This document shows positions 1 to 64,000 of a stretch of 64,000 bases of DNA, piece by piece. A program made the position numbers and the translations under genes. The notes beneath the pieces were generated by a model. The model worked only from the letters and a program-made list of their open reading frames with translations. It was not told where the DNA came from and did no database searches. Source of the stretch: Saliphagus infecundisoli (lineage in GTDB: Archaea > Halobacteriota > Halobacteria > Halobacteriales > Natrialbaceae). Numbering within the stretch: position 1 is the first letter of the stretch; each line of letters begins with the position of its first letter. The stretch is taken from assembly GCF_020177375.1 (NCBI RefSeq), contig NZ_JAIWHV010000001.1:310001-374000 (forward strand). The letters run 5' to 3'.

Positions 1-1242
1 CCGAATCCCCTCGGAGCCGCCGGCCCGCTCGAGCGCGCCGTTGAGGACCGACGCGAGCAGCGACCGGAGTCGGCCGGGGGCCGCCCGCAGGCTTCCCCCG
101 TTCTCCACGACGATCCGGTCGGGATCGGCCCGCGACTCCGCGACGGCGGTCTCGAGGGCCGCCCCGAGCTCGACCCGCTCGCGCCGGCCGACGCCGGTCG
201 CCTCGCCCGCGACCGCGCCGACGTCGGCGACGAGTTCGCGGATGCGGTCGATGCGCTCTCCGACCTGGGGTTCCCCGTCCGTCCCGGCGAGGGCGGCCTC
301 GATCGCCTCGAGTTCGCGGTCGACGTCCGTCGAGAGCGCGCCCGCGACGGTCTCGAGGCGATCGGCCTGGCTCGCGATCCGGTCGGCGCGCTCGCGGAGG
401 AGCCGGTCCCGGTCGGCCCGATCGAGGGCCGCGCGGGCGTTCTCGACGAGCGTCGCCAGGAGGTCGCGGTCGGCCTCGTCGAAGGCGTGGGCCTCGAACG
501 AGCCGGTCATCAGGACGCCGTGGGCCCCGATGGGCGCGATGATCTCCGAGCGGAGCCGCGTCTCGGGGTTGTAGAGCCCATCGACCTCCCGGAGGTCGCC
601 GTATAGTTGGAGTTCGCCGGCCTCGAAGGCGTCCCAGACGAGCCCCTCGCCGGGGGCGAATCGGGGGAGCCCCCCGAACTCGTCGTGGGCGCCCGCGGTG
701 CCGGCGACCGGCTCCAACCCCCCGTGGTCGTCGTCGACGAGCCAGACGCCGCTGATCGGCAGATCGAGCAGGTCGCCGCCCGCGTGGACGGCGATCGCAC
801 AGATCTCTCGGGGGTCGTCGGCCCGCACCAGCCGGCGGGTCACCCCGTGGAGCGAGGCGAGTATCCGCTCGTGGTCCCGGCGCTCGGTGACGTCCCGGAC
901 GATCGCCGCGACCGCCGGCCCGCCCCCAAGCGCCGTGAGCCGGACGATACCGACGCGCTCGCGTCCCTCGCCGTCCGTGTACGTCAACTCGATCTCGGTC
1001 GGATCGCCGCCGTCCCGCAGCTTCTCGATCGCCCGGTGGAGTTCGGCGGCCTCCCGGGGGGCGACCTCCCCGGCCGACAGCAGACGCTTGAGGGAGGCAC
1101 CGACGACGGCCCCGCGGTCGACGCCCATGGCGCACTCGACGGCGGCGTTTACCGACCGCACCCGGTCGTCGCCGCCGACCACGACCACGCCGTCCCGGAT
1201 CACCTCCACGACGGACGGCGGCGCTTCCGGCGCGTCGTTCAC
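1..1242 (-). CDS. PAS-GAF sensor histidine kinase-like protein, 3' part missing
   Basis: Open in one frame on the minus strand from the window edge back to a GTG at 1242 (414 codons visible). From about residue 14 it reads as a PAS domain (starting VIRDGVVVVGG), then a GAF domain around residues 125-270, then a helical dimerisation-like segment and the start of a kinase-like region. Where a phospho-accepting histidine (H-D/E-x-x-N/P) would be expected the helix reads LSTDVDRELEAI, without histidine, so the phosphotransfer site looks degenerate. Sensors of this build are abundant in haloarchaea and usually cytosolic; no membrane segment is seen here. The GTG start is the only candidate close to the PAS domain. 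The C-terminus and any ATPase domain lie outside the window, so kinase activity is not shown. Confidence 0.75.
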   Translation of the reverse strand, partial: MNDAPEAPPSVVEVIRDGVVVVGGDDRVRSVNAAVECAMGVDRGAVVGASLKRLLSAGEVAPREAAELHRAIEKLRDGGDPTEIELTYTDGEGRERVGIVRLTALGGGPAVAAIVRDVTERRDHERILASLHGVTRRLVRADDPREICAIAVHAGGDLLDLPISGVWLVDDDHGGLEPVAGTAGAHDEFGGLPRFAPGEGLVWDAFEAGELQLYGDLREVDGLYNPETRLRSEIIAPIGAHGVLMTGSFEAHAFDEADRDLLATLVENARAALDRADRDRLLRERADRIASQADRLETVAGALSTDVDRELEAIEAALAGTDGEPQVGERIDRIRELVADVGAVAGEATGVGRRERVELGAALETAVAESRADPDRIVVENGGSLRAAPGRLRSLLASVLNGALERAGGSEGIR

Positions 1243-1432
1243 CCCCGATCACCCGCCGCACGCGGAGGAGTCATCGGATGTGTCTACTATCCGGGGGGTG
1301 GAACTTCACTCCCCCGGCCGTCCCCGCGGGGAACGATGCCACCCCGTAGGTCGGGAGCCGCCCCGACCGCCGGCTCCGGTCGGCGATCCGGAGCCGAGGC
1401 AGGATATCGGACGTATCGCCGGCTGCCGGGCT

Positions 1433-1447
1433 CGATACCGGGTATCG
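1433..1447. promoter_or_regulatory. 15-bp palindrome, candidate operator
   Basis: CGATACC and GGTATCG are perfect inverted halves around one central G. The palindrome ends 3 bp before the TATA-like ggttaatcc of the asparagine-synthase-like gene, where TFB contacts the BRE. A repressor or activator site is inferred from position only. Confidence 0.4.
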
Positions 1448-1450
1448 ACA

Positions 1451-1459
1451 GGTTAATCC
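1451..1459 (+). promoter_or_regulatory. TATA-like box of the asparagine-synthase-like gene
   Basis: The AT-rich ggttaatcc is centred about 28 nt before the ATG at 1483 and there is no Shine-Dalgarno sequence between them, the usual picture of a leaderless haloarchaeal transcript. Confidence 0.45.
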
Positions 1460-1482
1460 TCTGGAGTGGCATACGGCGATCC

Positions 1483-3291
1483 ATGCCAGGAGTGACGGTC
1501 GCCCATGACCGACTCGACGACGATGCCGTCGAGGACGCCCTCCGTTCGGTCCGTTTCGACGACCGCTACACCCGAGAGAACGTAGTCGACGACGACGATC
1601 GAGTCGTCGCCTACACCGGCTACGACGAGTATCCGGTACGCGTCATCGAGACCGATTCGCACACGGTCGTTCTCGAGGGCCATCTCTACGGGACCGACGA
1701 GGTCGAGGGTGAACTGACGGCTGCGGCGGAGCTGGTCGAGGAGGGGCGACTCGACGAGCTCTCGGAGTGGCTGGCGGGCCGCGACGGCGATTTCCTCGTC
1801 GTCGTCGTCGGGGACGACGGCTCGACCCGAGTGATGAACGATATGTTCGGGCGTCTCCCGACCTACCGGGCGACCATCGGCGGGACGACCGTCGTCACCC
1901 GCGAACTCAAAGTGATCCGGAAGCTCGCGCGGTCGGCCGGCGAGGAACTCGAACCGAACACGCTCGCGCTCGGCCAGTTCCTCTGGTTCGGCCACCCTCT
2001 CGGGACGCGGACGCTGTTCGAGGGGGTCGAACAGCTCGCGCCGGGCTCGCTGATCGACGTCGAGGCTGATACGGTGGAGTCGGTCCACGAGTACCGCTTC
2101 GACGACGTCGACCGGAGCCGAAGCCTCGAGGAGAACGCCGAGCACCTCGCCGACCGGTTCATCCAGTCGTGTCGGAACCGCGCGAGCGTGGGCGAGGAGA
2201 CCGTCGTCTCCCTGAGCGGCGGCCTCGACTCGCGGGCGTCGATCGCCGGCTACACCCACGCCGACGGCACCCTGCTCGCGGCGACCTCCGCCCGGAAGGA
2301 CGGCGGCAACGACGGCGAGGTCGACATCGCGCGACAGGTCGCCGCCGCGCTCGACGTCCCCTGGGAGCTGTACGTCGCCGAACGGACCGACGGCTACCGC
2401 GAGTGGCTCCTCGAGACCAAACAGGGGATGAACAGCTTGAGCCAGACCCTCGGGCTCGACTTCGCCGACCAGGTGGCGGCCGACCACCCCGGAGCCATGT
2501 TCGTCACCGGCGACGGGGGCGACAAGACGGTCAAGAACATCATGCCCTCGAAGCCCGTCGAGTCGGCCGACGATCTCGTGGACGCGGTGATCGACCGGAT
2601 GGCGCTGTTCGACCTGGACGAAGTGACCGAGATCGTCGACGTCGACGCCGACGCACTCGTCGAGTCGGTCCGCGAGCGATTCGAGGCCTACCCGGAGTCG
2701 ACCGTTAAGGGACGGTACGTCCACTTCGTCGTCCGCGAGCAGGGCCCGAACTGGTCGTTCCACGGCGAGGATCGTACCCGCTACTACGTCTGGTCGACGA
2801 CGCCCTTCTACTACCCGCCCTTTTTCATGGATGCGATGGCCTGCCCGCCCGAACAGAAGCAGGGAACCGAGCTCTACCGGGTGTTCCTCGATGAGCTTGC
2901 GCCAGCCGCGACCGACGTCGACTACTTCGACTTCGGGACGCCGATCGACTCCCTGGAGTATCGGGTCAAACGCGCCGGCTACGACTGGCTCTCGGACCGC
3001 CCGTTCCTCAAACAGCGCGTTCTGGGCCTTCTCGGCGAGGGGAGTTCGTCGGGCGGCTCGCCCCCGACTCCCCTCGCCGAGGAGACGGGGATCCCATCGA
3101 CGCTTGCGGACTGCTTCTCGGGCGAGGCCGTCCAGCGGGTCACCTGGTCGGGCGCGTACAGCACCCCCCAGCAGTACCTCCTGTTGACCCTCGTCTCCGC
3201 GCTCAACTGGGTGCCCGAGGACGGGGACGTCGAGATTGCGTATGCGGATGACGACAGAGCCGACAGGTCATCGGTCTCCAAGCGACCATAG
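1483..3291 (+). CDS. Asparagine synthase-like amidotransferase family protein
   Basis: The product has 602 residues. An N-terminal region (about 40-200) resembles the glutamine-amidotransferase half of AsnB, and the C-terminal synthetase half carries the ATP-pyrophosphatase loop SGGLDS near residue 245. The reading frame stays open upstream to 607, but that part is antisense to the sensor gene; ATG 1483 fits the TATA-like box at 1451. The protein starts MPGVTV, so the Cys-2 nucleophile that class-II amidotransferases need for glutamine hydrolysis is absent. It may use free ammonia, or catalyse another amide or lactam ligation, as AsnB relatives do in polymer or antibiotic pathways. The family is clear; the substrate is unknown and the neighbours give no hint. 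Confidence 0.8.
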   Translation: MPGVTVAHDRLDDDAVEDALRSVRFDDRYTRENVVDDDDRVVAYTGYDEYPVRVIETDSHTVVLEGHLYGTDEVEGELTAAAELVEEGRLDELSEWLAGRDGDFLVVVVGDDGSTRVMNDMFGRLPTYRATIGGTTVVTRELKVIRKLARSAGEELEPNTLALGQFLWFGHPLGTRTLFEGVEQLAPGSLIDVEADTVESVHEYRFDDVDRSRSLEENAEHLADRFIQSCRNRASVGEETVVSLSGGLDSRASIAGYTHADGTLLAATSARKDGGNDGEVDIARQVAAALDVPWELYVAERTDGYREWLLETKQGMNSLSQTLGLDFADQVAADHPGAMFVTGDGGDKTVKNIMPSKPVESADDLVDAVIDRMALFDLDEVTEIVDVDADALVESVRERFEAYPESTVKGRYVHFVVREQGPNWSFHGEDRTRYYVWSTTPFYYPPFFMDAMACPPEQKQGTELYRVFLDELAPAATDVDYFDFGTPIDSLEYRVKRAGYDWLSDRPFLKQRVLGLLGEGSSSGGSPPTPLAEETGIPSTLADCFSGEAVQRVTWSGAYSTPQQYLLLTLVSALNWVPEDGDVEIAYADDDRADRSSVSKRP

Positions 3292-3318
3292 CTCCTCGGG
3301 AACCCGGTTTCGAACCGC

Positions 3319-4569
3319 TCAGAACCCGTCCCGGAGATAGACCTCCGTCTCGGAAAACGCCCTCCCCAGGGCGTCGACCGCCGCCGGCGCCCCCTCGAGC
3401 CGGCCCGTCCGCTCGAGGCGGCCGGCCGACCGGGCGCCGACGGCCAGTTGCGAGAGCGCGGCGATGTCGAGGCGGGCGTCGGCGTCCCCGGACGAGGGCT
3501 CGTCGTGGATCCGCTCGCAGGTCGCCACGCCGTCGTCGATCGAGATGGCGAAGACGCCGTCGTTCCAGTCGGCGAGCGGGTCGGAAACGGCGAGTCTCAC
3601 GTCGAGATCGGTCTCGGGGTACGAAAGCGCCGATAGCGACTGGGCGATGTCCACGATCCGGACCATCGGGCCGTCCTCGAGCTCACAGTCGAGTTCGTCG
3701 GGATCGGTCGCGATATCCGGGAGCAGGGAGTCTTCGGGCTCGCGCAACCGGACCGCGTTCACCTGGGAGTCGTGGTCGCCACAGAACGCGAGCAGTCGGC
3801 GGTAGGCCTCGCTATCGACGGCGGCGAGTTCGTCGACGTGCATCGTCCGGTCGCCCCACTCCCCCGAGATCCGGTAGACGAGGTAGCCCCGGATCTCGCC
3901 CGCGCGCTCCCAGCCGTAGACGAACGGGTCGTCGTCCCAGCGCTCGAAGACCCGGTGGCGCCACCACTTCTCGGTGCGATCGATCGAGAGGCCATATCGG
4001 CGCGAATCGGCCTCGTAGGCGGCTTCGAGACGGTCGTAGTCGCCGGCCTCGATCCGCCGGTACTGGCCGTCTTCCCTACCGTGTCCACCGTCTCCCGCGT
4101 TCCCGTCGGCCGCCGCCGACGCCAGCGCCTCGGGCTCACAGTCGATCGCGAGTGTCTGGTTGGCGGTGTCCCAGCCGTACTGGCGGTAGAACCGGTACCG
4201 GAACGGCCAGAGGACCGAGAACCGGGCGTTCCGGTCGCGGTACTCCTTGAGGGCGCCCTCCAGGAGGTCCCGGACGTACCCCGACCGGCGGTGTTCGGGG
4301 GGCGTCGCGACCGCCGACAGCCCCGGAACCGGGTGGAGGTCCCCGCGGACCCGTGCGTCGAACCAGTGGTGTTTGCAGACCGAGAGCGGGTCGGCCTCGG
4401 CGGGCGCGCCGTCGGGGTACAGCCCCCGCGGGCTCCCCATGCGCGCCCTGGGCGTGTCGTGCTCGTCGGGGTCGTACTCCGGCGGGCCGTCGGTCGGGCT
4501 GAAGGCGTAGCTGACGTACTCGAAGAGGACGTCCCGTCGGTCGTCGGGGAGGGGACGGTACTCCGTCAT
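3319..4569 (-). CDS. Eis-like GNAT N-acetyltransferase
   Basis: The product has 416 residues. It opens MTEYRPLPDDRRDVLFEY and continues with a GNAT fold (acetyl-CoA loop region around SAVATPPEHRRSGYVRDLL), a second GNAT-like region and a C-terminal sterol-carrier-like tail, the build of the Eis (enhanced intracellular survival) family. Family members acetylate amines, including aminoglycosides in bacteria; the haloarchaeal substrate is unknown. A start at 4596 would add nine residues, but ATG 4569 gives the usual family N-terminus. It is transcribed alone, with its 5' end about 85 bp from the stop codon of the aminotransferase gene. Confidence 0.85.
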   Translation of the reverse strand: MTEYRPLPDDRRDVLFEYVSYAFSPTDGPPEYDPDEHDTPRARMGSPRGLYPDGAPAEADPLSVCKHHWFDARVRGDLHPVPGLSAVATPPEHRRSGYVRDLLEGALKEYRDRNARFSVLWPFRYRFYRQYGWDTANQTLAIDCEPEALASAAADGNAGDGGHGREDGQYRRIEAGDYDRLEAAYEADSRRYGLSIDRTEKWWRHRVFERWDDDPFVYGWERAGEIRGYLVYRISGEWGDRTMHVDELAAVDSEAYRRLLAFCGDHDSQVNAVRLREPEDSLLPDIATDPDELDCELEDGPMVRIVDIAQSLSALSYPETDLDVRLAVSDPLADWNDGVFAISIDDGVATCERIHDEPSSGDADARLDIAALSQLAVGARSAGRLERTGRLEGAPAAVDALGRAFSETEVYLRDGF

Positions 4570-4653
4570 GGTCCCGACTGCTCGGGGAGGCGTCAAGAAC
4601 GTTCGTGATCCGCGGTACCAGGGGACGTCACCGCCGACTCATCGCCCGCCGAC

Positions 4654-5808
4654 TCATCGCCCGTCGACGAAGCGCTCGATCCGCGCGAGCGCCTCCCGGA
4701 GCTCCTCCATCCCGGTCGCGTACGACACCCGGAGGTGGCCGTCGCCGCCGGAGCCGAAGACGCTCCCGGGGACGACCGCGACCCCGTGCTCCGTGAGGAG
4801 TTCCTCGGCGAACGTATCGGCGTCCCATCCCTCTGGAACTTGCGGGAAGACGTAGAAGGCCCCGCGGGCCTCGAAACAGGGCATCCCGATCTCCTCGAAT
4901 CGCGCGAGGACGAACCGGCGCCGGCGGTCGTACTGTTCGACCATCTCCCGGACGTCGCCCGCACACGACTCTATGGCCTCGATCGCCGCGTACTGGGCGG
5001 TCGTCGGCGCCGACAGCATCGTGTACTGGTGGATCCGGTTCATCGTCCCGATCGCCTCGGCGGGAGCCAGCGCGTACCCCAGTCGCAGCCCGGTCATCGC
5101 GTGGGCCTTCGAAAACCCGTTGAAGACGACCGTCCGCTCGCGCATCCCCGGCAGGGTGGCGATCGAGGCGTGCTCGCCGTCGTAGGTGAGTTCGGCGTAG
5201 ATCTCGTCGGCGAACACCAGCAGGTCGTGTTCGCGGGCGAAGTCGGCGATCGGCTCCAACTGCTCGCGACTCATCACCGCTCCCGTCGGGTTGTTCGGGT
5301 AGCAGTAGACCAGCGCCTCGGCCTCCTCGGCGCCGGCCTCGGCCAGGGCCTCGCGCGTGAGCCGGAACTCGTCGGCCTCGCGGGTCGCCACTGGAAGAAC
5401 GTCGCCGCCGGCGAACGTTATTCCGGGCTCATAGGAGATGTATGAGGGCTGGGCGACGGCGACCCGGTCGCCGGGATCGACGAACGCCCGGAAGGCGAGG
5501 TCGACGGCCTCGCTGGCGCCCGCCGTGACGAGGATCTCCTCGCTCGCGTCGTACGAGAGGTCGAACCGGTCGGCGACGTAGCCCGAGATCGCCGCCCGGA
5601 GGTCGGCCATTCCCCGATTGGCCGTGTAGGAGGTCCGGCCGCGCTCCAGGGAGTCGATCGCGGCCTCGCGGGCGGCCCACGGCGTCGCGAAGTCGGGCTC
5701 GCCGACGCCCAGCGAGATGACGTCGTCGCGTTCCTCGGCGATCTCGAAGAATCGGCGGATCCCCGAGGGTGGAACCTCCCGCACTCGCCCTGCCGGCTCG
5801 AAGCTCAT
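4654..5808 (-). CDS. PLP-dependent aminotransferase, class I/II
   Basis: The product has 384 residues of fold-type I aminotransferase. Visible residues are the substrate loop around Tyr61 (SYTANRG), NNPTG at 172-176, Asp201 in DEIY (pairs with the pyridine nitrogen), the Schiff-base Lys234 in GFSKAHAMTG and the arginine in LRLGY. It probably moves amino groups between an amino acid and 2-oxoglutarate in the cytosol; aspartate, aromatic or alanine specificity cannot be read off. Its ATG at 5808 overlaps the end of the upstream Lrp-type regulator by 4 nt, so the two are co-transcribed and the regulator probably senses an amino acid linked to this enzyme. Confidence 0.93.
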   Translation of the reverse strand: MSFEPAGRVREVPPSGIRRFFEIAEERDDVISLGVGEPDFATPWAAREAAIDSLERGRTSYTANRGMADLRAAISGYVADRFDLSYDASEEILVTAGASEAVDLAFRAFVDPGDRVAVAQPSYISYEPGITFAGGDVLPVATREADEFRLTREALAEAGAEEAEALVYCYPNNPTGAVMSREQLEPIADFAREHDLLVFADEIYAELTYDGEHASIATLPGMRERTVVFNGFSKAHAMTGLRLGYALAPAEAIGTMNRIHQYTMLSAPTTAQYAAIEAIESCAGDVREMVEQYDRRRRFVLARFEEIGMPCFEARGAFYVFPQVPEGWDADTFAEELLTEHGVAVVPGSVFGSGGDGHLRVSYATGMEELREALARIERFVDGR

Positions 5809-6290
5809 GGCGAGTACGAGAGCCGGTCGTCGTCGTCGCCGTCGCCGAGTTCGAGCCCGTGTTCCTTGTAGGAGGTCATCACGTAGTGGGTGACGGTCTG
5901 GGTAATCTCGGGGACGGGCGCGACCTTCTCGCTGATGAATCGGGAGACCTCCCCCAGCGAGTCGCCCTCGACCTCCATATCGAAGTCGTAGTCGCCGCTG
6001 ACGAGTCGGAGGGCGGTCACCTGCGGAAAGCTCGCGAGGCGCTCCGCGATGTCGGCGTACCCCGTCTCGCGATCGAGAACGACGTTGAGTTCGACCTCCG
6101 CGCGGACCCGCTCGTCCGCCAGGCGGTCCCAGTCCACGACGGGCCGGTAGCCCCGGATTACCCCTTCGGCCTCAAGATCCTCGATCGCCGCCTCGACCTC
6201 GCTCTCACTCAGGCCGGTCATCCGGGCGACGTCGGCGGTCGAGTAGCGGGCGTTCTCGCGCAGCGCCGCGAGGACCTCGCGTTCGCTCAT
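5805..6290 (-). CDS. Lrp/AsnC-family transcriptional regulator
   Basis: The product has 161 residues: an N-terminal helix-turn-helix (about 1-50, SEREVLAALRENARYST, then TGLSESEVEAAIEDLEAEG) and a C-terminal RAM ligand-binding domain (about 65-150, with RLVSGDYDFDMEVEGDS). Such proteins form octamers or discs that bind amino acids. The stop codon overlaps the start of the aminotransferase gene by 4 nt. A perfect inverted repeat over its TATA-like box (6313-6329) suggests autoregulation. The C-terminal tail is strongly acidic. Confidence 0.93.
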   Translation of the reverse strand: MSEREVLAALRENARYSTADVARMTGLSESEVEAAIEDLEAEGVIRGYRPVVDWDRLADERVRAEVELNVVLDRETGYADIAERLASFPQVTALRLVSGDYDFDMEVEGDSLGEVSRFISEKVAPVPEITQTVTHYVMTSYKEHGLELGDGDDDDRLSYSP

Positions 6291-6312
6291 ACGCTACCCC
6301 AGCGTGGGGCGC

Positions 6313-6329
6313 CGGCAAAAACGTTGCCG
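6313..6329. promoter_or_regulatory. Inverted repeat over the lrp promoter, candidate Lrp operator
   Basis: CGGCAA (6313-6318) and TTGCCG (6324-6329) are perfect inverted halves around AAACG. On the minus strand the T-rich centre lies about 30 nt before the ATG at 6290, where the TATA box of a leaderless transcript belongs. Binding here would block transcription of lrp and the aminotransferase. Confidence 0.5.
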
Positions 6330-6415
6330 TCTCGTGGGAGCCGGTCGCATTCGGGCTGGAGCGGTCGTTTCGGGACCCTTATGGGGTCGCCGTCCGTTCG
6401 GAGATCAGAGGCGAC

Positions 6416-7579
6416 ATGTCGCCGGCGCTCCCGCTTTCCGTCTCGCTTACGCCCGACCCGATCGGCGAGCTCCAGGGCCAGTATCTCGCCTCGGTGTGGA
6501 GCCAGCTTCTCGCGACGGTTCTGGTCGTCGCCGTCGGGATCGGGGCGGTCGTCGCCGTCCGCCGGCTCGAGTCACGCCTCCGGGGGCGCTACGGGACCGT
6601 CCTCGCGGAGGTGGCCGCGCTCGCGGTGCTCGCCGTCCTCGTCGTCCTGGGTGTCTACTCGCTTGCGGTCGTCTGGAAGGTGACCGGCGTCCTCGGAGAG
6701 GAGCTCGGCTCCGTGTCGATAACGGCCCAGCTCACCGGCCAGCTCCTCCTTTCGGTCGGAACCGTCGCCGTCACCTACTTCGCGATCCGTTTCGTCAACC
6801 GCTCGATCGACAAGCTCGCGTCGCGGAACTCGATCACGACCCACCAGAGCGAGGTCGCCTACCACGTCTCCGACGTCGCCATCGCCGGCGTCGCCGTCCT
6901 CCTCTTGCTGACGATCTGGCGAATTGACCTCACCAACATCTTCATCGGCGCGGGCGCGATCACCGCCGTCGTCGCACTCACGGCCAGGGAGACGCTGACG
7001 TCGGTGCTCGCCGGCTTCATCCTCCTCTTCTCGCGCCCGTTCCGGGTCGGCGAGTGGATCCAGGTCGACGACGGCGACGACGAGGACGGGACGAGCGGGA
7101 TCGTCACCGACATCACGATCTTTCACACCGAACTCCAGACGTTCGACGACAAGCAGGTACTGATTCCCAACGACCGGATCACGAGTTCGACGCTCACGAA
7201 CTACGCCCGGAACGACCAGCTCCGCCTCGAGATCGAGGTCGGCATCGACTACGACACCGACCCCGAACGCGCCCGGTCGGTCGCGATCGAGGCCGTCGAG
7301 GATCTCGCCGAGATCAAGCCCCGCCCGGAGCCCCAGGCCGTCACCAGACGCTTCGGCGACTCGGCGATCCTCCTCGAGGTCCACGTCTGGATCGAGAACC
7401 CGACGATGCGGCGGGCCCTGGATGCCCGGACGGCCGTCATCGAGGCGATCACGGCGGCGTTCGACCGGGAGGGGATCACGATCCCGTTCCCCCAGCGGGT
7501 CCACTCTGCCCGCGAGGACACGGAGTTCGCCTTCGAGAACCGGTACGCAGAGGAGGCGACCCCCTCGACCGACGACTGA
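6416..7579 (+). CDS. Small-conductance mechanosensitive channel, MscS family
   Basis: The product has 387 residues. Transmembrane helices lie at about 25-45, 65-90, 105-125 and 140-165, then the pore helix TM3 (GAGAITAVVALTARETL) and the cytosolic beta domain (FRVGEWIQVDDG, then DKQVLIPNDRI) and alpha/beta domain. This is the core fold of MscS channels, which open under membrane tension to release solutes on osmotic downshock, a fitting function in a halophile. The last 50 residues are acidic. It is divergent from the lrp operon and convergent with the flavin oxidoreductase gene 21 bp downstream. Confidence 0.93.
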   Translation: MSPALPLSVSLTPDPIGELQGQYLASVWSQLLATVLVVAVGIGAVVAVRRLESRLRGRYGTVLAEVAALAVLAVLVVLGVYSLAVVWKVTGVLGEELGSVSITAQLTGQLLLSVGTVAVTYFAIRFVNRSIDKLASRNSITTHQSEVAYHVSDVAIAGVAVLLLLTIWRIDLTNIFIGAGAITAVVALTARETLTSVLAGFILLFSRPFRVGEWIQVDDGDDEDGTSGIVTDITIFHTELQTFDDKQVLIPNDRITSSTLTNYARNDQLRLEIEVGIDYDTDPERARSVAIEAVEDLAEIKPRPEPQAVTRRFGDSAILLEVHVWIENPTMRRALDARTAVIEAITAAFDREGITIPFPQRVHSAREDTEFAFENRYAEEATPSTDD

Positions 7580-7600
7580 TAGGGTCTGCAAGACCCGAGA

Positions 7601-8689
7601 TCACCGGACGCCGCGCCGGTACTGGACCGGCCACTCCTCGCTTGCCCCCTCGCCCCGCAGGGCCCCCGCCGCCCGAAGCCCGAAGTAAGGGTCCCGGAGG
7701 AACTCCCGGCCGACGAGCACGAGGTCGGCCCGGCCGTTTCGCACGAGCGCGTCGGCCTGCTCGGGCTCGGTGATCCCGCCGACGGCACCCACTGCGGCGT
7801 CGCTGCCCTCGCGAACCGCTTCCGCGAGGGGAATCTGGCCGTTCGGACCCTCCGGTGGCTGCTGGTCGGGGTGAAGCCCGCCGGAGCTGACGTCGATCAG
7901 GTCCGCGCCCAGGTCGGCGAGCGCTTCCGACAGCCGCACCGACTGCTCTATCGTCCACGACTCCTCGACTCCCTCGAGCCAGTCGGTCCCCGAGATCCGC
8001 ACGAACACCGGGCGGTCGTCGGGCCACACGTCCCGGACCGCTTCGGTGACCTCGCGGACGAGTCGGGTCCGGTTCTCGAAGCTTCCTCCGTACTCGTCCT
8101 CCCGGCGGTTTGTCACGGGCGAGAGGAACTCGTGGAGGAGGTAGCCGTGGGCCGCGTGGACTTCCGCGATCTCGAAGCCGGCCGAAAGCGAGCGTTCGGC
8201 GGCCGACCGGAAGGCGCCGACGACCTCCTCGACGTCCTCGCTATCCATCTCCCGGATTTCGGGTCCCTCCTCGTAGGGGTAGGCCTCCGGCGAGGGCGAC
8301 AGCGTCTCCCAGCCGCCCTCGTCGGGCGAGAGGGGGTCGTTTCCCTCCCAGGGGCGGCGCTTGCTCGCCTTGTGGCCCGCGTGGGCGAGCTGGATTCCCG
8401 GGACGGAGCCCTGTTCGCGGACGAACTCGGCGATCGGTTTCAGGGATCGGGCCTGCTCGTCGGTCCAGATCCCGAGGTCGTGGGGCGTGATCCGCCCGCG
8501 GGCGGAGACGGCCGTCGCCTCGGTCAGCACGATTCCCGCCCCGCCGACGGCGCGGCTGCCGAGGTGGACGCGGTGCCACTCTTTGGCGACCCCGTCGCGA
8601 TCACAGGAGTACTGACACATCGGCGAGACGGCGATCCGGTTTTCGATCTCGCGGTCGCGGAGGGAAAGCGGCGAGAGCAGGTCGGTCAT
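7601..8689 (-). CDS. NADH:flavin oxidoreductase, Old Yellow Enzyme family (YqjM-like)
   Basis: The product has 362 residues from ATG 8689 (MTDLLSPLSLRDREIENRI); an in-frame extension to 8938 is antisense to the BtpA-like gene and is rejected. FMN TIM-barrel hallmarks are SPMCQYSCDRDGVAKEWH near residues 25-42, QLAHAGHKAS, the VHAAHGYLLHEFLSP segment, and phosphate-binding GGITEP with LVLVGREFLRDP. The conserved MCQY places it with YqjM-type ene-reductases, which reduce activated C=C bonds with NAD(P)H. The physiological substrate is unknown; a role in handling electrophiles is likely from the family. Confidence 0.92.
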   Translation of the reverse strand: MTDLLSPLSLRDREIENRIAVSPMCQYSCDRDGVAKEWHRVHLGSRAVGGAGIVLTEATAVSARGRITPHDLGIWTDEQARSLKPIAEFVREQGSVPGIQLAHAGHKASKRRPWEGNDPLSPDEGGWETLSPSPEAYPYEEGPEIREMDSEDVEEVVGAFRSAAERSLSAGFEIAEVHAAHGYLLHEFLSPVTNRREDEYGGSFENRTRLVREVTEAVRDVWPDDRPVFVRISGTDWLEGVEESWTIEQSVRLSEALADLGADLIDVSSGGLHPDQQPPEGPNGQIPLAEAVREGSDAAVGAVGGITEPEQADALVRNGRADLVLVGREFLRDPYFGLRAAGALRGEGASEEWPVQYRRGVR

Positions 8690-8804
8690 CGGGCGACCCT
8701 CGGCCCCGCGCGCCGAAAACCGCCCCGGAGGGCGACGGCCTTGCCGGTGACCGCCGTGCGGGGCGGTCGCGCCGACCGGTCCCCCGTCGGCGCGGGTCGC
8801 CGCC

Positions 8805-8813
8805 GATTTAGCC
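8805..8813 (+). promoter_or_regulatory. TATA-like box of the BtpA-like gene
   Basis: The AT-rich gatttagcc stands in GC-rich surroundings about 27 nt before the ATG at 8835, with no ribosome binding site between. Confidence 0.45.
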
Positions 8814-8834
8814 GTCCCCCTCCAACAAGGGTCG

Positions 8835-9635
8835 ATGCCAGCAATCGATCCGTTCGACGCCGAGCGACCGATCGTCGGGATGGTCCACCTCCAACCGTTG
8901 CCGGGCGCACCCGGATTCGACGGCGATCGGGGAGCCATCCGCGAGCGCGCGCTCGCCGACGCCCGGGCGCTCGAGGCGGGCGGGGTAGACGGCCTGATCG
9001 TCGAGAACTTCGGCGACGCACCGTTCTACCCGGAGGGGGTCCCGGCCCACGTCGTAAGCGAGATGACCGCCGTCGCGGGCGAACTGCGGGAGGCGGTCGA
9101 GGTTCCGGTGGGAATCAACGTCCTCAGAAACGACGCCGAGGCGGCCCTCGCGGTCGCGGGCGCGGTCGGCGCCGACGTCGTCCGGGTGAACGTCCACGTC
9201 GGGACCGCCGCGACCGATCAGGGTGTTCTCGAAGGCAGGGCCCACGAGACGGTCCGCCTGCGCGAGCGGGTCGCCCCCGACGTCGCGATCCTCGCGGACG
9301 TCCACGTCAAACACGCTTCGCCGGTCGGCGATCGGGGGATCGAGCGCGCGGCCCGAGAGACCGCAGAGCGCGGGCTCGCCGACGGGATCGTCGTTTCGGG
9401 ACCCGGTACGGGCGAGGAGGCGGGAGTCGAGGACGTCGAGCGGGTCGCCGACGCACTCTCGGAGCTCGACGTGCCGGTGTTCGTCGGCAGCGGCGTCACC
9501 GCAGACACCATCGGCTCCGTCTTCGAGGCGGGCGCCGACGGCGCCATCGTCGGTTCGGTGCTCGAACGCGGGGGCGAGGCCGGAAACCCGGTCGAGGAGG
9601 AACGGGTCCGGGAGGTCGTCGCCGCACGACCCTGA
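8835..9635 (+). CDS. BtpA/SgcQ family TIM-barrel protein
   Basis: The product has 266 residues, starts MPAIDPFDAERPIVGMVHLQ and shows the BtpA pattern: GMVHLQPLPGAP, DGLIVENFGD, VPVGINVLRND, VRVNVHVG, ILADVHVKHA and GSGVTADTI. The cyanobacterial member BtpA stabilises photosystem I; archaeal members have no established role and resemble phosphate-binding barrels. The stop codon at 9633-9635 directly abuts the stop codon of the convergent dUTPase-like gene, so the two transcripts must overlap at their 3' ends. Confidence 0.88.
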   Translation: MPAIDPFDAERPIVGMVHLQPLPGAPGFDGDRGAIRERALADARALEAGGVDGLIVENFGDAPFYPEGVPAHVVSEMTAVAGELREAVEVPVGINVLRNDAEAALAVAGAVGADVVRVNVHVGTAATDQGVLEGRAHETVRLRERVAPDVAILADVHVKHASPVGDRGIERAARETAERGLADGIVVSGPGTGEEAGVEDVERVADALSELDVPVFVGSGVTADTIGSVFEAGADGAIVGSVLERGGEAGNPVEEERVREVVAARP

Positions 9636-10058
9636 CTACTCGAGGAGCGTCGAGACGCGGGCGTTCTCCTTCAGATCGAGGCCGGCGCCGCCGACCGCGA
9701 GCGGGAGAAGCGGGAGGTGTTCGGTGACCCGGACGGTCGGATGGCTCGCGCCGCGGGCGAGCAGTTCGTTGCGGGGCTGGAGACACAGCGGCCCCTCGCC
9801 CGCGAGGAACTCGTTGTGCTGGAGGACGTACTGACCGGCCTCGAGATGCCACCACTCGTAGTCGTCGTCCGGATCTCGCTTCTCGGTTCCGACGGGCGCC
9901 AGGTCGGCGTCGGCGAGTTCGTCGCCGCCGAAGTCGATGCTGCCGGGCTTCTCGACCTCGTAAATCGCGCTGACCGTGAGGTCGATCCCCTCCTCTCCGA
10001 TCTGGACCGGTTCGTACACCAGGTTCTCGACGCGCTCGCGGACGTCGTTCGGGGCCAT
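9636..10058 (-). CDS. dUTPase/dCTP-deaminase-like protein
   Basis: The product has 140 residues from ATG 10058 (MAPNDVRERV); a start nine codons earlier is possible. The segment EEGIDLTVSAIYEV matches the substrate-contact motif of the dUTPase/dCTP deaminase fold, and QYVLQHNEFLAGEGPLCLQPRNELLARG matches the beta-strand region where these enzymes assemble as trimers. Such enzymes remove dUTP or convert dCTP to dUTP; here the distal motifs are weak, so the activity could differ. It lies convergent with the BtpA-like gene with no spacing. Confidence 0.7.
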   Translation of the reverse strand: MAPNDVRERVENLVYEPVQIGEEGIDLTVSAIYEVEKPGSIDFGGDELADADLAPVGTEKRDPDDDYEWWHLEAGQYVLQHNEFLAGEGPLCLQPRNELLARGASHPTVRVTEHLPLLPLAVGGAGLDLKENARVSTLLE

Positions 10059-10160
10059 ACGGGAGCCGACGGGCTCGCGGGCCAAAAAACGTGCCGACGG
10101 CTCCGACCGAGCGGTCGCCGGCGCCGGTAGAACTATCGGCTCCCGGCGGGACCGTCTAGT

Positions 10161-10853
10161 ATGTCATCGGTGCTCTCCGAGGAGGTGGCACGGTTCGTCC
10201 GCGCGGCGGGTCCCGACCCCGACGACACCCTCGTGGAAATGCACGAGTTCGCCGAACGGGAGGGATTTCCCAACGTCGGCCCCGACGTCGGCTCGTTCCT
10301 TCGGCTGGTCGCCCGGACGACCGATGCCGAGCGGGTCTTCGAGTTCGGCTCCGGCTACGGCTATTCGGCCTACTGGTTCGCCCAGGCCCTTCCCGACGAC
10401 GGCGAGGTCGTCCTCACGGAGGTAGACGAAGGGGAACTCGAGATGGCCCGCGACTACATGGCCGAGGGCGGCCACGACGGCGTCGCCCGCTACGAACTCG
10501 GTGACGCCTTGGAGACGGTCGAACGCTACGACGGTCCCTTCGACGTCGTCCTGATCGATCACCAGAAGGAACGCTACCCCGAGGCGTTCGAGGCGATCAA
10601 GCCGAAGGTGCCCGTCGGTGGTGCCGTCGTCGCCGACAACGCGATGCGGGCCGGCCCCCTCGAGTTCGAGACCCTCCTGGCGGTGCTCGAAAGCGGGGAC
10701 GACAGCGAGCGCACGGAACTCCTCTCGGAGGCGAACGAGATGACCCGCGGGGTCGCGGAGTACCTCCGAACCGTACGCCGGGACCCCGATTTCGAGACGG
10801 TCGTCCTCCCGCTCGGGGAGGGGATCGCGCTGAGCTACCGGGTTCGGGAGTAG
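10161..10853 (+). CDS. SAM-dependent O-methyltransferase, COMT-like
   Basis: The product has 230 residues with the class I methyltransferase core. Motif I is FEFGSGYGYSAYWFA near residue 56, followed by VVLTEVDEGELEMARDYM, a motif with the acidic DVVLIDHQKERYPEAFE and a metal-site-like VVADNAMRAGP. This resembles the catechol/caffeoyl-CoA O-methyltransferase group, which uses a divalent metal. The substrate cannot be told. It is a single gene in a region of alternating strands. Confidence 0.88.
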   Translation: MSSVLSEEVARFVRAAGPDPDDTLVEMHEFAEREGFPNVGPDVGSFLRLVARTTDAERVFEFGSGYGYSAYWFAQALPDDGEVVLTEVDEGELEMARDYMAEGGHDGVARYELGDALETVERYDGPFDVVLIDHQKERYPEAFEAIKPKVPVGGAVVADNAMRAGPLEFETLLAVLESGDDSERTELLSEANEMTRGVAEYLRTVRRDPDFETVVLPLGEGIALSYRVRE

Positions 10854-10909
10854 CCACCGGAGGTCCTGTCCGCTCGATCTCCCGTCCGAGCGATCGCGTT
10901 CAGCCGGGT

Positions 10910-11341
10910 TCAGTTGTTGCTGTATTCGATCTCGCCCTCGACGGTCGCGGGCTCGACGACTCGGCTGCCGTACTCCCGGAAACCCAGGAAGGCGGTCGTG
11001 GCGCCTGCGACGAGCAGGGCGGTCCAGGTCGCCGTCCGCACGGCGGCGTCGCCGCCGGCCGGCAACGGCCCGTATCCTCCCGCCTCGCCCGCGGCGGCGA
11101 CCGCCGCGAGAGCGACGACCGCGACCCAGAGCGCGATGGCGGTTCGTGCGAGCCGGACGCGGTCGGCCGAGCGGGCGTACCGGGCCGTCGCGTAGACGCC
11201 AGCGACGGTCGCGGAAAGCGCGAGAACGACCCTCGGGGTGGCCGAGAGCGGGGCGTCGGCGAGGCCCGCGAGCGCGAAGCAAGCGAGGGCGGCGAGCAGT
11301 GATCGGGCGGAGTGGGAAAGTGGCGAAACCACGTCGGACAC
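10910..11341 (-). CDS. Four-helix membrane protein of unknown function
   Basis: The product has 143 residues from GTG 11341 (reading VSDVVSPLSHSARSLL). The frame is open upstream, but that stretch is antisense-free noise inside the ion channel gene, and a TATA-like box at 11368 fits this GTG as a leaderless start. Four hydrophobic helices lie at about 11-30, 35-52, 67-87 and 100-122, followed by a short acidic tail ending EYSNN. No family is recognised. It lies just downstream of the channel gene on the same strand but has its own probable promoter inside the gap. Confidence 0.65.
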   Translation of the reverse strand: MSDVVSPLSHSARSLLAALACFALAGLADAPLSATPRVVLALSATVAGVYATARYARSADRVRLARTAIALWVAVVALAAVAAAGEAGGYGPLPAGGDAAVRTATWTALLVAGATTAFLGFREYGSRVVEPATVEGEIEYSNN

Positions 11342-11367
11342 CGTGTTGGCGCCAGGAGTCCGCGCCC

Positions 11368-11377
11368 GTACATATAG
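11368..11377 (-). promoter_or_regulatory. TATA-like box upstream of the four-helix membrane protein
   Basis: On the minus strand the sequence reads ctatatgtac, centred about 31 nt before the GTG at 11341 and directly after the stop codon of the channel gene. Confidence 0.5.
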
Positions 11378-11384
11378 CTGTTGG

Positions 11385-12422
11385 CTACGGGTCCGGTTGG
11401 TGTGTGGTGGCACGCGACTCGTCTTCCCCGACGGGCGGCCATTCCCAGGCGTCGGCCCGGGCGATCCCCAGGAGCCTGCGCCGGCGGTCCTCGATCTCCG
11501 AGACGGCCCTCTCGAGCGTCCGATCCTCGACGGTCCCGATGGAGTCCTCGCGGAGTCGGTCGAGGTCGGGGGCGGGAGGCACCTCGTCGGCGGGGTCGAT
11601 GAAGGCCGTTTCGAGCGTGTCGAGATAGGTATCGACGCTCGAGCGTGCGCTCGCAAGGAGCACCGGGTCCGGCCGGTCCGCGGGCTCGACGCCGCTTTCG
11701 AGAATGGTCAGCGCCTCGTCGAGGATCGGGACCGCCACTGCGGAGGCCCGCGAGGGCTGGTCGCTGTGGTAGTAGTGGAGGACCGGGTACGCCTTGTGCT
11801 TGTCCGCGAGCAGGCTGAGGTCGTTGGCCAGCGACTCGAGAGGAAGCCCGAGTTCGCCGAACTCGCCTTCGGTTTCGTCCCAGCCCGTCCGGACGAACGA
11901 CTCGGGACGGTCCCCGAGACCGGTGACGTCGCTCGCGAACGATCGTTTCTCCGAGACCGCACCGAGGACGGTGACGACGTAGGAGATCCCGAGCGTGACG
12001 AACGCCATTCCCGTTGCCGTCGTGAACGAACTCGCGATCTCCCAGACGCCCCCGGCGGGCGTGTAGTCGCCGTTCCCGTTCGTGAACATGGTGTAGGCGA
12101 CGTAGTAGATCCGGCCGGTCCAGGAGGCTGGCTCGCCAGTCTGGGTGCTGAGGAGTGCCGGGCTCCCGCCGGCGAAAAGCAGCGTCCAGCCGAGCCAGAG
12201 GAGTCCGATCCACATCGCGAGCGTAAGCGAGAGGACGAGCGGACCGGCCACCCCGAGCAGCCCCCGGTCGTCGCTCGCCCGCCGGAGCCCGTACCAGGTC
12301 CAGGTCGTCAGCCGGGCCGAGAGGGGACCCGATCCCCCATCGACCCACAGCGTCGTCCAGATGACGTCTACGACCACGGCGAGGAGGACGACCGTGCCGA
12401 CCGCGAGGTAGAGCGAGTCCAT
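11385..12422 (-). CDS. Two-helix potassium channel-like protein with long cytosolic domain
   Basis: The product has 345 residues. An N-terminal membrane helix (about 5-25) and another at 60-82 precede a pore region in which MFTNGNGDYTP takes the place of the potassium filter TVGYGD, followed by the inner helix (about 130-155). Residues 160-345 form a soluble, mostly helical acidic domain with no recognised RCK fold. The filter keeps T, both G and D of TxGxGD but replaces V and Y by Asn. Ion selectivity is therefore uncertain; relaxed cation selectivity is possible. The C-terminal domain is presumably cytosolic and regulatory. Confidence 0.8.
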   Translation of the reverse strand: MDSLYLAVGTVVLLAVVVDVIWTTLWVDGGSGPLSARLTTWTWYGLRRASDDRGLLGVAGPLVLSLTLAMWIGLLWLGWTLLFAGGSPALLSTQTGEPASWTGRIYYVAYTMFTNGNGDYTPAGGVWEIASSFTTATGMAFVTLGISYVVTVLGAVSEKRSFASDVTGLGDRPESFVRTGWDETEGEFGELGLPLESLANDLSLLADKHKAYPVLHYYHSDQPSRASAVAVPILDEALTILESGVEPADRPDPVLLASARSSVDTYLDTLETAFIDPADEVPPAPDLDRLREDSIGTVEDRTLERAVSEIEDRRRRLLGIARADAWEWPPVGEDESRATTHQPDP

Positions 12423-12581
12423 GCGGACCGGCTACCGCTCCTGGCCCCCTCAACCCTCACCCGGGTACTGACACGGATTTTTAGGCACCGCCGGAGAGCG
12501 ATCCACTCGAAAACGTCGCGCGGCCCGTGGCTGGTTCCGGCTCTCGCCGGCTGTGGCCGTCCGTTCGAAACCGCCGAGAAA

Positions 12582-12935
12582 CTACTCGTCGGTTTCGTCT
12601 TCGGGTTCGGGTTCGCCGCGGACGAAGGCGGCCTCGGCGCTTTCCTGGCCGGCGTCGGCGGTGGGTCCTTCGAGGAGGGTCGCGAAGTCGTCGACCTCGT
12701 CGTACTGGTCCCGGTAGACCAGCGCGGCTTTCCCCGTTTGAGTGATCTCGTAGAGGCCCGAGCGTTCGGCGGGGCCGATCTTTCTGACCAGTCCGTAGTC
12801 CTCGAGGACGGGCAGGCGGGTATTGATGTTCTTGCGGCTCTTGTCCGTGTGGGCCTGGAGGTTCGTCGCGACGTTGCGTCCCGTCTCCTCTAAGGCCGCC
12901 AGGATCAGGAAGTCCGTGGGTCGTCGGAGTTTCAT
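12582..12935 (-). CDS. Winged helix-turn-helix regulator, PhiH1-like
   Basis: The product has 117 residues. The wHTH occupies about 5-75: RPTDFLILAALEETGRNVATN, then DKSRKNINTRLPVLEDYGLV and a wing GLYEITQTGKAAL. The remainder is an acidic tail ending EPEDETDE. Small regulators of this type are common in haloarchaea and resemble the PhiH1 phage repressor. A TATA-like box lies about 28 nt before the start, indicating leaderless expression. The target is unknown; the Tat lipoprotein gene upstream on the same strand (78 bp away) may share its transcript. Confidence 0.82.
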   Translation of the reverse strand: MKLRRPTDFLILAALEETGRNVATNLQAHTDKSRKNINTRLPVLEDYGLVRKIGPAERSGLYEITQTGKAALVYRDQYDEVDDFATLLEGPTADAGQESAEAAFVRGEPEPEDETDE

Positions 12936-12958
12936 GGCCGAAAACAGGCGTTCTGATC

Positions 12959-12967
12959 GAATAGGTC
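12959..12967 (-). promoter_or_regulatory. TATA-like box of the wHTH regulator
   Basis: On the minus strand it reads gacctattcg, centred about 28 nt before the ATG at 12935, with no ribosome binding site. Confidence 0.4.
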
Positions 12968-13013
12968 TTCCGGCTATCCACGTCGGGTACCGCCACCGGT
13001 TATCGGCGGGCGG

Positions 13014-13598
13014 TCACTCCGTGGAGGCGCCGACCTCCGGCGGGTGACGTCTCGACTCGATCCCCGCGACCACCAGTTCGGCGTACTCGTCGACGGAGTA
13101 GGTCCCCCGGTCGAAGCGCTCGGCCCACGCCGCCTCTACCTCCGCGGTCCCGAACGATTCGGGCGCCGTATCGAGGATCGTGATCTCGAGGAACTCGCTG
13201 TCCTCGCCCGCGCCGACGAGCGCCGCGTAGGCGCCCGCGATCGGGCCGATGCCGTGGAGGATCCCCTCCTCGTAGAGCTCCCCGGAGACGTACTCGACCG
13301 TCAGCACGTCGGCCGTCCGCTCGATCGTGTGGATCTCGAGGTCCCGGGCCTCGAGGACGGCGGCGAGGTCGTCCTCGTCGACGATCTCCCGGTCGGCGGT
13401 CGCCTCGATCCCGTCGGCGACGACGTCCGTCGGTTTCGTGACGGGGAGGTCGGGAAGCCACGCCGAGACGGGCGTCTTCGTGTTCGGCGGGAACTCCTCG
13501 CCGACGTCCGCGGTACACCCTGCGAGCGCCGTACTCGCCGCCGCGCCGGCGAGAGCGAGCAGCCGCCGACGCGACGGGGAGCGGTCGAAGCCGTCCAT
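13014..13598 (-). CDS. Tat-exported lipoprotein of unknown function
   Basis: The product has 194 residues from ATG 13598. The N-terminus carries a twin-arginine signal (SRRRLLALAGAAAST) ending in the lipobox LAGC at about residue 28, so the mature protein should be anchored outside the membrane by a lipidated cysteine, as is usual for haloarchaeal secreted proteins. The remainder is an acidic alpha/beta domain with no recognised family (for example LEARDLEIHTIERTADVLTV, then GIGPIAGAYAALVGAG). A much longer open frame on this strand is antisense to the antiporter gene and is not used. Confidence 0.8.
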   Translation of the reverse strand: MDGFDRSPSRRRLLALAGAAASTALAGCTADVGEEFPPNTKTPVSAWLPDLPVTKPTDVVADGIEATADREIVDEDDLAAVLEARDLEIHTIERTADVLTVEYVSGELYEEGILHGIGPIAGAYAALVGAGEDSEFLEITILDTAPESFGTAEVEAAWAERFDRGTYSVDEYAELVVAGIESRRHPPEVGASTE

Positions 13599-13676
13599 AC
13601 CTCCCCTTCGTCCGGCCGGCCTTGGGACTGTCCCTGCACGGCCCACCCTTTTGGGGGCCGCCCCGCTACCGGGGGT

Positions 13677-14936
13677 ATGGTCCTCGAGCTGTACGAGGTC
13701 GGCCTGGTCGTCGTCGGCGCTCTCCTCTTCGGCGTCGCGGTGCTCCCGCGGTACGTCACCCAACGAGCGATCTCGCTGCCGCTTTTCTTCGTCGGGTTCG
13801 GGATGGTCGTCTTCGCGCTTCCGATCGGACTCCCGGCGCCCGATCCCCTGGAACAGGGCGAGACGACCGAGCGGCTCGCGGAGTTCGTCGTCGTCGTCGC
13901 GCTGATGGCGATCGGGCTGAAGATCGACCGCCCGCCCGGGCTCCGGGAGTGGGCCTCGACGTGGCGGCTGCTCGCGATCACGATGCCGCTGTCGATCGCC
14001 GGTGCGGCCGTCCTGGGCCGGTGGCTCGTCGGCCTCGTCGTCCCCTCGGCGATCCTGCTGGGGGCGGTCATCGCGCCGACCGACCCCGTGTTGGCCTCGG
14101 AGGTCCAGGTCGAAGAGCCCGGCGAGGGCGAGGAGGAAGGCGCCGACGTGCCGGCCGAGGAGCGCGGGGACGAGGTCCGGTTCGCGCTCTCCTCGGAGGC
14201 CGGGCTCAACGACGGGCTGGCCTTCCCGTTTACGAACCTGGCGATCGCGGTCGCGCTCGTCGGCGCCGCCCCGGGCAACTGGCTCGGCGAGTGGCTCCTC
14301 GTCGAGGTCTTCTACCGGATCGTCGTCGGGGTCGTCCTCGGGGCCGGCCTGGGCTGGCTGATCGCGCGCGTGGTCTTCGGGGCCTCGCCGGAGACCCGGA
14401 TCGCCGAGTCGGTCCAGGGTCTGGAGGCGGTCGCCGGCACGCTCCTCGTCTACGGAGCCACCGAACTCGTCGGCGGCTACGGGTTCATCGCCGTCTTCGT
14501 CGCCGCCCTCTCGCTCCGGAGCTACGAGCGCTCCCACGACTACAACGAGGCCCTCCACGAGGTGAGCGAGCTGGCCGAACAGGTCGCGATGGGGCTGCTC
14601 ATGCTCTTTTTCGGCGGCGCGATCGTCGGCGGGCTGCTGGCGCCCCTGACCGTCGAGGCCGCGCTCGCGGCCGTCGCCATCGTCTTCGTCGTCCGCCCGC
14701 TGGCGGGACTGGTCGGACTGATCGGGTTCGATCGGGACCTCCTCGAGCGGGGGACCATCGCGTTCTTCGGGATTCGCGGCATCGGCTCGTTTTACTACCT
14801 CGCCCACGCGCTCACCGAGGCCGCCTTTGCCGACGCGGACCTGCTGTGGGCGCTCGTCGGCGCGGTCGTCCTGCTCTCGGTCGTCGTCCATGGGATCACG
14901 GCGACGCCGGTCGTCGATCGGCTCGACGGACGCTGA
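13677..14936 (+). CDS. Cation:proton antiporter, CPA family (Na+/H+)
   Basis: The product has 419 residues with about 12 hydrophobic helices. Signature elements are APTDPVLAS near residue 138 (the TDP ion-binding unwound helix of NhaP/CPA1 proteins), SSEAGLNDGLAFP near 178, and RGIGSFYYL near 360. An acidic cytosolic loop (EEPGEGEEEGADVPAEERGD, about 148-167) lies between helices. It likely exchanges Na+ for H+ across the plasma membrane, needed for salt and pH homeostasis. ATG 13677 lies about 27 nt after the T-rich acccttttgggg; the frame upstream is antisense to the lipoprotein gene, which is transcribed divergently. Confidence 0.92.
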   Translation: MVLELYEVGLVVVGALLFGVAVLPRYVTQRAISLPLFFVGFGMVVFALPIGLPAPDPLEQGETTERLAEFVVVVALMAIGLKIDRPPGLREWASTWRLLAITMPLSIAGAAVLGRWLVGLVVPSAILLGAVIAPTDPVLASEVQVEEPGEGEEEGADVPAEERGDEVRFALSSEAGLNDGLAFPFTNLAIAVALVGAAPGNWLGEWLLVEVFYRIVVGVVLGAGLGWLIARVVFGASPETRIAESVQGLEAVAGTLLVYGATELVGGYGFIAVFVAALSLRSYERSHDYNEALHEVSELAEQVAMGLLMLFFGGAIVGGLLAPLTVEAALAAVAIVFVVRPLAGLVGLIGFDRDLLERGTIAFFGIRGIGSFYYLAHALTEAAFADADLLWALVGAVVLLSVVVHGITATPVVDRLDGR

Positions 14937-15005
14937 CTCCGCCGGGACCCGCGACCGGGTTCCGGAACCCGAACGACTACCCGGACGGGCGACCATCGGG
15001 AACGT

Positions 15006-15236
15006 ATGACAACCGTCGAGATCGAATACTGCGTCCCGTGTGGCCACCTCGACCGGGCTCAGGACCTCCAGGAGGAGCTGTTGACGACGTTCGGTCGGGA
15101 TCTCGAGTCGGTCGCGCTCGTGACCGAGGACGGAGGAACCTTCCGGGTCCACGTCGACGACGAGTTGGTCTTCGACGTCGACGAGGAGGGGTACGACGCC
15201 GACGCGATCGTCGACCGGGTCCGCGATCGGCTGTAG
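15006..15236 (+). CDS. Rdx/SelW-like thioredoxin-fold protein (CxxC)
   Basis: The product has 76 residues. It starts MTTVEIEYCVPCGHLDRAQD with a CVPC redox pair at residues 9-12 where selenoprotein W relatives have CxxU. The length, early strand and EGYDADAIVDRVRDRL end match the SelW/SelT/SelH (Rdx) family. It is probably a cytosolic thiol-disulfide redox protein. Both positions are ordinary cysteine codons, so no selenocysteine is involved. It stands alone between the antiporter and the aldo/keto reductase genes, all on the plus strand. Confidence 0.9.
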   Translation: MTTVEIEYCVPCGHLDRAQDLQEELLTTFGRDLESVALVTEDGGTFRVHVDDELVFDVDEEGYDADAIVDRVRDRL

Positions 15237-15311
15237 GCGGGGTGGCCGGGCGAGCGCCGGTCGCCCGCGGCCGGTGTCGACGCTGGTGACTCCGGACGGG
15301 CCCCCGAGACA

Positions 15312-15320
15312 GCTTTATGC
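15312..15320 (+). promoter_or_regulatory. TATA-like box of the aldo/keto reductase gene
   Basis: The sequence gctttatgc is centred 26 nt before the ATG at 15342, consistent with a leaderless message. Confidence 0.5.
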
Positions 15321-15341
15321 CCGGACCCCGACGCTCGTGGT

Positions 15342-16223
15342 ATGCGAACGCGTCCGCTGGGAGAGACAGGCCAGGAGAGTACCGTCATGACCTTCGGCGC
15401 CATCGCGCTCAACTGGCTCGAACAGGAGGGCGCCGACCAGATGGTCGAACTCGTTCTCGATCGGGGGATCAACCATTTCGACGTCGCTCCGACGTACGGC
15501 GACGCCGAACTCAAACTCGCGCCGAAACTCGGCGAGTACCGCGAGGAGATCTTTCTGGGCTGTAAGACCCAGGAACGGGACTACGACGGGGCGCGCGAGA
15601 AGCTCGAGGCCTCGCTCGACCGCCTCGAGGTCGACCACATCGACCTCTACCAGGTCCACGGCCTCGAATACGAGTCCGAACTCGACGAGATCACCAGGGA
15701 AGGGGGCGCGCTCGCCGCCTTTCGCGACGCGAAAGACGAGGGGCTGGTCGACCACATCGGGCTCACCAGCCACGGCAATCCCCAGCTCATTCTCGACGCG
15801 ATCGACCGGATCGACGATCTGGAGACGCTGATGTTCCCGATGAACCCCGTCGTCGCGGGGAAAGAGGGTCCCGACCACGACTACGCCGCGGTGCTCGAGC
15901 GCGCGAGCGAGGAGGGGATCGGAACGCTGGGGATCAAGGCGTTCGCGAAGGGGCCCTGGCCCGAGGACCTTTCCGAGGACGAACGGCCGTACGCCAACTG
16001 GTACGAACCCGTCGACACCCCCGAGGAGACGAGAGAACGGTTCGACTTCGCGCTTTCCCAGGGCCTCTCGAGCGTCATCAACGCGGGCGACCCGAAGCTG
16101 GTCGCGATGGCGCTGGACGCCGCCGAGCGGTTCGAAGGGGAGATGGACGACCCCGCCCAGCGCTCGCTGATCGAGCGCCTGCGCCACGCCGAGAGCCCGG
16201 TTCCCGAACAGCTCCACCACTAG
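15342..16223 (+). CDS. Aldo/keto reductase
   Basis: The product has 293 residues and begins MRTRPLGETGQESTVMTFG. It shows the AKR barrel: GINHFDVAPTYGDAE (catalytic Asp and Tyr at about 47 and 51), KTQERDYDGAREKLEASLDRL (catalytic Lys), VDHIDLYQVHG (catalytic His) and a C-terminal NADP-binding region. It probably reduces aldehydes or ketones with NADPH. The stop codon (16221-16223) is followed at once by the ATG of a methyltransferase, so the two are translated from one message. Confidence 0.92.
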   Translation: MRTRPLGETGQESTVMTFGAIALNWLEQEGADQMVELVLDRGINHFDVAPTYGDAELKLAPKLGEYREEIFLGCKTQERDYDGAREKLEASLDRLEVDHIDLYQVHGLEYESELDEITREGGALAAFRDAKDEGLVDHIGLTSHGNPQLILDAIDRIDDLETLMFPMNPVVAGKEGPDHDYAAVLERASEEGIGTLGIKAFAKGPWPEDLSEDERPYANWYEPVDTPEETRERFDFALSQGLSSVINAGDPKLVAMALDAAERFEGEMDDPAQRSLIERLRHAESPVPEQLHH

Positions 16224-16931
16224 ATGGTCCCCACGACCGTCTCGACCGCCCTCGCCGACCGGCCGGTCGCGGGGACGGTCTGTCTCGAGGCGGGCGCCGG
16301 AACCGGCAACACGACCGCTGGACTGCTCGCGGCCGGCGCCGACCGGGTGTACGCACTCACGGACGACCCCGAGCACGCGCGACTGGTCGCCGACCGGTTC
16401 GCCGACGCCGGGGACCGCCTCGCGACCGTCGAGGCCGACCTCCGGGAGTGCCCGCTCGCCGACGATTCCGTCGAACTGATCACGGCCCACGCGCTCTGTA
16501 ACCTCCTCGAACCCGTTGCACTCGAGGCCGTCGCCGCCGAGTTGACGCGGGTCGCGGCCCCCGGCGCCCACCTCCTGGTCGACGACTACGCGCCGCCGCC
16601 CGAGGACGCCGCCGTCGGGCGGCTGTTCGCCGTAGAGAACGCGGCCGCCTCGCTGGCGACCGGCCGCCCGGCGCTCACCTTCTACCCGTCGTCGGTCCTG
16701 CGGGCGGCGTTTTCGGCCCACGGCTGGACCGTCGACCGGGAGCTGACCCTGCTGGATCCGGTTCCCTGGACGGCGAGCCATATCGAAGCCCACGCCGAGG
16801 CCGTCCGGTCTGCGGCCGCCTCGCTTTCCCCGACATCGCGGGAGGCGCTGCTCGCCGAACTCGAGGGGGTTCTCGACGACATCGAGCCGGAGTCCGTCGG
16901 CGAGATGTACGGGCTCGCGATGCGGTACTGA
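16224..16931 (+). CDS. Class I SAM-dependent methyltransferase
   Basis: The product has 235 residues. Motif I CLEAGAGTGNTTAGLLAAGA lies near residue 22, followed by VYALTDDPEHARLV and ADLRECPLADDSVELITAHA, a Rossmann methyltransferase core. The C-terminal half is helical. Methyl acceptor unknown. The ATG abuts the stop codon of the aldo/keto reductase gene, which argues for translational coupling. The first residue choice is therefore well supported. Confidence 0.88.
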   Translation: MVPTTVSTALADRPVAGTVCLEAGAGTGNTTAGLLAAGADRVYALTDDPEHARLVADRFADAGDRLATVEADLRECPLADDSVELITAHALCNLLEPVALEAVAAELTRVAAPGAHLLVDDYAPPPEDAAVGRLFAVENAAASLATGRPALTFYPSSVLRAAFSAHGWTVDRELTLLDPVPWTASHIEAHAEAVRSAAASLSPTSREALLAELEGVLDDIEPESVGEMYGLAMRY

Positions 16932-16969
16932 ACGATGGGTTCTTTGGGCCCGCCAGAGGGGAGTGAGGT

Positions 16970-17944
16970 ATGCGATTCGGAATCCTGAGCACGGCCGACA
17001 TCGCCACCGGCTCGATGATCCCCGCGATCGAGGACTCGCCCCACACGGTCGCCGCCATCGCCTCCCGCGACGAGGAACGCGCCCGGGAGGCCGCCGACGG
17101 GATCGACGCCGCTCCTGAAACGTACGGGAGCTACGAGGCGCTGTTCGACGCCGATATCGACGCGGTCTACAACCCGCTTCCCAACGCCCTCCACGCCCAG
17201 TGGAGCCGGCGGGCCGCCGACGCCGGCCTCGACGTCCTCTGTGAGAAACCTCTCGCCGTCGATACCGAGGAGGCCGAGGCGCTGTTCGACCACTGTGCCG
17301 ACGAGGGCGTCGCGCTGATGGAGGCGTTCATGTACCAGTTCCATCCCCGAACCGAGCGGGCCCGGGAGATCGTCCGCGAGGAGCTCGAAACGGTCCGAAA
17401 CGTTGCCTCGACGTTCACCTTCTCGCTTCGGGGCGACCCCGATGACATCCGGCTTTCCCCGGAGCTCGCCGGCGGGAGCCTGATGGACGTCGGCTGCTAT
17501 CCTGTCAGCGCCGCGCGGGGCTTCCTCGGCGAGCCGGAGCGCGCGAGCGCCCACGCGCTGGACACCCGCGACTGTGGCGTCGACACCGAACTGGCTGCCC
17601 GCCTCGAGTACGACGAGGCCCACGCACAGCTCAGGTGTGGGTTCGACACCCCGCACCGCCAGTGCTACCGGGTGGACGCCGAGAACGGCTGGCTCGCAGC
17701 CGAGAACGTCTACAATCCCAGCGGCGCCGACGTCTCGATCACCTACAGCGTCGAGGGCGAGGAGCGCACGGAGGAGTTCGAGGGCGTGGACGCCTACCGT
17801 CTCGAGGTCGAGGCGTTCGCCGACGCGGTCGAGTCCGGCGACGAGCCGCCGATCGGCCGCGAGGAGACGCTCGCGAACATGCGGGTCATCGACGCCATCT
17901 ACGGAAGCGCCGACCGCGGCGAGCGGGTCCCCGTCGACGAGTAG
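16970..17944 (+). CDS. Gfo/Idh/MocA-family NAD(P)-dependent oxidoreductase
   Basis: The product has 324 residues. The N-terminal Rossmann domain begins MRFGILSTADIATGSMIPAI and continues with AVYNPLPNALHAQW and the family lysine in CEKPLAVD near residue 93. The C-terminal alpha/beta domain (about 120-310) contains DVGCYPVSAARGFLGEP, where the histidine of many members (GxHxxD) is replaced by CYP. Haloarchaeal D-xylose and glucose-fructose type dehydrogenases belong here, so a sugar is a likely substrate, but no pentose pathway genes lie nearby. A GGAG lies 9 nt before the ATG in addition to an upstream T-rich box. Confidence 0.9.
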   Translation: MRFGILSTADIATGSMIPAIEDSPHTVAAIASRDEERAREAADGIDAAPETYGSYEALFDADIDAVYNPLPNALHAQWSRRAADAGLDVLCEKPLAVDTEEAEALFDHCADEGVALMEAFMYQFHPRTERAREIVREELETVRNVASTFTFSLRGDPDDIRLSPELAGGSLMDVGCYPVSAARGFLGEPERASAHALDTRDCGVDTELAARLEYDEAHAQLRCGFDTPHRQCYRVDAENGWLAAENVYNPSGADVSITYSVEGEERTEEFEGVDAYRLEVEAFADAVESGDEPPIGREETLANMRVIDAIYGSADRGERVPVDE

Positions 17945-17985
17945 GGGATCGACAGCCGTTTGGGCTCCGACGCCCGTTTTCGGGT

Positions 17986-19323
17986 ATGCTGCTTTCGGGT
18001 ACGGTGATCGCCGATTCGGAGACGGTGATCGACGAGGGTGGGGTCGTCGTCTCCGGCTCCCGGATCGAGGCCGTCGGCCCCCGCGCTGAGCTTCGGGATC
18101 GCTACCCCGACCACGAGGAGCGCTCGTTCGACCTGCTCGCGCCGGGGATGGTCGGTGCCCACGTCCACTCCGTCCAGAGCCTCGGGCGGGGGATCGCCGA
18201 CGATTCGGAACTGCTCGAGTGGCTGTTCGACCACGTTCTCCCGATGGAGGCCTCCCTGTCGGCGGCGGAGATGGAGGTCGCGGCAACACTGGGCTACCTC
18301 GAGATGGTCGAGAGCGGGACGACGACGGCCATCGATCACCTCTCGGTCAACCACGCCGACCGGGCGTTCGAGGCCGCAGGCGAGGTCGGGATCCGGGGAC
18401 TGCTCGGGAAGGTGCTGATGGACCGACGGTCGCCGGAGGGTCTGTGCGAGGACACCGACGAGGCCTTGGCGGAGAGCGAGCGGCTCATCGAGGAGTACCA
18501 CGGCGCGTTCGACGACCGCATCCGGTACGCGGTGACGCCCCGCTTTGCGGTCTCCTGTAGCGAGGAGTGTCTCCGGGGCGCTCGCTCCCTCGCAGACCGG
18601 TACGACGGGGTCCGAATCCACACCCACGCGAGCGAGAACCGCCGGGAGATCGAGACCGTCGAGGCCGACACGGGAATGCGAAACGTCCGCTGGCTCGACG
18701 AGGTCGGACTCACGGGCGAGGACACGGTCCTCGCACACTGCGTCCACACCGACGAGGCCGAACGCGAGATCCTGGCCGAAACCGGGACTCACGTCACCCA
18801 CTGCCCGTCCTCGAACATGAAACTCGCGAGCGGGATCGCACCGATCGGCGACTACCGGGAGCGGGGGATCAACGTCGCGCTGGGCAACGACGGGCCGCCG
18901 TGTAACAACACCCTCGACCCGTTCACCGAGATGCGCCAGGGGAGCCTCCTCCAGAAGGTAGACCGTCTGGACCCGGTCGCCGCCCCCGCCGAGACGCTGT
19001 TCGAGATGGCGACGGTAAACGGCGCCCGTGCGGCGGGGTTCGAGGACGTCGGCGCGCTCCGTGAGGAGTGGCGCGCGGACGTGATCGGGCTCACGACCGA
19101 CGTGACGCGGGCGACGCCGGTCTACGACCCGCTCTCGCATCTCGTCTTTGCGGCCCACGGCGACGACGTCGTCTTCACGATGGTCGACGGCGAGGTCGTC
19201 GTCGAGGACGGCGAGGCCCGGACCGTCGATCCCGAAGCGATCCGCCGACGGGCACGGGAGGTCGCCCGCGGGCTCGACGCGGCCGACGGCCCGGATAGGA
19301 GCGACGTTTCCCTCGACGGGTAG
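17986..19323 (+). CDS. Amidohydrolase, 5'-deoxyadenosine/SAH deaminase-like
   Basis: The product has 445 residues from ATG 17986. The metal-site residues of the amidohydrolase fold are in place: HVH in VGAHVHSVQSLGRG near residue 60, HTHASEN, LAHCVH with HCPSSNMKLASGIAPI, and the Asp in ALGNDGPPCNN near 305. This is the cytosine deaminase/atrazine hydrolase branch that includes methylthioadenosine/SAH and 5'-deoxyadenosine deaminases. A role in nucleoside by-product salvage is likely but the substrate is not proven. The frame upstream of 17986 overlaps the preceding gene and is not used. Confidence 0.85.
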   Translation: MLLSGTVIADSETVIDEGGVVVSGSRIEAVGPRAELRDRYPDHEERSFDLLAPGMVGAHVHSVQSLGRGIADDSELLEWLFDHVLPMEASLSAAEMEVAATLGYLEMVESGTTTAIDHLSVNHADRAFEAAGEVGIRGLLGKVLMDRRSPEGLCEDTDEALAESERLIEEYHGAFDDRIRYAVTPRFAVSCSEECLRGARSLADRYDGVRIHTHASENRREIETVEADTGMRNVRWLDEVGLTGEDTVLAHCVHTDEAEREILAETGTHVTHCPSSNMKLASGIAPIGDYRERGINVALGNDGPPCNNTLDPFTEMRQGSLLQKVDRLDPVAAPAETLFEMATVNGARAAGFEDVGALREEWRADVIGLTTDVTRATPVYDPLSHLVFAAHGDDVVFTMVDGEVVVEDGEARTVDPEAIRRRAREVARGLDAADGPDRSDVSLDG

Positions 19324-19333
19324 TTCTATTACG
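19324..19333 (+). promoter_or_regulatory. TATA-like box of the F420 reductase gene
   Basis: The sequence ttctattacg begins directly after the stop codon of the amidohydrolase gene and is centred about 26 nt before the ATG at 19354. Confidence 0.45.
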
Positions 19334-19353
19334 GTGGCCCGGCTCCACTCGCC

Positions 19354-20022
19354 ATGGAAATCGCACTCCTCGGGGGCACCGGGGACATCGGGAAGGGACT
19401 CGCCCTGCGGTGGGCGCTTGACACCGACCACTCGATCGTCATCGGCTCGCGAGAGCCCGAGAAGGCGGCCGAGCAGGCGGATCGGTACGCGACGCTGCTG
19501 GCCGACCGGGGTCGGGACCCGGAGATCACGGGCGTCGGGAACGGGGAGGCGGCCGCGGGCGCGGACGTCGTCGTTCTGAGTGTCCCGCCGGAGTACGCGA
19601 GGTCGACGGTCGAGGCCGTCGCCGACCGACTCGAGCCGGGGACGACCCTCGTCAGTCCCGTCGTGCCGATGGACCGCACCGCTGGCGGGTTCCAGTACGA
19701 CCCGCCGGGAACCGGGTCGATCGCCGAGGCGATCGCGGCGGCGACTCCGGAGGACGTCCCCGTCGTCGGGGCGTTCCAGAACCTCGCTGCGGGCGCGCTC
19801 TCGGATCTCGACAACGACCTCACTGCAGACGTCGTCGTCACCGGCGACGACGCAGAGGCCAAGGACCTCGTGCGGGAGTTGGCCGACGAGATCGAGGGGA
19901 TCCGCGCGTTAGACGGCGGTCCGCTGGCCGCGACCGCGGTCGTCGAGAGCCTGACGCCGCTGCTGGTCAACCTCGCGGTCAACAACGACGGAATGCACGA
20001 CCTCGGCGTCCGCTTCCAGTAG
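19354..20022 (+). CDS. npdG: NADPH-dependent F420 reductase (F420H2:NADP oxidoreductase)
   Basis: The product has 222 residues. The N-terminal dinucleotide-binding loop is IALLGGTGDIGKGLALRWA, followed by the NADP-selecting IGSREPEKA, VVVLSVPPEY and PVVPMDR; the end ALDGGPLAATAVVESLTPLLVNLA matches archaeal Fno proteins. It transfers hydride between reduced coenzyme F420 and NADP+ in the cytosol. Its presence implies F420 in this organism, in line with known haloarchaeal F420 use. Confidence 0.92.
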   Translation: MEIALLGGTGDIGKGLALRWALDTDHSIVIGSREPEKAAEQADRYATLLADRGRDPEITGVGNGEAAAGADVVVLSVPPEYARSTVEAVADRLEPGTTLVSPVVPMDRTAGGFQYDPPGTGSIAEAIAAATPEDVPVVGAFQNLAAGALSDLDNDLTADVVVTGDDAEAKDLVRELADEIEGIRALDGGPLAATAVVESLTPLLVNLAVNNDGMHDLGVRFQ

Positions 20023-20030
20023 CGTCCGTC

Positions 20031-20411
20031 TCAGTCGGTCGTCGCGACCGCCTCGATCTCGACGCCGACGCCCTTGGGGAGGTTCGCGACCTCGAGGGCG
20101 CTTCTGGCGGGGGGCTCGGCCTCGAAGAACTCGGCGTACGTGTCGTTCATCGCCTCGAAGTCGTCGATGTCGTCGAGGAAGACGGTGACCTTGAGAACGT
20201 CGCCCATCCCGCAGCCGGCCTCGGTGAGGACGGACTCGACGTTCGTAAGCGCCTGCTCGGTCTGGTCGGCGATCGGCGCGTCGTCGAGGAGGTCGCCCTC
20301 CGGCGTCATCGGGATCTGTCCGGCGGTAAAGACGAGGTCGTCGGTTGCTGTCGCCTGGCTGTAGGCGCCGACCGCGGCGGGCGCGTCGTCGGTGCTGATG
20401 ATCCGTTTCAT
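20031..20411 (-). CDS. ridA: RidA family enamine/imine deaminase
   Basis: The product has 126 residues from ATG 20411 (MKRIISTDDAPAAVGAYSQA). Family signatures are GAYSQATATDDLVFTAGQIP near residues 16-35, QTEQALTNVESVLTEAG, KVTVFLDD and the catalytic arginine in PARSALEVANLPKGVGVEIEA. RidA trimers hydrolyse reactive enamine/imine intermediates released by PLP enzymes. It is convergent with the F420 reductase gene, 8 bp apart. A TATA-like cgcttaaacg lies about 27 nt upstream. The very long open frame continuing upstream is antisense to the permease gene. Confidence 0.95.
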   Translation of the reverse strand: MKRIISTDDAPAAVGAYSQATATDDLVFTAGQIPMTPEGDLLDDAPIADQTEQALTNVESVLTEAGCGMGDVLKVTVFLDDIDDFEAMNDTYAEFFEAEPPARSALEVANLPKGVGVEIEAVATTD

Positions 20412-20433
20412 GCCCCGTCCATCCCGGGTCGGG

Positions 20434-20443
20434 CGCTTAAACG
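20434..20443 (-). promoter_or_regulatory. TATA-like box of ridA
   Basis: On the minus strand it reads cgtttaagcg, centred about 27 nt before the ATG at 20411. Confidence 0.5.
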
Positions 20444-20478
20444 CCACGGTGGCGACCGATACGACGCCGATGGCGCAG

Positions 20479-20489
20479 CTATATAACGG
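20479..20489 (+). promoter_or_regulatory. TATA box of the nucleobase permease gene
   Basis: The sequence ctatataacgg is close to an ideal archaeal TATA box and centred 28 nt before the ATG at 20511; the message should be leaderless. Confidence 0.7.
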
Positions 20490-20510
20490 CCCGATCTGAT
20501 AGCCTCGCCT

Positions 20511-21908
20511 ATGGCAGGCTCGAGCGGCGGGCGGTCCCGGTTGGGGGAGTACTTCGGGTTCGACGAACACGAGACGGACCTTCGGACCGAACTGATCGCG
20601 GGCGTGACGACGTTCCTGACGATGTCCTACATCATCGTCGTCAACCCGACGATCCTCGCGGAGGCGATCGCCATCGAGGGCTACTCCCAGGGGGAGATCG
20701 AACAGATGATCGCGATCGCGACGATCGTCTCGTCGGTCGCCGCGATCCTCGTGATGGCCCTGTACGCGAACCGCCCGTTCGGGCTGGCGCCGGGGATGGG
20801 GCTCAACGCCTACTTCGCGTTCACGGTCGTGATCGTCCTCGGGGTGCCCTGGCAGACGGCGCTCGCCGCGGTCTTCGTCGAGGGTATCCTCTTCATGGTG
20901 CTGACGGCGGTCGGCGCGCGCCGGTACGTCATCGAGCTCTTCCCCGAACCCGTCAAGTTCGCCGTCGGCGCCGGGATCGGCCTCTTCTTGCTCCTCCTGG
21001 GACTGACGGAGATGAACGTCGTCGCCGCCTCCGAGTCGACGCTCGTGCAGTTGAACGACGTCGCGGCCGACCCCGTCGCCCTCCTCGCGCTGTCTGGGCT
21101 GATGCTCACCTTCGTCCTCTACGCCCGCGGCACCACCGGCGCCATCGTCGTCGGCATCCTCACGACGGCGCTCGCGGGCTGGGCGCTCACGTTCGCCGGC
21201 GTCGTCGATCGGGGCGTCCTCGCGCCCACCGATATCTCCGGGGCCCAGTACGACATCACGCCCCTGGCGGGCGCCTTCCTCGATGGGTTCTCGGGGATCG
21301 AGCCCGCGACCTTCCTCCTGGTCGTCTTCACGTTCTTCTTCGTGGACTTCTTCGACACCGCGGGCACCCTCGTCGGCGTCTCGCAGTTCGGGGGCTTTCT
21401 CGACGAGGAGGGGAACCTCCCCGAGATGGAGAAACCCCTGATGGCCGACGCCGTCGGGACGACCGTCGGCGCGATGGTCGGCACCTCGACGGTGACGACC
21501 TACATCGAGTCCTCGACGGGGATCGAGGAGGGCGGGCGCACGGGGATGACCGCGCTGACGGTCGCCGCCTGCTTCGCGCTCTCGCTCGCGGCGGTGCCGC
21601 TGATCGCCGCGATCCCGAACTACGCCTCCTACCTCGCGCTCGTCGTCGTCGGCATCATCATGCTCCAGGGGGTCCGCGACATCGACTGGGACCACCCCGC
21701 CTGGCTCATTTCGGGCGGGCTCACGATCACCGTCATGCCCCTCACGGCCTCGATCGCCGACGGCCTCGCCGCCGGGATCATCACCTACCCGGTCATCAAG
21801 GCCGCGACCGGCGAGGCCGACGACGTCCACCCCGGGCAGTGGGCGCTGGCCGCCGCCTTCGTCGTCTACTACTACGTCTCCGCGGGCGGCGTGATCGGCG
21901 GAAGCTGA
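20511..21908 (+). CDS. NCS2-family nucleobase permease (AzgA-like)
   Basis: The product has 465 residues and some 12-14 hydrophobic helices. The N-terminus LGEYFGFDEHETDLRTELIAG followed by TTFLTMSYIIVVNP is typical of the AzgA guanine/hypoxanthine branch, as are GLAPGMGLNAYFAFTVV, FFFVDFFDTAGTLVGVSQ and the GTSTVTTYIESSTGIEEGGRTG segment. It probably imports purine bases by H+ symport across the plasma membrane. It is preceded by a near-consensus TATA box, so it is transcribed separately from the divergent ridA. Confidence 0.95.
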   Translation: MAGSSGGRSRLGEYFGFDEHETDLRTELIAGVTTFLTMSYIIVVNPTILAEAIAIEGYSQGEIEQMIAIATIVSSVAAILVMALYANRPFGLAPGMGLNAYFAFTVVIVLGVPWQTALAAVFVEGILFMVLTAVGARRYVIELFPEPVKFAVGAGIGLFLLLLGLTEMNVVAASESTLVQLNDVAADPVALLALSGLMLTFVLYARGTTGAIVVGILTTALAGWALTFAGVVDRGVLAPTDISGAQYDITPLAGAFLDGFSGIEPATFLLVVFTFFFVDFFDTAGTLVGVSQFGGFLDEEGNLPEMEKPLMADAVGTTVGAMVGTSTVTTYIESSTGIEEGGRTGMTALTVAACFALSLAAVPLIAAIPNYASYLALVVVGIIMLQGVRDIDWDHPAWLISGGLTITVMPLTASIADGLAAGIITYPVIKAATGEADDVHPGQWALAAAFVVYYYVSAGGVIGGS

Positions 21909-21948
21909 CCCGTCCGCGTTCCCATCGGGGGGCGATCCCGGCGTGCGA

Positions 21949-22215
21949 TCACGGTTCCCCGATCTCGACCCCGTCCAGGTCGTCGGCGTAGCCGAGCGTC
22001 GCCCGCTCCTCCCAGTGATCCCGGACGCGGACCTCGAGGACGATCCGCCACTCGCCCTCGAAGCCGTCGTACCGGCCGACCCGAACCCGCCTCGCTGCCC
22101 GTTCGTCCTCCCGGTCCCACACCGGCCACTTGAGGAGGACGTGGTTCTCCTCGTCGGCGTCGCCGGGTCGCTCGCGCCTCCCGACGGTACCGTCGGCGTC
22201 CACACCTACACCCAT
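21949..22215 (-). CDS. Small conserved-looking protein of unknown function
   Basis: An 88-residue acidic protein starting MGVGVDADGTVGRRERPGD. The body HVLLKWPVWDREDERAARRV and FEGEWRIVLEVRVRDHWEER has alternating hydrophobic positions typical of beta strands, and tryptophans at several sites, which random antisense frames rarely show. A TATA-like ctgtatctttg lies about 30 nt upstream (22240-22250). No family is recognised. It fills the gap between the permease and DUF1028 genes. Confidence 0.6.
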   Translation of the reverse strand: MGVGVDADGTVGRRERPGDADEENHVLLKWPVWDREDERAARRVRVGRYDGFEGEWRIVLEVRVRDHWEERATLGYADDLDGVEIGEP

Positions 22216-22303
22216 ACCTGGTCTTTCGTGGGACGTGACCTGTATCTTTGCCCGATTTTCAGGCTCGGAACACGCTTCGTGGGATAGAACACGATTCGCC
22301 CGG

Positions 22304-23017
22304 TTAGCCCAACTCGCCCATCTCGTCGTCCTCGTAGGCCTCCTCGTAGCGTTCCATCGCGTCCTCGTGGCCCCGGACCGCCAGTTCGTACGTCTCCTGG
22401 AGCTCCTCGATCGGGGACTCGGTCGCGTCCACCCGGAGGTCGTTGTACGCCGGCTCGGTCGCCCCGTCGTCGCCCTCGGTCGTGGCGACGCGGAGGGCGG
22501 CGCTCTGGACCGAAAGCTCCTCGCGTTTGTCCCCGCCCTCGGCGTGGCCCGCGGCGAGCGCGTCGATCAGCCGCTCGGCCAAGTGCCGGTCGCCCTCCCG
22601 ATCGGCCTCGTACGCCTCGGCGGTCGCGTCGACGACGGCCTCGCCGGTCAGGAGGTTCCCCGCGACGGTGTAGTTCTCGCCGACGCGGTGGCCGTACCAC
22701 GGCTTGCACTCCTCGCCGGAGAAGGCATAGGTCCCCTCGCGGTCGACGCCGTGGAGCTGTCGGTTCTCCCGGCCGTCGTCGGCCGCGAGCAGCGCCTCGA
22801 GGGCGTCCTCGACGGCCACCCCGTCGGCGAGGTACTCGAGTCCCCGCCGGCCGAGGTCGACGTTGACCAGGCTCTGGGTCGCCACCGCGCCGTCCTCGCT
22901 CGCGAACGGACAGAGCCGGCCGACGCCGGCCAGTCGGGTCGTCACCGCGACGCCGAATCGCAGGTGCTCGTCGCCGTCCTCGACGTACTCCTCGCGGACG
23001 CAGATGCTAAAGGTCAT
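22304..23017 (-). CDS. DUF1028 family protein (Ntn-hydrolase-like)
   Basis: The product has 237 residues. It starts MTFSICVREEYVEDGDEHLR and contains FGVAVTTRLAGVGRLCPFAS and GAVATQSLVNVDLGRRGLEYLADG, the DUF1028 pattern, then NYTVAGNLLTGEAVVDATAEAY. The fold resembles N-terminal-nucleophile hydrolases; members are found near peptide and amidohydrolase genes, but no activity is established. The ATG overlaps the stop codon of the TRAM protein gene by 4 nt, so they form an operon. Confidence 0.88.
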   Translation of the reverse strand: MTFSICVREEYVEDGDEHLRFGVAVTTRLAGVGRLCPFASEDGAVATQSLVNVDLGRRGLEYLADGVAVEDALEALLAADDGRENRQLHGVDREGTYAFSGEECKPWYGHRVGENYTVAGNLLTGEAVVDATAEAYEADREGDRHLAERLIDALAAGHAEGGDKREELSVQSAALRVATTEGDDGATEPAYNDLRVDATESPIEELQETYELAVRGHEDAMERYEEAYEDDEMGELG

Positions 23018-23397
23018 ACGATCCGGGCGAAGGCGACGTTCTCCCGGACCTGTTCGATCTCGATCTCCACCCGGTCTCCCTCCTCGCCCTCGGGGACGAT
23101 GACCACGTAGCCGCGCTCGACGCGGGCGATCCCGTCGCCCTGGTCGCCGATCGTCTCGATCTCGACGGTGCGTTGCTCGCCGGTCTCGACGGGCGGACCC
23201 GACCGCGGGCGGTCGTCACCCGCCGTCTCGACGGTCGACTCCGCCCGCTCGGGGGTGAACAGCCCGACGCGGTAGACCTTCCCCGGCTCGACGTCGCCGA
23301 GTTCGATCTCGTGGGCCGGAACCTCGATCACGTACGAGTCGCCCTTGGCGTCGATTTCGGCAGTATACAGACAACTGAGCTGCTCCGAGATTTCCAT
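23014..23397 (-). CDS. TRAM-domain protein
   Basis: The product has 127 residues. The C-terminal 60 residues (EQRTVEIETIGDQGDGIARV, then YVVIVPEGEEGDRVEIEIEQ) form a TRAM domain, a beta-barrel RNA-binding module. The N-terminal half (SYVIEVPAHEIELGDVEPGK) is a second small beta region. Stand-alone TRAM proteins act as cold-shock-like RNA chaperones in archaea. It is first in an operon with DUF1028 (4-nt overlap); a TATA-like ttagttag sits about 25 nt before the start. Confidence 0.9.
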   Translation of the reverse strand: MEISEQLSCLYTAEIDAKGDSYVIEVPAHEIELGDVEPGKVYRVGLFTPERAESTVETAGDDRPRSGPPVETGEQRTVEIETIGDQGDGIARVERGYVVIVPEGEEGDRVEIEIEQVRENVAFARIV

Positions 23398-23472
23398 GAT
23401 GGGAACGTGTCACCCACTAACTAATGATGGCGCCTTGAGTCTATCGGTCCCGCCGCCGGCGGTCGCCCCCGG

Positions 23473-24438
23473 TTACGTCGAGAGCCCGACGGCCTCGATC
23501 TGTTCTTGATACCGGTTTCGGATCGTCACTTCGGTCACCTGCGCGACGTCTGCGACCTCGCGCTGGGTCTTCTTCTCGTTACAGAGCAGGGCGGCGGCGT
23601 AGATCGCCGCGGCGGCGTACCCCGTCGGGGACTTGCCCGAGAGCAACCCTTCCTCGGCGGTGGTCTCGATGATCTCGTTTGCCTTCGCCTCGACCTCCTC
23701 GCTTACCCCCAGTCCCGAACAGAACCGGGGGACGTAGTCGGTCGGATCGACCGGCTTCATCTCGAGGGAGAGCTCCTGGGCGACGTAGCGATACGTTCGG
23801 CCGATCTCCTTCTGTTCGACCCGGGAGACGTCTGCGACCTCGTCCAGACTCCGCGGAATCCCCTCCTGGCGACAGGCGGCGTACAGACAGCTGGTCGCGA
23901 CGCCCTCGATCGAGCGCCCGCGGATCAGGTCCTCCGAGAGCGCGCGCCGATAGATCACGCTCGCGACCTCCCGGACCGATCGGGGGACGCCCAGTGCCGA
24001 CGCCATCCGGTCGATCTCGCTGAGCGCGAACTGGAGGTTGCGCTCGCCCGCGTCCTTCGTCCGGATGCGTTCCTGCCACTTTCGCAAGCGGTTCATCTGG
24101 GAGCGTTTCTCCGAGGAGATCGACCGGCCGTAGGCGTCCTTGTCCTTCCAGTCGATGGTGGTCGTCAGCCCCTTGTCGTGCATCGTCTGGGTCGTCGGCG
24201 CGCCCACGCGGGACTTGTTGTCGCGCTCGGTCGCGTTGAACGCGCGCCACTCGGGGCCCCGGTCGATGTTTCGCTCCTCGACGACCAGCCCGCAGTCCTC
24301 ACAGACGAGTTCGCCCTGGTCCCCGCTGGTGACGAGGTCGGTCGAGCCACACTCCTCGCAGGTCCGTTCGTCCGTGTCCTCCGCCTTCGTCGTGGTTCCT
24401 TCCGAGTCACGTTCGCGTTGGCGGGTGGGACGTTCCAT
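23473..24438 (-). CDS. tfb: Transcription initiation factor IIB (TFB)
   Basis: The product has 321 residues. Zinc ribbon cysteines are C27, C30, C46 and C49; the B-reader/linker follows ([20 protein letters not shown], then [15 protein letters not shown]); two cyclin-like repeats occupy about 125-215 and 220-312, ending with a BRE-reading helix-turn-helix ([20 protein letters not shown]). TFB binds TBP-DNA and recruits RNA polymerase. Haloarchaea carry several TFB paralogs; this one has all canonical parts. A minus-strand TATA-like cttaag lies about 40 nt upstream, giving a short leader. Confidence 0.97.
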
Positions 24439-24474
24439 GATAGGAGTGGTATCGGTCAGAGGGACTTAAGACCT

Positions 24475-24480
24475 CCTACC
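24475..24480 (-). promoter_or_regulatory. TATA-like box of tfb
   Basis: The symmetrical cttaag in an AT-poor region lies about 40 nt before the tfb ATG at 24438, which would leave a leader of roughly 12 nt. Confidence 0.35.
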
Positions 24481-24607
24481 GCTGACCGGACAGGTTTCCC
24501 GAAAACGGGGGGTGTTTCGTGAGCCCGCCGGAGCCGACGCGTCTCGAATCCTCCCCGCTTGCGGGAGTAGGCCGCGGTTATACGCCGTCGCTTCCGGCCA
24601 GCCTCTC

Positions 24608-24617
24608 GTTAACTATT
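24608..24617 (+). promoter_or_regulatory. TATA-like box of the polysaccharide deacetylase gene
   Basis: The sequence gttaactatt is centred about 29 nt before the ATG at 24641. Confidence 0.45.
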
Positions 24618-24640
24618 CGCCGATTCCGCGGACGACAACC

Positions 24641-25828
24641 ATGGCGAACGGACTGTCACGTCGAGCGGTACTGAGTGCGTGCGGCGGCACACTGGCCGGA
24701 GTGGTCGGCTCCCTCGAGGGGAGCGACGTCGCGAGCGGCCGGGGACACGCCGCGCCGGCGACCGCCGAACTCCCGCCCGGCGGCTCCGGCGGCGACGGCT
24801 GGCAGGACAGAGTCGACGGCGGGCCCGCCGAGCAGGCGACCGCCCCGTCGTCGAGATCGGGCCCGGCGGAGTCCGGAACGGAGGCGTCCGGTTCGGGAGG
24901 GTCGGGAGAGCCCGACTGGAACGACGCCGACGGCTCCCGACGATCCGCCCGACCCGAAAACGGGGCGGTGGTGATCGTCTACGACGACGGACCGATCGAG
25001 GACTACACGCAGGCGCTCCCGGCCCACCGCGAGTTCGACGTTCCCGCCGTCTCCGGAGTCGTCACCGAGTGGATCGGCCGCGAGGACCACCTCGGCACCG
25101 ACCGGATGACCCTCTCCCAGCTCGAGGAACTCGCCGACGCCGGCTGGGAGATCGCCTCCCACACGACCGACCACACCGCCGTCGGCACGGCCGCGCTCAG
25201 GGCCGACGCGGCCCCCGGCGACGCGCGGCTCTACCCCGACCACGTCCGCCACGGCTTCCACGGCGGGCTGACGGTCGAGGTCGCCGACGGCGACCGGATC
25301 GTCCGCGAGAGCGTCGCCGGCCACGGCTCCGACGGCGACGGAGCGTACGTCGAACTCGAGGGGACCCTCGGCGAGGCGTTCCCGGCCGGAAGCGCCCTCA
25401 GATACCCCCCCGAGCAGGTGCGAACGACCGTTGCGGAGTCGAAGGGCGAACTCGAGGCCCTCGGGTTCGACGTCGAGACCTTCCTGGCACCTTACGACGT
25501 GTTCGACGACTACTCGCGGCCCTTCGTCGCCGAGCGCTACGGCGGCGTCGTCAACGCCCGTCCGGGGTCGCCGATCAACGACCCCGAGGGGTTCGATCCC
25601 CTCCGGACCCGCCGGGACTACTTCATCGAGTACACCACGCCCGAGGCCGTCAGGGGACGGCTCGACGAGGTCGCCGACCGGGGCGCCCTCGGCGTGATCG
25701 GCGCCCACACGTTCAAACCCGAGGTCACCACCGAACGGATCCGGGAGACGCTGGGCTGGATCGACGAGCGCGACATCGAGGTGCTCACCATGCGAGAGGC
25801 CTGCGAGACGTACGCCGACGGCCGGTGA
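24641..25828 (+). CDS. Secreted polysaccharide deacetylase (NodB homology)
   Basis: The product has 395 residues from ATG 24641. It opens with a Tat-type signal (LSRRAVLSACGGTLAGVVGS), then a Gly/Ser-rich acidic linker to about residue 105. The NodB domain begins GAVVIVYDDGPIEDYTQALP (catalytic and metal Asp pair) and continues with the metal histidines in EIASHTTDHT near 183. A beta-rich insert (about 190-255) separates the halves; FLAPYDVFDDYSRP and VIGAHTFKPE complete the site. It probably removes acyl groups from surface glycans outside the cell. The first metal residue pair is DD as in NodB. Confidence 0.88.
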   Translation: MANGLSRRAVLSACGGTLAGVVGSLEGSDVASGRGHAAPATAELPPGGSGGDGWQDRVDGGPAEQATAPSSRSGPAESGTEASGSGGSGEPDWNDADGSRRSARPENGAVVIVYDDGPIEDYTQALPAHREFDVPAVSGVVTEWIGREDHLGTDRMTLSQLEELADAGWEIASHTTDHTAVGTAALRADAAPGDARLYPDHVRHGFHGGLTVEVADGDRIVRESVAGHGSDGDGAYVELEGTLGEAFPAGSALRYPPEQVRTTVAESKGELEALGFDVETFLAPYDVFDDYSRPFVAERYGGVVNARPGSPINDPEGFDPLRTRRDYFIEYTTPEAVRGRLDEVADRGALGVIGAHTFKPEVTTERIRETLGWIDERDIEVLTMREACETYADGR

Positions 25829-25867
25829 TCGGCGGAGCGGCCACCGCGTCTCTCTCGCCAGCCCGGA

Positions 25868-26608
25868 TCACGTCCTCGACGCGGCGTCCTCGATCCACGG
25901 GGGTGGAGACAGGTCGGCGACCGAGTCGACCCGGTAGGTCGGATCCTGGCCCCGGGCGTCGGGATCCGCCGACACCCAGACGGAGTCGAGGCCGGCGGCG
26001 GCCGCGCCGGCGACGTCGGTCTCGAGGGAGTCGCCGACGTGGACCGCGGTCGCAGACGCCGCGCCGAGGGCACCGAGCGCGCGCTCGAACGGCCGCGGGT
26101 CCGGCTTCGGCGGCGTCTCCGCGCCCGCGACGACGACCGCGTCGATCCAGCGTTCGAGGCCGACGGCCTCCATCTTCGTCCGCTGGGCGTCCCGCGCGCC
26201 GTTGGTGACGACGCCCAGCCGGTGCTCCCGGCCCAGTTCCTCGAGCACGCGGGCGGCTCCCGGCAGTAGTTCGACGTTCGACTGGTCGCGCTCGTCGGCG
26301 AACGCCGCCGCGACCTCGCGTCCGAGGCGCTTCGGGTGGCCGTTGTCGGCGGCCAGCGCCGCGAAGCAGGCCGACCGGAGTTCGGCCATCGAGCCCGAGC
26401 GTTCGGCGAACTCGTCGTAGCGCGCGTAGTACTCCTCGACGGCGAAGAGGGGCTCGACACCGACGCTCTCGAAGGCCGCCTCGAGGACCGTTCCGGGCGA
26501 GCGCTCGTACCGGAGGAGCGTTCGGTCGAGGTCGAACGTGACCGCCTCGATTCCGCCCGTTCTCTCGACTCCCATCTCGATGTCGTCGGTTCGTCCGTCG
26601 ACGGCCAT
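25868..26608 (-). CDS. HAD-superfamily hydrolase
   Basis: The product has 246 residues from ATG 26608; ATG 26575 (MGVERTG) is an equally possible start. HAD motif I is AVTFDLDRTLLRYE, motif II VVTNGA, motif III the lysine in PPKPDPRPFERAL, motif IV VHVGDSLETDVAGAAAAGLD. A helical cap lies between motifs I and II, as in phosphoglycolate-phosphatase-like (subfamily IA) enzymes. It is probably a small-molecule phosphatase. It is the last of three minus-strand genes; the 25-bp gap to the methyltransferase contains an 11-bp tandem duplication. Confidence 0.9.
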   Translation of the reverse strand: MAVDGRTDDIEMGVERTGGIEAVTFDLDRTLLRYERSPGTVLEAAFESVGVEPLFAVEEYYARYDEFAERSGSMAELRSACFAALAADNGHPKRLGREVAAAFADERDQSNVELLPGAARVLEELGREHRLGVVTNGARDAQRTKMEAVGLERWIDAVVVAGAETPPKPDPRPFERALGALGAASATAVHVGDSLETDVAGAAAAGLDSVWVSADPDARGQDPTYRVDSVADLSPPPWIEDAASRT

Positions 26609-26630
26609 CAAGCTACCGGCAAGCTACCGG
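26609..26630. repeat. 11-bp tandem direct repeat
   Basis: The unit caagctaccgg occurs twice head to tail directly before the HAD start codon, inside the short spacer after the methyltransferase stop codon. It looks like a recent slippage duplication. Confidence 0.7.
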
Positions 26631-26633
26631 GGG

Positions 26634-27194
26634 CTACTCGAGGGTCGCGATCAGCAGGAACGTCTCGGGCCGGACCGCCTCGTGGCGGACGGCGAACCCG
26701 GTCTCGTCGAGCGCGCTCGCGGCCTCGTCGGCGCCGTACCGTTCCTCTACGGGCGGGCCGTACTCGCCGGTACCGCTTACCGCCCAGTCGGCGACGACGA
26801 GGCGGCCGTCGGGGGCGAGGACCCGCCGGATCTCCGCGAGCGCCGCGTCGCTGGCGAACTCGTGGTAGGTCATCGTCGAGAACGCGACGTCGACGGCGCC
26901 GTTCGCGAGGGGCAGGTCGCCCACGTCGCTCGTGACGAGCGAGACGTTCTCGGGGACGCCCTTCTCCCGGTAGTAGTCGTGCATCGCCGCCTGAACGTCG
27001 ACCGCGTGGACCGTGTCGACGTGTGGGGCGACGTCGTCGGTGAAGAAGCCGGTCCCGCTGCCGAGGTCGGCGACGACGTCCTCCGGTGTGGGCGAGAGCG
27101 CCCACAGCAGTTCCTCGGCCGAGAGAAAGCGGTATCGCCGTCCGGCATCCTCCAGTCTGTCCGCCCTTGAGACGTCGAACGTGTGGTGGCCCAC
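26634..27194 (-). CDS. Class I SAM-dependent methyltransferase
   Basis: The product has 186 residues. It opens MGHHTFDVSRADRLEDAGRR, motif I is VVADLGSGTGFFTDDVA near residue 38, then VHAVDVQAAMHDYYREKG, DLPLANGAVDVAFSTMTYHE and VVADWAVSGTGEYGPP. This is the UbiE/Methyltransf_11 type; a small-molecule acceptor is likely. It starts 2 bp after the DUF302 gene stop codon, so it is the middle gene of a three-gene operon (DUF302, methyltransferase, HAD). Confidence 0.88.
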   Translation of the reverse strand: MGHHTFDVSRADRLEDAGRRYRFLSAEELLWALSPTPEDVVADLGSGTGFFTDDVAPHVDTVHAVDVQAAMHDYYREKGVPENVSLVTSDVGDLPLANGAVDVAFSTMTYHEFASDAALAEIRRVLAPDGRLVVADWAVSGTGEYGPPVEERYGADEAASALDETGFAVRHEAVRPETFLLIATLE

Positions 27195-27196
27195 CG

Positions 27197-27637
27197 TTAC
27201 AGCTCCTCGAACGCCGCGTCGACGAGTTCGCCGGTCTCGGCGACGATGTCGGCCATTTCCTCGTCGTCGGGCGCCATCCCGACCAGCCGCGCGATCCGCA
27301 TGATCGAGACGTGGTAGACGCGCTGTCGGCCGGGTTCTTCCTCCCAGACGACGACGTTACACGGGAACAGCGCGCCGAGTTGACCGTTGCTGGCGTCGAG
27401 GGCGCGGTCGGCGACGGCGGGATTGCACGCGCCGAGGACGTAGTAGGGGTCGCGGTCGGCATCGACTTTCTCGTTGAGCAGGTCCGAGGGAGAGAACTCG
27501 ACGGGAACGCCGAAGCCGGCGTCGGTGAACACCTCGCGGACGTGTTCGATCGCCTCCTCGTGGCCCATGGAGAGGACGGCCTCCTTCTCGCCGATGTCCT
27601 CGGGATCCAGCCGTGCGGGGTCGATTGGGAGCGTCAT
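27197..27637 (-). CDS. DUF302 domain protein
   Basis: The product has 146 residues. EAIEHVREVFTDAGFGVPVE and YVLGACNPAVADRALDASNG followed by LGALFPCNVVVWEEEPGRQR are hallmarks of DUF302, a small alpha/beta domain often found in redox or metal-stress settings; its biochemical role is not established. First gene of a three-gene minus-strand operon; T-rich aggttttcgtg about 30 nt upstream may be its TATA element. Confidence 0.9.
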   Translation of the reverse strand: MTLPIDPARLDPEDIGEKEAVLSMGHEEAIEHVREVFTDAGFGVPVEFSPSDLLNEKVDADRDPYYVLGACNPAVADRALDASNGQLGALFPCNVVVWEEEPGRQRVYHVSIMRIARLVGMAPDDEEMADIVAETGELVDAAFEEL

Positions 27638-27756
27638 TCGTGGACAGTTGTGGGTGCGTCACGAAAACCTCTTCCGGATCCGCCGCTCCTCTCCGGTGGA
27701 GGGCTACCGTCGATCACGGCCGAGCGAGGGCCGGACCACGGGGTCCCCGACGGAGG

Positions 27757-28683
27757 CTACGGCCAGTCGGGATCGACGCCGGCCAGGGTCGCACACGTCG
27801 ACCAGAGCCGAGCCCGGAGTTCGGGGTCACCCACCCGCGGATCGGGTTCCGTCCGTTCGGTCCCGTGGAAGTAGGCGCCCGTCACGTCCTCGACTGCCGT
27901 ACTGTCGCTCAGGTGAACGATCCCCTCCGCGCCCTCGGCGACGCTCGTCGCGACGAACGGGAGCACGCGGGCGGCGGTGACGACCACTCGGAACAGCGGA
28001 CCGACGTGGCGGTAGAGTCCGCTTCCGGGCACGAATCCGGGGTGGAAGGCGTTGACGGAGACGCCGACGTCCCCGAAGCGGTCGGCGAGTTCGACCGCAA
28101 AGAGGAGGTTGGCGAGCTTCGACCGTGCGTAGGCGTCGAGAGCGTCGTAGTCGCCGGTACAGTCGATCCCCTTCTCGAGATCGAGGTCGCCCCGCGAGTG
28201 GACGGCCGAGGAGGTGACGACCACGCGGGCGGGCGCCGACGCCCGCAGGAGGCTGGCCAGCTCGTGGGCGAGCAGGTAGGGCGCGAGCTGGTTGACCGCG
28301 AAGGTCTCCTCGACGCCGTCCCACGCGAGCCGACACTCCTCCCGAGCGAGGGCAGCGTTGAGACCGAGCGTGTCGAGCCGATCGGTTCGGTCGCGGACGG
28401 TCGCTGCGAGGTCGCGGACGGCGGCGGGCGAGGCGAGGTCCGCCCGGAGGAACTCGGCCTCTCCGCCGGCCGCCCGGATGCGGTCGGCAACCGACTCGCC
28501 ACGGCGCCGGTCGCGGCCGTGGACGTAGACCTTCCAGCCGCGGGCCCCGAGTTCGACCGCAGCGGCGGTCCCGATCCCGTCGGTCGAACCGGTGAGGAGG
28601 GCGGTCGGCGTCCTCTCTACCGTCCGGCCGAGGCCGGTGTCGTCCGCCGATCCCATGGCTCGAGCGAGCGCCTCGCTCATCAT
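27757..28683 (-). CDS. Short-chain dehydrogenase/reductase (retinol-dehydrogenase-like)
   Basis: The product has 308 residues from ATG 28683. A GGAG lies 8 nt before this ATG, one of few clear Shine-Dalgarno sites here, which favours it over ATG 28680. The cofactor loop is ALLTGSTDGIGTAAAVELGA, followed by NADP-type VHGRDRRRG, LGLNAAL (in place of NNAG), catalytic Ser in VVTSSAVHS and YARSK. The C-terminal half carries a PGFVPGSGLYRH segment. It is probably an NADP-dependent oxidoreductase of lipophilic alcohols or ketones. The frame remains open into the tRNA-Met region, which is rejected. Confidence 0.92.
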   Translation of the reverse strand: MMSEALARAMGSADDTGLGRTVERTPTALLTGSTDGIGTAAAVELGARGWKVYVHGRDRRRGESVADRIRAAGGEAEFLRADLASPAAVRDLAATVRDRTDRLDTLGLNAALAREECRLAWDGVEETFAVNQLAPYLLAHELASLLRASAPARVVVTSSAVHSRGDLDLEKGIDCTGDYDALDAYARSKLANLLFAVELADRFGDVGVSVNAFHPGFVPGSGLYRHVGPLFRVVVTAARVLPFVATSVAEGAEGIVHLSDSTAVEDVTGAYFHGTERTEPDPRVGDPELRARLWSTCATLAGVDPDWP

Positions 28684-28790
28684 ATCTCTTTCTCCGGGCC
28701 CCGACCGGTTCGTTTCCCGGCGGTGAGGCCGTTTTTCTCGCCCCGCTCGGTGCGTTTCGTGGACGCGTCGCTCGATCGTCGTTTGAGTAG

Positions 28791-28932
28791 TGCCCGGGGA
28801 GGGCTCCGAACCCTCGATCTCCGCATGTCCCAGGTTCGAGGCTCGGCGGTCCTCGAGGGACACGGGGCGGCAACCGCACCGAATCTCTGAACCCTATGAG
28901 TGCGGCGCTATGTCCAGCTAAGCCACCCGGGC
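28791..28932 (-). tRNA. tRNA-Met(CAT), elongator type, with 68-nt intron
   Basis: On the minus strand exon 1 (28932-28895) gives the acceptor strand GCCCGGG, a D-arm, and the anticodon strand CCGCA with loop CTCATA; exon 2 (28826-28791) gives the last loop base, TGCGG, the T-arm GAGGG/TTCGGAG/CCCTC, CCCGGGC and discriminator A. All stems pair. The intron (28894-28827) sits after position 37 as usual, and GGTTC/GAACC near its ends can form the bulge-helix-bulge needed by the splicing endonuclease. Haloarchaeal elongator tRNA-Met is known to carry an intron; tRNA-Ile2 (also CAT) is a less likely reading. CCA is not encoded. Confidence 0.92.
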
Positions 28933-28958
28933 TCGGTTTCGGGTAGTGCGGTCGCTTT

Positions 28959-28968
28959 CTTTAAGCTT
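28959..28968 (-). promoter_or_regulatory. TATA-like box of tRNA-Met
   Basis: The sequence ctttaagctt is centred about 31 nt before the tRNA 5' end, the normal spacing for archaeal tRNA promoters. Confidence 0.5.
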
Positions 28969-28982
28969 TGTATTCGCCCGCG

Positions 28983-29003
28983 GGGTGAAACGGAGCGACA
29001 CCC
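28983..29003. other. Short hairpin with GGAGCGA loop
   Basis: GGGTG and CACCC pair around the loop aaacggagcga, 24 bp beyond the stop codon of the zinc-ribbon protein gene at 29027. The loop resembles loops in the hairpin arrays behind tRNA-Val and tRNA-Ser. It could serve as a 3'-end structure; there is no T-run. Confidence 0.45.
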
Positions 29004-29026
29004 GCTCGTGGCTGCCATCGAACCGA

Positions 29027-29386
29027 TCACTCCCGGCCGAGGACCTTCCGGAGACAGGTCGGGCCGAACGGTCCGAGTTCGTCGGTCTCGAGGTCGACGA
29101 AGTGGCCCGTCGAGAGGCCCGCGCCACAGCGTCGACACTCGAACTCGCCCTCCCTGTGGACGACCTGGCTCCCGAAATCGACGCGCCGGCGGCTCCCTGG
29201 ACGGATGATTCCGTCCTCGCGCTCGACGAGCCCCCGGAGTTCGGCCTCGTCCAGGATCGTCCGCGTCACCGTCGGGTCGTTCGTCACGCTCTCGAGCCGG
29301 TCGACGGCCTCGGGAAGCGGGAGGCGCTCGTCCTCTGCGTGCGCGAGGAGTGCGAGCCCCAGTTCGACGCGGTCGTCGGTCGCCAT
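29027..29386 (-). CDS. Small protein with helical N-domain and zinc-site C-terminus, unknown function
   Basis: The product has 119 residues. The N-terminal 70 residues are helical and may form a winged helix (RVELGLALLAHAEDERLPLP, then VTRTILDEAELRGLVEREDG). The C-terminus has FECRRCGAGLSTGHFVDLET and GPTCLRKVLGRE, a CxxC with a later Cys and His that could hold one zinc. It resembles uncharacterised haloarchaeal families (possibly DUF5830), but this assignment is from memory of the pattern only. It is monocistronic; the zinc-finger micro-protein gene lies 43 bp upstream on the same strand. Confidence 0.75.
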   Translation of the reverse strand: MATDDRVELGLALLAHAEDERLPLPEAVDRLESVTNDPTVTRTILDEAELRGLVEREDGIIRPGSRRRVDFGSQVVHREGEFECRRCGAGLSTGHFVDLETDELGPFGPTCLRKVLGRE

Positions 29387-29429
29387 CGTTCGGGGGTGGC
29401 GTTCACGGGGAGATAAACGTTGTCTCCCG

Positions 29430-29603
29430 CTACCGGAAGGGGTCGCTGCAGTCGATTACGACCCCGTGGTTCGGACAGACGTACTTGCAGTGGCGTGCGT
29501 ACATCGCTCGCCCGCAGTGGGGACACGCTGGCGGGCCGCCCGTCCGATCCGTGCTTCCTCTCGTATCGCCGTCCGCACCCCGATCACTACTCCCGTCGGT
29601 CAT
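29430..29603 (-). CDS. HVO_2753-like zinc-finger micro-protein
   Basis: A 57-residue protein read directly from the minus strand, ATG at 29603. It begins with a short acidic stretch (MTDGSSDRGADGD) and ends with CPHCGRAMYARHCKYVCPNH and GVVIDCSDPFR. The set CxxC, a histidine-rich middle and CPNH/DC gives the paired zinc sites of the conserved haloarchaeal HVO_2753 type of small zinc-finger proteins, which in Haloferax have been linked to swarming and biofilm formation. It is too short for standard gene callers but every signature residue is present. Confidence 0.85.
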   Translation of the reverse strand: MTDGSSDRGADGDTRGSTDRTGGPPACPHCGRAMYARHCKYVCPNHGVVIDCSDPFR

Positions 29604-29656
29604 ACCCGGTTTTTCGTCGGGAGCATGCTAAGGGATGCGGGTCGGGGGCGACGGCG

Positions 29657-29968
29657 CTACCGGACGTCGGTCGCGATTCCGGGGAGCCGTCCCCTCGAGG
29701 CGGCTTCGGTGACCGCGTGGACGAGCGCCGTCGCCGGCTCGTAGGCGACGTAGTCGTCCGCGGGCTTGAACGCGGCGACCTTCCAGAAGCCCGGCGCTCG
29801 AAAGGTCAACTCGCATCGACCCGTCCGGTCGGTGACTGCCGTGTCAGTATGGCTGACGACCCTGACGCCCTCGACGGGTTTGTGCCAGTCTCTGACCCGG
29901 AACGCGACCGGATCGCCGACGACGACCTCGCCTGCGGTCTCGAGGACGAGCGGGCGACGATCGATCAT
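29657..29968 (-). CDS. Small Ig-like/carboxypeptidase-regulatory-like domain protein
   Basis: The product has 103 residues. The run PVEGVRVVSHTDTAVTDRTG followed by CELTFRAPGFWKVAAFKP resembles a single carboxypeptidase-regulatory or Ig-like beta-sandwich in which a repeated turn (TDRTGR) is followed by a hydrophobic strand. There is no signal peptide, so it should be cytosolic. No enzyme motif is visible. It lies between nrdJ and the zinc micro-protein gene, all on the minus strand, with its own start 61 bp downstream of the nrdJ stop codon. Confidence 0.7.
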   Translation of the reverse strand: MIDRRPLVLETAGEVVVGDPVAFRVRDWHKPVEGVRVVSHTDTAVTDRTGRCELTFRAPGFWKVAAFKPADDYVAYEPATALVHAVTEAASRGRLPGIATDVR

Positions 29969-29989
29969 GCGACTAGTTGGCGCCCGACG

Positions 29990-29998
29990 AGCAAAAAC
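29990..29998 (-). terminator. T-run, possible nrdJ terminator
   Basis: On the minus strand gggtttttgc lies about 35 nt after the nrdJ stop codon. A run of five T in this GC-rich context is the usual archaeal termination signal; no hairpin precedes it. Confidence 0.35.
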
Positions 29999-30029
29999 CC
30001 GTCACCCGAACTCGAAAGCCGTTACCCCG

Positions 30030-33000
30030 TCAGCACTCGCTCCAGCCACACGACTCGCAGGTCTTACAGCCTTCCGAGAAGTAAAGTGTCATCGAGCCAC
30101 ACTCGGGACACTCGGGGCTCTCGCCGGCGTCGATGAGGTCCTGGGTCGCGTCTGCGGCTTCGTGCTCCTCGGACCCGGGAGCGTCGGGTGCAGCGGTGTC
30201 GGTCACTGCGCCGCCGTCGGTCTCGGGTCCCTCGATCCCGTCCGGTGCCACCTCGTCGGCGCCTGCCGACTCCTCTAGGGTCTGCTGGGTGGGGTAGGTT
30301 TTGTCGAGTTCGCCGTCGAGATACCGCCGGAGGGCGGTCCCGAAGGCGTCGGGGATCGACTGGATCTGCTCGCCCTTGTCCCAGGCGACCTTCGGCGACC
30401 GGATCCCCTCTAACTTGTCTACGATCTCGTAGGGATCGACGCCCGAGCGGAGCGCGACCGAGATCGTCTTCGCCAGCGCCTCCGTAAAGGAGCCGGTGAA
30501 GCCGCCGCTGTTGCCCGTGTTCGCGAACAGCTCGAACGGCTGGCCGGTCTCGGGGTCCTCGTTGAGCGTGATGTAGACCTTGCCGTAGCCGGTCTCGATG
30601 CGCTGGCTGACCCCTCGGAGGGTGTCGGGGCGCGCCCGCTTTTCTGCGTACTCGACGTCCTCGCCGATCAGCGCCTCGGCGGATACGTCGGCGAGCTCGC
30701 GGACGTCCTCGCTCTCGAGGAACGTCTCCATGTCGCCGAAGACCTCCTCGATCTGGGCGACGATCGCTTCTGCGGCCTCGCCCTCGTCGGCGAAGTCGGC
30801 GTTGTCCGCCCGGGTCGTGAGCACCTGTTTGGTCCGCGTGCCGTCGCGGTAATAGGTGACGCCTTTCCCGCCGTGGTCGTAGACCCACTCGAAGACGTCC
30901 TTTGCGTCCTCCAGACTGGAGTCGTTGGGGGCGTTGACGGTCTTCGAGATGGCCGAGTCCACGCCCTCCTGGCAGGCACACTGGACCGCGGCGTGTTGTT
31001 TCGCGGTGAGGTCTCCCGTGATGACGAACAGTTCGCCGATGGCGTCGGGCACGGTTTGGAGCCCTTCGACGCCGTCGAACTCGTTGCTGCTCATCTGCTC
31101 TTGGGCTTCCTCCTTGACGGCGTCCACGTCGATGCCGTTCTCCTCTAACACTCTGAGGAAGTAGTCGTCGAACTCCACGAGCATCTCGTCGCCCTGGACG
31201 TCGTCGGTGACGTTCTTGTAGTAGGCGACGTTGTAGATGGGCTCGCAGCCGCCGGTGGTGTTGCCGACCATCGACGTGGTTCCGGTGGGCGCGATGGTCG
31301 TCACGTTGTGGTTGCGGATCGGGAACCCCTCCGCCCAGTCGTCGGCGCTCTCGCCGGTCTGGCGCTCGAACCACTCGCGGTACTCGGTGGGGTTCGCGTA
31401 CTTCGACTCGCCCCAGTCGGCGAACGATCCTCGCTCCTCGGCGAGTTCGTGGCTTTTTGCCTTCGCGCCGTGGTTGATGTGGGTCATCAGCTGGCGGGCG
31501 ACCTCGTTGCCCTCGTCGCTGCCGTACTCGATGCCCAGCTGGATGTAGAGTTGGGCGAGACCCATGATCCCCAGCCCGATCTTGCGCATGTCCCGGACGG
31601 TCTCTTCGATCTCCTCGACCGGGAAGTCCGACATCGTGACGACGTTCTCCAAAAAGCGCGTGCCATAGGAGATGCGCTCGTCGAACTCCGACCAGTCGAT
31701 GGCCTCCGAGAGGAACGCCTCGATGGCTGCCTCGTGGCTGTCGTACTCCGCGCCGTGTTCGTCGGCCCAGACGCGCCAGTCGGGGGCGTCGAGCGCGGCG
31801 AGCGTCGAGAGGTTGATGTGGCCGAGGTTGCAGGCCTCGTACTCCTCCAGGGGCTGCTCGCCGCAGGGGTTCGTCGCCAGAATCCGGTGGTCCGGCTCCG
31901 CCTCGACGTCGAAGGAGTGTTCCTCGTTGACCCGCTCTAAGTAGATCACGCCGGGTTCGCCGTTCTCGTGGGCGCCCGAGACGATGCGCTCCCAGACGAT
32001 CTCGGCGGGAATCGAGAGCGGTTCGCCGACCTCGACGTGGTCGCCGAGGTCGTAGCGCTCGTACATCTCCTTGGTCTCGGCGGTCGCGACGTGGGGCTCC
32101 TCGGTACGGGGGTTGGTGAACGTGTACTCCTCGCCCGCCCTGAGGGCCTCCATGAAGCCGTCGGTGACTCCCACGGAGATGTTGAAGTTCGAGAGGTGGC
32201 CCTCGACGGCGTTCCGGAGGTGTTTGGGGACCTTCCCGTCGTCGTCGATCAGCTCGCGGGCCTCCTCTAAGGCCTCGCCGAAGGTCGTGTAGGTGTAGTC
32301 GTCGGGGTCGTTGAGCCGCAGCGAGTGGGCAAGCGAGACGTCCTTGTTCTTGGCGTGGATGAACTCGATGACGTCGGGGTGGGAGACCCGCATGATCCCC
32401 ATCTGGGCGCCCCGGCGGGTGCCCCCCTGGGCGATGGTCTCACAGAGCTGGTCGTACGTCCGCATGAACGTGATCGGGCCCGACGCGATGCCGCCCGTCG
32501 AGCCGACGCTGTCGCCGTAGGGGCGAAGCTGCCAGAAGCCGTAGCCGACGCCACCGCCCGACTGGAAGACCTCGGCGGCCTTCTTTGCGGTCTCGTGGAT
32601 GTCCGCCAGATCGTCGTCGGGGCTCATGACGAAACACGCCGAGAGCTGCTGGAGCTCGTCGCCGGCGTTCATCAGCGTCGGCGAATTCGGCATGAAGGAG
32701 AGGTGCTCCATGCCATCGACGAACGTGTCGGCGACGCCCTCGACGTGTTCCCGTACCTCCGCGGGGAGTTCGGGAACGATCGTCTCGTAGGCGAATTTGT
32801 TGACGTTCTCCTCGGTGAGCGCCGTCTCGACGTCTGTGTCCTCGGCGGTGACGCCCTCGCCGAAGACCTCCTCGGCCAACTCGTCCCGGCGCGGATGGTC
32901 GGGCTTGAGCTGGTCGGGCGTGACGCTGACTTCGACGCCCTGGCGATCCGCCTCGTAGACGGCTTCGGCGAGCGCGACGTTGCGCCCGACGCGGGTGAAC

Positions 33001-33167
33001 AGTTCCTCCTGGCTCTCGACGAGTTCGCCGTCGCTGTCCTTCCGAAGGTATCGAGCGGGCAGGACGTTGTGGTAGGCATTGTCGGTCATCCGCTCTTCCA
33101 GCGTGTCCCCCTCGGTGCGTTTCACCGGCAGGGTGAGTTCGCCCGCGCCGGGGTCGGCGTCGCTCAT
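30030..33167 (-). CDS. nrdJ: Adenosylcobalamin-dependent ribonucleotide reductase (class II)
   Basis: The product has 1045 residues. The ten-stranded barrel is marked by LSFMPNSPTLMNAG and QQLSACFVMSPDDDLADI (redox Cys), FQSGGGVGYGFWQLRPYGD, the radical-site NPCGEQPLEEYEACNLGHIN and PTGTTSMVGNTTGG. The C-terminus ends CPECGSMTLYFSEGCKTCES followed by CGWSEC, a zinc-ribbon-like cysteine tail used to re-reduce the active site. It makes deoxyribonucleotides from ribonucleotides without oxygen. No small subunit gene lies nearby, as expected for class II, and no intein interrupts the gene although inteins are frequent in haloarchaeal homologs. A GAGGTGG about 8 nt before the ATG is a Shine-Dalgarno sequence. 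Confidence 0.96.
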   Translation of the reverse strand: MSDADPGAGELTLPVKRTEGDTLEERMTDNAYHNVLPARYLRKDSDGELVESQEELFTRVGRNVALAEAVYEADRQGVEVSVTPDQLKPDHPRRDELAEEVFGEGVTAEDTDVETALTEENVNKFAYETIVPELPAEVREHVEGVADTFVDGMEHLSFMPNSPTLMNAGDELQQLSACFVMSPDDDLADIHETAKKAAEVFQSGGGVGYGFWQLRPYGDSVGSTGGIASGPITFMRTYDQLCETIAQGGTRRGAQMGIMRVSHPDVIEFIHAKNKDVSLAHSLRLNDPDDYTYTTFGEALEEARELIDDDGKVPKHLRNAVEGHLSNFNISVGVTDGFMEALRAGEEYTFTNPRTEEPHVATAETKEMYERYDLGDHVEVGEPLSIPAEIVWERIVSGAHENGEPGVIYLERVNEEHSFDVEAEPDHRILATNPCGEQPLEEYEACNLGHINLSTLAALDAPDWRVWADEHGAEYDSHEAAIEAFLSEAIDWSEFDERISYGTRFLENVVTMSDFPVEEIEETVRDMRKIGLGIMGLAQLYIQLGIEYGSDEGNEVARQLMTHINHGAKAKSHELAEERGSFADWGESKYANPTEYREWFERQTGESADDWAEGFPIRNHNVTTIAPTGTTSMVGNTTGGCEPIYNVAYYKNVTDDVQGDEMLVEFDDYFLRVLEENGIDVDAVKEEAQEQMSSNEFDGVEGLQTVPDAIGELFVITGDLTAKQHAAVQCACQEGVDSAISKTVNAPNDSSLEDAKDVFEWVYDHGGKGVTYYRDGTRTKQVLTTRADNADFADEGEAAEAIVAQIEEVFGDMETFLESEDVRELADVSAEALIGEDVEYAEKRARPDTLRGVSQRIETGYGKVYITLNEDPETGQPFELFANTGNSGGFTGSFTEALAKTISVALRSGVDPYEIVDKLEGIRSPKVAWDKGEQIQSIPDAFGTALRRYLDGELDKTYPTQQTLEESAGADEVAPDGIEGPETDGGAVTDTAAPDAPGSEEHEAADATQDLIDAGESPECPECGSMTLYFSEGCKTCESCGWSEC

Positions 33168-33464
33168 GCGCGAGCCACCTCGGCGGAAATCCCGGAATTC
33201 CCGTCGGTTTCGATCTGAATATAACTACGGCGTCCCATCATCTGTGACGAAGGTTCGGTGTTCATGTGTGATCTTAAAACTGCGGGTTTGGTTGTGTTAG
33301 GACAATACTGGTTGCATAGCTGCGGCTGGACTCTCGAATCTCTCCTTCCCTGGGACGGCCGGAGGGCCGTCGCCGCTTCGTGACGGCCTACGCGTCCCCC
33401 CGACTTAACGGTTGGTAGAGCGGATCGGAAGTGGTCGGAACGGTCACTTCGACGGGAGACCGGG
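33168..33464. other. 297-bp intergenic region between trpG and nrdJ
   Basis: This is one of the AT-richer parts of the window. It holds the nrdJ promoter (33217-33226), a second AT-rich spot around 33270-33277 (cttaaaac), an 8-bp palindrome GGAATTCC (33194-33201) in the nrdJ leader, and a hairpin ACGGCC/GGCCGT (33355-33370) that may end the trp transcript. No small gene with convincing composition was found on either strand. Confidence 0.5.
33217..33226 (-). promoter_or_regulatory. TATA box of nrdJ
   Basis: On the minus strand agttatattc lies about 55 nt before the ATG, predicting a leader of about 28 nt, which agrees with the Shine-Dalgarno sequence found there. Confidence 0.6.
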
Positions 33465-34109
33465 CTACGGCTCGAGTCCGTCGAGGAAGTTCTCGATCAC
33501 GTCGTGGCCGACCGCCGTGAGCACGCTCTCGGGGTGAAACTGGACGCATTCGAGTGGGTACTCGCGGTGGCGCACGCCCATCACGAGTTCGGTGCCGTCG
33601 TGGTCGGCCGTCGCCGTCACCGTAAAGCACTCCGGCACCGCGGTCGCGATCAGCGAGTGGTACCGGCCCGCGCGAAAGCCCTGCTCGAGTCCCGCGAAGA
33701 CCCCTTCGCCGTCGTGGTCGACCGCGGAGGCCTTCCCGTGAATCGGTTCGGGCGCCCGTCCCACGGAGCCGCCGTACTCGTAGACCGCGGCCTCCAAGCC
33801 GAGACAGACCCCGAGCGTCGGCACCTCCGGACTCACTTCCCGCAGGACCTCCATCGTGAGGCCGACGTCCCGGTCGTTCTTCGGGTGGCCCGGACCCGGA
33901 CTGATGACGACGGCGTCGGGATCGATTTCCCGAACCGCTTCCAGCGACCCGGTGTTCTTCAGCACTTCCGTCTCGGCGTAGGCGCTGACGTACTCCACCA
34001 GGTTGTACGTAAACGAGTCGAAGTTGTCGACGAAGAGGACGGTCCGACGATCCTCGCCGCCGGCGTCGCCTCCCGCCACGTCCTCGAGTTCGTGGGGCGC
34101 GGCGCTCAT
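33465..34109 (-). CDS. trpG: Anthranilate synthase component II (glutamine amidotransferase)
   Basis: The product has 214 residues. After a 20-residue acidic lead it reads VLFVDNFDSFTYNLVEYV, VVISPGPGHP, the nucleophile Cys102 in LGVCLGLEA, and the His-Glu pair in QFHPESVL. It releases ammonia from glutamine for TrpE. The family motif is usually GVCLGHQA; here His and Gln are Leu and Glu, while the triad itself is intact. The ATG overlaps the trpE stop codon by 4 nt; trpG is the last gene of trpDFEG. Confidence 0.95.
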   Translation of the reverse strand: MSAAPHELEDVAGGDAGGEDRRTVLFVDNFDSFTYNLVEYVSAYAETEVLKNTGSLEAVREIDPDAVVISPGPGHPKNDRDVGLTMEVLREVSPEVPTLGVCLGLEAAVYEYGGSVGRAPEPIHGKASAVDHDGEGVFAGLEQGFRAGRYHSLIATAVPECFTVTATADHDGTELVMGVRHREYPLECVQFHPESVLTAVGHDVIENFLDGLEP

Positions 34110-35785
34110 CTTCCCACCTCGGGTTCGGCTTCGGTCTCCCGGTCGGACCCCGCGGGTTCGAACTCCGTCTCGGACCCGCCCTCGCCGTCCTCGATCCGTT
34201 CTATGGCCGCGAGCGTCCCGCCCATCTTCTGTTCGGTCTCTTCGTACTCGGCCTCGGGGTCGCTGTCGGCGACCAGGCCCGCGCCCGCGCGGACGGTGAT
34301 CCGGTCCTCGCTTTCCCCCTCCGGGCCGGCGACCGCTCCGCGTTCGACCGTCGCCGTCCGGATCACGATGGCGAAGTCGGCGTCGCCGGTCCAGGAGTAG
34401 TAGCCGACGCCGCCGCCGTACAGTCCACGAGGTTCGCTTTCGAGGTCGTCGATGATCTCCATCGCACGCACCTTCGGGGCCCCCGAGAGCGTGCCCGCGG
34501 GGAAGGCCGCCCGGGTCGCGTCGAAGGCGTCGGCATCCGCCGCAAGGGTCCCCGTGACGGTCGATTCGATGTGCTGGACGTGGCTGTATTTGAGGACGTT
34601 CATGAACTCCTCGACGCGGACCGACCCCGCCTCCCCGACGCGGCGGACGTCGTTTCGGGCCAGATCGACCAGCATCGTGTGTTCGGCACGTTCCTTCGCG
34701 TCGGCGAGCATCTCGCCGGCCAGCCGGCGGTCCTCGACGGGGCTGGCGCCCCGATCACAGGTGCCCGCGATCGGGTTCGAGACGACCGTCTCCCCCCGGA
34801 CCGAGACGAGCGTCTCGGGACTGGCGCCGACGACCGCGAGGTCGTCGTGCTCGAGGAGATACATGTATGGCGAGGGATTGACCTCCCGGAGCGCCCGGTA
34901 GAATCCCAGGGTGTCGACGTCGCCGTACAGCTCTCTGGTCCGCGAGATCACCCCCTGGTAGATGTCGCCGTCGAGGACGTGTTCTTTCGCCCGGCGGACG
35001 CTCTCCTCGTAGGCCTCTCGAGGGCCCGCCCGTTCTCCCGACCGGGCGAATCCGCCCGTCTCGGGTTCGGCGGCGTCGGCGAGTACCCCCGCTACCCGTT
35101 CGGCCTCCCGTTCGAGGTCGTCGTAGACGCTCTCGGGGTCCGACTCCGGGATGAGGATGGGCGTGAAGACGAGCGAGACGGTGCCCGCGCGCTCGTCGAA
35201 CGCCAGCGTTCGGGTGGTGAGGACGAACTGGGCGTCCGGAAATCGCGAGTCGGGACGCTCTTTGCCGACCTCGGAGAGCCAGAGGTCGTAGACGGCGTCG
35301 TAAGCGAGGAAGCCGACCAGCCCGCCCTCGAGATGCTGGCGGTCGTCGCCGGCCGGGAAGTTCGCTCGCCGGACGTCGGGGAGGGTCGCCCGCAGGGAGT
35401 CGACGACGTCGCCCTCCCCGTCCCCCAGGATCCCGACCGGCGCGTCCTCGTTCAGAGCCTCGACCTCGGTTCCCTCGGGACCGACCGTGATCACGGCCTC
35501 GGGGTCGTAGCCGACGTACGAAAAGCGAGCGTGGCGGTCGGGCGAGGCCGCGTTCGGCCGGAACGCGCCGTCGGGGTCGCTCGAGGCCGTCTTCTCGGCG
35601 CTCTCTAAGAGGAAGGCGTACTCCGAGGGCTCCTCGCCGCCCCCGTCGCGGCCGGTCAGGGCGGCGTACGCTGCCAGAGGGGTCGTCTCGCTTGCGACAT
35701 CGGCGACGACCCGGACGACGGCGGGGCGCTCGCCGTCGGCGTGGTCGAGAAACGTCGCCCGGTCGAGATCCAGGGCAGGAGTCAT
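34106..35785 (-). CDS. trpE: Anthranilate synthase component I
   Basis: The product has 559 residues. The N-terminal tryptophan-binding region includes LLESAEKT (the LLES feedback motif near 52-55). The chorismate-binding C-terminal half shows GDIYQGVISRTRELYG, NPSPYMYLLEHDDLAVVGAS, PETLVSVRGE, PIAGTCDRGA, VDLARNDVRRVG, FPAGTLSGAPKVRAMEIID and GGGVGYYSWTG. It converts chorismate plus ammonia to anthranilate with TrpG and should be feedback-inhibited by tryptophan. It overlaps trpG and trpF by 4 nt each. Confidence 0.96.
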   Translation of the reverse strand: MTPALDLDRATFLDHADGERPAVVRVVADVASETTPLAAYAALTGRDGGGEEPSEYAFLLESAEKTASSDPDGAFRPNAASPDRHARFSYVGYDPEAVITVGPEGTEVEALNEDAPVGILGDGEGDVVDSLRATLPDVRRANFPAGDDRQHLEGGLVGFLAYDAVYDLWLSEVGKERPDSRFPDAQFVLTTRTLAFDERAGTVSLVFTPILIPESDPESVYDDLEREAERVAGVLADAAEPETGGFARSGERAGPREAYEESVRRAKEHVLDGDIYQGVISRTRELYGDVDTLGFYRALREVNPSPYMYLLEHDDLAVVGASPETLVSVRGETVVSNPIAGTCDRGASPVEDRRLAGEMLADAKERAEHTMLVDLARNDVRRVGEAGSVRVEEFMNVLKYSHVQHIESTVTGTLAADADAFDATRAAFPAGTLSGAPKVRAMEIIDDLESEPRGLYGGGVGYYSWTGDADFAIVIRTATVERGAVAGPEGESEDRITVRAGAGLVADSDPEAEYEETEQKMGGTLAAIERIEDGEGGSETEFEPAGSDRETEAEPEVGR

Positions 35786-36456
35786 CGCTGACCCTCCCCG
35801 GGGGCGCCCTCCGCGCCGGTCGCGCGCTCGACGAACGCCTCGACGGCGGCGGGGTCCTTGCGTCCCGGCTCGCTCTCGACGCCGCTGGCGACGTCGACGG
35901 CGAACGGCTCGACCGTTCGAACCGCGTCCGTGACGTTGTGGGGCGTGAGCCCGCCCGCGAGCACGACAGGGGCCTCCAGACCCGCGGTCGCCGCCCGCGT
36001 GCGCTCCCAGTCGTGGGTCTCGCCGGTGCCGCCGGCGCCCTCCTCGTCGGTCGAGTCGACGATCAGGGCGTCGACTCGCCCCTCGTAGCGCCCGATTCCC
36101 TCGAGGTGGTCCGTGCCCACCGAAAGCAGGAGGTCGGCGCCCGCCGCCCGGATCGCCTCGCAGGCGGCGGGGTCGGGCCGGCCGTGAATCTGGATCGCGT
36201 CGGGGCCGATCCGCTCGACGAGATCGATCGCGTCCTCCGGATCGTCGGTCATCGTCACGAGAGTCGCAGCTATGAACGGAGGGACGTCCGCGAGGAGGTC
36301 CGCCGCCAGTTCGGGGTCGACCTCGCGGGGCGTGTCTACGGGAACCTCCGTGATGACGCCGACCGCGTCGGCGCCGGCCCGGACCGCGCCCGCGACGTCC
36401 TCCGGGTGGGTGAGCCCGCAGATCTTCACCCGGGTCCGCGTGCCCTCCCCGTTCAT
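35782..36456 (-). CDS. trpF: Phosphoribosylanthranilate isomerase
   Basis: The product has 224 residues. The barrel starts RVKICGLTHPEDVAGAV with the catalytic Cys in KICG near residue 13, then GADAVGVITEV, IQIHGRPDP, the second catalytic Asp in ALIVDSTDEEGAGGTG, PVVLAGGLTPHNV and VDVASGVESEPGRKD. It opens the ribose of phosphoribosylanthranilate. Bacterial enzymes usually carry FVFAxxSPR in the second strand; the haloarchaeal VITEVPVDTPR differs. It overlaps both trpE and trpD by 4 nt. Confidence 0.95.
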   Translation of the reverse strand: MNGEGTRTRVKICGLTHPEDVAGAVRAGADAVGVITEVPVDTPREVDPELAADLLADVPPFIAATLVTMTDDPEDAIDLVERIGPDAIQIHGRPDPAACEAIRAAGADLLLSVGTDHLEGIGRYEGRVDALIVDSTDEEGAGGTGETHDWERTRAATAGLEAPVVLAGGLTPHNVTDAVRTVEPFAVDVASGVESEPGRKDPAAVEAFVERATGAEGAPGEGQR

Positions 36457-37451
36457 GTGTCGGCTCCCAGTCGGTCGAGGACGGCTCCCGCCCCGCCGGA
36501 GTCGATCGCCTCGCGGGCGGCCTCGACGCCCTCCCGGAGGCTCCCCGCTTCGCCGGCGACGTAGATCGCCGCGCCCGCGTTCGCGAGGATCACGTCTCGT
36601 TTGGCGCCCCCGAGTTCGCCCGTGACGATCCCCTCCAAGTCGGCGGCGTTCTCTTCGGGAGTGCCTCCGCCGATCGCCTCGATCGGGTGGGTCTCGAGAC
36701 CGAGATCCGCCGGCTCGACGGTGTACTCCTCGACGTCCTCGCCGTCGAGTTCGGCGACGCTACTCTCGCCGTGGATCGCGATCTCGTCGGTGCCCGAGCC
36801 GTGGACGACCAGGGCTCGCTCCACGTCCATCCGCGCGAGCGCCCGGGCGAGCACGGGGACGAGGTCGGGGTCGTAGACGCCGACGACCTGGGCGTCGGCG
36901 CCCGCGGGATTCGTGAGGGGGCCGAGCAGGTTGAAGATCGTCCGCATCCCCAGCTCGCGGCGGGGACCGATGACGGCCTTCATCGCGGGGTGGAAGGCGG
37001 GCGCGTGCATGTAGCCGATCCCGCGCTCCTCGATGGCGCGCTCGACCGACTCGGGATCGGCCTCGAGATCGACGCCGAGTTCCTCGAGAACGTCCGAACT
37101 ACCCGACGAGGACGACACCGAGTAGTTGCCGTGTTTGGCGACCGGGACGCCCGCGCCCGCGACGACGATGGCGCTCGTCGTCGAGACGTTGATCGTGTCG
37201 TGGTCGTCGCCGCCGGTGCCACAGGTATCGACCAGGGGCTCGCGGTCGGGGTCGATCGTCCGGGCGGCCTCGCGCATCCCCTCGGCGAAGCCGGCGATCT
37301 CGGCCTCGGTCTCGCCTTTCGCCCGCAACGCAGCGAGCAGGGCACCGATCTGTGACTCGGTCGCGCCCTCGAAGACCGCCCGGGAGGCGGCCCGAGCCTC
37401 CGTCTGTGTGAGGTCGTTGCCGTCGGTGACGTGTTCGACGTGTTCCTGCAT
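36453..37451 (-). CDS. trpD: Anthranilate phosphoribosyltransferase
   Basis: The product has 332 residues. It shows the PRPP loop DTCGTGGDDHDTINVSTTSA near residues 79-98, KHGNYSVSSSSGSSDVLEEL, MHAPAFHPAMKAVIGPRREL and NLLGPLTNPAGA, the hallmarks of TrpD. It joins anthranilate to PRPP. It is first in the trpDFEG operon; every junction overlaps by 4 nt, so the whole unit is translationally coupled. The promoter has a TATA-like box at 37487 and a palindrome at the predicted start site. trpCBA is not in the window, as expected from the split haloarchaeal trp arrangement. Confidence 0.96.
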   Translation of the reverse strand: MQEHVEHVTDGNDLTQTEARAASRAVFEGATESQIGALLAALRAKGETEAEIAGFAEGMREAARTIDPDREPLVDTCGTGGDDHDTINVSTTSAIVVAGAGVPVAKHGNYSVSSSSGSSDVLEELGVDLEADPESVERAIEERGIGYMHAPAFHPAMKAVIGPRRELGMRTIFNLLGPLTNPAGADAQVVGVYDPDLVPVLARALARMDVERALVVHGSGTDEIAIHGESSVAELDGEDVEEYTVEPADLGLETHPIEAIGGGTPEENAADLEGIVTGELGGAKRDVILANAGAAIYVAGEAGSLREGVEAAREAIDSGGAGAVLDRLGADT

Positions 37452-37461
37452 AGTGAGACAC

Positions 37462-37473
37462 CAATGTACGTTG
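37462..37473. promoter_or_regulatory. Near-palindrome at the trp transcription start, candidate operator
   Basis: The sequence caatgtacgttg equals its own reverse complement except for one symmetric base pair, and lies 25-30 nt after the trp TATA-like box, on the predicted start site. Its TGTAC core recalls the TGTACA TRP box of the methanogen repressor TrpY; a haloarchaeal TrpY-like regulator is inferred, not shown. Confidence 0.4.
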
Positions 37474-37486
37474 TTGTCTTGTAGTG

Positions 37487-37496
37487 CCCAAATAAG
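37487..37496 (-). promoter_or_regulatory. TATA-like box of trpDFEG
   Basis: On the minus strand cttatttggg lies about 40 nt before the trpD ATG, predicting a leader of about 15 nt. The adjoining taagtaca adds a second GTAC element upstream. Confidence 0.5.
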
Positions 37497-37607
37497 TACA
37501 TCGTATTAAGCGTGTCGTACCGCGGGGCCGCCTCGCGGGCGTCCGATTCGAAACCTTCAATTACGGCGGCGGCGAATCGAGGGATGCGAAGAACGATACC
37601 GGGCGGC

Positions 37608-37682
37608 GGGTTGGTGGTCTAGTCCGGTTATGACACCTCCTTGACATGGAGGAGATCGGCAGTTCAATTCTGCCCCAACCCA
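37608..37682 (+). tRNA. tRNA-Val(GAC)
   Basis: All arms pair: acceptor GGGTTGG with CCAACCC, D-arm GTC...GAC, anticodon stem CCTCC/GGAGG around TTGACAT (anticodon GAC), T-arm GGCAG/TTCAATT/CTGCC, discriminator A. There is no intron and CCA is not encoded. The gene is followed without a gap by an array of hairpins built from copies of its T-arm. Confidence 0.97.
37659..37682 (+). repeat. T-arm/acceptor repeat, copy 1 (inside tRNA-Val)
   Basis: These last 24 nt of tRNA-Val, running from gcagttcaattc to the discriminator, occur again exactly at 37836-37859 and with two changes in the core at 37948-37967. Confidence 0.9.
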
Positions 37683-37835
37683 TTTTTGGACGATAATTCG
37701 AGGAGCGTAGCGACGAGTCCATCGCCCGAAAATGGTAGCCAAAGAATTGAACGACGCGAGTCGCGCGCAGCGAAAGCGCGGTCGCAAAGCGACCGCGAGT
37801 GCGAACGGCGAAGCCGTGAGCGAGCACGTCTCGCA

Positions 37836-37859
37836 GCAGTTCAATTCTGCCCCAACCCA
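37836..37859 (+). repeat. T-arm/acceptor repeat, copy 2 (exact echo of tRNA-Val 3' end)
   Basis: An exact 24-nt copy of 37659-37682, displaced by 177 nt. The D and anticodon arms are not copied. It forms the right arm of hairpin B1. Confidence 0.9.
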
Positions 37860-37947
37860 CTGATTTTGCGCCGAACGACTCGTGAGGCGCAAATCCGTTA
37901 CGTTTGGGCGAATTGAACCAGGGAGTGAAGCGGAGCGAAACGACCGT

Positions 37948-37967
37948 GGTTCGATTCTGCCCCAACC
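37948..37967 (+). repeat. T-arm/acceptor repeat, copy 3 (diverged echo)
   Basis: Matches 18 of 20 nt of tRNA-Val T-arm and acceptor. One change (A to G in the T-loop) makes a G-U wobble with the inverted left arm at 37910-37920, so pairing survives. Confidence 0.85.
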
Positions 37968-38026
37968 GGTTTCCGGGCGATGACTCGAGGCTCACGGAAG
38001 CCGCCGATTCCGGGACGGTGACGCGT

Positions 38027-39145
38027 TCAGACCAGGAAGATAACCGACGTCACGTAGGCGCCGAACGTCGCGAACGCGGGGATGGTGTGCTGGAGGGCGA
38101 CGACGCGTGCGGTCGTCCCCGGGTCGAAGTCGATCTCCGCGTCGTCCTCGCCCGGGTTCGGGCCGCTTCCGTCGGTCCGGTGGCCGCCACCGATCATCGA
38201 GGCGACGTCCGACCCGTTTCGAAGCGAGCGCCCGAACCCGATGCCGGCGATCGAGAGCGTCGCGATGATGACGAAGCTCGCGGGGATGCCGAGCATCGAA
38301 AGGATCACCACGAGGAGCGCACTGACGGGCGCGACGACGACCGCCGCCGGCAGGGGGAGTTCGGTGATCTCGTTGCCGAGCGTCTCCAGGGTCCGGCGGG
38401 CGATCGTCAGCGCCCCGGCGGCGACGGCGATCGAACCGAGGACGATCCCGGGGTTGATCTCGACGGAGCCGCTGCCGACCAGCGGCGCGATCACGTTCGC
38501 GATGTTCGACGACCCCGAGGAGAAGGCCATCAGACAGCCGACTCCGAGGACGATCCCCCCGCCGACGAGTTCGTCGCTGTGGCTCGCCGAGAGCCGGATC
38601 GAGGGGACGGTCCCCGACCGGTCGACCGTGAGGAGGTGGCCGTCGGCCTCGTGGACGTCCATCCACTCCTCGACGCGGGGGTAGTAGTAGCGGCCGATCG
38701 CCACGGCGACGCCGAAGCCCACGAGCGGGGCGACGACCCACCAGACGACGATCTCGCCGAGCACCGTCCAGTCGAGGTCGCCGGAGGCCATCCCGAGGCC
38801 GGCGATGGCCCCGACGGTCGTCATCGACGTTGAGGCGGGGACCTCGAAGCGGTTGCCGACGAACAGCGCGAGGCCGATAAAGCCGAGGACGACGACGCTG
38901 GCCCGGACGGTGAACACGTCCGCGCCCCCGACCAGGCTGTTCCCGAGCGTATCGACCACGCGACGGCCGATCGTCCAGGCGCCGACCCCGAAAAACGCCG
39001 CCATCAGCCCACCCGCGAGCCCCTTCGAGACGAGCGAGGCCCCGACGGCCGGCCCGAAGGCGGGTGCCGTCGTCGCGCCGCCGATGTTGAACCCGACGAA
39101 GGCGGCCGCGAGGAGGGCGATCGCGAGCAGGAGGAGTTCGCTCAT
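38027..39145 (-). CDS. Inorganic phosphate transporter, PiT family
   Basis: The product has 372 residues from ATG 39145 (MSELLLLAIALLAAAFVGFN); the frame upstream is open but a TATA-like box 27 nt before this ATG supports it. About ten hydrophobic helices are present, with the twin PiT signatures GFNIGGATTAPAFGPAVGA and SSGSSNIANVIAPLVGSG, and PASTSMTTVGAIAGLG. It likely imports phosphate with Na+ or H+. An acidic cytosolic loop near 300-330 (GPNPGEDDAEIDFDPG) separates the last helices. No PhoU-like regulator lies beside it. Confidence 0.92.
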   Translation of the reverse strand: MSELLLLAIALLAAAFVGFNIGGATTAPAFGPAVGASLVSKGLAGGLMAAFFGVGAWTIGRRVVDTLGNSLVGGADVFTVRASVVVLGFIGLALFVGNRFEVPASTSMTTVGAIAGLGMASGDLDWTVLGEIVVWWVVAPLVGFGVAVAIGRYYYPRVEEWMDVHEADGHLLTVDRSGTVPSIRLSASHSDELVGGGIVLGVGCLMAFSSGSSNIANVIAPLVGSGSVEINPGIVLGSIAVAAGALTIARRTLETLGNEITELPLPAAVVVAPVSALLVVILSMLGIPASFVIIATLSIAGIGFGRSLRNGSDVASMIGGGHRTDGSGPNPGEDDAEIDFDPGTTARVVALQHTIPAFATFGAYVTSVIFLV

Positions 39146-39166
39146 TGATTGCTCTCGATAGCGGGT

Positions 39167-39177
39167 GCAAATAAGGG
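39167..39177 (-). promoter_or_regulatory. TATA-like box of the phosphate permease gene
   Basis: On the minus strand cccttatttgc is centred 27 nt before the ATG at 39145; it resembles the cttatttg box of the trp operon. Confidence 0.55.
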
Positions 39178-39197
39178 TTCGTACCTGCAAGAGCCGG

Positions 39198-39974
39198 CTA
39201 CGCCGTCGCGTTGATCGCCCGATCCGAGAGGACGACGTTGACGACGGCACCGAGCGTGATCAGGATGCCGGCGAAGTAGAGCCAGGTGACGAGGACGAGG
39301 ACCGCGCCGACGGCGCCATAGGCCTCGTACTGGCCGGCGTTGGCTGCGTAGATCTGGAACCCGACCTGGAGGACGACCCAGCCGACCGCCGCGAGTGCAG
39401 CACCGGGGAGGGCCTCGCGGACGGTGACCGGGACCGGGGGGAGCCGGTAGTAGATCGGAAGGAAGGCGAAGAAGAGCCCGACGAGTAAGACGGCCCAGCT
39501 CAGCAGGCCGGCGAAGGGGATCCGTACGAAACCAATGGCGACGCCCAGCGCGATCATGAGCGCGAGCGCGGCGGCGACCGCGAGGACGGCGATGAGGCCG
39601 TCTACGACCTGTTCGACGATCGAGTCGTCGGCCGCGCTCGCATAGACGGTGTCGAACGCCGTGCTCAACCCCCGGAACACCTTGATCGCACCCCAGGCGG
39701 CGACCGCGAGCGCGACGACGGTTGCCTCCGCCCGGCCGGACTCGGTGGTCAGGACGTCGGTCAGGAGTTCGTCGCCGGCCGCGGGCATGAGGTCGCCTGC
39801 CGACGTGACCAGCCGTTCGGCCAGGTCCTCGCCGCCGACGATCGAGCCGGCGACGATCGCGAGGATGACCAGCGGAATGAGCGAGACGAACGCGTAGTAG
39901 GCGAAGCCGGCGGCCAGAAAGGTGATGTCGCGGTCCTGTGCCGTCGCGTAGATCGACGTCAGCGTCTCCCTCAT
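39198..39974 (-). CDS. YihY/virulence factor BrkB family membrane protein
   Basis: The product has 258 residues from ATG 39974 (MRETLTSIYATAQDRDITFL). Six hydrophobic helices and the segments FLAAGFAYYAFVSLIPLVIL, GAIKVFRGLSTAFDTVY and YEAYGAVGAVLVLVTWLYFA are typical of the YihY/BrkB (formerly ribonuclease BN) family. Members are inner-membrane proteins of unclear, probably transport-related function; the old RNase BN assignment is not supported for the family. An in-frame start 20 codons upstream lacks family similarity. Confidence 0.9.
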   Translation of the reverse strand: MRETLTSIYATAQDRDITFLAAGFAYYAFVSLIPLVILAIVAGSIVGGEDLAERLVTSAGDLMPAAGDELLTDVLTTESGRAEATVVALAVAAWGAIKVFRGLSTAFDTVYASAADDSIVEQVVDGLIAVLAVAAALALMIALGVAIGFVRIPFAGLLSWAVLLVGLFFAFLPIYYRLPPVPVTVREALPGAALAAVGWVVLQVGFQIYAANAGQYEAYGAVGAVLVLVTWLYFAGILITLGAVVNVVLSDRAINATA

Positions 39975-40046
39975 GCCGACGCCTACGCCCCCCCTCGTGA
40001 TGAGTGTTGGACCTGCATCCCCCCGATGGCCCACGGTGGGCAGTCC

Positions 40047-40775
40047 TTACCGTACGGTACAGAAGTTGTGTGTCGCGTACACTTCGCCCTCCGCCGAGAG
40101 GTAGACGCCGACGCCGCCCCGGTCCCAGCGATCGGAGAGGATCGCCTCGCGGTGGGGCGGGGAGTTCATCCACTGTTCGACGAGGCCCTCCGCGAGCTCC
40201 TCGGGCGAGCGATAGCGGACGACGCCACCCTCTGGCTCGCGGACGCGCCGGTCGGCGACGGTCATCGCGATGTTCTCGCCGTAGGCCCGACAGTAGTCGC
40301 CGACCTCGCCGAAGCGGTCGAACGGGCTCTCGCCGTCGGGGTTCTCGTGGGCGAAGTACTCGCGCTCGTGCATGTCGGCGCTGTGGGCCCGCGAGACCGA
40401 GGCGATCGTCCCGTCCCACTTGAGGGGCTCCAGATCGTGTTCGGCCCGGCGGTCGTTGACGGCGTGGTGGACGAAGTCCTCGACGTCCGCGGAGTCGAAG
40501 GTGGCCTGGGTGCCCTCGTAGGCCGAGGCGTTCGGGTCGCCGGGGTCGGTCGTCTCCGGGTTGCGCTCGCCCGCGGGCGGCGGATCGGCGGTGCTGATCG
40601 GGTTGGCGTAGGCGTCGAGTTCCGCGACCAGCGTCGGGCCGGCGAGGATCGCGAGGGCGGCGGCCCCGATCAGTGCACAGAGGACGAGCAGCGAGAGGAG
40701 GGTTCGGAGGAGGCCGAAGACGCCGAGCAGACCTCGATCGGGGGCGTCGGCCGTCGGTCGGCGAGGACGGTCCAT
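40047..40775 (-). CDS. CAP (SCP/PR1-like) domain protein, membrane-anchored
   Basis: The product has 242 residues. An N-terminal hydrophobic helix (about 22-48) acts as an uncleaved anchor, followed by a Pro/Gly/Asp linker. The CAP domain (about 95-242) has DFVHHAVNDRRAEHDLEPLK, SRAHSADMHEREYFAHENPD (metal-cavity His), YGENIAM, EQWMNSPPHREAIL, RGGVGVYLSAEGEVYATHNF and a final Cys. The two histidines and the GEN motif of the CAP cavity are present. It should act outside the cell; substrates of bacterial and archaeal CAP proteins are unknown. Confidence 0.92.
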   Translation of the reverse strand: MDRPRRPTADAPDRGLLGVFGLLRTLLSLLVLCALIGAAALAILAGPTLVAELDAYANPISTADPPPAGERNPETTDPGDPNASAYEGTQATFDSADVEDFVHHAVNDRRAEHDLEPLKWDGTIASVSRAHSADMHEREYFAHENPDGESPFDRFGEVGDYCRAYGENIAMTVADRRVREPEGGVVRYRSPEELAEGLVEQWMNSPPHREAILSDRWDRGGVGVYLSAEGEVYATHNFCTVR

Positions 40776-40804
40776 TCGTTCCCAGTTGGTGCCCGTCGAA
40801 TAAG

Positions 40805-41128
40805 TCAGTCGTGGTCCGCTTCGTCTCCCGCGACCGAAAACAGCGTCTCGTGAAAGCCGAGCACCAGCCCGGGAACGACGGCCATGAAGAGGTGTTCTTC
40901 CAGGGGGATGCCGGCGATCTCGACCCCCGTCCGGAGGTCGATGCTGAAGACGCCGACGGCCAGGGTGTACCGGTCCCAGACGTAGGCGATCGGGTACAGC
41001 GCGCCGATCGTGACGGCGGCCCGCCCGAGCGCCCCCGCCCGACGGAGGAGCGAGAAGGCGACGGCTCCCCAGAAGAGTTCGGTGGCGAGGTAGGTGTACC
41101 GGCCGAGAACGCTGATGTCGGGTCGCAT
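40805..41128 (-). CDS. Lycopene cyclase domain protein, single repeat
   Basis: The product has 107 residues from ATG 41128 (MRPDISVLGRYTYLATELFW). Three hydrophobic helices and the diagnostic IAGIPLEEHLFMAVVPGLVL place it in the CrtY-type lycopene cyclase domain family. Full archaeal and fungal-type cyclases contain two such repeats, either fused or as CrtYc/CrtYd pairs; only one is present and no partner gene lies nearby. It may pair with another subunit elsewhere, or have another role in carotenoid or isoprenoid metabolism. Confidence 0.8.
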   Translation of the reverse strand: MRPDISVLGRYTYLATELFWGAVAFSLLRRAGALGRAAVTIGALYPIAYVWDRYTLAVGVFSIDLRTGVEIAGIPLEEHLFMAVVPGLVLGFHETLFSVAGDEADHD

Positions 41129-41251
41129 GGTCGGCGTTCGTTCCGGGGACGAAAAAGCGTGTGCGTCGCGGGTGTGGGGGCGAACGGGGGTCGGCCCGTC
41201 CGGGGTCGGCCGGCGGCGTGGCTGGCTCTCCCGTCGACCCAATGGCGGTAT

Positions 41252-41260
41252 CTTAAATAT
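41252..41260 (+). promoter_or_regulatory. TATA box of the CBS-HPF gene
   Basis: The sequence cttaaatat is centred about 33 nt before the ATG at 41289, giving a leader of only a few nucleotides. Confidence 0.6.
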
Positions 41261-41288
41261 CGTCGCGGGAGTACGTCGAGCCAGATCG

Positions 41289-42446
41289 ATGAATATCTCT
41301 GATATCGCGACGACGGAGTACATCGAAGTCGACGTCGGGACGCGGATGGGGAAGGTCCGCTCGACCTTCGAGAACGGCAACCCGAAGGGGATCATCGTCA
41401 CCGACGACGGCGCCTACGAGGGCGTCATCGGCGAACGGGAGGTCCTCCAGTCCCACGTCGAGGACGACGCGAAGGTCTCGGCGCTCACCAAACCCAGCCG
41501 GAACGACCCCGCGCCGAAGGTCGACCGCTACGAGGACGTCCGCGAGGTCGCCCGGATGTTAGTCGAGGGCAACACCAAGGTCGCGCCCGTCTTCGAGAAC
41601 GACGAGCTCTGGGGCGTCGTCACCGAGGACGCCATCCTCGAGGCGGTCCTCGAGAACCTGGATGCGCTCACGGTCGCCGACATCTACACCGACGAACCCT
41701 ACACCCTCCGGGAGGACGACGGCATCGGGAAGGCGATCAACCGGCTCCGCGAGCACAACATCTCCCGGATCCCCGTGCTGAACGAGAACGGCTACCTCAC
41801 GGGAGTCGTCACGACCCACGACATCGCCGACTTCGTCATCCGGGAGAACCACAAGACGACGACCGGCGACCGGGTCGGCGATACCGACCGACTGCTCGAC
41901 GTTCCCCTCTACGACATCATGGCGAGCCCCGTCGAGACGACGACCGTCGAGACCTCCGGTCGGGAGGCCGTCGAGCGAATGCTCGAGAACGACTACGGCG
42001 GGCTCGTGGTCACGCCCGCCGAGGACGACCGGGTCGTCTCCGGCGTCGTCACGAAGACCGACGTCCTGCGGGCGCTCACCTTCACCGAGGAGGAACACAT
42101 GGACGTCCAGATCACGAACGTCTCCCTGCTCGATACGGTCACCCGAGAGGGGATCGTCGAGGCGATCGAGGAGGTCGCCGACAAGTACGCCGAGATGCAG
42201 GTGATGCACGCCCACGTTCGTTTCCACGAACACAAGGAGAAGCTCCGAGGGACGCCGCTGATCCAGTGTCAGATCCGCCTCCGGACGAACAAGGGCCAGA
42301 TCGCGGGCAGCGGCGAGGGCTACGGTGCCGCCAACGCGTTCCGGGTCGCCATCGACAAGCTAGAGCGCAACGTCTTGGAGAAGAAGGGCGTCCAGAGCGA
42401 CGAGGAGTACCGGGGCCAGCTCCTCCGGAAGTTAAACGAGCTGTAA
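41289..42446 (+). CDS. Four-CBS protein fused to a ribosome-hibernation (HPF/RaiA-like) domain
   Basis: The product has 385 residues from ATG 41289. CBS motifs lie at about 1-60, 68-125, 133-190 and 212-270 (IIVTDDGAYEGVIGEREVL, APVFENDELWGVVTEDAIL, IPVLNENGYLTGVVTTHDIA, LVVTPAEDDRVVSGVVTKTD). Residues 278-375 read as an HPF/RaiA/S30AE fold: DVQITNVSLLDTVTREGIVE, ADKYAEMQVMHAHVRFHEH, KGQIAGSGEGYGAANAFRVA and IDKLERNV. CBS pairs bind adenine nucleotides, so the build suggests ribosome binding gated by energy charge. The function is inferred from domain order; the leaderless start fits the TATA box. Confidence 0.88.
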   Translation: MNISDIATTEYIEVDVGTRMGKVRSTFENGNPKGIIVTDDGAYEGVIGEREVLQSHVEDDAKVSALTKPSRNDPAPKVDRYEDVREVARMLVEGNTKVAPVFENDELWGVVTEDAILEAVLENLDALTVADIYTDEPYTLREDDGIGKAINRLREHNISRIPVLNENGYLTGVVTTHDIADFVIRENHKTTTGDRVGDTDRLLDVPLYDIMASPVETTTVETSGREAVERMLENDYGGLVVTPAEDDRVVSGVVTKTDVLRALTFTEEEHMDVQITNVSLLDTVTREGIVEAIEEVADKYAEMQVMHAHVRFHEHKEKLRGTPLIQCQIRLRTNKGQIAGSGEGYGAANAFRVAIDKLERNVLEKKGVQSDEEYRGQLLRKLNEL

Positions 42447-42497
42447 GGGCCGCCCAAACGACAAACGATTAGTCGGTCCGGTGACTCGACCCGCTCA

Positions 42498-44393
42498 ATG
42501 AGCGACTCCGATCCCGTCGAGGAGCCCGACCGGTCGGGTCCGCCCGATGCGGCCGGCGGCTCCGATTCCTCCGAGCCATCCCCACGCCCCGACCCGGAGC
42601 GGGCCCGTTCGAGCGAGGAGGGGACGGTCCGGGACGCCGTCGAACGCTCCAGAAGCGGCGCGCCGGCAGTGGGTGCGGTCGTCCGGGACCGCTTTTCCTC
42701 CGACGAGGTCTTCCAGCGCATCGTCGCCGTCGCCGACGAGGAGATCACCTCCGGTGGCCGGGAGCTCTTTTTCAGCGGGCTCGCCGCCGGCTTCGCCATC
42801 TCGATTACGTTCCTACTGTACGTCTCGCTGTACGCGTCGACAGACGGCCACCCGATCCTGAGCGCCCTCCTCTACCCTCTGGGATTCGTCTACATCATCA
42901 TCGGGGGCTACCAGCTCTACACCGAGAACACCCTGCCGCCGGTCGCCCTGACCCTCGAACGGCTCGCGAGCGTTCCCGCCCTCCTTCGCCACTGGCTGAT
43001 CGTGCTCGCGGGCAACTTCGCGGGCGGAGCCGTCGGCGCGGCCGTGTTGACCTGGGGCGGGGTCTTCGATGAGCCGACGGCGGCGGCGGCGACGTCGATC
43101 GCCGAACACGGCATCGAGACGGCGTGGTGGAGCCTCTTTTTCAAGGCCGCCTTCGCCGGGCTGATCGTCGCGGGCGTCGTCTGGATGGTGTACGCCTCCC
43201 GCGATACGATCTCGCGGATCGTGGTCGTCTACATGGCCTTTCTCGCGATCCCGGTCGGGAACCTGTTTCACGTCGTGGTCTCTTTCACCGAGATGCTCTA
43301 TCTCGTCTTCGCGGGGGCGCTCTCGCCGCTGGTCGGACTGACCGAGTTCGTCCTGCCGGTCCTCCTGGGGAACACGATCGGCGGGATCCTGCTGGTCACC
43401 GTCGTCAACTACTACCAGACGAGCGAACACCGCCTCGCGTCGGCGCGCTTCGAGGGGGTAGATCGCCGGCTTTCCGTCCAGGAGTGGGTCATGGGAAGCG
43501 CCGCCGGCCGGTCGTACGTCCCCCTGATCGACACCGGCGAGACGTCGGTCCCCGACGGCCGATACCGGGTGCTGGTCCCGATCTCGAACCCCCGAACCGA
43601 GGCGGGGCTCGTCGAACTCGCCGCCGCCGTCGCCGCCCAGCACGGCCCCGCAGTCGTCCACGTCGCCCACGTCGTCCAGGTGCCCGACGTGAAGTACGGC
43701 ACCGGCCAGCGCGACCGGATCGTCGCCGAGTCCGAGCGCCTCCTCTCGGAGGTCACCGGGCCGGTCGAGGACCGCGAGGTCGACGTCGAGACGTCGACGG
43801 TCGTCTCCCACCGGTCAGTCGAGGAGGTCTTCGAGGCGGCCGACCGCGAGGACGCCGACCTCGTCGTGATGGGATGGGGCCGGGACGACCAGCTCTGGGG
43901 CAGCCCCCGCGCCGAGGGCGTCGTCGAGGAACTTACCAGTCGGCTCCCCTGTGACTTCCTCGTGCTCGAGGGATCCGAACTCGACACCTCGCGGATCCTG
44001 CTGCCGACCGCCGGCGGTCCCGACTCGGAGTTAAGCGCCGAGGTCGCCCGGACGCTCCGATCCGCGGCGGGATCGGCGGTCACCCTGCTGTACGTCGCAG
44101 AGGAGGGCGAACGCGAGGCCGGCGAGGCGTTCCTCGAGGAGTGGGCCGACGACCACGATCTGGCGGACGCCGAGATCGTCGTCGACGACTCCGGGGACGT
44201 CGAGCGCGCGATCGCCCGCGAGGCCGAAGCCCACACGCTCGTCCTCCTGGGGGCGACCGAGCGGGGCTTTCTCGCGCGGCTCGTCTCGGAGTCGGTCCAC
44301 CCGGCGGTCGTCAGCGGCGTCGACTGTTCGGTGTTGCTCGCCGAACGGCCCGGGAACCGGGGCCTGTTCGCGCGGCTGTTCGGCCGGCGGTAG
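42498..44393 (+). CDS. Formate/nitrite transporter (FNT) fused to two UspA domains
   Basis: The product has 631 residues. Residues 1-60 are an acidic, disordered lead. Residues 68-305 hold six hydrophobic helices of the FNT fold (FFSGLAAGFAISITFLLY, GFVYIIIGGYQLYTENTLPP, LAGNFAGGAVGAAVL, MAFLAIPVGNLFHVVV, VLLGNTIGGILLVTVVNYYQ). Residues about 350-475 and 485-620 are two universal stress protein domains (YRVLVPISNPRTEAGLVELA, ADLVVMGWGRDDQLWG; ILLPTAGGPDSELSAEVART, LVLLGATERGFLARL). FNT channels pass small monovalent anions such as formate, nitrite or acetate; the USP domains probably sit in the cytosol and sense nucleotides. The fused build is the notable part. Confidence 0.9.
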   Translation: MSDSDPVEEPDRSGPPDAAGGSDSSEPSPRPDPERARSSEEGTVRDAVERSRSGAPAVGAVVRDRFSSDEVFQRIVAVADEEITSGGRELFFSGLAAGFAISITFLLYVSLYASTDGHPILSALLYPLGFVYIIIGGYQLYTENTLPPVALTLERLASVPALLRHWLIVLAGNFAGGAVGAAVLTWGGVFDEPTAAAATSIAEHGIETAWWSLFFKAAFAGLIVAGVVWMVYASRDTISRIVVVYMAFLAIPVGNLFHVVVSFTEMLYLVFAGALSPLVGLTEFVLPVLLGNTIGGILLVTVVNYYQTSEHRLASARFEGVDRRLSVQEWVMGSAAGRSYVPLIDTGETSVPDGRYRVLVPISNPRTEAGLVELAAAVAAQHGPAVVHVAHVVQVPDVKYGTGQRDRIVAESERLLSEVTGPVEDREVDVETSTVVSHRSVEEVFEAADREDADLVVMGWGRDDQLWGSPRAEGVVEELTSRLPCDFLVLEGSELDTSRILLPTAGGPDSELSAEVARTLRSAAGSAVTLLYVAEEGEREAGEAFLEEWADDHDLADAEIVVDDSGDVERAIAREAEAHTLVLLGATERGFLARLVSESVHPAVVSGVDCSVLLAERPGNRGLFARLFGRR

Positions 44394-44402
44394 CGAGGGG
44401 AG

Positions 44403-45107
44403 TTACGCCTCGGCGGCGTCGTCGCTCCCCTCGAGGCCCGCGTCGGTGATCCGGAACCGGGCGCTCTCGCCGGCCGGCTTCGAACGGTGTTTTTCCAGCG
44501 TCGCCCGGCGGTTCCCGCCCCGAAAGCGCTCGATCCGGAGGATCGTGCCGGTCCAGTGCTCCAAGGTGTTGCCCCCGAGTGCCCGGGTCCGGTCGCTCTC
44601 GGAGTCGGGGTCGGCGAACACCTGGTTGGTGAGGACGACCGCGAGGTCGTGTTTGCGCGCCAGCGAGAGCAGGTGGGTGACCTGGCGGGCGACCGCCCGG
44701 AGCGCCCCCCCGCCGTCCTCCCTATCGCGCTCGAGGCGGTAGAAGCCGGTCGCGCTGTCGACGACGATCAGGTCCGCCCGGTCGGCGAACGCCTCGCTGT
44801 CCCGGACGGCCTCCTCCTGCTCGGCGAAGTCGTGGGCCTCCTCGATGACGATCCGGGACGCGGCGTCGGAGACGTCGTCCGTTCGCGCAGCCAGAAGCTG
44901 TTCGAAGCGATCCCCCGAGACGCCCTCGGTGTCGACGAACACCGCGAGCCCGCCGGCGACGGCCGTCTCGACTGCGGCGGCGAGCGCGAGGTTGGTCTTG
45001 CCCGCCGCGGGCGGGCCGTAGAGCTGGGTGACGGTCCCGCGCTCGAACCCGCCGCCCAGCAGCGCATCGATCGACTCGCAGCCGGTCGGGATCGCCTCGT
45101 CGTTCAC
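44403..45107 (-). CDS. radB: RadB recombinase paralog
   Basis: The product has 234 residues. The RecA-type ATPase core shows Walker A LYGPPAAGKTNLAL near residues 29-42, AVFVDTEGVSGDRFEQLL, Walker B LIVVDSATGFYRLE and the L2-region LTNQVFADPDSES. RadB lacks the N-terminal helix-hairpin-helix domain of RadA, as here. It assists RadA in homologous recombination and in removing it from DNA. It is convergent with the FNT-USP gene, 9 bp apart. Confidence 0.94.
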   Translation of the reverse strand: MNDEAIPTGCESIDALLGGGFERGTVTQLYGPPAAGKTNLALAAAVETAVAGGLAVFVDTEGVSGDRFEQLLAARTDDVSDAASRIVIEEAHDFAEQEEAVRDSEAFADRADLIVVDSATGFYRLERDREDGGGALRAVARQVTHLLSLARKHDLAVVLTNQVFADPDSESDRTRALGGNTLEHWTGTILRIERFRGGNRRATLEKHRSKPAGESARFRITDAGLEGSDDAAEA

Positions 45108-45156
45108 GCCCGTCCTTTCGCCGGACCGGGGAAAAAGACCCCGGAACCGGGAGTAG

Positions 45157-46926
45157 CTATTCCCGTTCGCGAACCAAGCCGGGGTTGGTCACCGCACCGT
45201 CGGCCGCCGAGCCGAAGTCCCGGCCGTACTTCGCGAGCACGCCGCCCGCGTAGGCGGGCTCGGGCGGCTCCCACTCCGCTTGCCGGCGGGCGAGTTCGTC
45301 GTCGCTCGCATCGACCTCGAGCACCCGTTGTTCGACGTCGATCCGGACGACGTCGCCGTCCTCCAGGAGCCCGATGGGACCGCCGACCGCGGCCTCGGGG
45401 GCGACGTGGCCGATCGAGAAGCCGCGGGTGGCACCCGAGAAGCGCCCGTCCGTAAAGAGCGCGACGTCGTCGGCGTGGCCCTGGCCCGCCACCGCGCTCG
45501 TGACCCCGAGCATCTCGCGCATTCCGGGGCCGCCGCGGGGTCCCTCGTTGCGGATACAGAGGACGTCGCCGGACTCCACTTTCCCTTCCTGGACGTACTT
45601 CATCGCGGGTTCCTCCGCCTCGAACACTCGCACCGGTCCCTCGTGGACCGGGTCCTCCTCGCCCGTGACCTTGATCACCGCGCCGTCGGGCGCGAGGTTG
45701 CCCGTGAGGATCCGGATCGCTCCCTGCTCGTCCTTCGGGTCGGAGACGGGATACAGGTAGTCGGCGTCGAGATCCGAGATGGCGGGCGGATCGAGCGCCT
45801 CGAGTTCCTCGCCGATCGTGTTCCCCGTGACCGTCATCGCCTCGCCCGCGAGGAGGTCGGCCTCGTAGAGCGCCGACAGGACGACCGGGACGCCGCCGAC
45901 CTCGTGGAGGTCGTTCATGACGCGCTCGCCGCCGGGCTGGAGGTCGGCGATCTTCGGCGTCCGTCGGGAGATCTCGTCGAACTCCTCGATCGAGAGCTCG
46001 ACGCCCGCCTCGGCGGCGAGGGCAAGCAGGTGGAGCACGCCGTTGGTCGACCCCCCGACCGCGACCTGGAGGGCGATCGCGTTCTCGAAGGAGGCCTTCG
46101 AGAGGAACGTCGAGGGCCGCCGATCGGCCTCGACCGCTTCGACGGCGAGTTCGCCGGCTTCCCGGGCGACCTCCTCGCGTTCTTCGGACTCGGCGGGCGG
46201 GCTCGCGCTGCCGAGAGGCGCGAAACCGAGCGCCTCCGAGAGCGAGGCCATCGTGTTCGCGGTGAACATCCCGCCACAGGAGCCGGCGCCGGGACAGGCC
46301 TGGCGCTCGAGTTCGTCGAGTTCCTCCGGGCTCATCTCGCCGTCGGAAACGCTCCCGACGCCCTCGAAGACGTTCTGGATCGTCACTTCCCTCCCGTCGT
46401 GTTCGCCGGGCATGATCGAACCGCCGTAGAGGAAGACCGAGGGGAGATCCGTTCGGATCGCGGCCATCATCATCCCCGGGAGGTTCTTGTCACAGCCCGC
46501 GACGGTAACCAGGCCGTCGATGCGCTCGCCGAAGGCGACGAGTTCGACGCTGTCGGCGATCACCTCCCTGGAGATCAGGGAGGCCTTCATCCCCTCCGTG
46601 CCCATCGAGATCGCATCCGAAATGGTGATCGTGCCGAATTCGATGGGCATCCCCCCGCCGCCGTCGACTCCCTCTATGGCGCCGTCGGCGACGTCGTCCA
46701 GGTGAACGTTACAGGGCGTGACGTCGGCCGCGGGGTTCGGGACGCCGATCATCGGCGAGCCCATGTCCTCGTCGGTAAACCCCATCGCGCGGAACATCGC
46801 GCGGTGGGGCGCGCGCTCGGCGCCCTCGGTGACCTCCCGGCTTCGCAGCTCCTCGGGCTTGCTGTGGTCGAACTCCTCCTCGTCGGCCGGCGGCCCGACC
46901 TCCTCCCCGTCCGTGCTCTCGCTCAT
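45157..46926 (-). CDS. ilvD: Dihydroxy-acid dehydratase
   Basis: The product has 589 residues from ATG 46926 (MSESTDGEEVG); nine extra upstream codons are possible. Iron-sulfur cluster cysteines lie in TPCNVHLDDV, TVAGCDKNLPG and CPGAGSCGGMFTANTM. Other signatures are MGTEGMKASLISREVIADS, VGGSTNGVLHLLAL, GKVESGDVLCIRNEGPRGGP and DGRFSGATRGFSIGHVAPEA. It dehydrates 2,3-dihydroxy-3-methyl acids in valine, leucine and isoleucine synthesis. It is divergent from the beta-RFAP synthase gene; no other ilv genes are in the window. Confidence 0.96.
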   Translation of the reverse strand: MSESTDGEEVGPPADEEEFDHSKPEELRSREVTEGAERAPHRAMFRAMGFTDEDMGSPMIGVPNPAADVTPCNVHLDDVADGAIEGVDGGGGMPIEFGTITISDAISMGTEGMKASLISREVIADSVELVAFGERIDGLVTVAGCDKNLPGMMMAAIRTDLPSVFLYGGSIMPGEHDGREVTIQNVFEGVGSVSDGEMSPEELDELERQACPGAGSCGGMFTANTMASLSEALGFAPLGSASPPAESEEREEVAREAGELAVEAVEADRRPSTFLSKASFENAIALQVAVGGSTNGVLHLLALAAEAGVELSIEEFDEISRRTPKIADLQPGGERVMNDLHEVGGVPVVLSALYEADLLAGEAMTVTGNTIGEELEALDPPAISDLDADYLYPVSDPKDEQGAIRILTGNLAPDGAVIKVTGEEDPVHEGPVRVFEAEEPAMKYVQEGKVESGDVLCIRNEGPRGGPGMREMLGVTSAVAGQGHADDVALFTDGRFSGATRGFSIGHVAPEAAVGGPIGLLEDGDVVRIDVEQRVLEVDASDDELARRQAEWEPPEPAYAGGVLAKYGRDFGSAADGAVTNPGLVRERE

Positions 46927-47007
46927 ATCCGGCCGGTGGGTCCCGGGGGACATAAGTCACCCTCCCGAGGCGAAATCCCCTTGCGAGCGGGGGGCCTACG
47001 ACCGGCA

Positions 47008-47979
47008 ATGACGAGCGTCGCGGTCACGGCGGGCGCGCGGATCCACGTCGGCTTCCAGAACCTCTCGCTTGCCCGCCCGCGCCTCTACGGCGGGATCGGG
47101 ATCGGGCTTGCCGAGCCCCGGGCCACCGTCCGGGCAGAGCCCGCCGAGGGAGTCGAGGCCGACGACCTCCTCGTGCCCTATGCCCGCCGTGCCGTCGGTC
47201 TCCTGAGAGTCCCGGGCGCGGCGGTTTCCCTCGAAGCCGGGCTGGCCCGCCACGCCGGCCTCGGCAGCGGCACCCGACTCGCGCTCGCGACCTACGCGGC
47301 CATCGCGCACGCTCACGGGATCGAACCCCGTCCCCGGGAGCACGCCCCCAGTCTCGGCCGGGGCGGGCGAAGCGGCGTCGGCGTCGCGACCTTCGAGGAC
47401 GGCGGGTTCGTCGTCGACGCGGGCCACCCGACCGAGCGCTTCACGAGCGAGCCGCCCGAGGACGGCGACTGGACGGTCCCCCGGGTCGTCGCCCGCCACG
47501 ACCTCCCCGAGAGCTGGCGGGTACTCCTCGTGATCCCCGACTCCGAGCCGGGCCGAAGCGGCGAGAGCGAGGACGCGAGCATGCGTCGGGTCGTCGAGCG
47601 CGCCGACCCGACCGTCGCCGACGAGATCGCGGGGATCGTCACCCGACGGCTCCTTCCCGCCGCCGCGGAGGGCCGTCTTGAGCCCTTCGGCGACGCCGTG
47701 AGCACGATCGGACGGAAGAACGGCGCCTGGTACGCCGACGCCCAGGGCGGGGTCTACCGCCCGCCCGCGGGCGAACTGATCGACGCGCTCGCGGACTGTC
47801 CCGCGCTCGTCGGCGTGGGCCAGTCATCGTGGGGCCCCGCCGTCTATGGCTTCGCCGACCGAGAGGAAGTCGGGCGGGCGCGGGAGGCTGCCCGGGAGGC
47901 ACTCGGGGAGCGAGGTCTCTCGGGACGGGTGCTCGTCTCGGCGGTCGCCGACGGAGGTGCCCGGCTCGAGTCGGGGTGA
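47008..47979 (+). CDS. Beta-ribofuranosylaminobenzene 5'-phosphate synthase-like protein (GHMP family)
   Basis: The product has 323 residues from ATG 47008 (MTSVAVTAGARIHVGFQNLS). The first strand pair with GARIHVGFQNLSLARPRLYG, the GHMP ATP-type loop GLARHAGLGSGTRLALATYA, SLGRGGRSGVGVATFEDGGF and GVGQSSWGPAVYGF match beta-RFAP synthase, which joins PRPP and 4-hydroxybenzoate at the start of tetrahydromethanopterin synthesis in methanogens. Haloarchaea are usually thought to use folate-type one-carbon carriers, so the product in this organism is open. The long frame upstream is antisense to ilvD. Confidence 0.88.
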   Translation: MTSVAVTAGARIHVGFQNLSLARPRLYGGIGIGLAEPRATVRAEPAEGVEADDLLVPYARRAVGLLRVPGAAVSLEAGLARHAGLGSGTRLALATYAAIAHAHGIEPRPREHAPSLGRGGRSGVGVATFEDGGFVVDAGHPTERFTSEPPEDGDWTVPRVVARHDLPESWRVLLVIPDSEPGRSGESEDASMRRVVERADPTVADEIAGIVTRRLLPAAAEGRLEPFGDAVSTIGRKNGAWYADAQGGVYRPPAGELIDALADCPALVGVGQSSWGPAVYGFADREEVGRAREAAREALGERGLSGRVLVSAVADGGARLESG

Positions 47980-47980
47980 G

Positions 47981-48838
47981 CTACAGTTCGCCCGCGATGT
48001 GGTCGTCGATCTCCTGAACCGTCTCCGGGTCGGTCGTCCAGAACCCCTCCCAGACCCCCGGCCCGTCCTCGATGGCGACCTGAGCGGCTCCCGTCGGGAC
48101 CTCCCCGTCGGACTCCTCCACCGTCTCCCCCGTCGGTGGCCGGAAGACGACGAACCACGACCGGCGGTAGGCCGGGCTCGTCCCCCGGTGGACGCTCCCC
48201 AGCCGATCGAGGCGCTCGCTCCCGCCCGCGCCGTAGAGGTGGACCGCGAGGTCGGTCCCGGCGAGGGTCTCGTAGGCCTCCCGGGTGCCGACCTCGTCGT
48301 CGATCCGCGAGAGCTCCTGGAACGCCGACCGAAGGGTTCCCCTCCCCCGTACCCAGGCCAGGCGCTCGATCCACCGGGAGACGACGATCAACAACAGCTT
48401 CTCCTTGCCCGCGCGGGGATATCCCCGCAGACCGAACCGGTGGCCCTCCAGGCCGGCGAACACCGCCGGCAGGCCGACGTCTTCGATCCCGCGGGCGCCG
48501 GTCACGAACAGGTCGGAGTTGATCCCCAACACGGCGTCGTACACCGTACTCATCGGCGAGGTCGCCTCGATCCGGTCGCCCTCGAGCAGGACCACCGTCG
48601 GCTCGTCCTCGGGGAGCCGGTCGGTCGTTTCGATCCCGTGGGTCTCCGGAGCCGTCTCGACGTCGATCGAGGAGCCGAACGTCTCGGCGAGCATCGCCGC
48701 GAGCGGGTCGTCGGCGTCGGCGCCGACGACGACGAGGCGCCGGTCGGGCGGATCGGTACGGGAGACGAACTGCTCGAGGCTCACGCGGATCTCACTCGAC
48801 ACGAACGCCTCTCCCAAAACGTATAAACGTCCCGTCAT
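47981..48838 (-). CDS. DICT-like sensory domain protein, unknown function
   Basis: The product has 285 residues. It begins MTGRLYVLGEAFVSSEIRVS and has a first alpha/beta region (about 1-95) and a second around YDAVLGINSDLFVTGARGIE, VSRWIERLAWVRGRG and YETLAGTDLAVHLYGAGGSE, followed by RSWFVVFRPP. The later part resembles the DICT sensory domain found with bacterial signalling proteins and in many haloarchaeal stand-alone proteins. No enzyme motif or membrane segment is seen. The stop codon lies 1 bp from the convergent beta-RFAP synthase stop codon. Confidence 0.65.
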   Translation of the reverse strand: MTGRLYVLGEAFVSSEIRVSLEQFVSRTDPPDRRLVVVGADADDPLAAMLAETFGSSIDVETAPETHGIETTDRLPEDEPTVVLLEGDRIEATSPMSTVYDAVLGINSDLFVTGARGIEDVGLPAVFAGLEGHRFGLRGYPRAGKEKLLLIVVSRWIERLAWVRGRGTLRSAFQELSRIDDEVGTREAYETLAGTDLAVHLYGAGGSERLDRLGSVHRGTSPAYRRSWFVVFRPPTGETVEESDGEVPTGAAQVAIEDGPGVWEGFWTTDPETVQEIDDHIAGEL

Positions 48839-48886
48839 CCCCTCTCGGGGGAGGGCACTTTTGGGCTTCGACCGCCAACTCCGGCC

Positions 48887-49210
48887 ATGCAGTTTTGCGA
48901 CGACTGTGGCTCGATGATGAAAGCGGAGGGCGACCGGATGGTCTGTGGCTCCTGTGGCGCCGAAAGCGCCCGCGACGCCGACCGCGAGGCTGAGTTCGTC
49001 ACCACCGACGAGCAGACGGGAGAGGACGTGATCGAGTCCGAGGAGGGCGCCGATTTCGAGGGCAAACCCCGCGCGACCGACGTCCGCTGTGACGGCTGTG
49101 GCAACGAGGAGGCGTGGTACACGATCAAGCAGACCGCCTCCGCCGACGAGGCGCCGACTCGCTTCTTCAAGTGTACCGAGTGTGGGAAGCGGTGGCGCGA
49201 GTACAACTGA
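48887..49210 (+). CDS. Transcription factor S (TFS, TFIIS-like cleavage factor)
   Basis: The product has 107 residues with two zinc ribbons: QFCDDCGSMMKAEGDRMVCG with a further CxxC near residues 4-25, and a C-terminal RCDGCGNEEAWYTIKQTASA with KCTECGKRW. The acidic tip (DE in SADEAPTRFF) is the residue pair that stimulates RNA cleavage in backtracked RNA polymerase. A T-rich acttttggg lies about 27 nt before the ATG, pointing to a leaderless message. Confidence 0.95.
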   Translation: MQFCDDCGSMMKAEGDRMVCGSCGAESARDADREAEFVTTDEQTGEDVIESEEGADFEGKPRATDVRCDGCGNEEAWYTIKQTASADEAPTRFFKCTECGKRWREYN

Positions 49211-49219
49211 CCTCGCCCG

Positions 49220-49474
49220 TTACTCGGTCCTCTCCCGGTCGGGTTTCCAGTCCATCCGGATCGTGATCGATTCTCGATTTCCGCGGAGGATCGACCCTCG
49301 CTCGCGGACGGTCAGTTCGTAACCGACGTCGTCGGTTGGCTCGAGTTCCACCGTTTTGTTCCCGGTGCGGGCGACGACTTCGCCGCCGGACTCGAACTCC
49401 TCGGCCAGGTCGTGGAGGCGGTTTGCGATCTCCTCGCGGGTCATCTCCTCGGGGACCGCGGTCTTCTGTGACAT
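49220..49474 (-). CDS. Amphi-Trp domain protein
   Basis: The product has 84 residues from ATG 49474 (MSQKTAVPEEMTREEIANRL). The body REEIANRLHDLAEEFESGGE followed by a beta hairpin, a second strand pair and the final RMDWKPDRERTE matches the small amphi-Trp domain family, common in haloarchaea, of unknown function. A longer open frame upstream overlaps the ppc promoter and lacks similarity. Convergent with the TFS gene, 9 bp apart. Confidence 0.85.
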   Translation of the reverse strand: MSQKTAVPEEMTREEIANRLHDLAEEFESGGEVVARTGNKTVELEPTDDVGYELTVRERGSILRGNRESITIRMDWKPDRERTE

Positions 49475-49632
49475 GGCCGCGTCTTGCTCGCGTTTTCCAA
49501 TAAATCTCCGGCCTACTCGCGACGTCCGACGGAGGGGGAGAGTTCGATCCCATGACTGCGACGAATTCCACATAATCGATGTAGGGCGTCGGAGCGAACC
49601 GAAACCGGGCGGCAAACTTTCGCGCGGTAGGG

Positions 49633-49640
49633 GTATTTTT
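49633..49640 (+). promoter_or_regulatory. TATA-like box of ppc
   Basis: The sequence gtattttt is centred 29 nt before the ATG at 49666, with no Shine-Dalgarno sequence between. Confidence 0.6.
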
Positions 49641-49665
49641 GATCCGGGGCGCGTAGGGTGCCGGT

Positions 49666-52356
49666 ATGCAACTGCACAACAGGGAGGTACGCCAGGACGT
49701 CCGCGAGCTGGGGGCGCTGCTCGGCGACGTACTGGAGGATCAGACCTCCCGGCGGGCGTTCGAGACCGTCGAGTCCTGCCGGACGGCGGCGATCGACTAC
49801 CGCTCGGGCGAGGCCGACTCGCGTCGCCCGCTCGCGACCGAACTCGAGGGGCTCTCGCCCAACCACCAGCGGGTCGTCGCGCGGGCGTTTACCACCTACT
49901 TCGAGCTGATCAACCTGGCCGAGGAACGCGAGCGCGTCCGGTCGATCCGGGAGGGCTCCCAGGAGGACGATCTGGACGATAGCCTCGAGACTGCGGCCGA
50001 GGAACTCGCCGAGGAGGACGTCGAGACCGTCGAGGAGATCCTGGACGACGTCCTCATCGAGCCGACGTTCACCGCTCACCCGACGGAGGCTCGCCGAAAG
50101 ACCGTCAAGGCCAAACTCCGGACGGTCGCGACCCACCTCGAGACCCTCGACGAGCGCCTGCTGACCGACAAGGAGTCGAGCCAGATCTGGCGCGATCTCG
50201 ACGGCGAGGTCACGAGCCTCTGGCAGACCCCGCAGGTCCGCAAGCGCCAGCCCGAACCCGAAGACGAGGCCAGAAACGTCCAGTGGTACCTCGAGAACAC
50301 GCTGTTCGACGTCGTCGGCGAGGTGTACGACGAACTCGCCGACGCCCTGGAGACCGAACTCGACGCGACCGTGGACGTCCCCAAGCTGTTCGAGTTCCGG
50401 TCGTGGGCCGGCAGCGACCGCGACGGCAACCCCTTCGTGACCCCCGAGGTGACCGCGAACACCCTGGAGCGCCAGCGCGAGGTCATCGTCGAGCGCTACC
50501 ACGACCAGCTCAAACGCCTTTCCGGAGTCTTGAGCCAGGACGGGAGCCGGATCGACGTCGGCGAGACCTTCGAGGCCTCCCTCGAGGCCGATCGCGAGGA
50601 CCTCCCGGGGACCGCCCGAACGGCCGAGGAGCGGTATCCCGGAGAACCCTACCGCCAGAAGCTCAGACACATGCGCGAGCGCCTGCGCCGCGTCGGGGAC
50701 GTCCGGCCCGGCGGGTACGCCGACGGCAAGGAACTCCACGACGACCTGGACGTCATCGCGAAGAGTCTCCGGCAGAACGGCGCGGAGACCGTCGTCGAGG
50801 CCCACGTCGATCCGCTTCGTCGACAGGTCGCGACCTTCGGCTTCTCGCTGGCCAGCCTCGACCTGCGGGACCACCGCCAGAAACACACCGACGCGATCGG
50901 CGAAGCCCTCGAACGCGACGGGATCGACTACGACGCGCTCTCGGAGGACGAACGCGTCGACCTACTGACCGACGCGATCCTCCAGGACGAGCAGGTGATC
51001 GACTTGGAGAACAGGGAGGGACTCACCGAGGAGTCCGCCCGGGTGCTGGAGCTGTTCGACCGCCTCGCCGGCTGGCAGGCCGAGTACGGCGTCCACGCCA
51101 TCGACACTTACGCCATCTCGATGACCGACGAGCCGAGCCACGTCCTCGAGGTGCTCTTCCTGGCCGACCAGGCCGGGATCGTTTCTCTTCCGGAGCACTG
51201 CGGGGTAGACGTCGTCCCCCTGCTCGAGACCGAGTACGCCCTCTCGGGGGCCCGACGGATCATGGGGACGCTGTTCGAGAACGAGGCCTACACCCAGGCC
51301 CTGGAGGCCCGCGGGCGAACCCAGGAGATCATGCTGGGGTACTCGGACTCGAACAAGGAAAACGGGTTTCTGGCCGCGAACTGGTCGCTCTACGAGAACC
51401 AGCTCCACCTCGCGGAGATCTGTGACGATTACGACGTGACGATGCGGCTGTTCCACGGCCGCGGCGGCTCGATCTCCCGTGGCGGCGGCCCGATGAACGA
51501 GGCCCTGCTCGCGTTGCCCAACAGCACGATCACGGGCCAGGTGAAGTTCACCGAGCAGGGGGAGGCCATCGCCGAGAAGTACGGCAATCCACGGATCGCC
51601 GAGCGAAACATCGAGCAGATGGTCAACGCCCAGCTTCGGGCGCGAAAGGACGCCATCGAGAACCCCGAAGAGGAGATCGACGAGGAGTGGATCGAGGCGA
51701 TGGACACGATGGCCGACGCCGCCAGGACGGAGTACCGCGACCTCCTCGAAACGGAGGGGTTCGTCAGCTACTTCGAGGAGGCGACGCCGATCACCGTCAT
51801 CGAGGACCTCGCGCTGGGCTCGCGGCCGGCCTCCCGGTCGGGCGAGCGAAGCGTCGAGGACCTCCGGGCGATTCCCTGGGTGTTCTCGTGGACCCAGTCG
51901 CGGTGCATTCTGCCGGGCTGGTACGCGATCGCCTCGGGGATCGACGCCTATCTGGAGGAGGGAGGCGAGATCGAGACCCTCCGGGAGATGTACGAGGAGT
52001 GGCCGTTCTTCCGGACGACGCTCGACAACGCCGCACTCTCGCTCTCGCGGACCGACTTGGAGATCGCCGCGGAGTACGCCGACCTCGCGACCGAGGAGCG
52101 CCGGGATCGCTTCTTCCCGCGGCTGACCGAGGAGTACGAACGCGCTGCCGACCTCGTTACCACGATCGGCCGGCGCGAGGACCTCCACACCAGAGACTGG
52201 CTCGGCGAGAACCTGGAGCGCCGGAACCCCTACGTGGATCCGCTGAACCTGCTCCAGACCCACCTGCTGGGTCGGACCCACCTGACCGACGTCGAGGAAC
52301 GGACTCTGCGCCTGACCGTGAAGGGAATCGCCGCGGGGATGAAGAACACGGGCTGA
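49666..52356 (+). CDS. ppc: Phosphoenolpyruvate carboxylase
   Basis: The product has 896 residues, the bacterial-type length rather than the shorter archaeal type (about 500). Catalytic His lies in FTAHPTEARRKT near residue 138; PEP and bicarbonate motifs are EFRSWAGSDRDGNPFVT, LMLGYSDSNKENGFLAAN, FHGRGGSISRGGGP and the C-terminal end GIAAGMKNTG. It carboxylates PEP to oxaloacetate to refill the TCA cycle. It probably forms a transcription unit with the small Gly-rich protein gene 7 bp downstream. Confidence 0.97.
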   Translation: MQLHNREVRQDVRELGALLGDVLEDQTSRRAFETVESCRTAAIDYRSGEADSRRPLATELEGLSPNHQRVVARAFTTYFELINLAEERERVRSIREGSQEDDLDDSLETAAEELAEEDVETVEEILDDVLIEPTFTAHPTEARRKTVKAKLRTVATHLETLDERLLTDKESSQIWRDLDGEVTSLWQTPQVRKRQPEPEDEARNVQWYLENTLFDVVGEVYDELADALETELDATVDVPKLFEFRSWAGSDRDGNPFVTPEVTANTLERQREVIVERYHDQLKRLSGVLSQDGSRIDVGETFEASLEADREDLPGTARTAEERYPGEPYRQKLRHMRERLRRVGDVRPGGYADGKELHDDLDVIAKSLRQNGAETVVEAHVDPLRRQVATFGFSLASLDLRDHRQKHTDAIGEALERDGIDYDALSEDERVDLLTDAILQDEQVIDLENREGLTEESARVLELFDRLAGWQAEYGVHAIDTYAISMTDEPSHVLEVLFLADQAGIVSLPEHCGVDVVPLLETEYALSGARRIMGTLFENEAYTQALEARGRTQEIMLGYSDSNKENGFLAANWSLYENQLHLAEICDDYDVTMRLFHGRGGSISRGGGPMNEALLALPNSTITGQVKFTEQGEAIAEKYGNPRIAERNIEQMVNAQLRARKDAIENPEEEIDEEWIEAMDTMADAARTEYRDLLETEGFVSYFEEATPITVIEDLALGSRPASRSGERSVEDLRAIPWVFSWTQSRCILPGWYAIASGIDAYLEEGGEIETLREMYEEWPFFRTTLDNAALSLSRTDLEIAAEYADLATEERRDRFFPRLTEEYERAADLVTTIGRREDLHTRDWLGENLERRNPYVDPLNLLQTHLLGRTHLTDVEERTLRLTVKGIAAGMKNTG

Positions 52357-52363
52357 CCACCGA

Positions 52364-52555
52364 ATGGCGAACGACACTGACGGCGAACCCGGCGACGCGG
52401 ACGGCGACACCGATGGGAACGGGCTTGCGGTCGGGATGGGTATCGGGATCGCACTGGGAACCGCGATCGGCGTCGCAACCGACGATCTCGGGCTCTGGCT
52501 CGCTCTGGGGGTCGCTCTCGGAGCGGGGATCGGCGCGGCCATGGAGAACGGGTAG
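52364..52555 (+). CDS. Small glycine-zipper membrane protein
   Basis: A 63-residue protein. Residues 1-19 are acidic (MANDTDGEPGDADGDTDGNG), followed by two hydrophobic helices with GxxxG/GxG spacing (VGMGIGIALGTAIGVA, then ALGVALGAGIGAAME). Glycine zippers of this kind pack helices tightly in membranes. It starts 7 bp after ppc, so the two are probably co-transcribed; no shared function is evident. Confidence 0.75.
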   Translation: MANDTDGEPGDADGDTDGNGLAVGMGIGIALGTAIGVATDDLGLWLALGVALGAGIGAAMENG

Positions 52556-52562
52556 TCGGAGC

Positions 52563-53513
52563 CTACTCGACGGTCGGCACCGGCACCGACTCGAGGACGG
52601 AGTCGATAATCCCGCTTTTCTCGACGTTGTTGACGGTCGCGTCGGGGGTAAGCACGAGGCGGTGGGCGAGCGCGGGGCGGGCGACGCGCTTGATGTCGTC
52701 GGGGGTGACGTACTCCCGGCCGACGATCGTCGCGTAGGCGCGGGCGGCCTCGAACAGCCGCTGGGTGCCCCGCGGGGAGACGCCGACCTCGACGCGGCCG
52801 TCCGCGCGGGTCTCGCGGGCGATTGCGACGACGTACTCCACGAGGTCGTCGTCCACCCGAACGGTCTCTGGCACCCGCCGGAGTTTGGCGACGTCCTCGG
52901 GGTCGATGACGGTCTCGACGGTCGGACTCATCGAGTCCCGGCCCCGTCGGCGCTCGATGAGCTCGATCTCGCCTGCCTCGTCGGGGTAGCCCATCGCGGT
53001 CTTGACGAGGAAGCGATCGACCTGCGCTTCGGGAAGCGGGAACGTCCCCTCCTGTTCGACGGGGTTCTGGGTCGCGATCACGAAGAAGGGATCGGGGAGC
53101 TGGCGGGTCTCGCCGTCGGTGGTCACCTGTCCCTCCTCCATCGCCTCGAGCAGCGCGGCCTGGGTTTTCGGGGGTGCCCGGTTGATCTCGTCTGCGAGCA
53201 CGACGTTCGCGAAGATCGGCCCCTCGTTGAACTCGAACTCGCGTTCGCGCTCGTTGAAAACGTGGGTGCCGGTGACGTCGGCGGGCAACAGGTCGGGCGT
53301 GAACTGGATCCGCGAGAAGGAGAGGCCGAGCGCCGTCGCGAAGCTGTTCGCCGTGAGCGTCTTTCCGGTTCCCGGCACGTCCTCCAGGAGGACGTGGCCG
53401 CGGCCGACGACGCCGACGAGGACCGTCTCGAGGAACTCCCGGTCGGCGATCACCGCGGCGCCGATCTCCGAGAGGACGGTCTCGCACTCCGCGCTCGCCT
53501 GAGTGACGTCCAT
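52563..53513 (-). CDS. MoxR-family AAA+ ATPase
   Basis: The product has 316 residues. Walker A is LLEDVPGTGKTLTANSF near residue 57, then FSRIQFTPDLLPADVTGTHV, Walker B VVLADEINRAPPKTQAALLE, sensor FVIATQNPVEQEGTFPLPEA and the arginine-finger segment DRFLVKTAMGYPDEAGEI. MoxR proteins act as chaperones that mature metal- or VWA-domain partners; a DUF58 or VWA gene usually follows, but here none does, as the gene ends beside ppc on the other strand. A TATA-like ggcgtatagg lies about 26 nt upstream. Confidence 0.95.
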   Translation of the reverse strand: MDVTQASAECETVLSEIGAAVIADREFLETVLVGVVGRGHVLLEDVPGTGKTLTANSFATALGLSFSRIQFTPDLLPADVTGTHVFNEREREFEFNEGPIFANVVLADEINRAPPKTQAALLEAMEEGQVTTDGETRQLPDPFFVIATQNPVEQEGTFPLPEAQVDRFLVKTAMGYPDEAGEIELIERRRGRDSMSPTVETVIDPEDVAKLRRVPETVRVDDDLVEYVVAIARETRADGRVEVGVSPRGTQRLFEAARAYATIVGREYVTPDDIKRVARPALAHRLVLTPDATVNNVEKSGIIDSVLESVPVPTVE

Positions 53514-53535
53514 GCGAGTGTCTCCGTCTCACGGC

Positions 53536-53542
53536 GTATAGG
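53536..53542 (-). promoter_or_regulatory. TATA-like box of the MoxR gene
   Basis: On the minus strand cctatac is centred 26 nt before the ATG at 53513. Confidence 0.45.
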
Positions 53543-53637
53543 TCTTCCCTTCGGTTGTCACGTTCTCCGTGGAGCCGGCTCCCACGCCTGCCCGGAACCG
53601 AAACGGCTAACAAGCCGACCCGGCTACCCTCGGGTGA

Positions 53638-53722
53638 GCCGAGATAGCCTAGCCCGGCCAAGGCGGTAGATTCGAAATCTACTGTCCTCACGGACTCGGG
53701 AGTTCAAATCTCCCTCTCGGCG
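53638..53722 (+). tRNA. tRNA-Ser(CGA)
   Basis: Acceptor GCCGAGA pairs with TCTCGGC, the anticodon stem GTAGA/TCTAC holds the loop TTCGAAA (anticodon CGA), a long class-II variable arm (TGTCCTCACGGACTC) follows, then T-arm GGGAG/TTCAAAT/CTCCC and discriminator G, as expected for serine. There is no intron. A hairpin array built on its T-arm follows at once. Confidence 0.97.
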
Positions 53723-53723
53723 C

Positions 53724-53856
53724 TTTTCACGACGCACCACGGCGAGCGAAGCGAGCCGCCGCGTCGTGAAAACGCGAACGGCGAGATTTGTACGAAACCG
53801 AGGGTCTGCGAACGGAGTGAGCAGGTTCTCGGGGGTGGTTCAAGTCTCCCTCTCGG
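53724..53856 (+). other. Hairpin array downstream of tRNA-Ser
   Basis: The first hairpin has a perfect 12-bp stem: TTTTCACGACGC (53724-53735) with GCGTCGTGAAAA (53761-53772), loop containing CGGC/GCCG around gagcgaagcga. The second hairpin has GAGATTTGTAC (53783-53793), the inverse of the tRNA-Ser T-arm with one change, pairing with the T-arm echo at 53838-53848 (10 of 11), and an inner CCGAG/CTCGG (53798-53802, 53828-53832). The design is the same as behind tRNA-Val although the sequences differ. No coding frame of quality was found in 53723-53881. Confidence 0.75.
53837..53856 (+). repeat. T-arm/acceptor echo of tRNA-Ser
   Basis: Matches 18 of 20 nt of the tRNA-Ser T-arm and acceptor (53701-53720), displaced by 136 nt. 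Only the 3' part of the tRNA is copied. Confidence 0.85.
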
Positions 53857-53881
53857 GGAGCCGTCGGTCGATTCCGTCGAG

Positions 53882-54880
53882 TCACTCCCGCAGGATCAGC
53901 GGCCCGATGGCGGCGGTTCGTTTCGCGATCGTCGCGAGCCGGACGATGTAGCTCGTAAAGAGGAGAAAGGGGAGGACACAGACGGTGTAGGCGAGACAGA
54001 CGACCCACAGCAGGGCGTCGATCCCGAGGACCGTTCCGGTGACCGTCGAGGTGTCGACGAGAAAGACCATCCCGCCGGCGACCACGATCGCCGGGATCGC
54101 CAGCGCGAGGATTCCCTGGGAGAGCTTGACCAGCGACCACTGGAAGTACAGCGTCTTAACGTGCTCGCGGGCGGGCCCGTACATCGCGAGGGCGGTCATC
54201 GTCTCCTTGCCCGTCCGGCGTTGCTCGTCGGTCAGGCGCTCGTCGTACTCCGAGAGCAGCCAGCGCAGGTCGTACAGTTTCCGGTCGTAGTTGTAGTTCA
54301 ACGCCGCGTTCATCACCGAGTACGTCCCGAACTCGGCTTCCTCTAGCTGTTCGGTCGCGGTCTCTGCGTTCTCCAGAAGGTCGGAGACGTAGGCCTCGAT
54401 CCCCTCGCGAAGCTCCTCGTCGTCGCTTCCCTCGAGCGCGGACTCGAAGGCCCGGGCGCGGTCGCTGGTCGCGTCGATGATCTCCTTCATGAACAGCCCG
54501 GGGCTCGCGGGGCTGGGGACGTCGAGGAGGTCGTCGGTGTTCTGGTAGAAGTCCATCGCGCGGTCCATCCGTTCGCGTTGCCCGCCCAGCGGGCCGATCT
54601 CCTGGGAGAGCACGAGTTGGTTGATCGAGACGACGAGCGTCGTTCCCGTGATGAGCGCGCCGATCAGGGCCTGGAACGTCGTCTCGACGACGTCCGTCCT
54701 CGCCATCAGGCCCCGGATCGAGGGCGACCGCGTGACCCCCCAAATCATCAGCGCGAGGAAGACGCCGGCAGCCAGGGCCGCCGTCAGCAGCCGCCGGTCG
54801 GCGTTGAGCACCACCCAGAGGGTGTAGCGGTGTCTGTCGCCGCGTTCGCGCATCGTGTTCGCGGTGCTCATGTCCTTCAC
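53882..54880 (-). CDS. Four-helix membrane protein of unknown function
   Basis: The product has 332 residues. Membrane helices lie at about 32-50, 68-90, 258-280 and 288-312; between the second and third is a helical acidic cytosolic region of 160 residues (QTNDDLLDVPSPASPGLF-like, then EEAEFGTYSVMNAALNYNYD and RKLYDLRWLLSEYDER). No family signature is recognised. ATG 54880 (MKDMSTANTMRERGD) is used; internal ATGs at residues 4 and 10 are possible. It lies downstream of tRNA-Ser on the opposite strand, with its stop codon about 25 bp from the end of the hairpin array. Confidence 0.75.
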   Translation of the reverse strand: MKDMSTANTMRERGDRHRYTLWVVLNADRRLLTAALAAGVFLALMIWGVTRSPSIRGLMARTDVVETTFQALIGALITGTTLVVSINQLVLSQEIGPLGGQRERMDRAMDFYQNTDDLLDVPSPASPGLFMKEIIDATSDRARAFESALEGSDDEELREGIEAYVSDLLENAETATEQLEEAEFGTYSVMNAALNYNYDRKLYDLRWLLSEYDERLTDEQRRTGKETMTALAMYGPAREHVKTLYFQWSLVKLSQGILALAIPAIVVAGGMVFLVDTSTVTGTVLGIDALLWVVCLAYTVCVLPFLLFTSYIVRLATIAKRTAAIGPLILRE

Positions 54881-54941
54881 GGCGACCGCCCTCCCTCCAG
54901 CGATCGGCGACGATCGACTTCCGCTTCCCGATCGAGGACCA

Positions 54942-55145
54942 TTATTCGTCCTCGAGCGGCCGCTCGAAGATCAGGAACTTGGTGCCGCCGCCGTCGTAGG
55001 AGACCGTCTCGACGAGTCGCCACCCCTCCCGGCCGAGTTCGGTCATCCGCGTCTCGGGGTTGGCCGACTCCCGCTTCGTGAGCTCGGTCGGCGGCTCGAC
55101 CGCGCGATACTCCCATCGACGGGGCGCCTCCGTGGACATACCCAT
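54942..55145 (-). CDS. DUF4177 family small protein
   Basis: The product has 67 residues. RRWEYRAVEPPTELTKRESA and MTELGREGWRLVETVSYDGG followed by TKFLIFERPLED match DUF4177, in which a short first strand (WEY) and the GWRLV helix-strand are conserved. Function unknown; members are small cytosolic proteins. ATG 55145 gives MGMSTEAPRR; ATG 55139 is equally possible. Confidence 0.85.
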   Translation of the reverse strand: MGMSTEAPRRWEYRAVEPPTELTKRESANPETRMTELGREGWRLVETVSYDGGGTKFLIFERPLEDE

Positions 55146-55190
55146 CGGTTGGGCGGCCGGGCGTGTGATTCTATCCCTTTCGAGCCGGGA

Positions 55191-55439
55191 TCACTCCGGA
55201 TCCCGGTCGATGGGCGGATGGAGATAACAGGTATCGACGATCACGAGGATCCCGATGGCCGCCGGAAACAGCAACAGCCCGATCGACCGGAGACCGATCG
55301 CGAACGTGACGACCGCCGTCGCCACGAACGCGGCCAGGATGACCCCGAGGGCGACGTCGTAGCGGGTCGCCGTGATCGGTTCCGCCAGAGCCGACAGCGG
55401 GTCCGGAACGTCCTCGGGCAGGGGGAGCGCCTCCGACAT
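55191..55439 (-). CDS. Two-helix membrane protein of unknown function
   Basis: The product has 82 residues from ATG 55439 (MSEALPLPEDVPDPLSALAE). Two hydrophobic helices lie at about 28-50 and 53-70, and the tail is short and acidic. It starts 2 bp after the gshA stop codon and is likely co-transcribed. The frame is open upstream only because of the frameshift in gshA, whose 5' part reads into this frame. Confidence 0.65.
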   Translation of the reverse strand: MSEALPLPEDVPDPLSALAEPITATRYDVALGVILAAFVATAVVTFAIGLRSIGLLLFPAAIGILVIVDTCYLHPPIDRDPE

Positions 55440-55441
55440 CG

Positions 55442-56546
55442 TCACCCGGACCGGGTCACTGCCGGCCGGGACGGCGCGGGGGTCGTGAGAAGGCCGACTT
55501 CCCCTTCGAGACGGTCTGCGTACCGGAGCCGGATCCGCCGGGCCTGATGGGTCGTCAGCCGGGAGACGCCCTGGAGATCCATCGAGAGGGGGCGGTAGCT
55601 CGCGGGATCGAACCCCATCGCGTCCAGATAGCCCTCGACGGCGGGTGATTCGAGGCCGTCGTCGATCGCCGCTTCCACCGTCCAGCCGGTCGAACTCGGG
55701 GACCGTCACGCCGTCGGCGGAAATGCCGAGCTCCCCGCCGATCTCGAGGCCGCCGTCGACCGTCGCCTCCAGGGCGTTCTCGAGGTCGGCGACGAGCCGG
55801 AGCAACTGATCGGGCAGGGCGACGTCGGGGCCGCGCCACTCGATCGTGTCGAACTCCTCGCGGACGCGGATCGGCGTCCACGTGGAGTCCTCGGGCGCGA
55901 AGTTGGCATCGAAAGCGTCCGGATCGACGCCCTCGGAGAGCGCCGTCGCCCGGAACCCCTCGAAGGAGGCGGCCGTTCGCTCCTCGTGTTCGGCGACGCT
56001 CCCGACGTAGGGCCGGAGTCGGCCGAGTTCGGGGTGGTCGCCGTAACAGCCCCGCCGGTAAACGTGGGCGCGCGCGCAGGCGGCGACGTTCTCTCCCCGG
56101 TGGTGGGCCGAACTCGAGACGAGCGCGAACGCCGGATCGAGCGCGGTCAGCAGGTTCACCTGGTCGGTCTCGGCGCCGTCGATCCGGTCTACGTGGAGAT
56201 GGGTGCCCGCACATCGGGTGGCGTTCGCGAAGTCGTCGCCGAGGACCCGGCGCTGGACCTGCGTCCGGGGGCCGTCGTCCGTCCCGATCGGACCCGTGTT
56301 GAGCGGCGTCGCGAGGGGAACGAGCCGTCGCCCTTCCTCCCGGGCGACCCGGATCGCCTCCCGGAGCCTGCGGGTGACCTCCCCGCGGAGTTCGGCGACG
56401 TCGTCGCAGGGATCGGTGACGACCTCGAGCATCGGATCGGCGCTCTCGGCGTCGAGGTCGTCGATGCGCTTTACGACCGGTGCTGCCGGGGCGAGCGCAC
56501 CCGTGTCGTCGACGGTCCAGTACTCGAGTTCGAGACTGAGTTGCAT
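55442..56546 (-). pseudogene. gshA: Glutamate-cysteine ligase (GCS2 type) with a frameshift
   Basis: From ATG 56546 the protein begins MQLSLELEYWTVDDTGALAP and shows the GCS2 features TRCAGTHLHVDRID, SSSAHHRGENVAACARAHVY and DSTWTPIRVREEFDTIEWRG. Near 55688 the frame breaks after VTVPEFDRL: the expected continuation (WTVEAAIDDGLESPAVEGYL, ending RPAVTRSG at 55442) lies in another frame, while the original frame reads into noise and the next gene. One base gained or two lost would explain it. The total of about 368 codons equals the normal length. In haloarchaea this enzyme makes gamma-glutamylcysteine, the main thiol. Either a recent inactivation or a sequencing error. Confidence 0.8.
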
Positions 56547-56797
56547 TGGTGTGGGTCGGTATGAAACGCGCCTGGCGGTTGCGCCTCGATGCGTCGCCGA
56601 CGCGGGACCGATCCCGAAAATCGTCGGTGCGTCGTTCGTCTACCCGATCCAACACGAGCCACGGGAAAAGACGCTTGCCTTGAACAGTCAAGCCGATCGC
56701 TTCTACGGCGGGTTCGGAGGGGTCAGCGGCGATCTACTGGACGTTCCCGGTCTCTCGCGAGCGGATCGGTCGGCGGAACCGCCTCACGAACGCGCTC
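56547..56797. other. 251-bp intergenic region between gshA and the YchF-type GTPase
   Basis: It contains a small hairpin CTTGA/TCAAG (56679-56692) and possible gshA promoter elements (gtttcatacc on the minus strand near 56563-56572). No small gene with convincing composition was found. Confidence 0.4.
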
Positions 56798-57976
56798 TCA
56801 GGCCGTACTCACGATCTTGATCACGTCGCCCTCCTCGAGTTCGTACCCCTCGCCGATCTCGCGGGAGGAGCGGGCGTCGACGGCGTGGAGGTAGCCCTCG
56901 CCGATGTCGGAGTGGACGGCGTAGGCGAGATCGACCGGTGTCGAGCCCCGCGGGAGCAAGAGGGCGTCGGGGAGGACGGTACCGGTCCCGTCGGTCCACT
57001 TCGAGACGTCCTGGACGGGGTAGGCGGTGACGTGATCGAGGAGGTCGTAGACGGCGTAGTCGAGGGCAGCCTGAACCCCCGTCCCCCCGAAGCGGTCCAT
57101 CGTTTCGGCGAGCCCCGCCAAGGCCTCGCGCTGGGAGTCGCTGACGCCGTCACCGATTACGACCTCCGAATCGCCGGGGTCGTAGTCAACGAGTCCCCCC
57201 TCGGCGGCCCGCCGGAGCGCGAGTTCGCCCTCCGCCGTTGTGGGAACGACGGGTTTCTCGAGATCGAGCAGGGCCTCGACGTTTCCCTCGGGCGCGATAT
57301 CGATCTTGTTGGCGGCGACGACGATCGGCTTCGTCCGTTCGCGCACTTCGCGCGCGAGGGTCTCGCGGTGGTCGTCGGTCCACTGGATCGGGTCCTCGGG
57401 GTAGTCGATCTCCCGGAGGACGCGTGCGACCTGGGTCGGTGAGGCGCCGAAGCCCGAGAGCATGTCGGCGAGGGCGTCGTCGATGTCGAAGCCGGGCGAG
57501 CGGGACTGGCGTTCGATCCCCTCCCAGTTTCGCTCGACGATCCCCGCGAGCCAGAGGTCCATCTCCTCCTCGATGAAGTCGATGTCCCCCATGGGGTCGT
57601 GGCTCCCGACGTCGACCGGCTCCCCTTTCTCCGTGGTCCCCCCCGAGGCGTCGACGACGTTGATGATGACGTCGGCATCCGTGAGCGCGTCGAGAAACTG
57701 GTTGCCCAGTCCCTTCCCCTCGTGGGCGCCCGGCACGAGGCCGGCGACGTCGATCAACTCGACGGGGACGTACCGTTTGCCCTCCTCGCAGTTGTCGGCG
57801 TCACAGCGCTCCTCGCGCTCGAGGCAGGGACACTCCGTCCGGACGTAGCTCACCCCCCGGTTGGCGTCGATCGTCGTAAACGGGTAGTTGGCGACGTCGA
57901 CCTCGGCCATCGTCGCCGCGGTATAGAAGGTGGACTTGCCGGCGTTTGGCTTCCCGGCAAGCGCGATCGAGAGCAT
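56798..57976 (-). CDS. YchF/OLA1-type GTPase (archaeal Ygr210-like)
   Basis: The product has 392 residues from ATG 57976 (MLSIALAGKPNAGKSTFYTA). G1 is GKPNAGKST, G2 the segment NYPFTTIDANRG, G3 DVAGLVPGAHEGKGLG, G4 ANKID near residue 220. A TGS domain ends the protein (VLPDALLLPRGSTPVDLAYA, HAVDARSSREIGEGYELEEG, VIKIVS). A cysteine-rich insert (CPCLEREERCDADNCEEGK) lies after the G2 region and may bind metal. The asparagine in place of the usual glycine run of P-loops is typical of this HAS-type GTPase group, which hydrolyses ATP or GTP and associates with ribosomes. Confidence 0.93.
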   Translation of the reverse strand: MLSIALAGKPNAGKSTFYTAATMAEVDVANYPFTTIDANRGVSYVRTECPCLEREERCDADNCEEGKRYVPVELIDVAGLVPGAHEGKGLGNQFLDALTDADVIINVVDASGGTTEKGEPVDVGSHDPMGDIDFIEEEMDLWLAGIVERNWEGIERQSRSPGFDIDDALADMLSGFGASPTQVARVLREIDYPEDPIQWTDDHRETLAREVRERTKPIVVAANKIDIAPEGNVEALLDLEKPVVPTTAEGELALRRAAEGGLVDYDPGDSEVVIGDGVSDSQREALAGLAETMDRFGGTGVQAALDYAVYDLLDHVTAYPVQDVSKWTDGTGTVLPDALLLPRGSTPVDLAYAVHSDIGEGYLHAVDARSSREIGEGYELEEGDVIKIVSTA

Positions 57977-58069
57977 ACTGTCGGTTGCGTACTGGCGGAA
58001 AACTGTCTTTCGATCGTCCCACATCCGACGGGCCCACTGGGTTCGACGACGGGAGAGTCCCGATTCCAC

Positions 58070-58801
58070 CTACAGTTCGACCGCCATCATCACCTCGTCG
58101 ACGTAGTGGCCGTTGAGCTTGTAGTGGTCCTCGCGGACGGCCTCGGTCTTCCAGCCCTGGCCCTCGAGGAAGCCGATCGCGTCCTCGTTGGTCGAGGGCA
58201 CCGACTGATAGACCTTCTCGTAGCCCCGCGAGCCCGCCCACTCGAGCCCGCGGGCCAGCAGGTGCGAGCCGATCCCGTTCCCGCGGTACTCCTCGATGAC
58301 GCCGACGGTGAGTTCGGCCGTGTGGGCGAGCTTCTCGAGTTCGGGCGCGTTGAGGTGGACCCAGCCGACGACCTCGCGGCCGACCGTCGCGACGAAGAAC
58401 ATCCGGGACTCGATCTCGTTGTGGCGAAGCAGGGCCTCCTCGTGGTCGACCTCGTCGGCGACGGTCTCGGCGACGATGTACGTTCGTTCCTCCGCGACCT
58501 GGCGGATCGCGCCGACGATCCCCGCCAGGTCCTCCTGGCGGGCCGGCCGGATGTGGAACTCGAGGTCGCCCTCGCGGTACTCCTCCTCGGCGCCCGCCTC
58601 GAGGGCGACCCGGAGCTTTCCCCCGGCCATCTCGAGGCGACCGTCGCGTTTGAGGATCGCGACGTGGTGGCGAAACCCCCCCGGATCGATCCGGAGTTCG
58701 TCTCTCGCCTCGTCGGGATCGACCGCCCCGTGGCGCTCGACGTGCTCGTAGATCCGCTTTCTGTCCTCGTGGCCGAACTCCCGTTCCTCGGCGAACGTCA
58801 T
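58070..58801 (-). CDS. Winged-helix DNA-binding domain fused to GNAT acetyltransferase
   Basis: The product has 243 residues from ATG 58801 (MTFAEEREFGHEDRKRIYEH). The first 75 residues are a winged-helix (IYEHVERHGAVDPDEARDEL, then FRHHVAILKRDGRLEMAGGK). The GNAT domain (about 85-240) reads FHIRPARQEDLAGIVGAIRQ, VVGWVHLNAPELEKLAHTAE and the acetyl-CoA loop VIEEYRGNGIGSHLLARGLE. It may acetylate a protein or small molecule and act on DNA; a related build is known in haloarchaea. It lies 93 bp upstream of the GTPase gene on the same strand. Confidence 0.88.
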   Translation of the reverse strand: MTFAEEREFGHEDRKRIYEHVERHGAVDPDEARDELRIDPGGFRHHVAILKRDGRLEMAGGKLRVALEAGAEEEYREGDLEFHIRPARQEDLAGIVGAIRQVAEERTYIVAETVADEVDHEEALLRHNEIESRMFFVATVGREVVGWVHLNAPELEKLAHTAELTVGVIEEYRGNGIGSHLLARGLEWAGSRGYEKVYQSVPSTNEDAIGFLEGQGWKTEAVREDHYKLNGHYVDEVMMAVEL

Positions 58802-58837
58802 GCGAGAGGGTACCACCCCACGCTACTTAATCGTTTA

Positions 58838-59203
58838 TCAGGCAGGTTTCCGGGATGGGACCCGCGTCAGAAGCTGTGCCGTATCCCGGACGTTCCGGGT
58901 CTCGAGGAGGAGTTTGGCGGCCTCCCGCACCGTGAACTCGGCGTCAAGGTCGACGCCGTAGCAGGCGGCATAACACTCGAGCCAGTCGTTCATCGCCCCT
59001 CGAAGCGCCGCGAGTTCGGCCTCCGAGTAGGGGACCAGGCGGCCGCCGGTGCGACCCTCGACGTAGAGCCAGATCGCCCGGCCCGCTCCGTCCCGGAGGT
59101 ACTCCATCGCGTCGTCGGGGGTAGCGTCCGCGGTCTCCACGGCTGCTCGCTCGCGGTCGGCCCGCCGGGCGAGGGCGGCGATCCGGGGGCCGTAGCGGCT
59201 CAC
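58838..59203 (-). CDS. Small helical protein at the end of the fix cluster, unknown function
   Basis: The product has 121 residues read from GTG 59203 (VSRYGPRIAALARRADRERA); upstream frame overlaps fixC. The body VETADATPDDAMEYLRDGAG and AIWLYVEGRTGGRLVPYSEA, EYACYAACYGVDLDAEF-like helices and LLETRNVRDTAQLL are helical with no family recognised. It starts 4 bp after the fixC stop codon, so it belongs to the fix operon and may serve the electron-transfer complex. Length and composition are those of a real protein. Confidence 0.7.
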   Translation of the reverse strand: MSRYGPRIAALARRADRERAAVETADATPDDAMEYLRDGAGRAIWLYVEGRTGGRLVPYSEAELAALRGAMNDWLECYAACYGVDLDAEFTVREAAKLLLETRNVRDTAQLLTRVPSRKPA

Positions 59204-59207
59204 TGGG

Positions 59208-60902
59208 TCAGCCCTCGCGGAACTCGACGCCCTTCCCGCCGCGGGGATGTTCCCACTCGGTGTCGGCGACGACCGCACACGTGCCACACTCGACGCAGGG
59301 CTGGGTGTCGAGGCTCACCAGGCGCTCCTCGCTCCCGTTGGTTTCGACGACCTCCGACCGGTAACAGCCGCCGCCGAACTCCTCGGCGCTCACGGGACAG
59401 GCGTAGACCGCCGCGCCGCTCGCCTCGAAGGACTCGTCGCGCAGTCGGATGTGGGGGTTGCCGACGTCGGTGTCGTAGGTCAGGTCGCCGATCCGATCAG
59501 CCAAGGAAGGGGGTTCGATCTCGTTGTCCCAGTGGATCGTCCGGCCGTGTTCGGCGCCGATGATCGAGGGGAGGGTGACGTAGCCGGTCTCCGTATCGGG
59601 GAGCATCCCGACCAGCCCCGGGGAGTTGTACGCCCGCCGGAGCAGCCGATCCGCGATCCGGTTGCCGACCGCGGCCGATCCCACTCGAGAGTTGAGGACG
59701 CCCTCGACGGCCCTCGTCGTCAGCGAACGCTCGCTGACCCGGCTCGAGTACTCGTAGCGTTTGGGCCGGAGTTTCTCCATCGTCCCGGACTTCTCGAGCA
59801 TCGAGGCGTACCGCCGTCCGGCCGCTTCGGCGTCGCCCTCACCCTGGGCGAGCGCGACGGCGTCGGCCGCCAGCGCCCCGGCGGTGACGGCGTGGTTCAT
59901 CCCCTTGATGATCGGTCCCTGGGCCTGCATCTGGCCGCCGGCGTCGCCCACCAGCAGCAGGCGGTCCCGATAGGGCTCCCGAAGGGCGACCTTCTTCGAG
60001 TCCGGAACCAGCTTCGCGGAGTATTCGCGTTCATCGTAGGAGTCCCCGAGCCACTTCGCCAGCAGCGGGTGCGTGAGGAGGGCGTCGAGCAACTCGTGGG
60101 GCTCGGCCTCTTCCTCGACCAAGCTATCGAGATGGAAGACGGTTCCAATGGAGAGGGAGTCCTCGTTGGTGTAGAGGAAGCCACCGCCCCGGACGTCGGA
60201 GAAGAGATCGCCCGAGAAGAGGTGGGCGGCGCCCTCCCCCTCCGAAATATCGAAGCGGTCGTTGACCGTCTCGGGGTCCATGTCGACCACCGCCTTGACG
60301 CCCTGGAACCAGTCCTCTGGCTCCTCCCAGTCCATCAGCCCGGCGTCGCGGGCGAGTTCGGAGTTGACGCCGTCGGCCGCGATGACCACGTCGGCGGTGA
60401 TCGGATCGATCTCGTCGAAGGTGACGCCGATTATCTCGCCGTTTTCACGCAGAAGGCCGTTCGCGCGAACCCCCGACAGGACGCCGCCGCCCGTCTCGCT
60501 GGTCATCTCGTGGACTCGATCCTCGAGCCAGGAGTCCATCGGGCGCCGGAGGACGGCGTCACACCAGTCGGTGTCGTGTTCGTGGAGGCCTGTCAGGTCG
60601 TAGCTCTTGACCTGGCGACCCGAGACGTTGTGGATCCGGTAGTCCGTGACCGGCCGTTCGGACGCCTCTTGCCGGAAGTCCGGAAAGAGATCGTCGATCG
60701 TGTACGGCGCCGAATCCTCGGCGTAGATCAATCCTCCCGAAACGTTCTTCGAGCCGGCCTCGACGCCCCGTTCGAGGACGAGGGTCTCGACGCCGTGGTC
60801 GGCCAGCCGCGAGGCCGCGGCCGCACCCCCCGGACCGCAGCCGACGACGACGGCCTCGTAGTGTTCGTAGCCGGCGTCGTCGGACGCGAGGTCGGTGCTC
60901 AT
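59208..60902 (-). CDS. fixC: FixC ETF:quinone oxidoreductase-like flavoprotein with fused FixX ferredoxin domain
   Basis: The product has 564 residues. The FAD-binding loop is AVVVGCGPGGAAAASRLADH near residue 18; GLIYAEDSAPYTIDDLFPDF, VVIAADGVNSELARDAG, ALREPYRDRLLLVGDAGGQM and GPIIKGMNHAVTAGALAAD follow. Residues about 490-564 are a FixX-like iron-sulfur domain with GAAVYACPVSAEEFGGGCYR and QPCVECGTC, a fusion of what are two genes in bacteria. It passes electrons from ETF to quinone in the membrane. The ATG overlaps the fixB stop codon by 4 nt. Confidence 0.95.
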   Translation of the reverse strand: MSTDLASDDAGYEHYEAVVVGCGPGGAAAASRLADHGVETLVLERGVEAGSKNVSGGLIYAEDSAPYTIDDLFPDFRQEASERPVTDYRIHNVSGRQVKSYDLTGLHEHDTDWCDAVLRRPMDSWLEDRVHEMTSETGGGVLSGVRANGLLRENGEIIGVTFDEIDPITADVVIAADGVNSELARDAGLMDWEEPEDWFQGVKAVVDMDPETVNDRFDISEGEGAAHLFSGDLFSDVRGGGFLYTNEDSLSIGTVFHLDSLVEEEAEPHELLDALLTHPLLAKWLGDSYDEREYSAKLVPDSKKVALREPYRDRLLLVGDAGGQMQAQGPIIKGMNHAVTAGALAADAVALAQGEGDAEAAGRRYASMLEKSGTMEKLRPKRYEYSSRVSERSLTTRAVEGVLNSRVGSAAVGNRIADRLLRRAYNSPGLVGMLPDTETGYVTLPSIIGAEHGRTIHWDNEIEPPSLADRIGDLTYDTDVGNPHIRLRDESFEASGAAVYACPVSAEEFGGGCYRSEVVETNGSEERLVSLDTQPCVECGTCAVVADTEWEHPRGGKGVEFREG

Positions 60903-62458
60903 CGGTGTTCACCCCCGTCGGCGACGGCCTCGACGTCCAACTCTCCGCTCTCCAGTGCGTCGGTCAGCCGGGGGAGGACGTCGAAGAGGTCGCCCTCGAC
61001 GAAGTAGTCGCTGAAGTCCCGAATGCGGGCGTCGGGATCGGTGTTGATCGCGACGACGACGTCGGACTCGTCCATCCCGACCTTGTGCTGGACCGCCCCC
61101 GAGACGCCCGCCGCGACGTAGAGGTCGGGCGCGACGACCTGGCCGGTCTCGCCGATCTGGCGTTCCTCCTTCGAGTACTGCTCGACGTGGCCCTCGAACT
61201 GGTAGGACGAGGTGACGATTCCTCTCGTGATCCCCAGGGCGGCGTCCTCGAAGGCGTCGGCCAGATCGAGTCCGAGCTCCATTCCGAGGGTGGGGTCGTC
61301 AGCGATCCCCCGGCCGAGACAGACGACGACCTCGTGGCCGGTGAGATCGACGCCCGCATCCAACCGGTCGTGTTCGGTGATCTCGACGTCGAACCACTCC
61401 TCGTCGAGTTCCATGTCGTGTTCGACGACGAGCCCCTCGCGGTCGTAGTCGGGCTCCATCGGCTCGAAGCTCCCCGGAATGACCGAACAGCCCTGCGGAT
61501 GGAACTCCCGGCCGGGGTTGTCCAGACAGAGGATCGTCGAGTACTCGAACCCGGAGAAGTCCGGGCGCTTCATGTGGAGCACGCGCTCGAACGTCTTCTT
61601 GACGCCCGGCTCGCCTGTCTTGACGGGGTTCGAGATCTCGGTCGCCTCGATGTAGAGGTCCGAACAGTCGCTCGCCAGCCCCGAATCGAGTTCGGCCTGG
61701 ACCTGCGCCGAGAGGTCCCGCCCGTTGTTCGTCGCCGGAAAGAGGACGTAGCGGGGCTTGTCGTACTCGCGCCAGTCGGTGCTTTCGGTGGTTCCCTCCC
61801 CGCGGGCCATGTGCGAGGAGACCTCCGTGTAGGGCGTGTGCAGGAAGCGTTCCAGCCTATCGTCGTCGTGGTAGACCGCGACGTCGGCGCCGTAGGCGAC
61901 GGCCTCCTCGGCCAGCCCCTCGCAGTCGTCGCCCATCAGGAAGGCGACGACGTTCTCTTCCTCATAGTCCTCGGCGTAGTCGTCCATCAGCTCCCGGGCC
62001 TTCCCGAGCATCTCCTTCGAGACGTCGAGTAGCTCCCCGCCCTGGGTCTCACAGAACACCCACATGTCCTCGTAGTGGCCGTCCTCCAAGGCCCGGACGT
62101 GGCGCTTGTCGGCCGTGGGATGGGAGAGCCCGTCGTCTTCCTCCTCGGCTTCCGCCTCGTCCTCATCCGCATCCTCCTCGTCTACGTCGGCGTCGATCGC
62201 CTCGTCGCCCGCTTCGGCCTCCTCGCCGACGGTTTCCTCGGTGTCCTCGTACTCGCCTTCGGTCTCGGTGTCGCCCTCGAGGCCCTCGCTCTCGTCGCCA
62301 TCCAAGACGTCGATCCGTTTTCGGATCGCCTCCTGGGCCGTTTTGCGATCCTTGCCGGCGCGTTCGGCCTCGAGGACCGCGTTCAACTCCTCGACGTCCT
62401 CGACGGTGTCGAGTTCGTCCTCGAGTTCGCGTACGGTGTGTTCGTCGGGATCGACCAC
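60899..62458 (-). CDS. fixB: FixB electron-transfer flavoprotein alpha subunit with acidic N-terminal extension
   Basis: The product has 519 residues from GTG 62458, about 190 more than a normal alpha subunit. Residues 1-50 form a helical module (HTVRELEDELDTVEDVEELN, then GKDRKTAQEAIRKRIDVLDG); 52-115 are almost wholly Asp/Glu; the ETF-alpha fold starts near 125 (MWVFCETQGGELLDVSKEML) and holds the C-terminal FAD segment ETGQVVAPDLYVAAGVSGAV, QHKVGM, VAINTDPDARIRDFSDYFVE and GDLFDVLP. It pairs with FixA. The gene starts 2 bp after the fixA stop codon and overlaps fixC by 4 nt. Confidence 0.94.
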   Translation of the reverse strand: MVDPDEHTVRELEDELDTVEDVEELNAVLEAERAGKDRKTAQEAIRKRIDVLDGDESEGLEGDTETEGEYEDTEETVGEEAEAGDEAIDADVDEEDADEDEAEAEEEDDGLSHPTADKRHVRALEDGHYEDMWVFCETQGGELLDVSKEMLGKARELMDDYAEDYEEENVVAFLMGDDCEGLAEEAVAYGADVAVYHDDDRLERFLHTPYTEVSSHMARGEGTTESTDWREYDKPRYVLFPATNNGRDLSAQVQAELDSGLASDCSDLYIEATEISNPVKTGEPGVKKTFERVLHMKRPDFSGFEYSTILCLDNPGREFHPQGCSVIPGSFEPMEPDYDREGLVVEHDMELDEEWFDVEITEHDRLDAGVDLTGHEVVVCLGRGIADDPTLGMELGLDLADAFEDAALGITRGIVTSSYQFEGHVEQYSKEERQIGETGQVVAPDLYVAAGVSGAVQHKVGMDESDVVVAINTDPDARIRDFSDYFVEGDLFDVLPRLTDALESGELDVEAVADGGEHR

Positions 62459-62460
62459 GG

Positions 62461-63327
62461 TCAGTCACCCCTCGCGGCCGCGAACTCGTTCATCTCCCCG
62501 AACAGTTCCTCCATCCCTTCCCCGCCGGGTTCGATCACCGTCGCCTCCCGCTCGGATGGGGCCTTCGGGATCGGATCGACCGAGGAGACGATCGTCGGCG
62601 AGCCGTCGAGGCCGATGTACTCGGGATCGAGGTTGAGGTCCTGCTGGTTCCAGGTCGTCATGTGCTCTTCGTACTCCTCGGCGCGTTCTCGTGTCTCGGC
62701 CCGGAGCCGTTTGTGGGTGAGCCGGTGGGACGCCTTCCGGTAGGTCGGCGAGAACTCCGGGTCCGCGATGACGACACACGGCAGGGGTGCCTCGACGGTC
62801 TCGATCTCGTCTCTGTCGCCCTCGACGAGCCGCTTGGCCCGCAGGCGCCGTTCGTCGGGGTCGATGTCGAGTGCGAGAACGTGGGTGACGATCGGCCACT
62901 CGAGTCCCCAACAGGTCTGGGGTCCGGTCTGGCCGGTCTCGCCGTCGGCGGTCTTGAAGCCCGCGAAGACGAGGTCGACGCCGCCGATCTCGTCGGCGTA
63001 CTTCTCGATGCCCGTACAGAGCGTGATCGCCGTCGCCCACGTGTCCGAGGCCGCGAGTTCGCGGTCGGAGAGGAGATAGAGGTCGTCGGCGTACACCTCC
63101 TCCATCGCCTCGCCCAGCACCTCGCCGTAGCCCGGCGGGCCCATGCTCATCCCGCTGACGTGGCCGCCGTGGCGTACCTTCGTCTGGAGGGCGGCCTGGA
63201 GGGCCTTCTCGTCGTTGGGGTTCATCACCGTCGGGGTCTTTCCCCGCTCGAGGTGGCCGTCCTCGTCGAAGGAGACCGCCCCCTCGCTGAAGTCGGGGAC
63301 CCCCTTCGTGAGGACTATCGATCGCAT
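62461..63327 (-). CDS. fixA: FixA electron-transfer flavoprotein beta subunit
   Basis: The product has 288 residues from ATG 63327 (MRSIVLTKGVPDFSEGAVSF); a GTG at 63384 would add 19 residues but lies too close to the TATA-like box. Features are VMNPNDEKALQAALQTK, GGHVSGMSMGPPGYGEVLGE, ALAMGADDLYLLSD-like EVYADDLYLLSDRELAASDT and DLVFAGFKTADGETGQTGPQ. It forms the ETF heterodimer with FixB and carries AMP or FAD. First gene of fixABC(X) plus the small helical protein. Confidence 0.95.
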   Translation of the reverse strand: MRSIVLTKGVPDFSEGAVSFDEDGHLERGKTPTVMNPNDEKALQAALQTKVRHGGHVSGMSMGPPGYGEVLGEAMEEVYADDLYLLSDRELAASDTWATAITLCTGIEKYADEIGGVDLVFAGFKTADGETGQTGPQTCWGLEWPIVTHVLALDIDPDERRLRAKRLVEGDRDEIETVEAPLPCVVIADPEFSPTYRKASHRLTHKRLRAETRERAEEYEEHMTTWNQQDLNLDPEYIGLDGSPTIVSSVDPIPKAPSEREATVIEPGGEGMEELFGEMNEFAAARGD

Positions 63328-63396
63328 CGGTTCCCCCGTCGATCGCGGCGTGGTATGGTTGTCCGACCCATGGCTATCCCGCACATCGTAACACTG

Positions 63397-63411
63397 ACTC
63401 TTAAGAATAGG
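63397..63411 (-). promoter_or_regulatory. TATA-like box of the fix operon
   Basis: On the minus strand cctattcttaagagt is centred about 77 nt before the fixA ATG, giving a leader of about 50 nt; a G-rich run precedes the ATG and may bind the ribosome. Confidence 0.45.
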
Positions 63412-63426
63412 GGTGGATAGTGGCGG

Positions 63427-64000
63427 CTACTCGTCGGGCCGATCGCCCGTCGCCATCGTGATCTCGCCGCCGGCTCGCATCGTGCCGTCGACCTCGGCGC
63501 CGGGGCCGAGTTCGAGGTCCGTACAGGAGACGTCGCCGAGGACGCGGCTCTCGGGACCGAGCGTCACTGACCCGTCCTTGGTCGTGAGGTCGCCGTGGAT
63601 CGTGGTTCCTTCGCCGACCGTCACGTCGCCGCGAGCCCGGAGGCTCCCGAAGACGTCGTTTCCCTCGCCGACCGCGATCGACTCCGCGCGGACGTTGCCG
63701 TGGAGCCGACAGTCGTCGCCGATCGTCGCCGGCGCCGAGACCCGCCAGGCCGTGTCGCTGATCGAGGCCCCACCCGGAACCACGAGCGGGTCGCTTCCGC
63801 CGTCGGCCTTCCCTCCGTCCTCTCCGTCGTTTCCCGCGTCGGTGTCGGCCGCGCTCTCGCCGCCCTCGTCCTCGCTTCCCTCGCCGTTCCCGTCATCCCC
63901 GTCATCGTCGTCGGGCCCGCTCTCGCCGCCTGCGAGCCGGGAGAGAAGCGTGTTCGCCGTGTCCTCCTCGCCGACGACGAACAGGTGTTTGAGGTAGGCA
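63427..64000 (-). CDS. Polymer-forming cytoskeletal (bactofilin-like) protein, 5' part missing
   Basis: Open in one frame from the window end to 63427 (about 190 codons visible). The upstream end reads AYLKHLFVVGEEDTANTLLS, then a long Asp/Glu/Gly linker, then a right-handed beta-helix with short repeats: SAPATIGDDCRLHGNVRAES, IAVGEGNDVFGSLRARGDVT, VGEGTTIHGDLTTKDGSVTL, GPESRVLGDVSCTDLELGPG, AEVDGTMRAGG. Such beta-helices are bactofilins, which polymerise into cytoskeletal filaments; haloarchaeal halofilins are the nearest described proteins. The start codon and any N-terminal domain lie outside the window. Confidence 0.75.
   Translation of the reverse strand, partial: AYLKHLFVVGEEDTANTLLSRLAGGESGPDDDDGDDGNGEGSEDEGGESAADTDAGNDGEDGGKADGGSDPLVVPGGASISDTAWRVSAPATIGDDCRLHGNVRAESIAVGEGNDVFGSLRARGDVTVGEGTTIHGDLTTKDGSVTLGPESRVLGDVSCTDLELGPGAEVDGTMRAGGEITMATGDRPDE

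Follow-up and report, generated by a model that had tools for sequence, protein, structure and literature searches.

Hairpin arrays built on copies of the resident tRNA 3′ end follow tRNA genes across haloarchaea

What is the run of hairpins that directly follows a tRNA-Val gene in the haloarchaeon Saliphagus infecundisoli? The window (the whole stretch of DNA that was analysed, 64,000 nucleotides) carries tRNA-Val(GAC) at 37608–37682 (ARAGORN; RF00005, 63.8 bits), and this gene anchors an array on the same, forward strand. We use E for the 21 nt from tRNA G53 to the discriminator base and rcE for the inverted T-loop and T-stem of E. The array then reads E-A1-rcE-B1-E-A2-rcE-B2-E-A3, in which the initial E (E0, 37662–37682) is the last 21 nt of tRNA-Val(GAC) itself and lies inside the gene. 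Hairpin A1 (37682–37733) begins at the discriminator base and has the tip GGAGCGTAGCGA. It is followed by rcE1 (37744–37752), an inverted T-loop, GAATTGAAC, with the same unusual AATTC T-loop as tRNA-Val(GAC), and by the B1 core (37753–37838), a member of a B family with a 41-nt core, here with a nested insertion of 46 nt in the apical loop. Our covariance model of this family, R1, recognizes B1 with 53 bits (E value of 2.6e-9 over 37740–37851). The first unit is closed by E1 (37839–37859), which repeats the 21 nt of the tRNA 3′ end with 0 mismatches. The second unit comprises hairpin A2 (CTGATTTTGCGCCGAACGACTCGTGAGGCGCAAATC) with a spacer (37860–37909), rcE2 (37910–37918, the inverted T-loop GAATTGAAC again), the B2 core (37919–37948; R1, 29.6 bits), which belongs to a CAGGGAG...CGACCGTG family found again at other tRNAs, and E2 (37949–37969), a third copy of the tRNA-Val 3′ end with 3 mismatches. 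The fifth hairpin, A3 (37970–38003; folded region 37966–38005), resembles A1 in its left half.

An earlier note on this DNA had described five tandem hairpins here, with arms that are direct and inverted copies of the tRNA T-arm. The arms are as it described: the direct copies start at 37662, 37839 and 37949, the inverted copies lie at 37744–37752 and 37910–37918, and a G·U pair that it placed in the third copy does form between rcE2 (GAATTGAAC) and E2 (GTTCGATTC). The count of five needs a correction. We compared the single-strand fold of each hairpin with 200 dinucleotide shuffles under RNA parameters and repeated the comparison under DNA parameters; A1, B1, A2 and B2 fold better than their shuffles (RNA z scores of −3.65, −3.7, −3.27 and −5.38), whereas A3 (z of −1.51) was equalled by 19 of 200 shuffles with RNA parameters and was also the sole hairpin of the array not beyond chance with DNA parameters. 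A3 is probably a decayed distal remnant. The tRNA gene is flanked by a trpD-like gene on one side and a phosphate permease on the other. The nine main open reading frames between 30 and 44.4 kb encode ribonucleotide reductase, Trp genes, the phosphate permease, and BrkB, CAP, CBS and FNT/Usp proteins, and include no recombinase or integrase gene; no attI was seen next to the array in the same interval.

The array is not a peculiarity of tRNA-Val. A second one in the window follows tRNA-Ser(CGA) (53638–53723, forward strand) and spans 53724–53858 on that strand, with an A hairpin, a B hairpin (53781–53850; R1, 26 bits) and, at 53838–53858, a copy of E that has 2 mismatches. Across the host genome, and excluding one dense cluster of tRNA genes on contig 25, we searched the 300 nt downstream of each tRNA gene for its own E, allowing up to 4 mismatches. 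Such copies follow 14 of 45 tRNAs, compared with 1 of 1,854 swapped pairings of tRNA and downstream sequence, and they occur behind genes for Val, Ala, Gly, Arg, Ser, Met, Pro, His and Leu, among others. Arrays thus stand behind about one third of the host tRNA genes, which rules out a Val-specific feature. Model R1 finds 10 sites in this genome, all 10 directly behind tRNAs. The cluster on contig 25, a small contig (6686–9493), consists of about 14 densely packed tRNA-like genes, none of which has an array, and by its appearance is of viral or plasmid type.

How far do these arrays extend beyond the host? A T-loop, an inverted T-loop and a further T-loop at array spacing occur in 221 of 293 genomes and in 79 of 88 genera of the host's order, and the same pattern reversed, our control, occurs in 0 of the 293. 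Together with the swapped-tRNA control, this rules out a chance origin. R1, which represents one B family, matches 162 of 195 genomes of the order and, in a sample of the phylum, 40 of 43 haloarchaea. Among 204 genomes from other orders of the phylum, neither the T-loop pattern nor R1 gave a match, a scarcity that is to be read with the choice of the pattern on haloarchaeal tRNAs, and the construction of the model from them, in mind. A scan of GTDB genomes returned at least 120 loci. Haloarchaea, including Haloferax, Halorubrum, Haloarcula, Natrinema and Natrialba, make up most of the 80 matches listed, and at least 122 tRNAs among the matches listed carry an E copy; the non-archaeal matches could include false positives of a tRNA-Ser type described below. 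The earlier note had named a covariance-model search for other loci as a test of its proposal, and further loci were indeed found. When we inspected 40 R1 loci (10 in the host and 30 elsewhere), 39 had a predicted tRNA 28–434 nt upstream, and the remaining one (L389) had an E-like 21-mer 68 nt upstream.

Rare look-alikes with the order E, rcE, E follow tRNAs outside haloarchaea, in Methanomassiliicoccales (L190), Woesearchaeota (L232 and L250) and a metagenome-assembled genome of Oligoflexia (L244). The last of these has a full-length inverted copy, exact over 21 nt, at tRNA-Arg(ACG). Four matches came from viral contigs. One of them (L176) is a real array that follows tRNA-Glu and may be host flank; the other three are adjacent tRNA-Ser genes in which the TGA anticodon arm mimics GATTTGAAC, and are not arrays. 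The B-family pattern gave 0 matches in viral contigs. Given that arrays are nearly absent from these contigs, we reject carriage by viruses.

Comparison of many arrays defines the unit as an A hairpin, rcE, a B hairpin and E, in which E copies the stretch of the resident tRNA that begins at G53 and ends with the discriminator base. We extracted 347 units, which follow 249 tRNA genes from 34 isoacceptor classes; as the set was gathered by searching, this count gives no frequency, and as units were recognized by their closeness to E, decayed units are undercounted. Units are typically 107–126 nt long (5–95% range, 95–155 nt), and the T-rich start of A directly follows the tRNA 3′ end. The identity of E copies that is specific to the own tRNA stops sharply at G53 and at the discriminator. 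In rcE, the variable T-loop base agrees with that of the own tRNA in 93% of units. Besides the T-loop, some 4 nt of the T-stem match the own tRNA; over the acceptor, the fit is hardly better than in swapped pairings, which rules out a full-length fold-back copy in haloarchaea. Arrays are also polar. In 43 arrays of at least two units, E copies have on average 0.28 mismatches nearest to the tRNA and 1.63 at the far end, and the first copy has fewer mismatches than the last in 25 arrays and more in 4 (P = 4e-5).

The cores between these local ends travel more widely. Relatives of the B1 core of the window stand behind Lys(CTT), Lys(TTT) and Ser(TGA), 86–93% identical over 71–72 nt, and behind His(GTG), with 86% identity over 92 nt, and each is closed by the E of its own tRNA. 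At His(GTG), the inverted T-loop is of a generic type and not the tRNA's own, as if it had arrived together with the core. Other B cores differ by 0–2 mismatches behind different tRNAs of different genera. The number and combination of units also change between close relatives. In genus g47, arrays behind orthologous tRNA-Gly(TCC) and tRNA-Arg(CCG) genes with the same downstream genes vary in unit number and in the pairing of A and B: L123 has two units, L126 combines the A type of the first unit with the B type of the second, and distal units are truncated in L118 and L122. At the tRNA-Arg(CCT) site of genus g45 there are none, one or several units. This site (L300–L326) also has a second class of unit that is built on only the last 13 nt (CCCGTCACGCCCG), alternating with its inverse, and whose TTCG-type tips represent the GAGCGAAGCGA motif, apparently on the opposite strand.

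Other repeats were seen at such sites. In genome G177 (C1:1878082–1878804; L346–L351), a tRNA-Gly(TCC) is followed by a run of six or more identical B cores, most of them spaced 111 bp apart. Directly behind tRNA-Arg(CCT) in L304, L308 and others there is a different repeated palindrome, ACCTTTTNCTGCGCTC...TTGCAAAACGTTGATGAAAA, which also occurs elsewhere nearby. Downstream of the same tRNA in L305 and L308, a downstream coding stretch, ATCCGTCGCCGTG...GTTGATGAGCGTCTTC, is partially duplicated beside this palindrome.

Is the hairpin structure itself maintained? The earlier note had argued that pairing in the A stems is kept by compensation, and comparison with other genera bears this out: in first-position Val A hairpins, with the stem anchored on its outer 5 pairs only, inner pairs are Watson–Crick in 73% of cases, compared with 35% when 3′ arms are exchanged between genomes. 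The covariation test that it had proposed for the family as a whole points the same way. In the B family with the 41-nt core (36 sequences from many tRNAs), we counted 80 pair-keeping double-sided changes, compared with 32 in shuffles; none of 500 shuffles reached 80, and the signal collapses in slid structures. The hairpin structure is selected, or renewed intact.

The tips share a design in which the stem is followed by a tandem G-A/A-G, two base pairs and a small loop. Triloops are GNA in 67 of 86 cases, and the 27 tetraloops comprise 19 GNYA, 6 GNAB and 0 GNRA. GNRA would be expected in an RNA under selection for stability, whereas GNNA and GNAB tetraloops are favoured in DNA. GNA loops, likewise, are the textbook case of DNA mini-hairpins with extraordinary stability (PMC6479982 and references therein). 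The tips therefore fit stable DNA mini-hairpins better than the usual RNA tetraloop. The tip motif lies on the tRNA-sense strand in 209 cases and on the opposite strand in 4. G·T mismatches show a mild excess over A·C mismatches (35 versus 18), a wobble pair stands at model columns 13/55 in 16 of the 36 B-family sequences, and the B fold is cleaner with RNA parameters than with DNA parameters. Neither energy folding nor the mismatch count was decisive as a discriminator between DNA and RNA.

We tentatively favour, as plausible, the reading that the arrays are gene-less, hairpin-forming DNA cassettes that sit directly behind tRNAs across the haloarchaea and are added by recombination at position 53/54 of the tRNA. 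A unit of the form E-A-rcE-B would enter at the start of the T-loop; its incoming E would restore the tRNA 3′ end, the T-rich A segment would come to lie directly behind the new end, and the old 3′ end, now displaced downstream, would become the next copy of E. The recombination site could be the folded rcE-B-E hairpin, much like the folded attC of integrons. Insertion at 53/54 would account at once for the own-E copies, the exact boundaries and the polarity, as the most perfect E copies are expected nearest to the tRNA if new units enter there. Turnover of units and cores common to different tRNAs also speak for recombinational addition, which we infer from these patterns, as does the preference of archaeal integrases for tRNA 3′ ends (PMC8371274). 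Against it count the lack of a candidate recombinase, either beside the window array or linked to arrays elsewhere; the need for the E of a unit to match the tRNA, such that a switch of target requires a further step; the near absence of arrays from viral contigs; and the cleaner B fold with RNA parameters.

The sense-strand bias, the covariation and the G·T excess also fit an RNA. Read-through of the tRNA could yield a structured trailer whose A and B hairpins steer 3′ processing, protect the transcript or give rise to small RNAs, with E copies that form a pseudo T-arm and acceptor strand. We consider this, taken as a whole, rather unlikely, even though the folded strand is the tRNA-sense strand, the orientation downstream of the tRNA is fixed and columns 13/55 often wobble. 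It leaves the turnover unexplained (the loss and reshuffling of units between congeners and the distal decay), most tRNAs of the same genome do without an array, GNRA tetraloops are missing and the short units of g45 appear to carry the tip motif on the other strand. We lean towards a DNA-level reading mainly because of turnover, polarity and the sharing of cores, not because of the loops. In fold-back replication, a fork stalled at the tRNA would switch template at the hairpins, copying E backwards as rcE and then forwards as E, a micro-scale inverted triplication that unequal recombination would then expand into an array. The alternation of E, rcE and E with a palindrome at every junction suits such an origin, as do the almost always local E and rcE (including the AATTC T-loop in tRNA-Val and its copies) and the exact full-length rcE of the Oligoflexia genome. 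We nevertheless judge it unlikely, as B core families common to different tRNAs and genera, the exact boundaries at 53 and 73 and the near restriction to haloarchaea are left unexplained. It is very improbable that the E copies are attachment sites that remained after tRNA-integrated viruses or plasmids were lost. E does resemble an att core, and ends of haloarchaeal prophages with partial tRNA copies are known (PMC3119063), but chance loss of large elements would not yield one short unit design of 95–155 nt with conserved A and B hairpins at hundreds of loci. Reverse transcription of mature tRNA is disfavoured, as E is without CCA and spans T-loop positions whose modifications are expected to block reverse transcriptase.

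The earlier note saw here either a structured RNA or a palindromic element that propagates itself and makes use of tRNA 3′ ends, and the strong covariation and the tRNA-3′-end specificity largely uphold this reading; it has to be amended in that the arrays belong to many haloarchaeal tRNAs, with arms from the resident tRNA and cores in common. Its statement that it knew of no described family with this design also finds support. Rfam 15 has no family for the arrays and gives RF00005 at the tRNA only, other matches being far below gathering scores, and we found no description of hairpin arrays at tRNA tails in the open-access literature, subscription journals being outside the search. The evidence points to an unrecognized kind of tRNA-anchored, modular repeat, and the family, which most of the haloarchaea examined carry and which is tied to essential tRNA genes, appears to be undescribed so far. 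It shows tRNA 3′ ends to be dynamic building sites, at which copies of a genome's own tRNA ends are stored in arrays with hairpin cores common to different tRNAs and genera. Should the recombination reading be true, the arrays represent a recombination system that works on folded DNA and lies outside bacterial integrons, and they could be a means of replacing or repairing tRNA 3′ ends; should the RNA reading be true, they represent a class-wide tRNA-linked RNA. As Haloferax species have arrays, either can be tested in genetically tractable haloarchaea.

Several known systems resemble the arrays in part. CRISPR arrays likewise duplicate a repeat and are intact proximally and decayed distally, but here the tRNA supplies the repeat from its own end, conserved hairpins take the place of ‘spacers’, with B cores common to different tRNAs rather than unique sequences, and no cas genes were found among the scanned genes that neighbour the window array. 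In Dictyostelium, extra B boxes that copy the T-loop consensus stand about 100 bp behind tRNA genes; these belong to a eukaryotic Pol III context and come without hairpin arrays, and archaea are not known to have TFIIIC. The PATEs (IS605-related palindromic elements) and SMRs of Haloquadratum are also short, non-coding, palindromic haloarchaeal repeats; the description of PATEs drawn on here (PMC3119063) neither links them to tRNA 3′ ends nor presents them as copies of a resident gene. Dispersed insertion at unrelated sites, as is typical of IS200/IS605-type elements or MITEs, was not seen among the 10 host sites or the 40 inspected loci, of which all 10 and 39, respectively, lie behind tRNAs.

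Archaeal tyrosine integrases that target tRNAs (SSV, SNJ2 and pT26-2) duplicate the tRNA 3′ end and leave the tRNA intact (PMC8371274), and the own-E copies similarly place a direct repeat of that end at both ends of a unit. Units of 95–155 nt are too short for a gene-bearing element between tRNA and copy; at about 110 bp, with an inverted T-loop, conserved hairpins and a presence at roughly one third of the tRNAs of one genome, they differ from the att sites of such elements.

Like the haloarchaeal arrays, the attC arrays of integrons consist of tandem units and are polar, and their palindromic site leaves some bases unpaired and varies in its apical part. GTT stands at the base of the site in both, the haloarchaeal T-loop being GTTCRAATC and the attC consensus GTTRRRY. 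The folded integron site has an extrahelical T and G on one side, six bases apart (PMC3053210). Model columns 45 (T) and 52 (G) would have this spacing, but T45 is paired with A22 in 10 of 36 sequences, and the CCTG family has a base other than G at column 52. The haloarchaeal arrays differ in that integrase and attI were not seen, cassettes are without genes, anchors are many tRNAs, arms are matched to the tRNA and the setting is archaeal. It is possible, although we regard it as doubtful, that an archaeal integron-like system, whose autonomous element was not found, is active across the haloarchaea, with tRNA T-arms as attachment sites and folded hairpins as tRNA-matched cassettes. As in integrons, each unit is closed by a folded palindromic site, here the rcE-B-E hairpin with its covariation.
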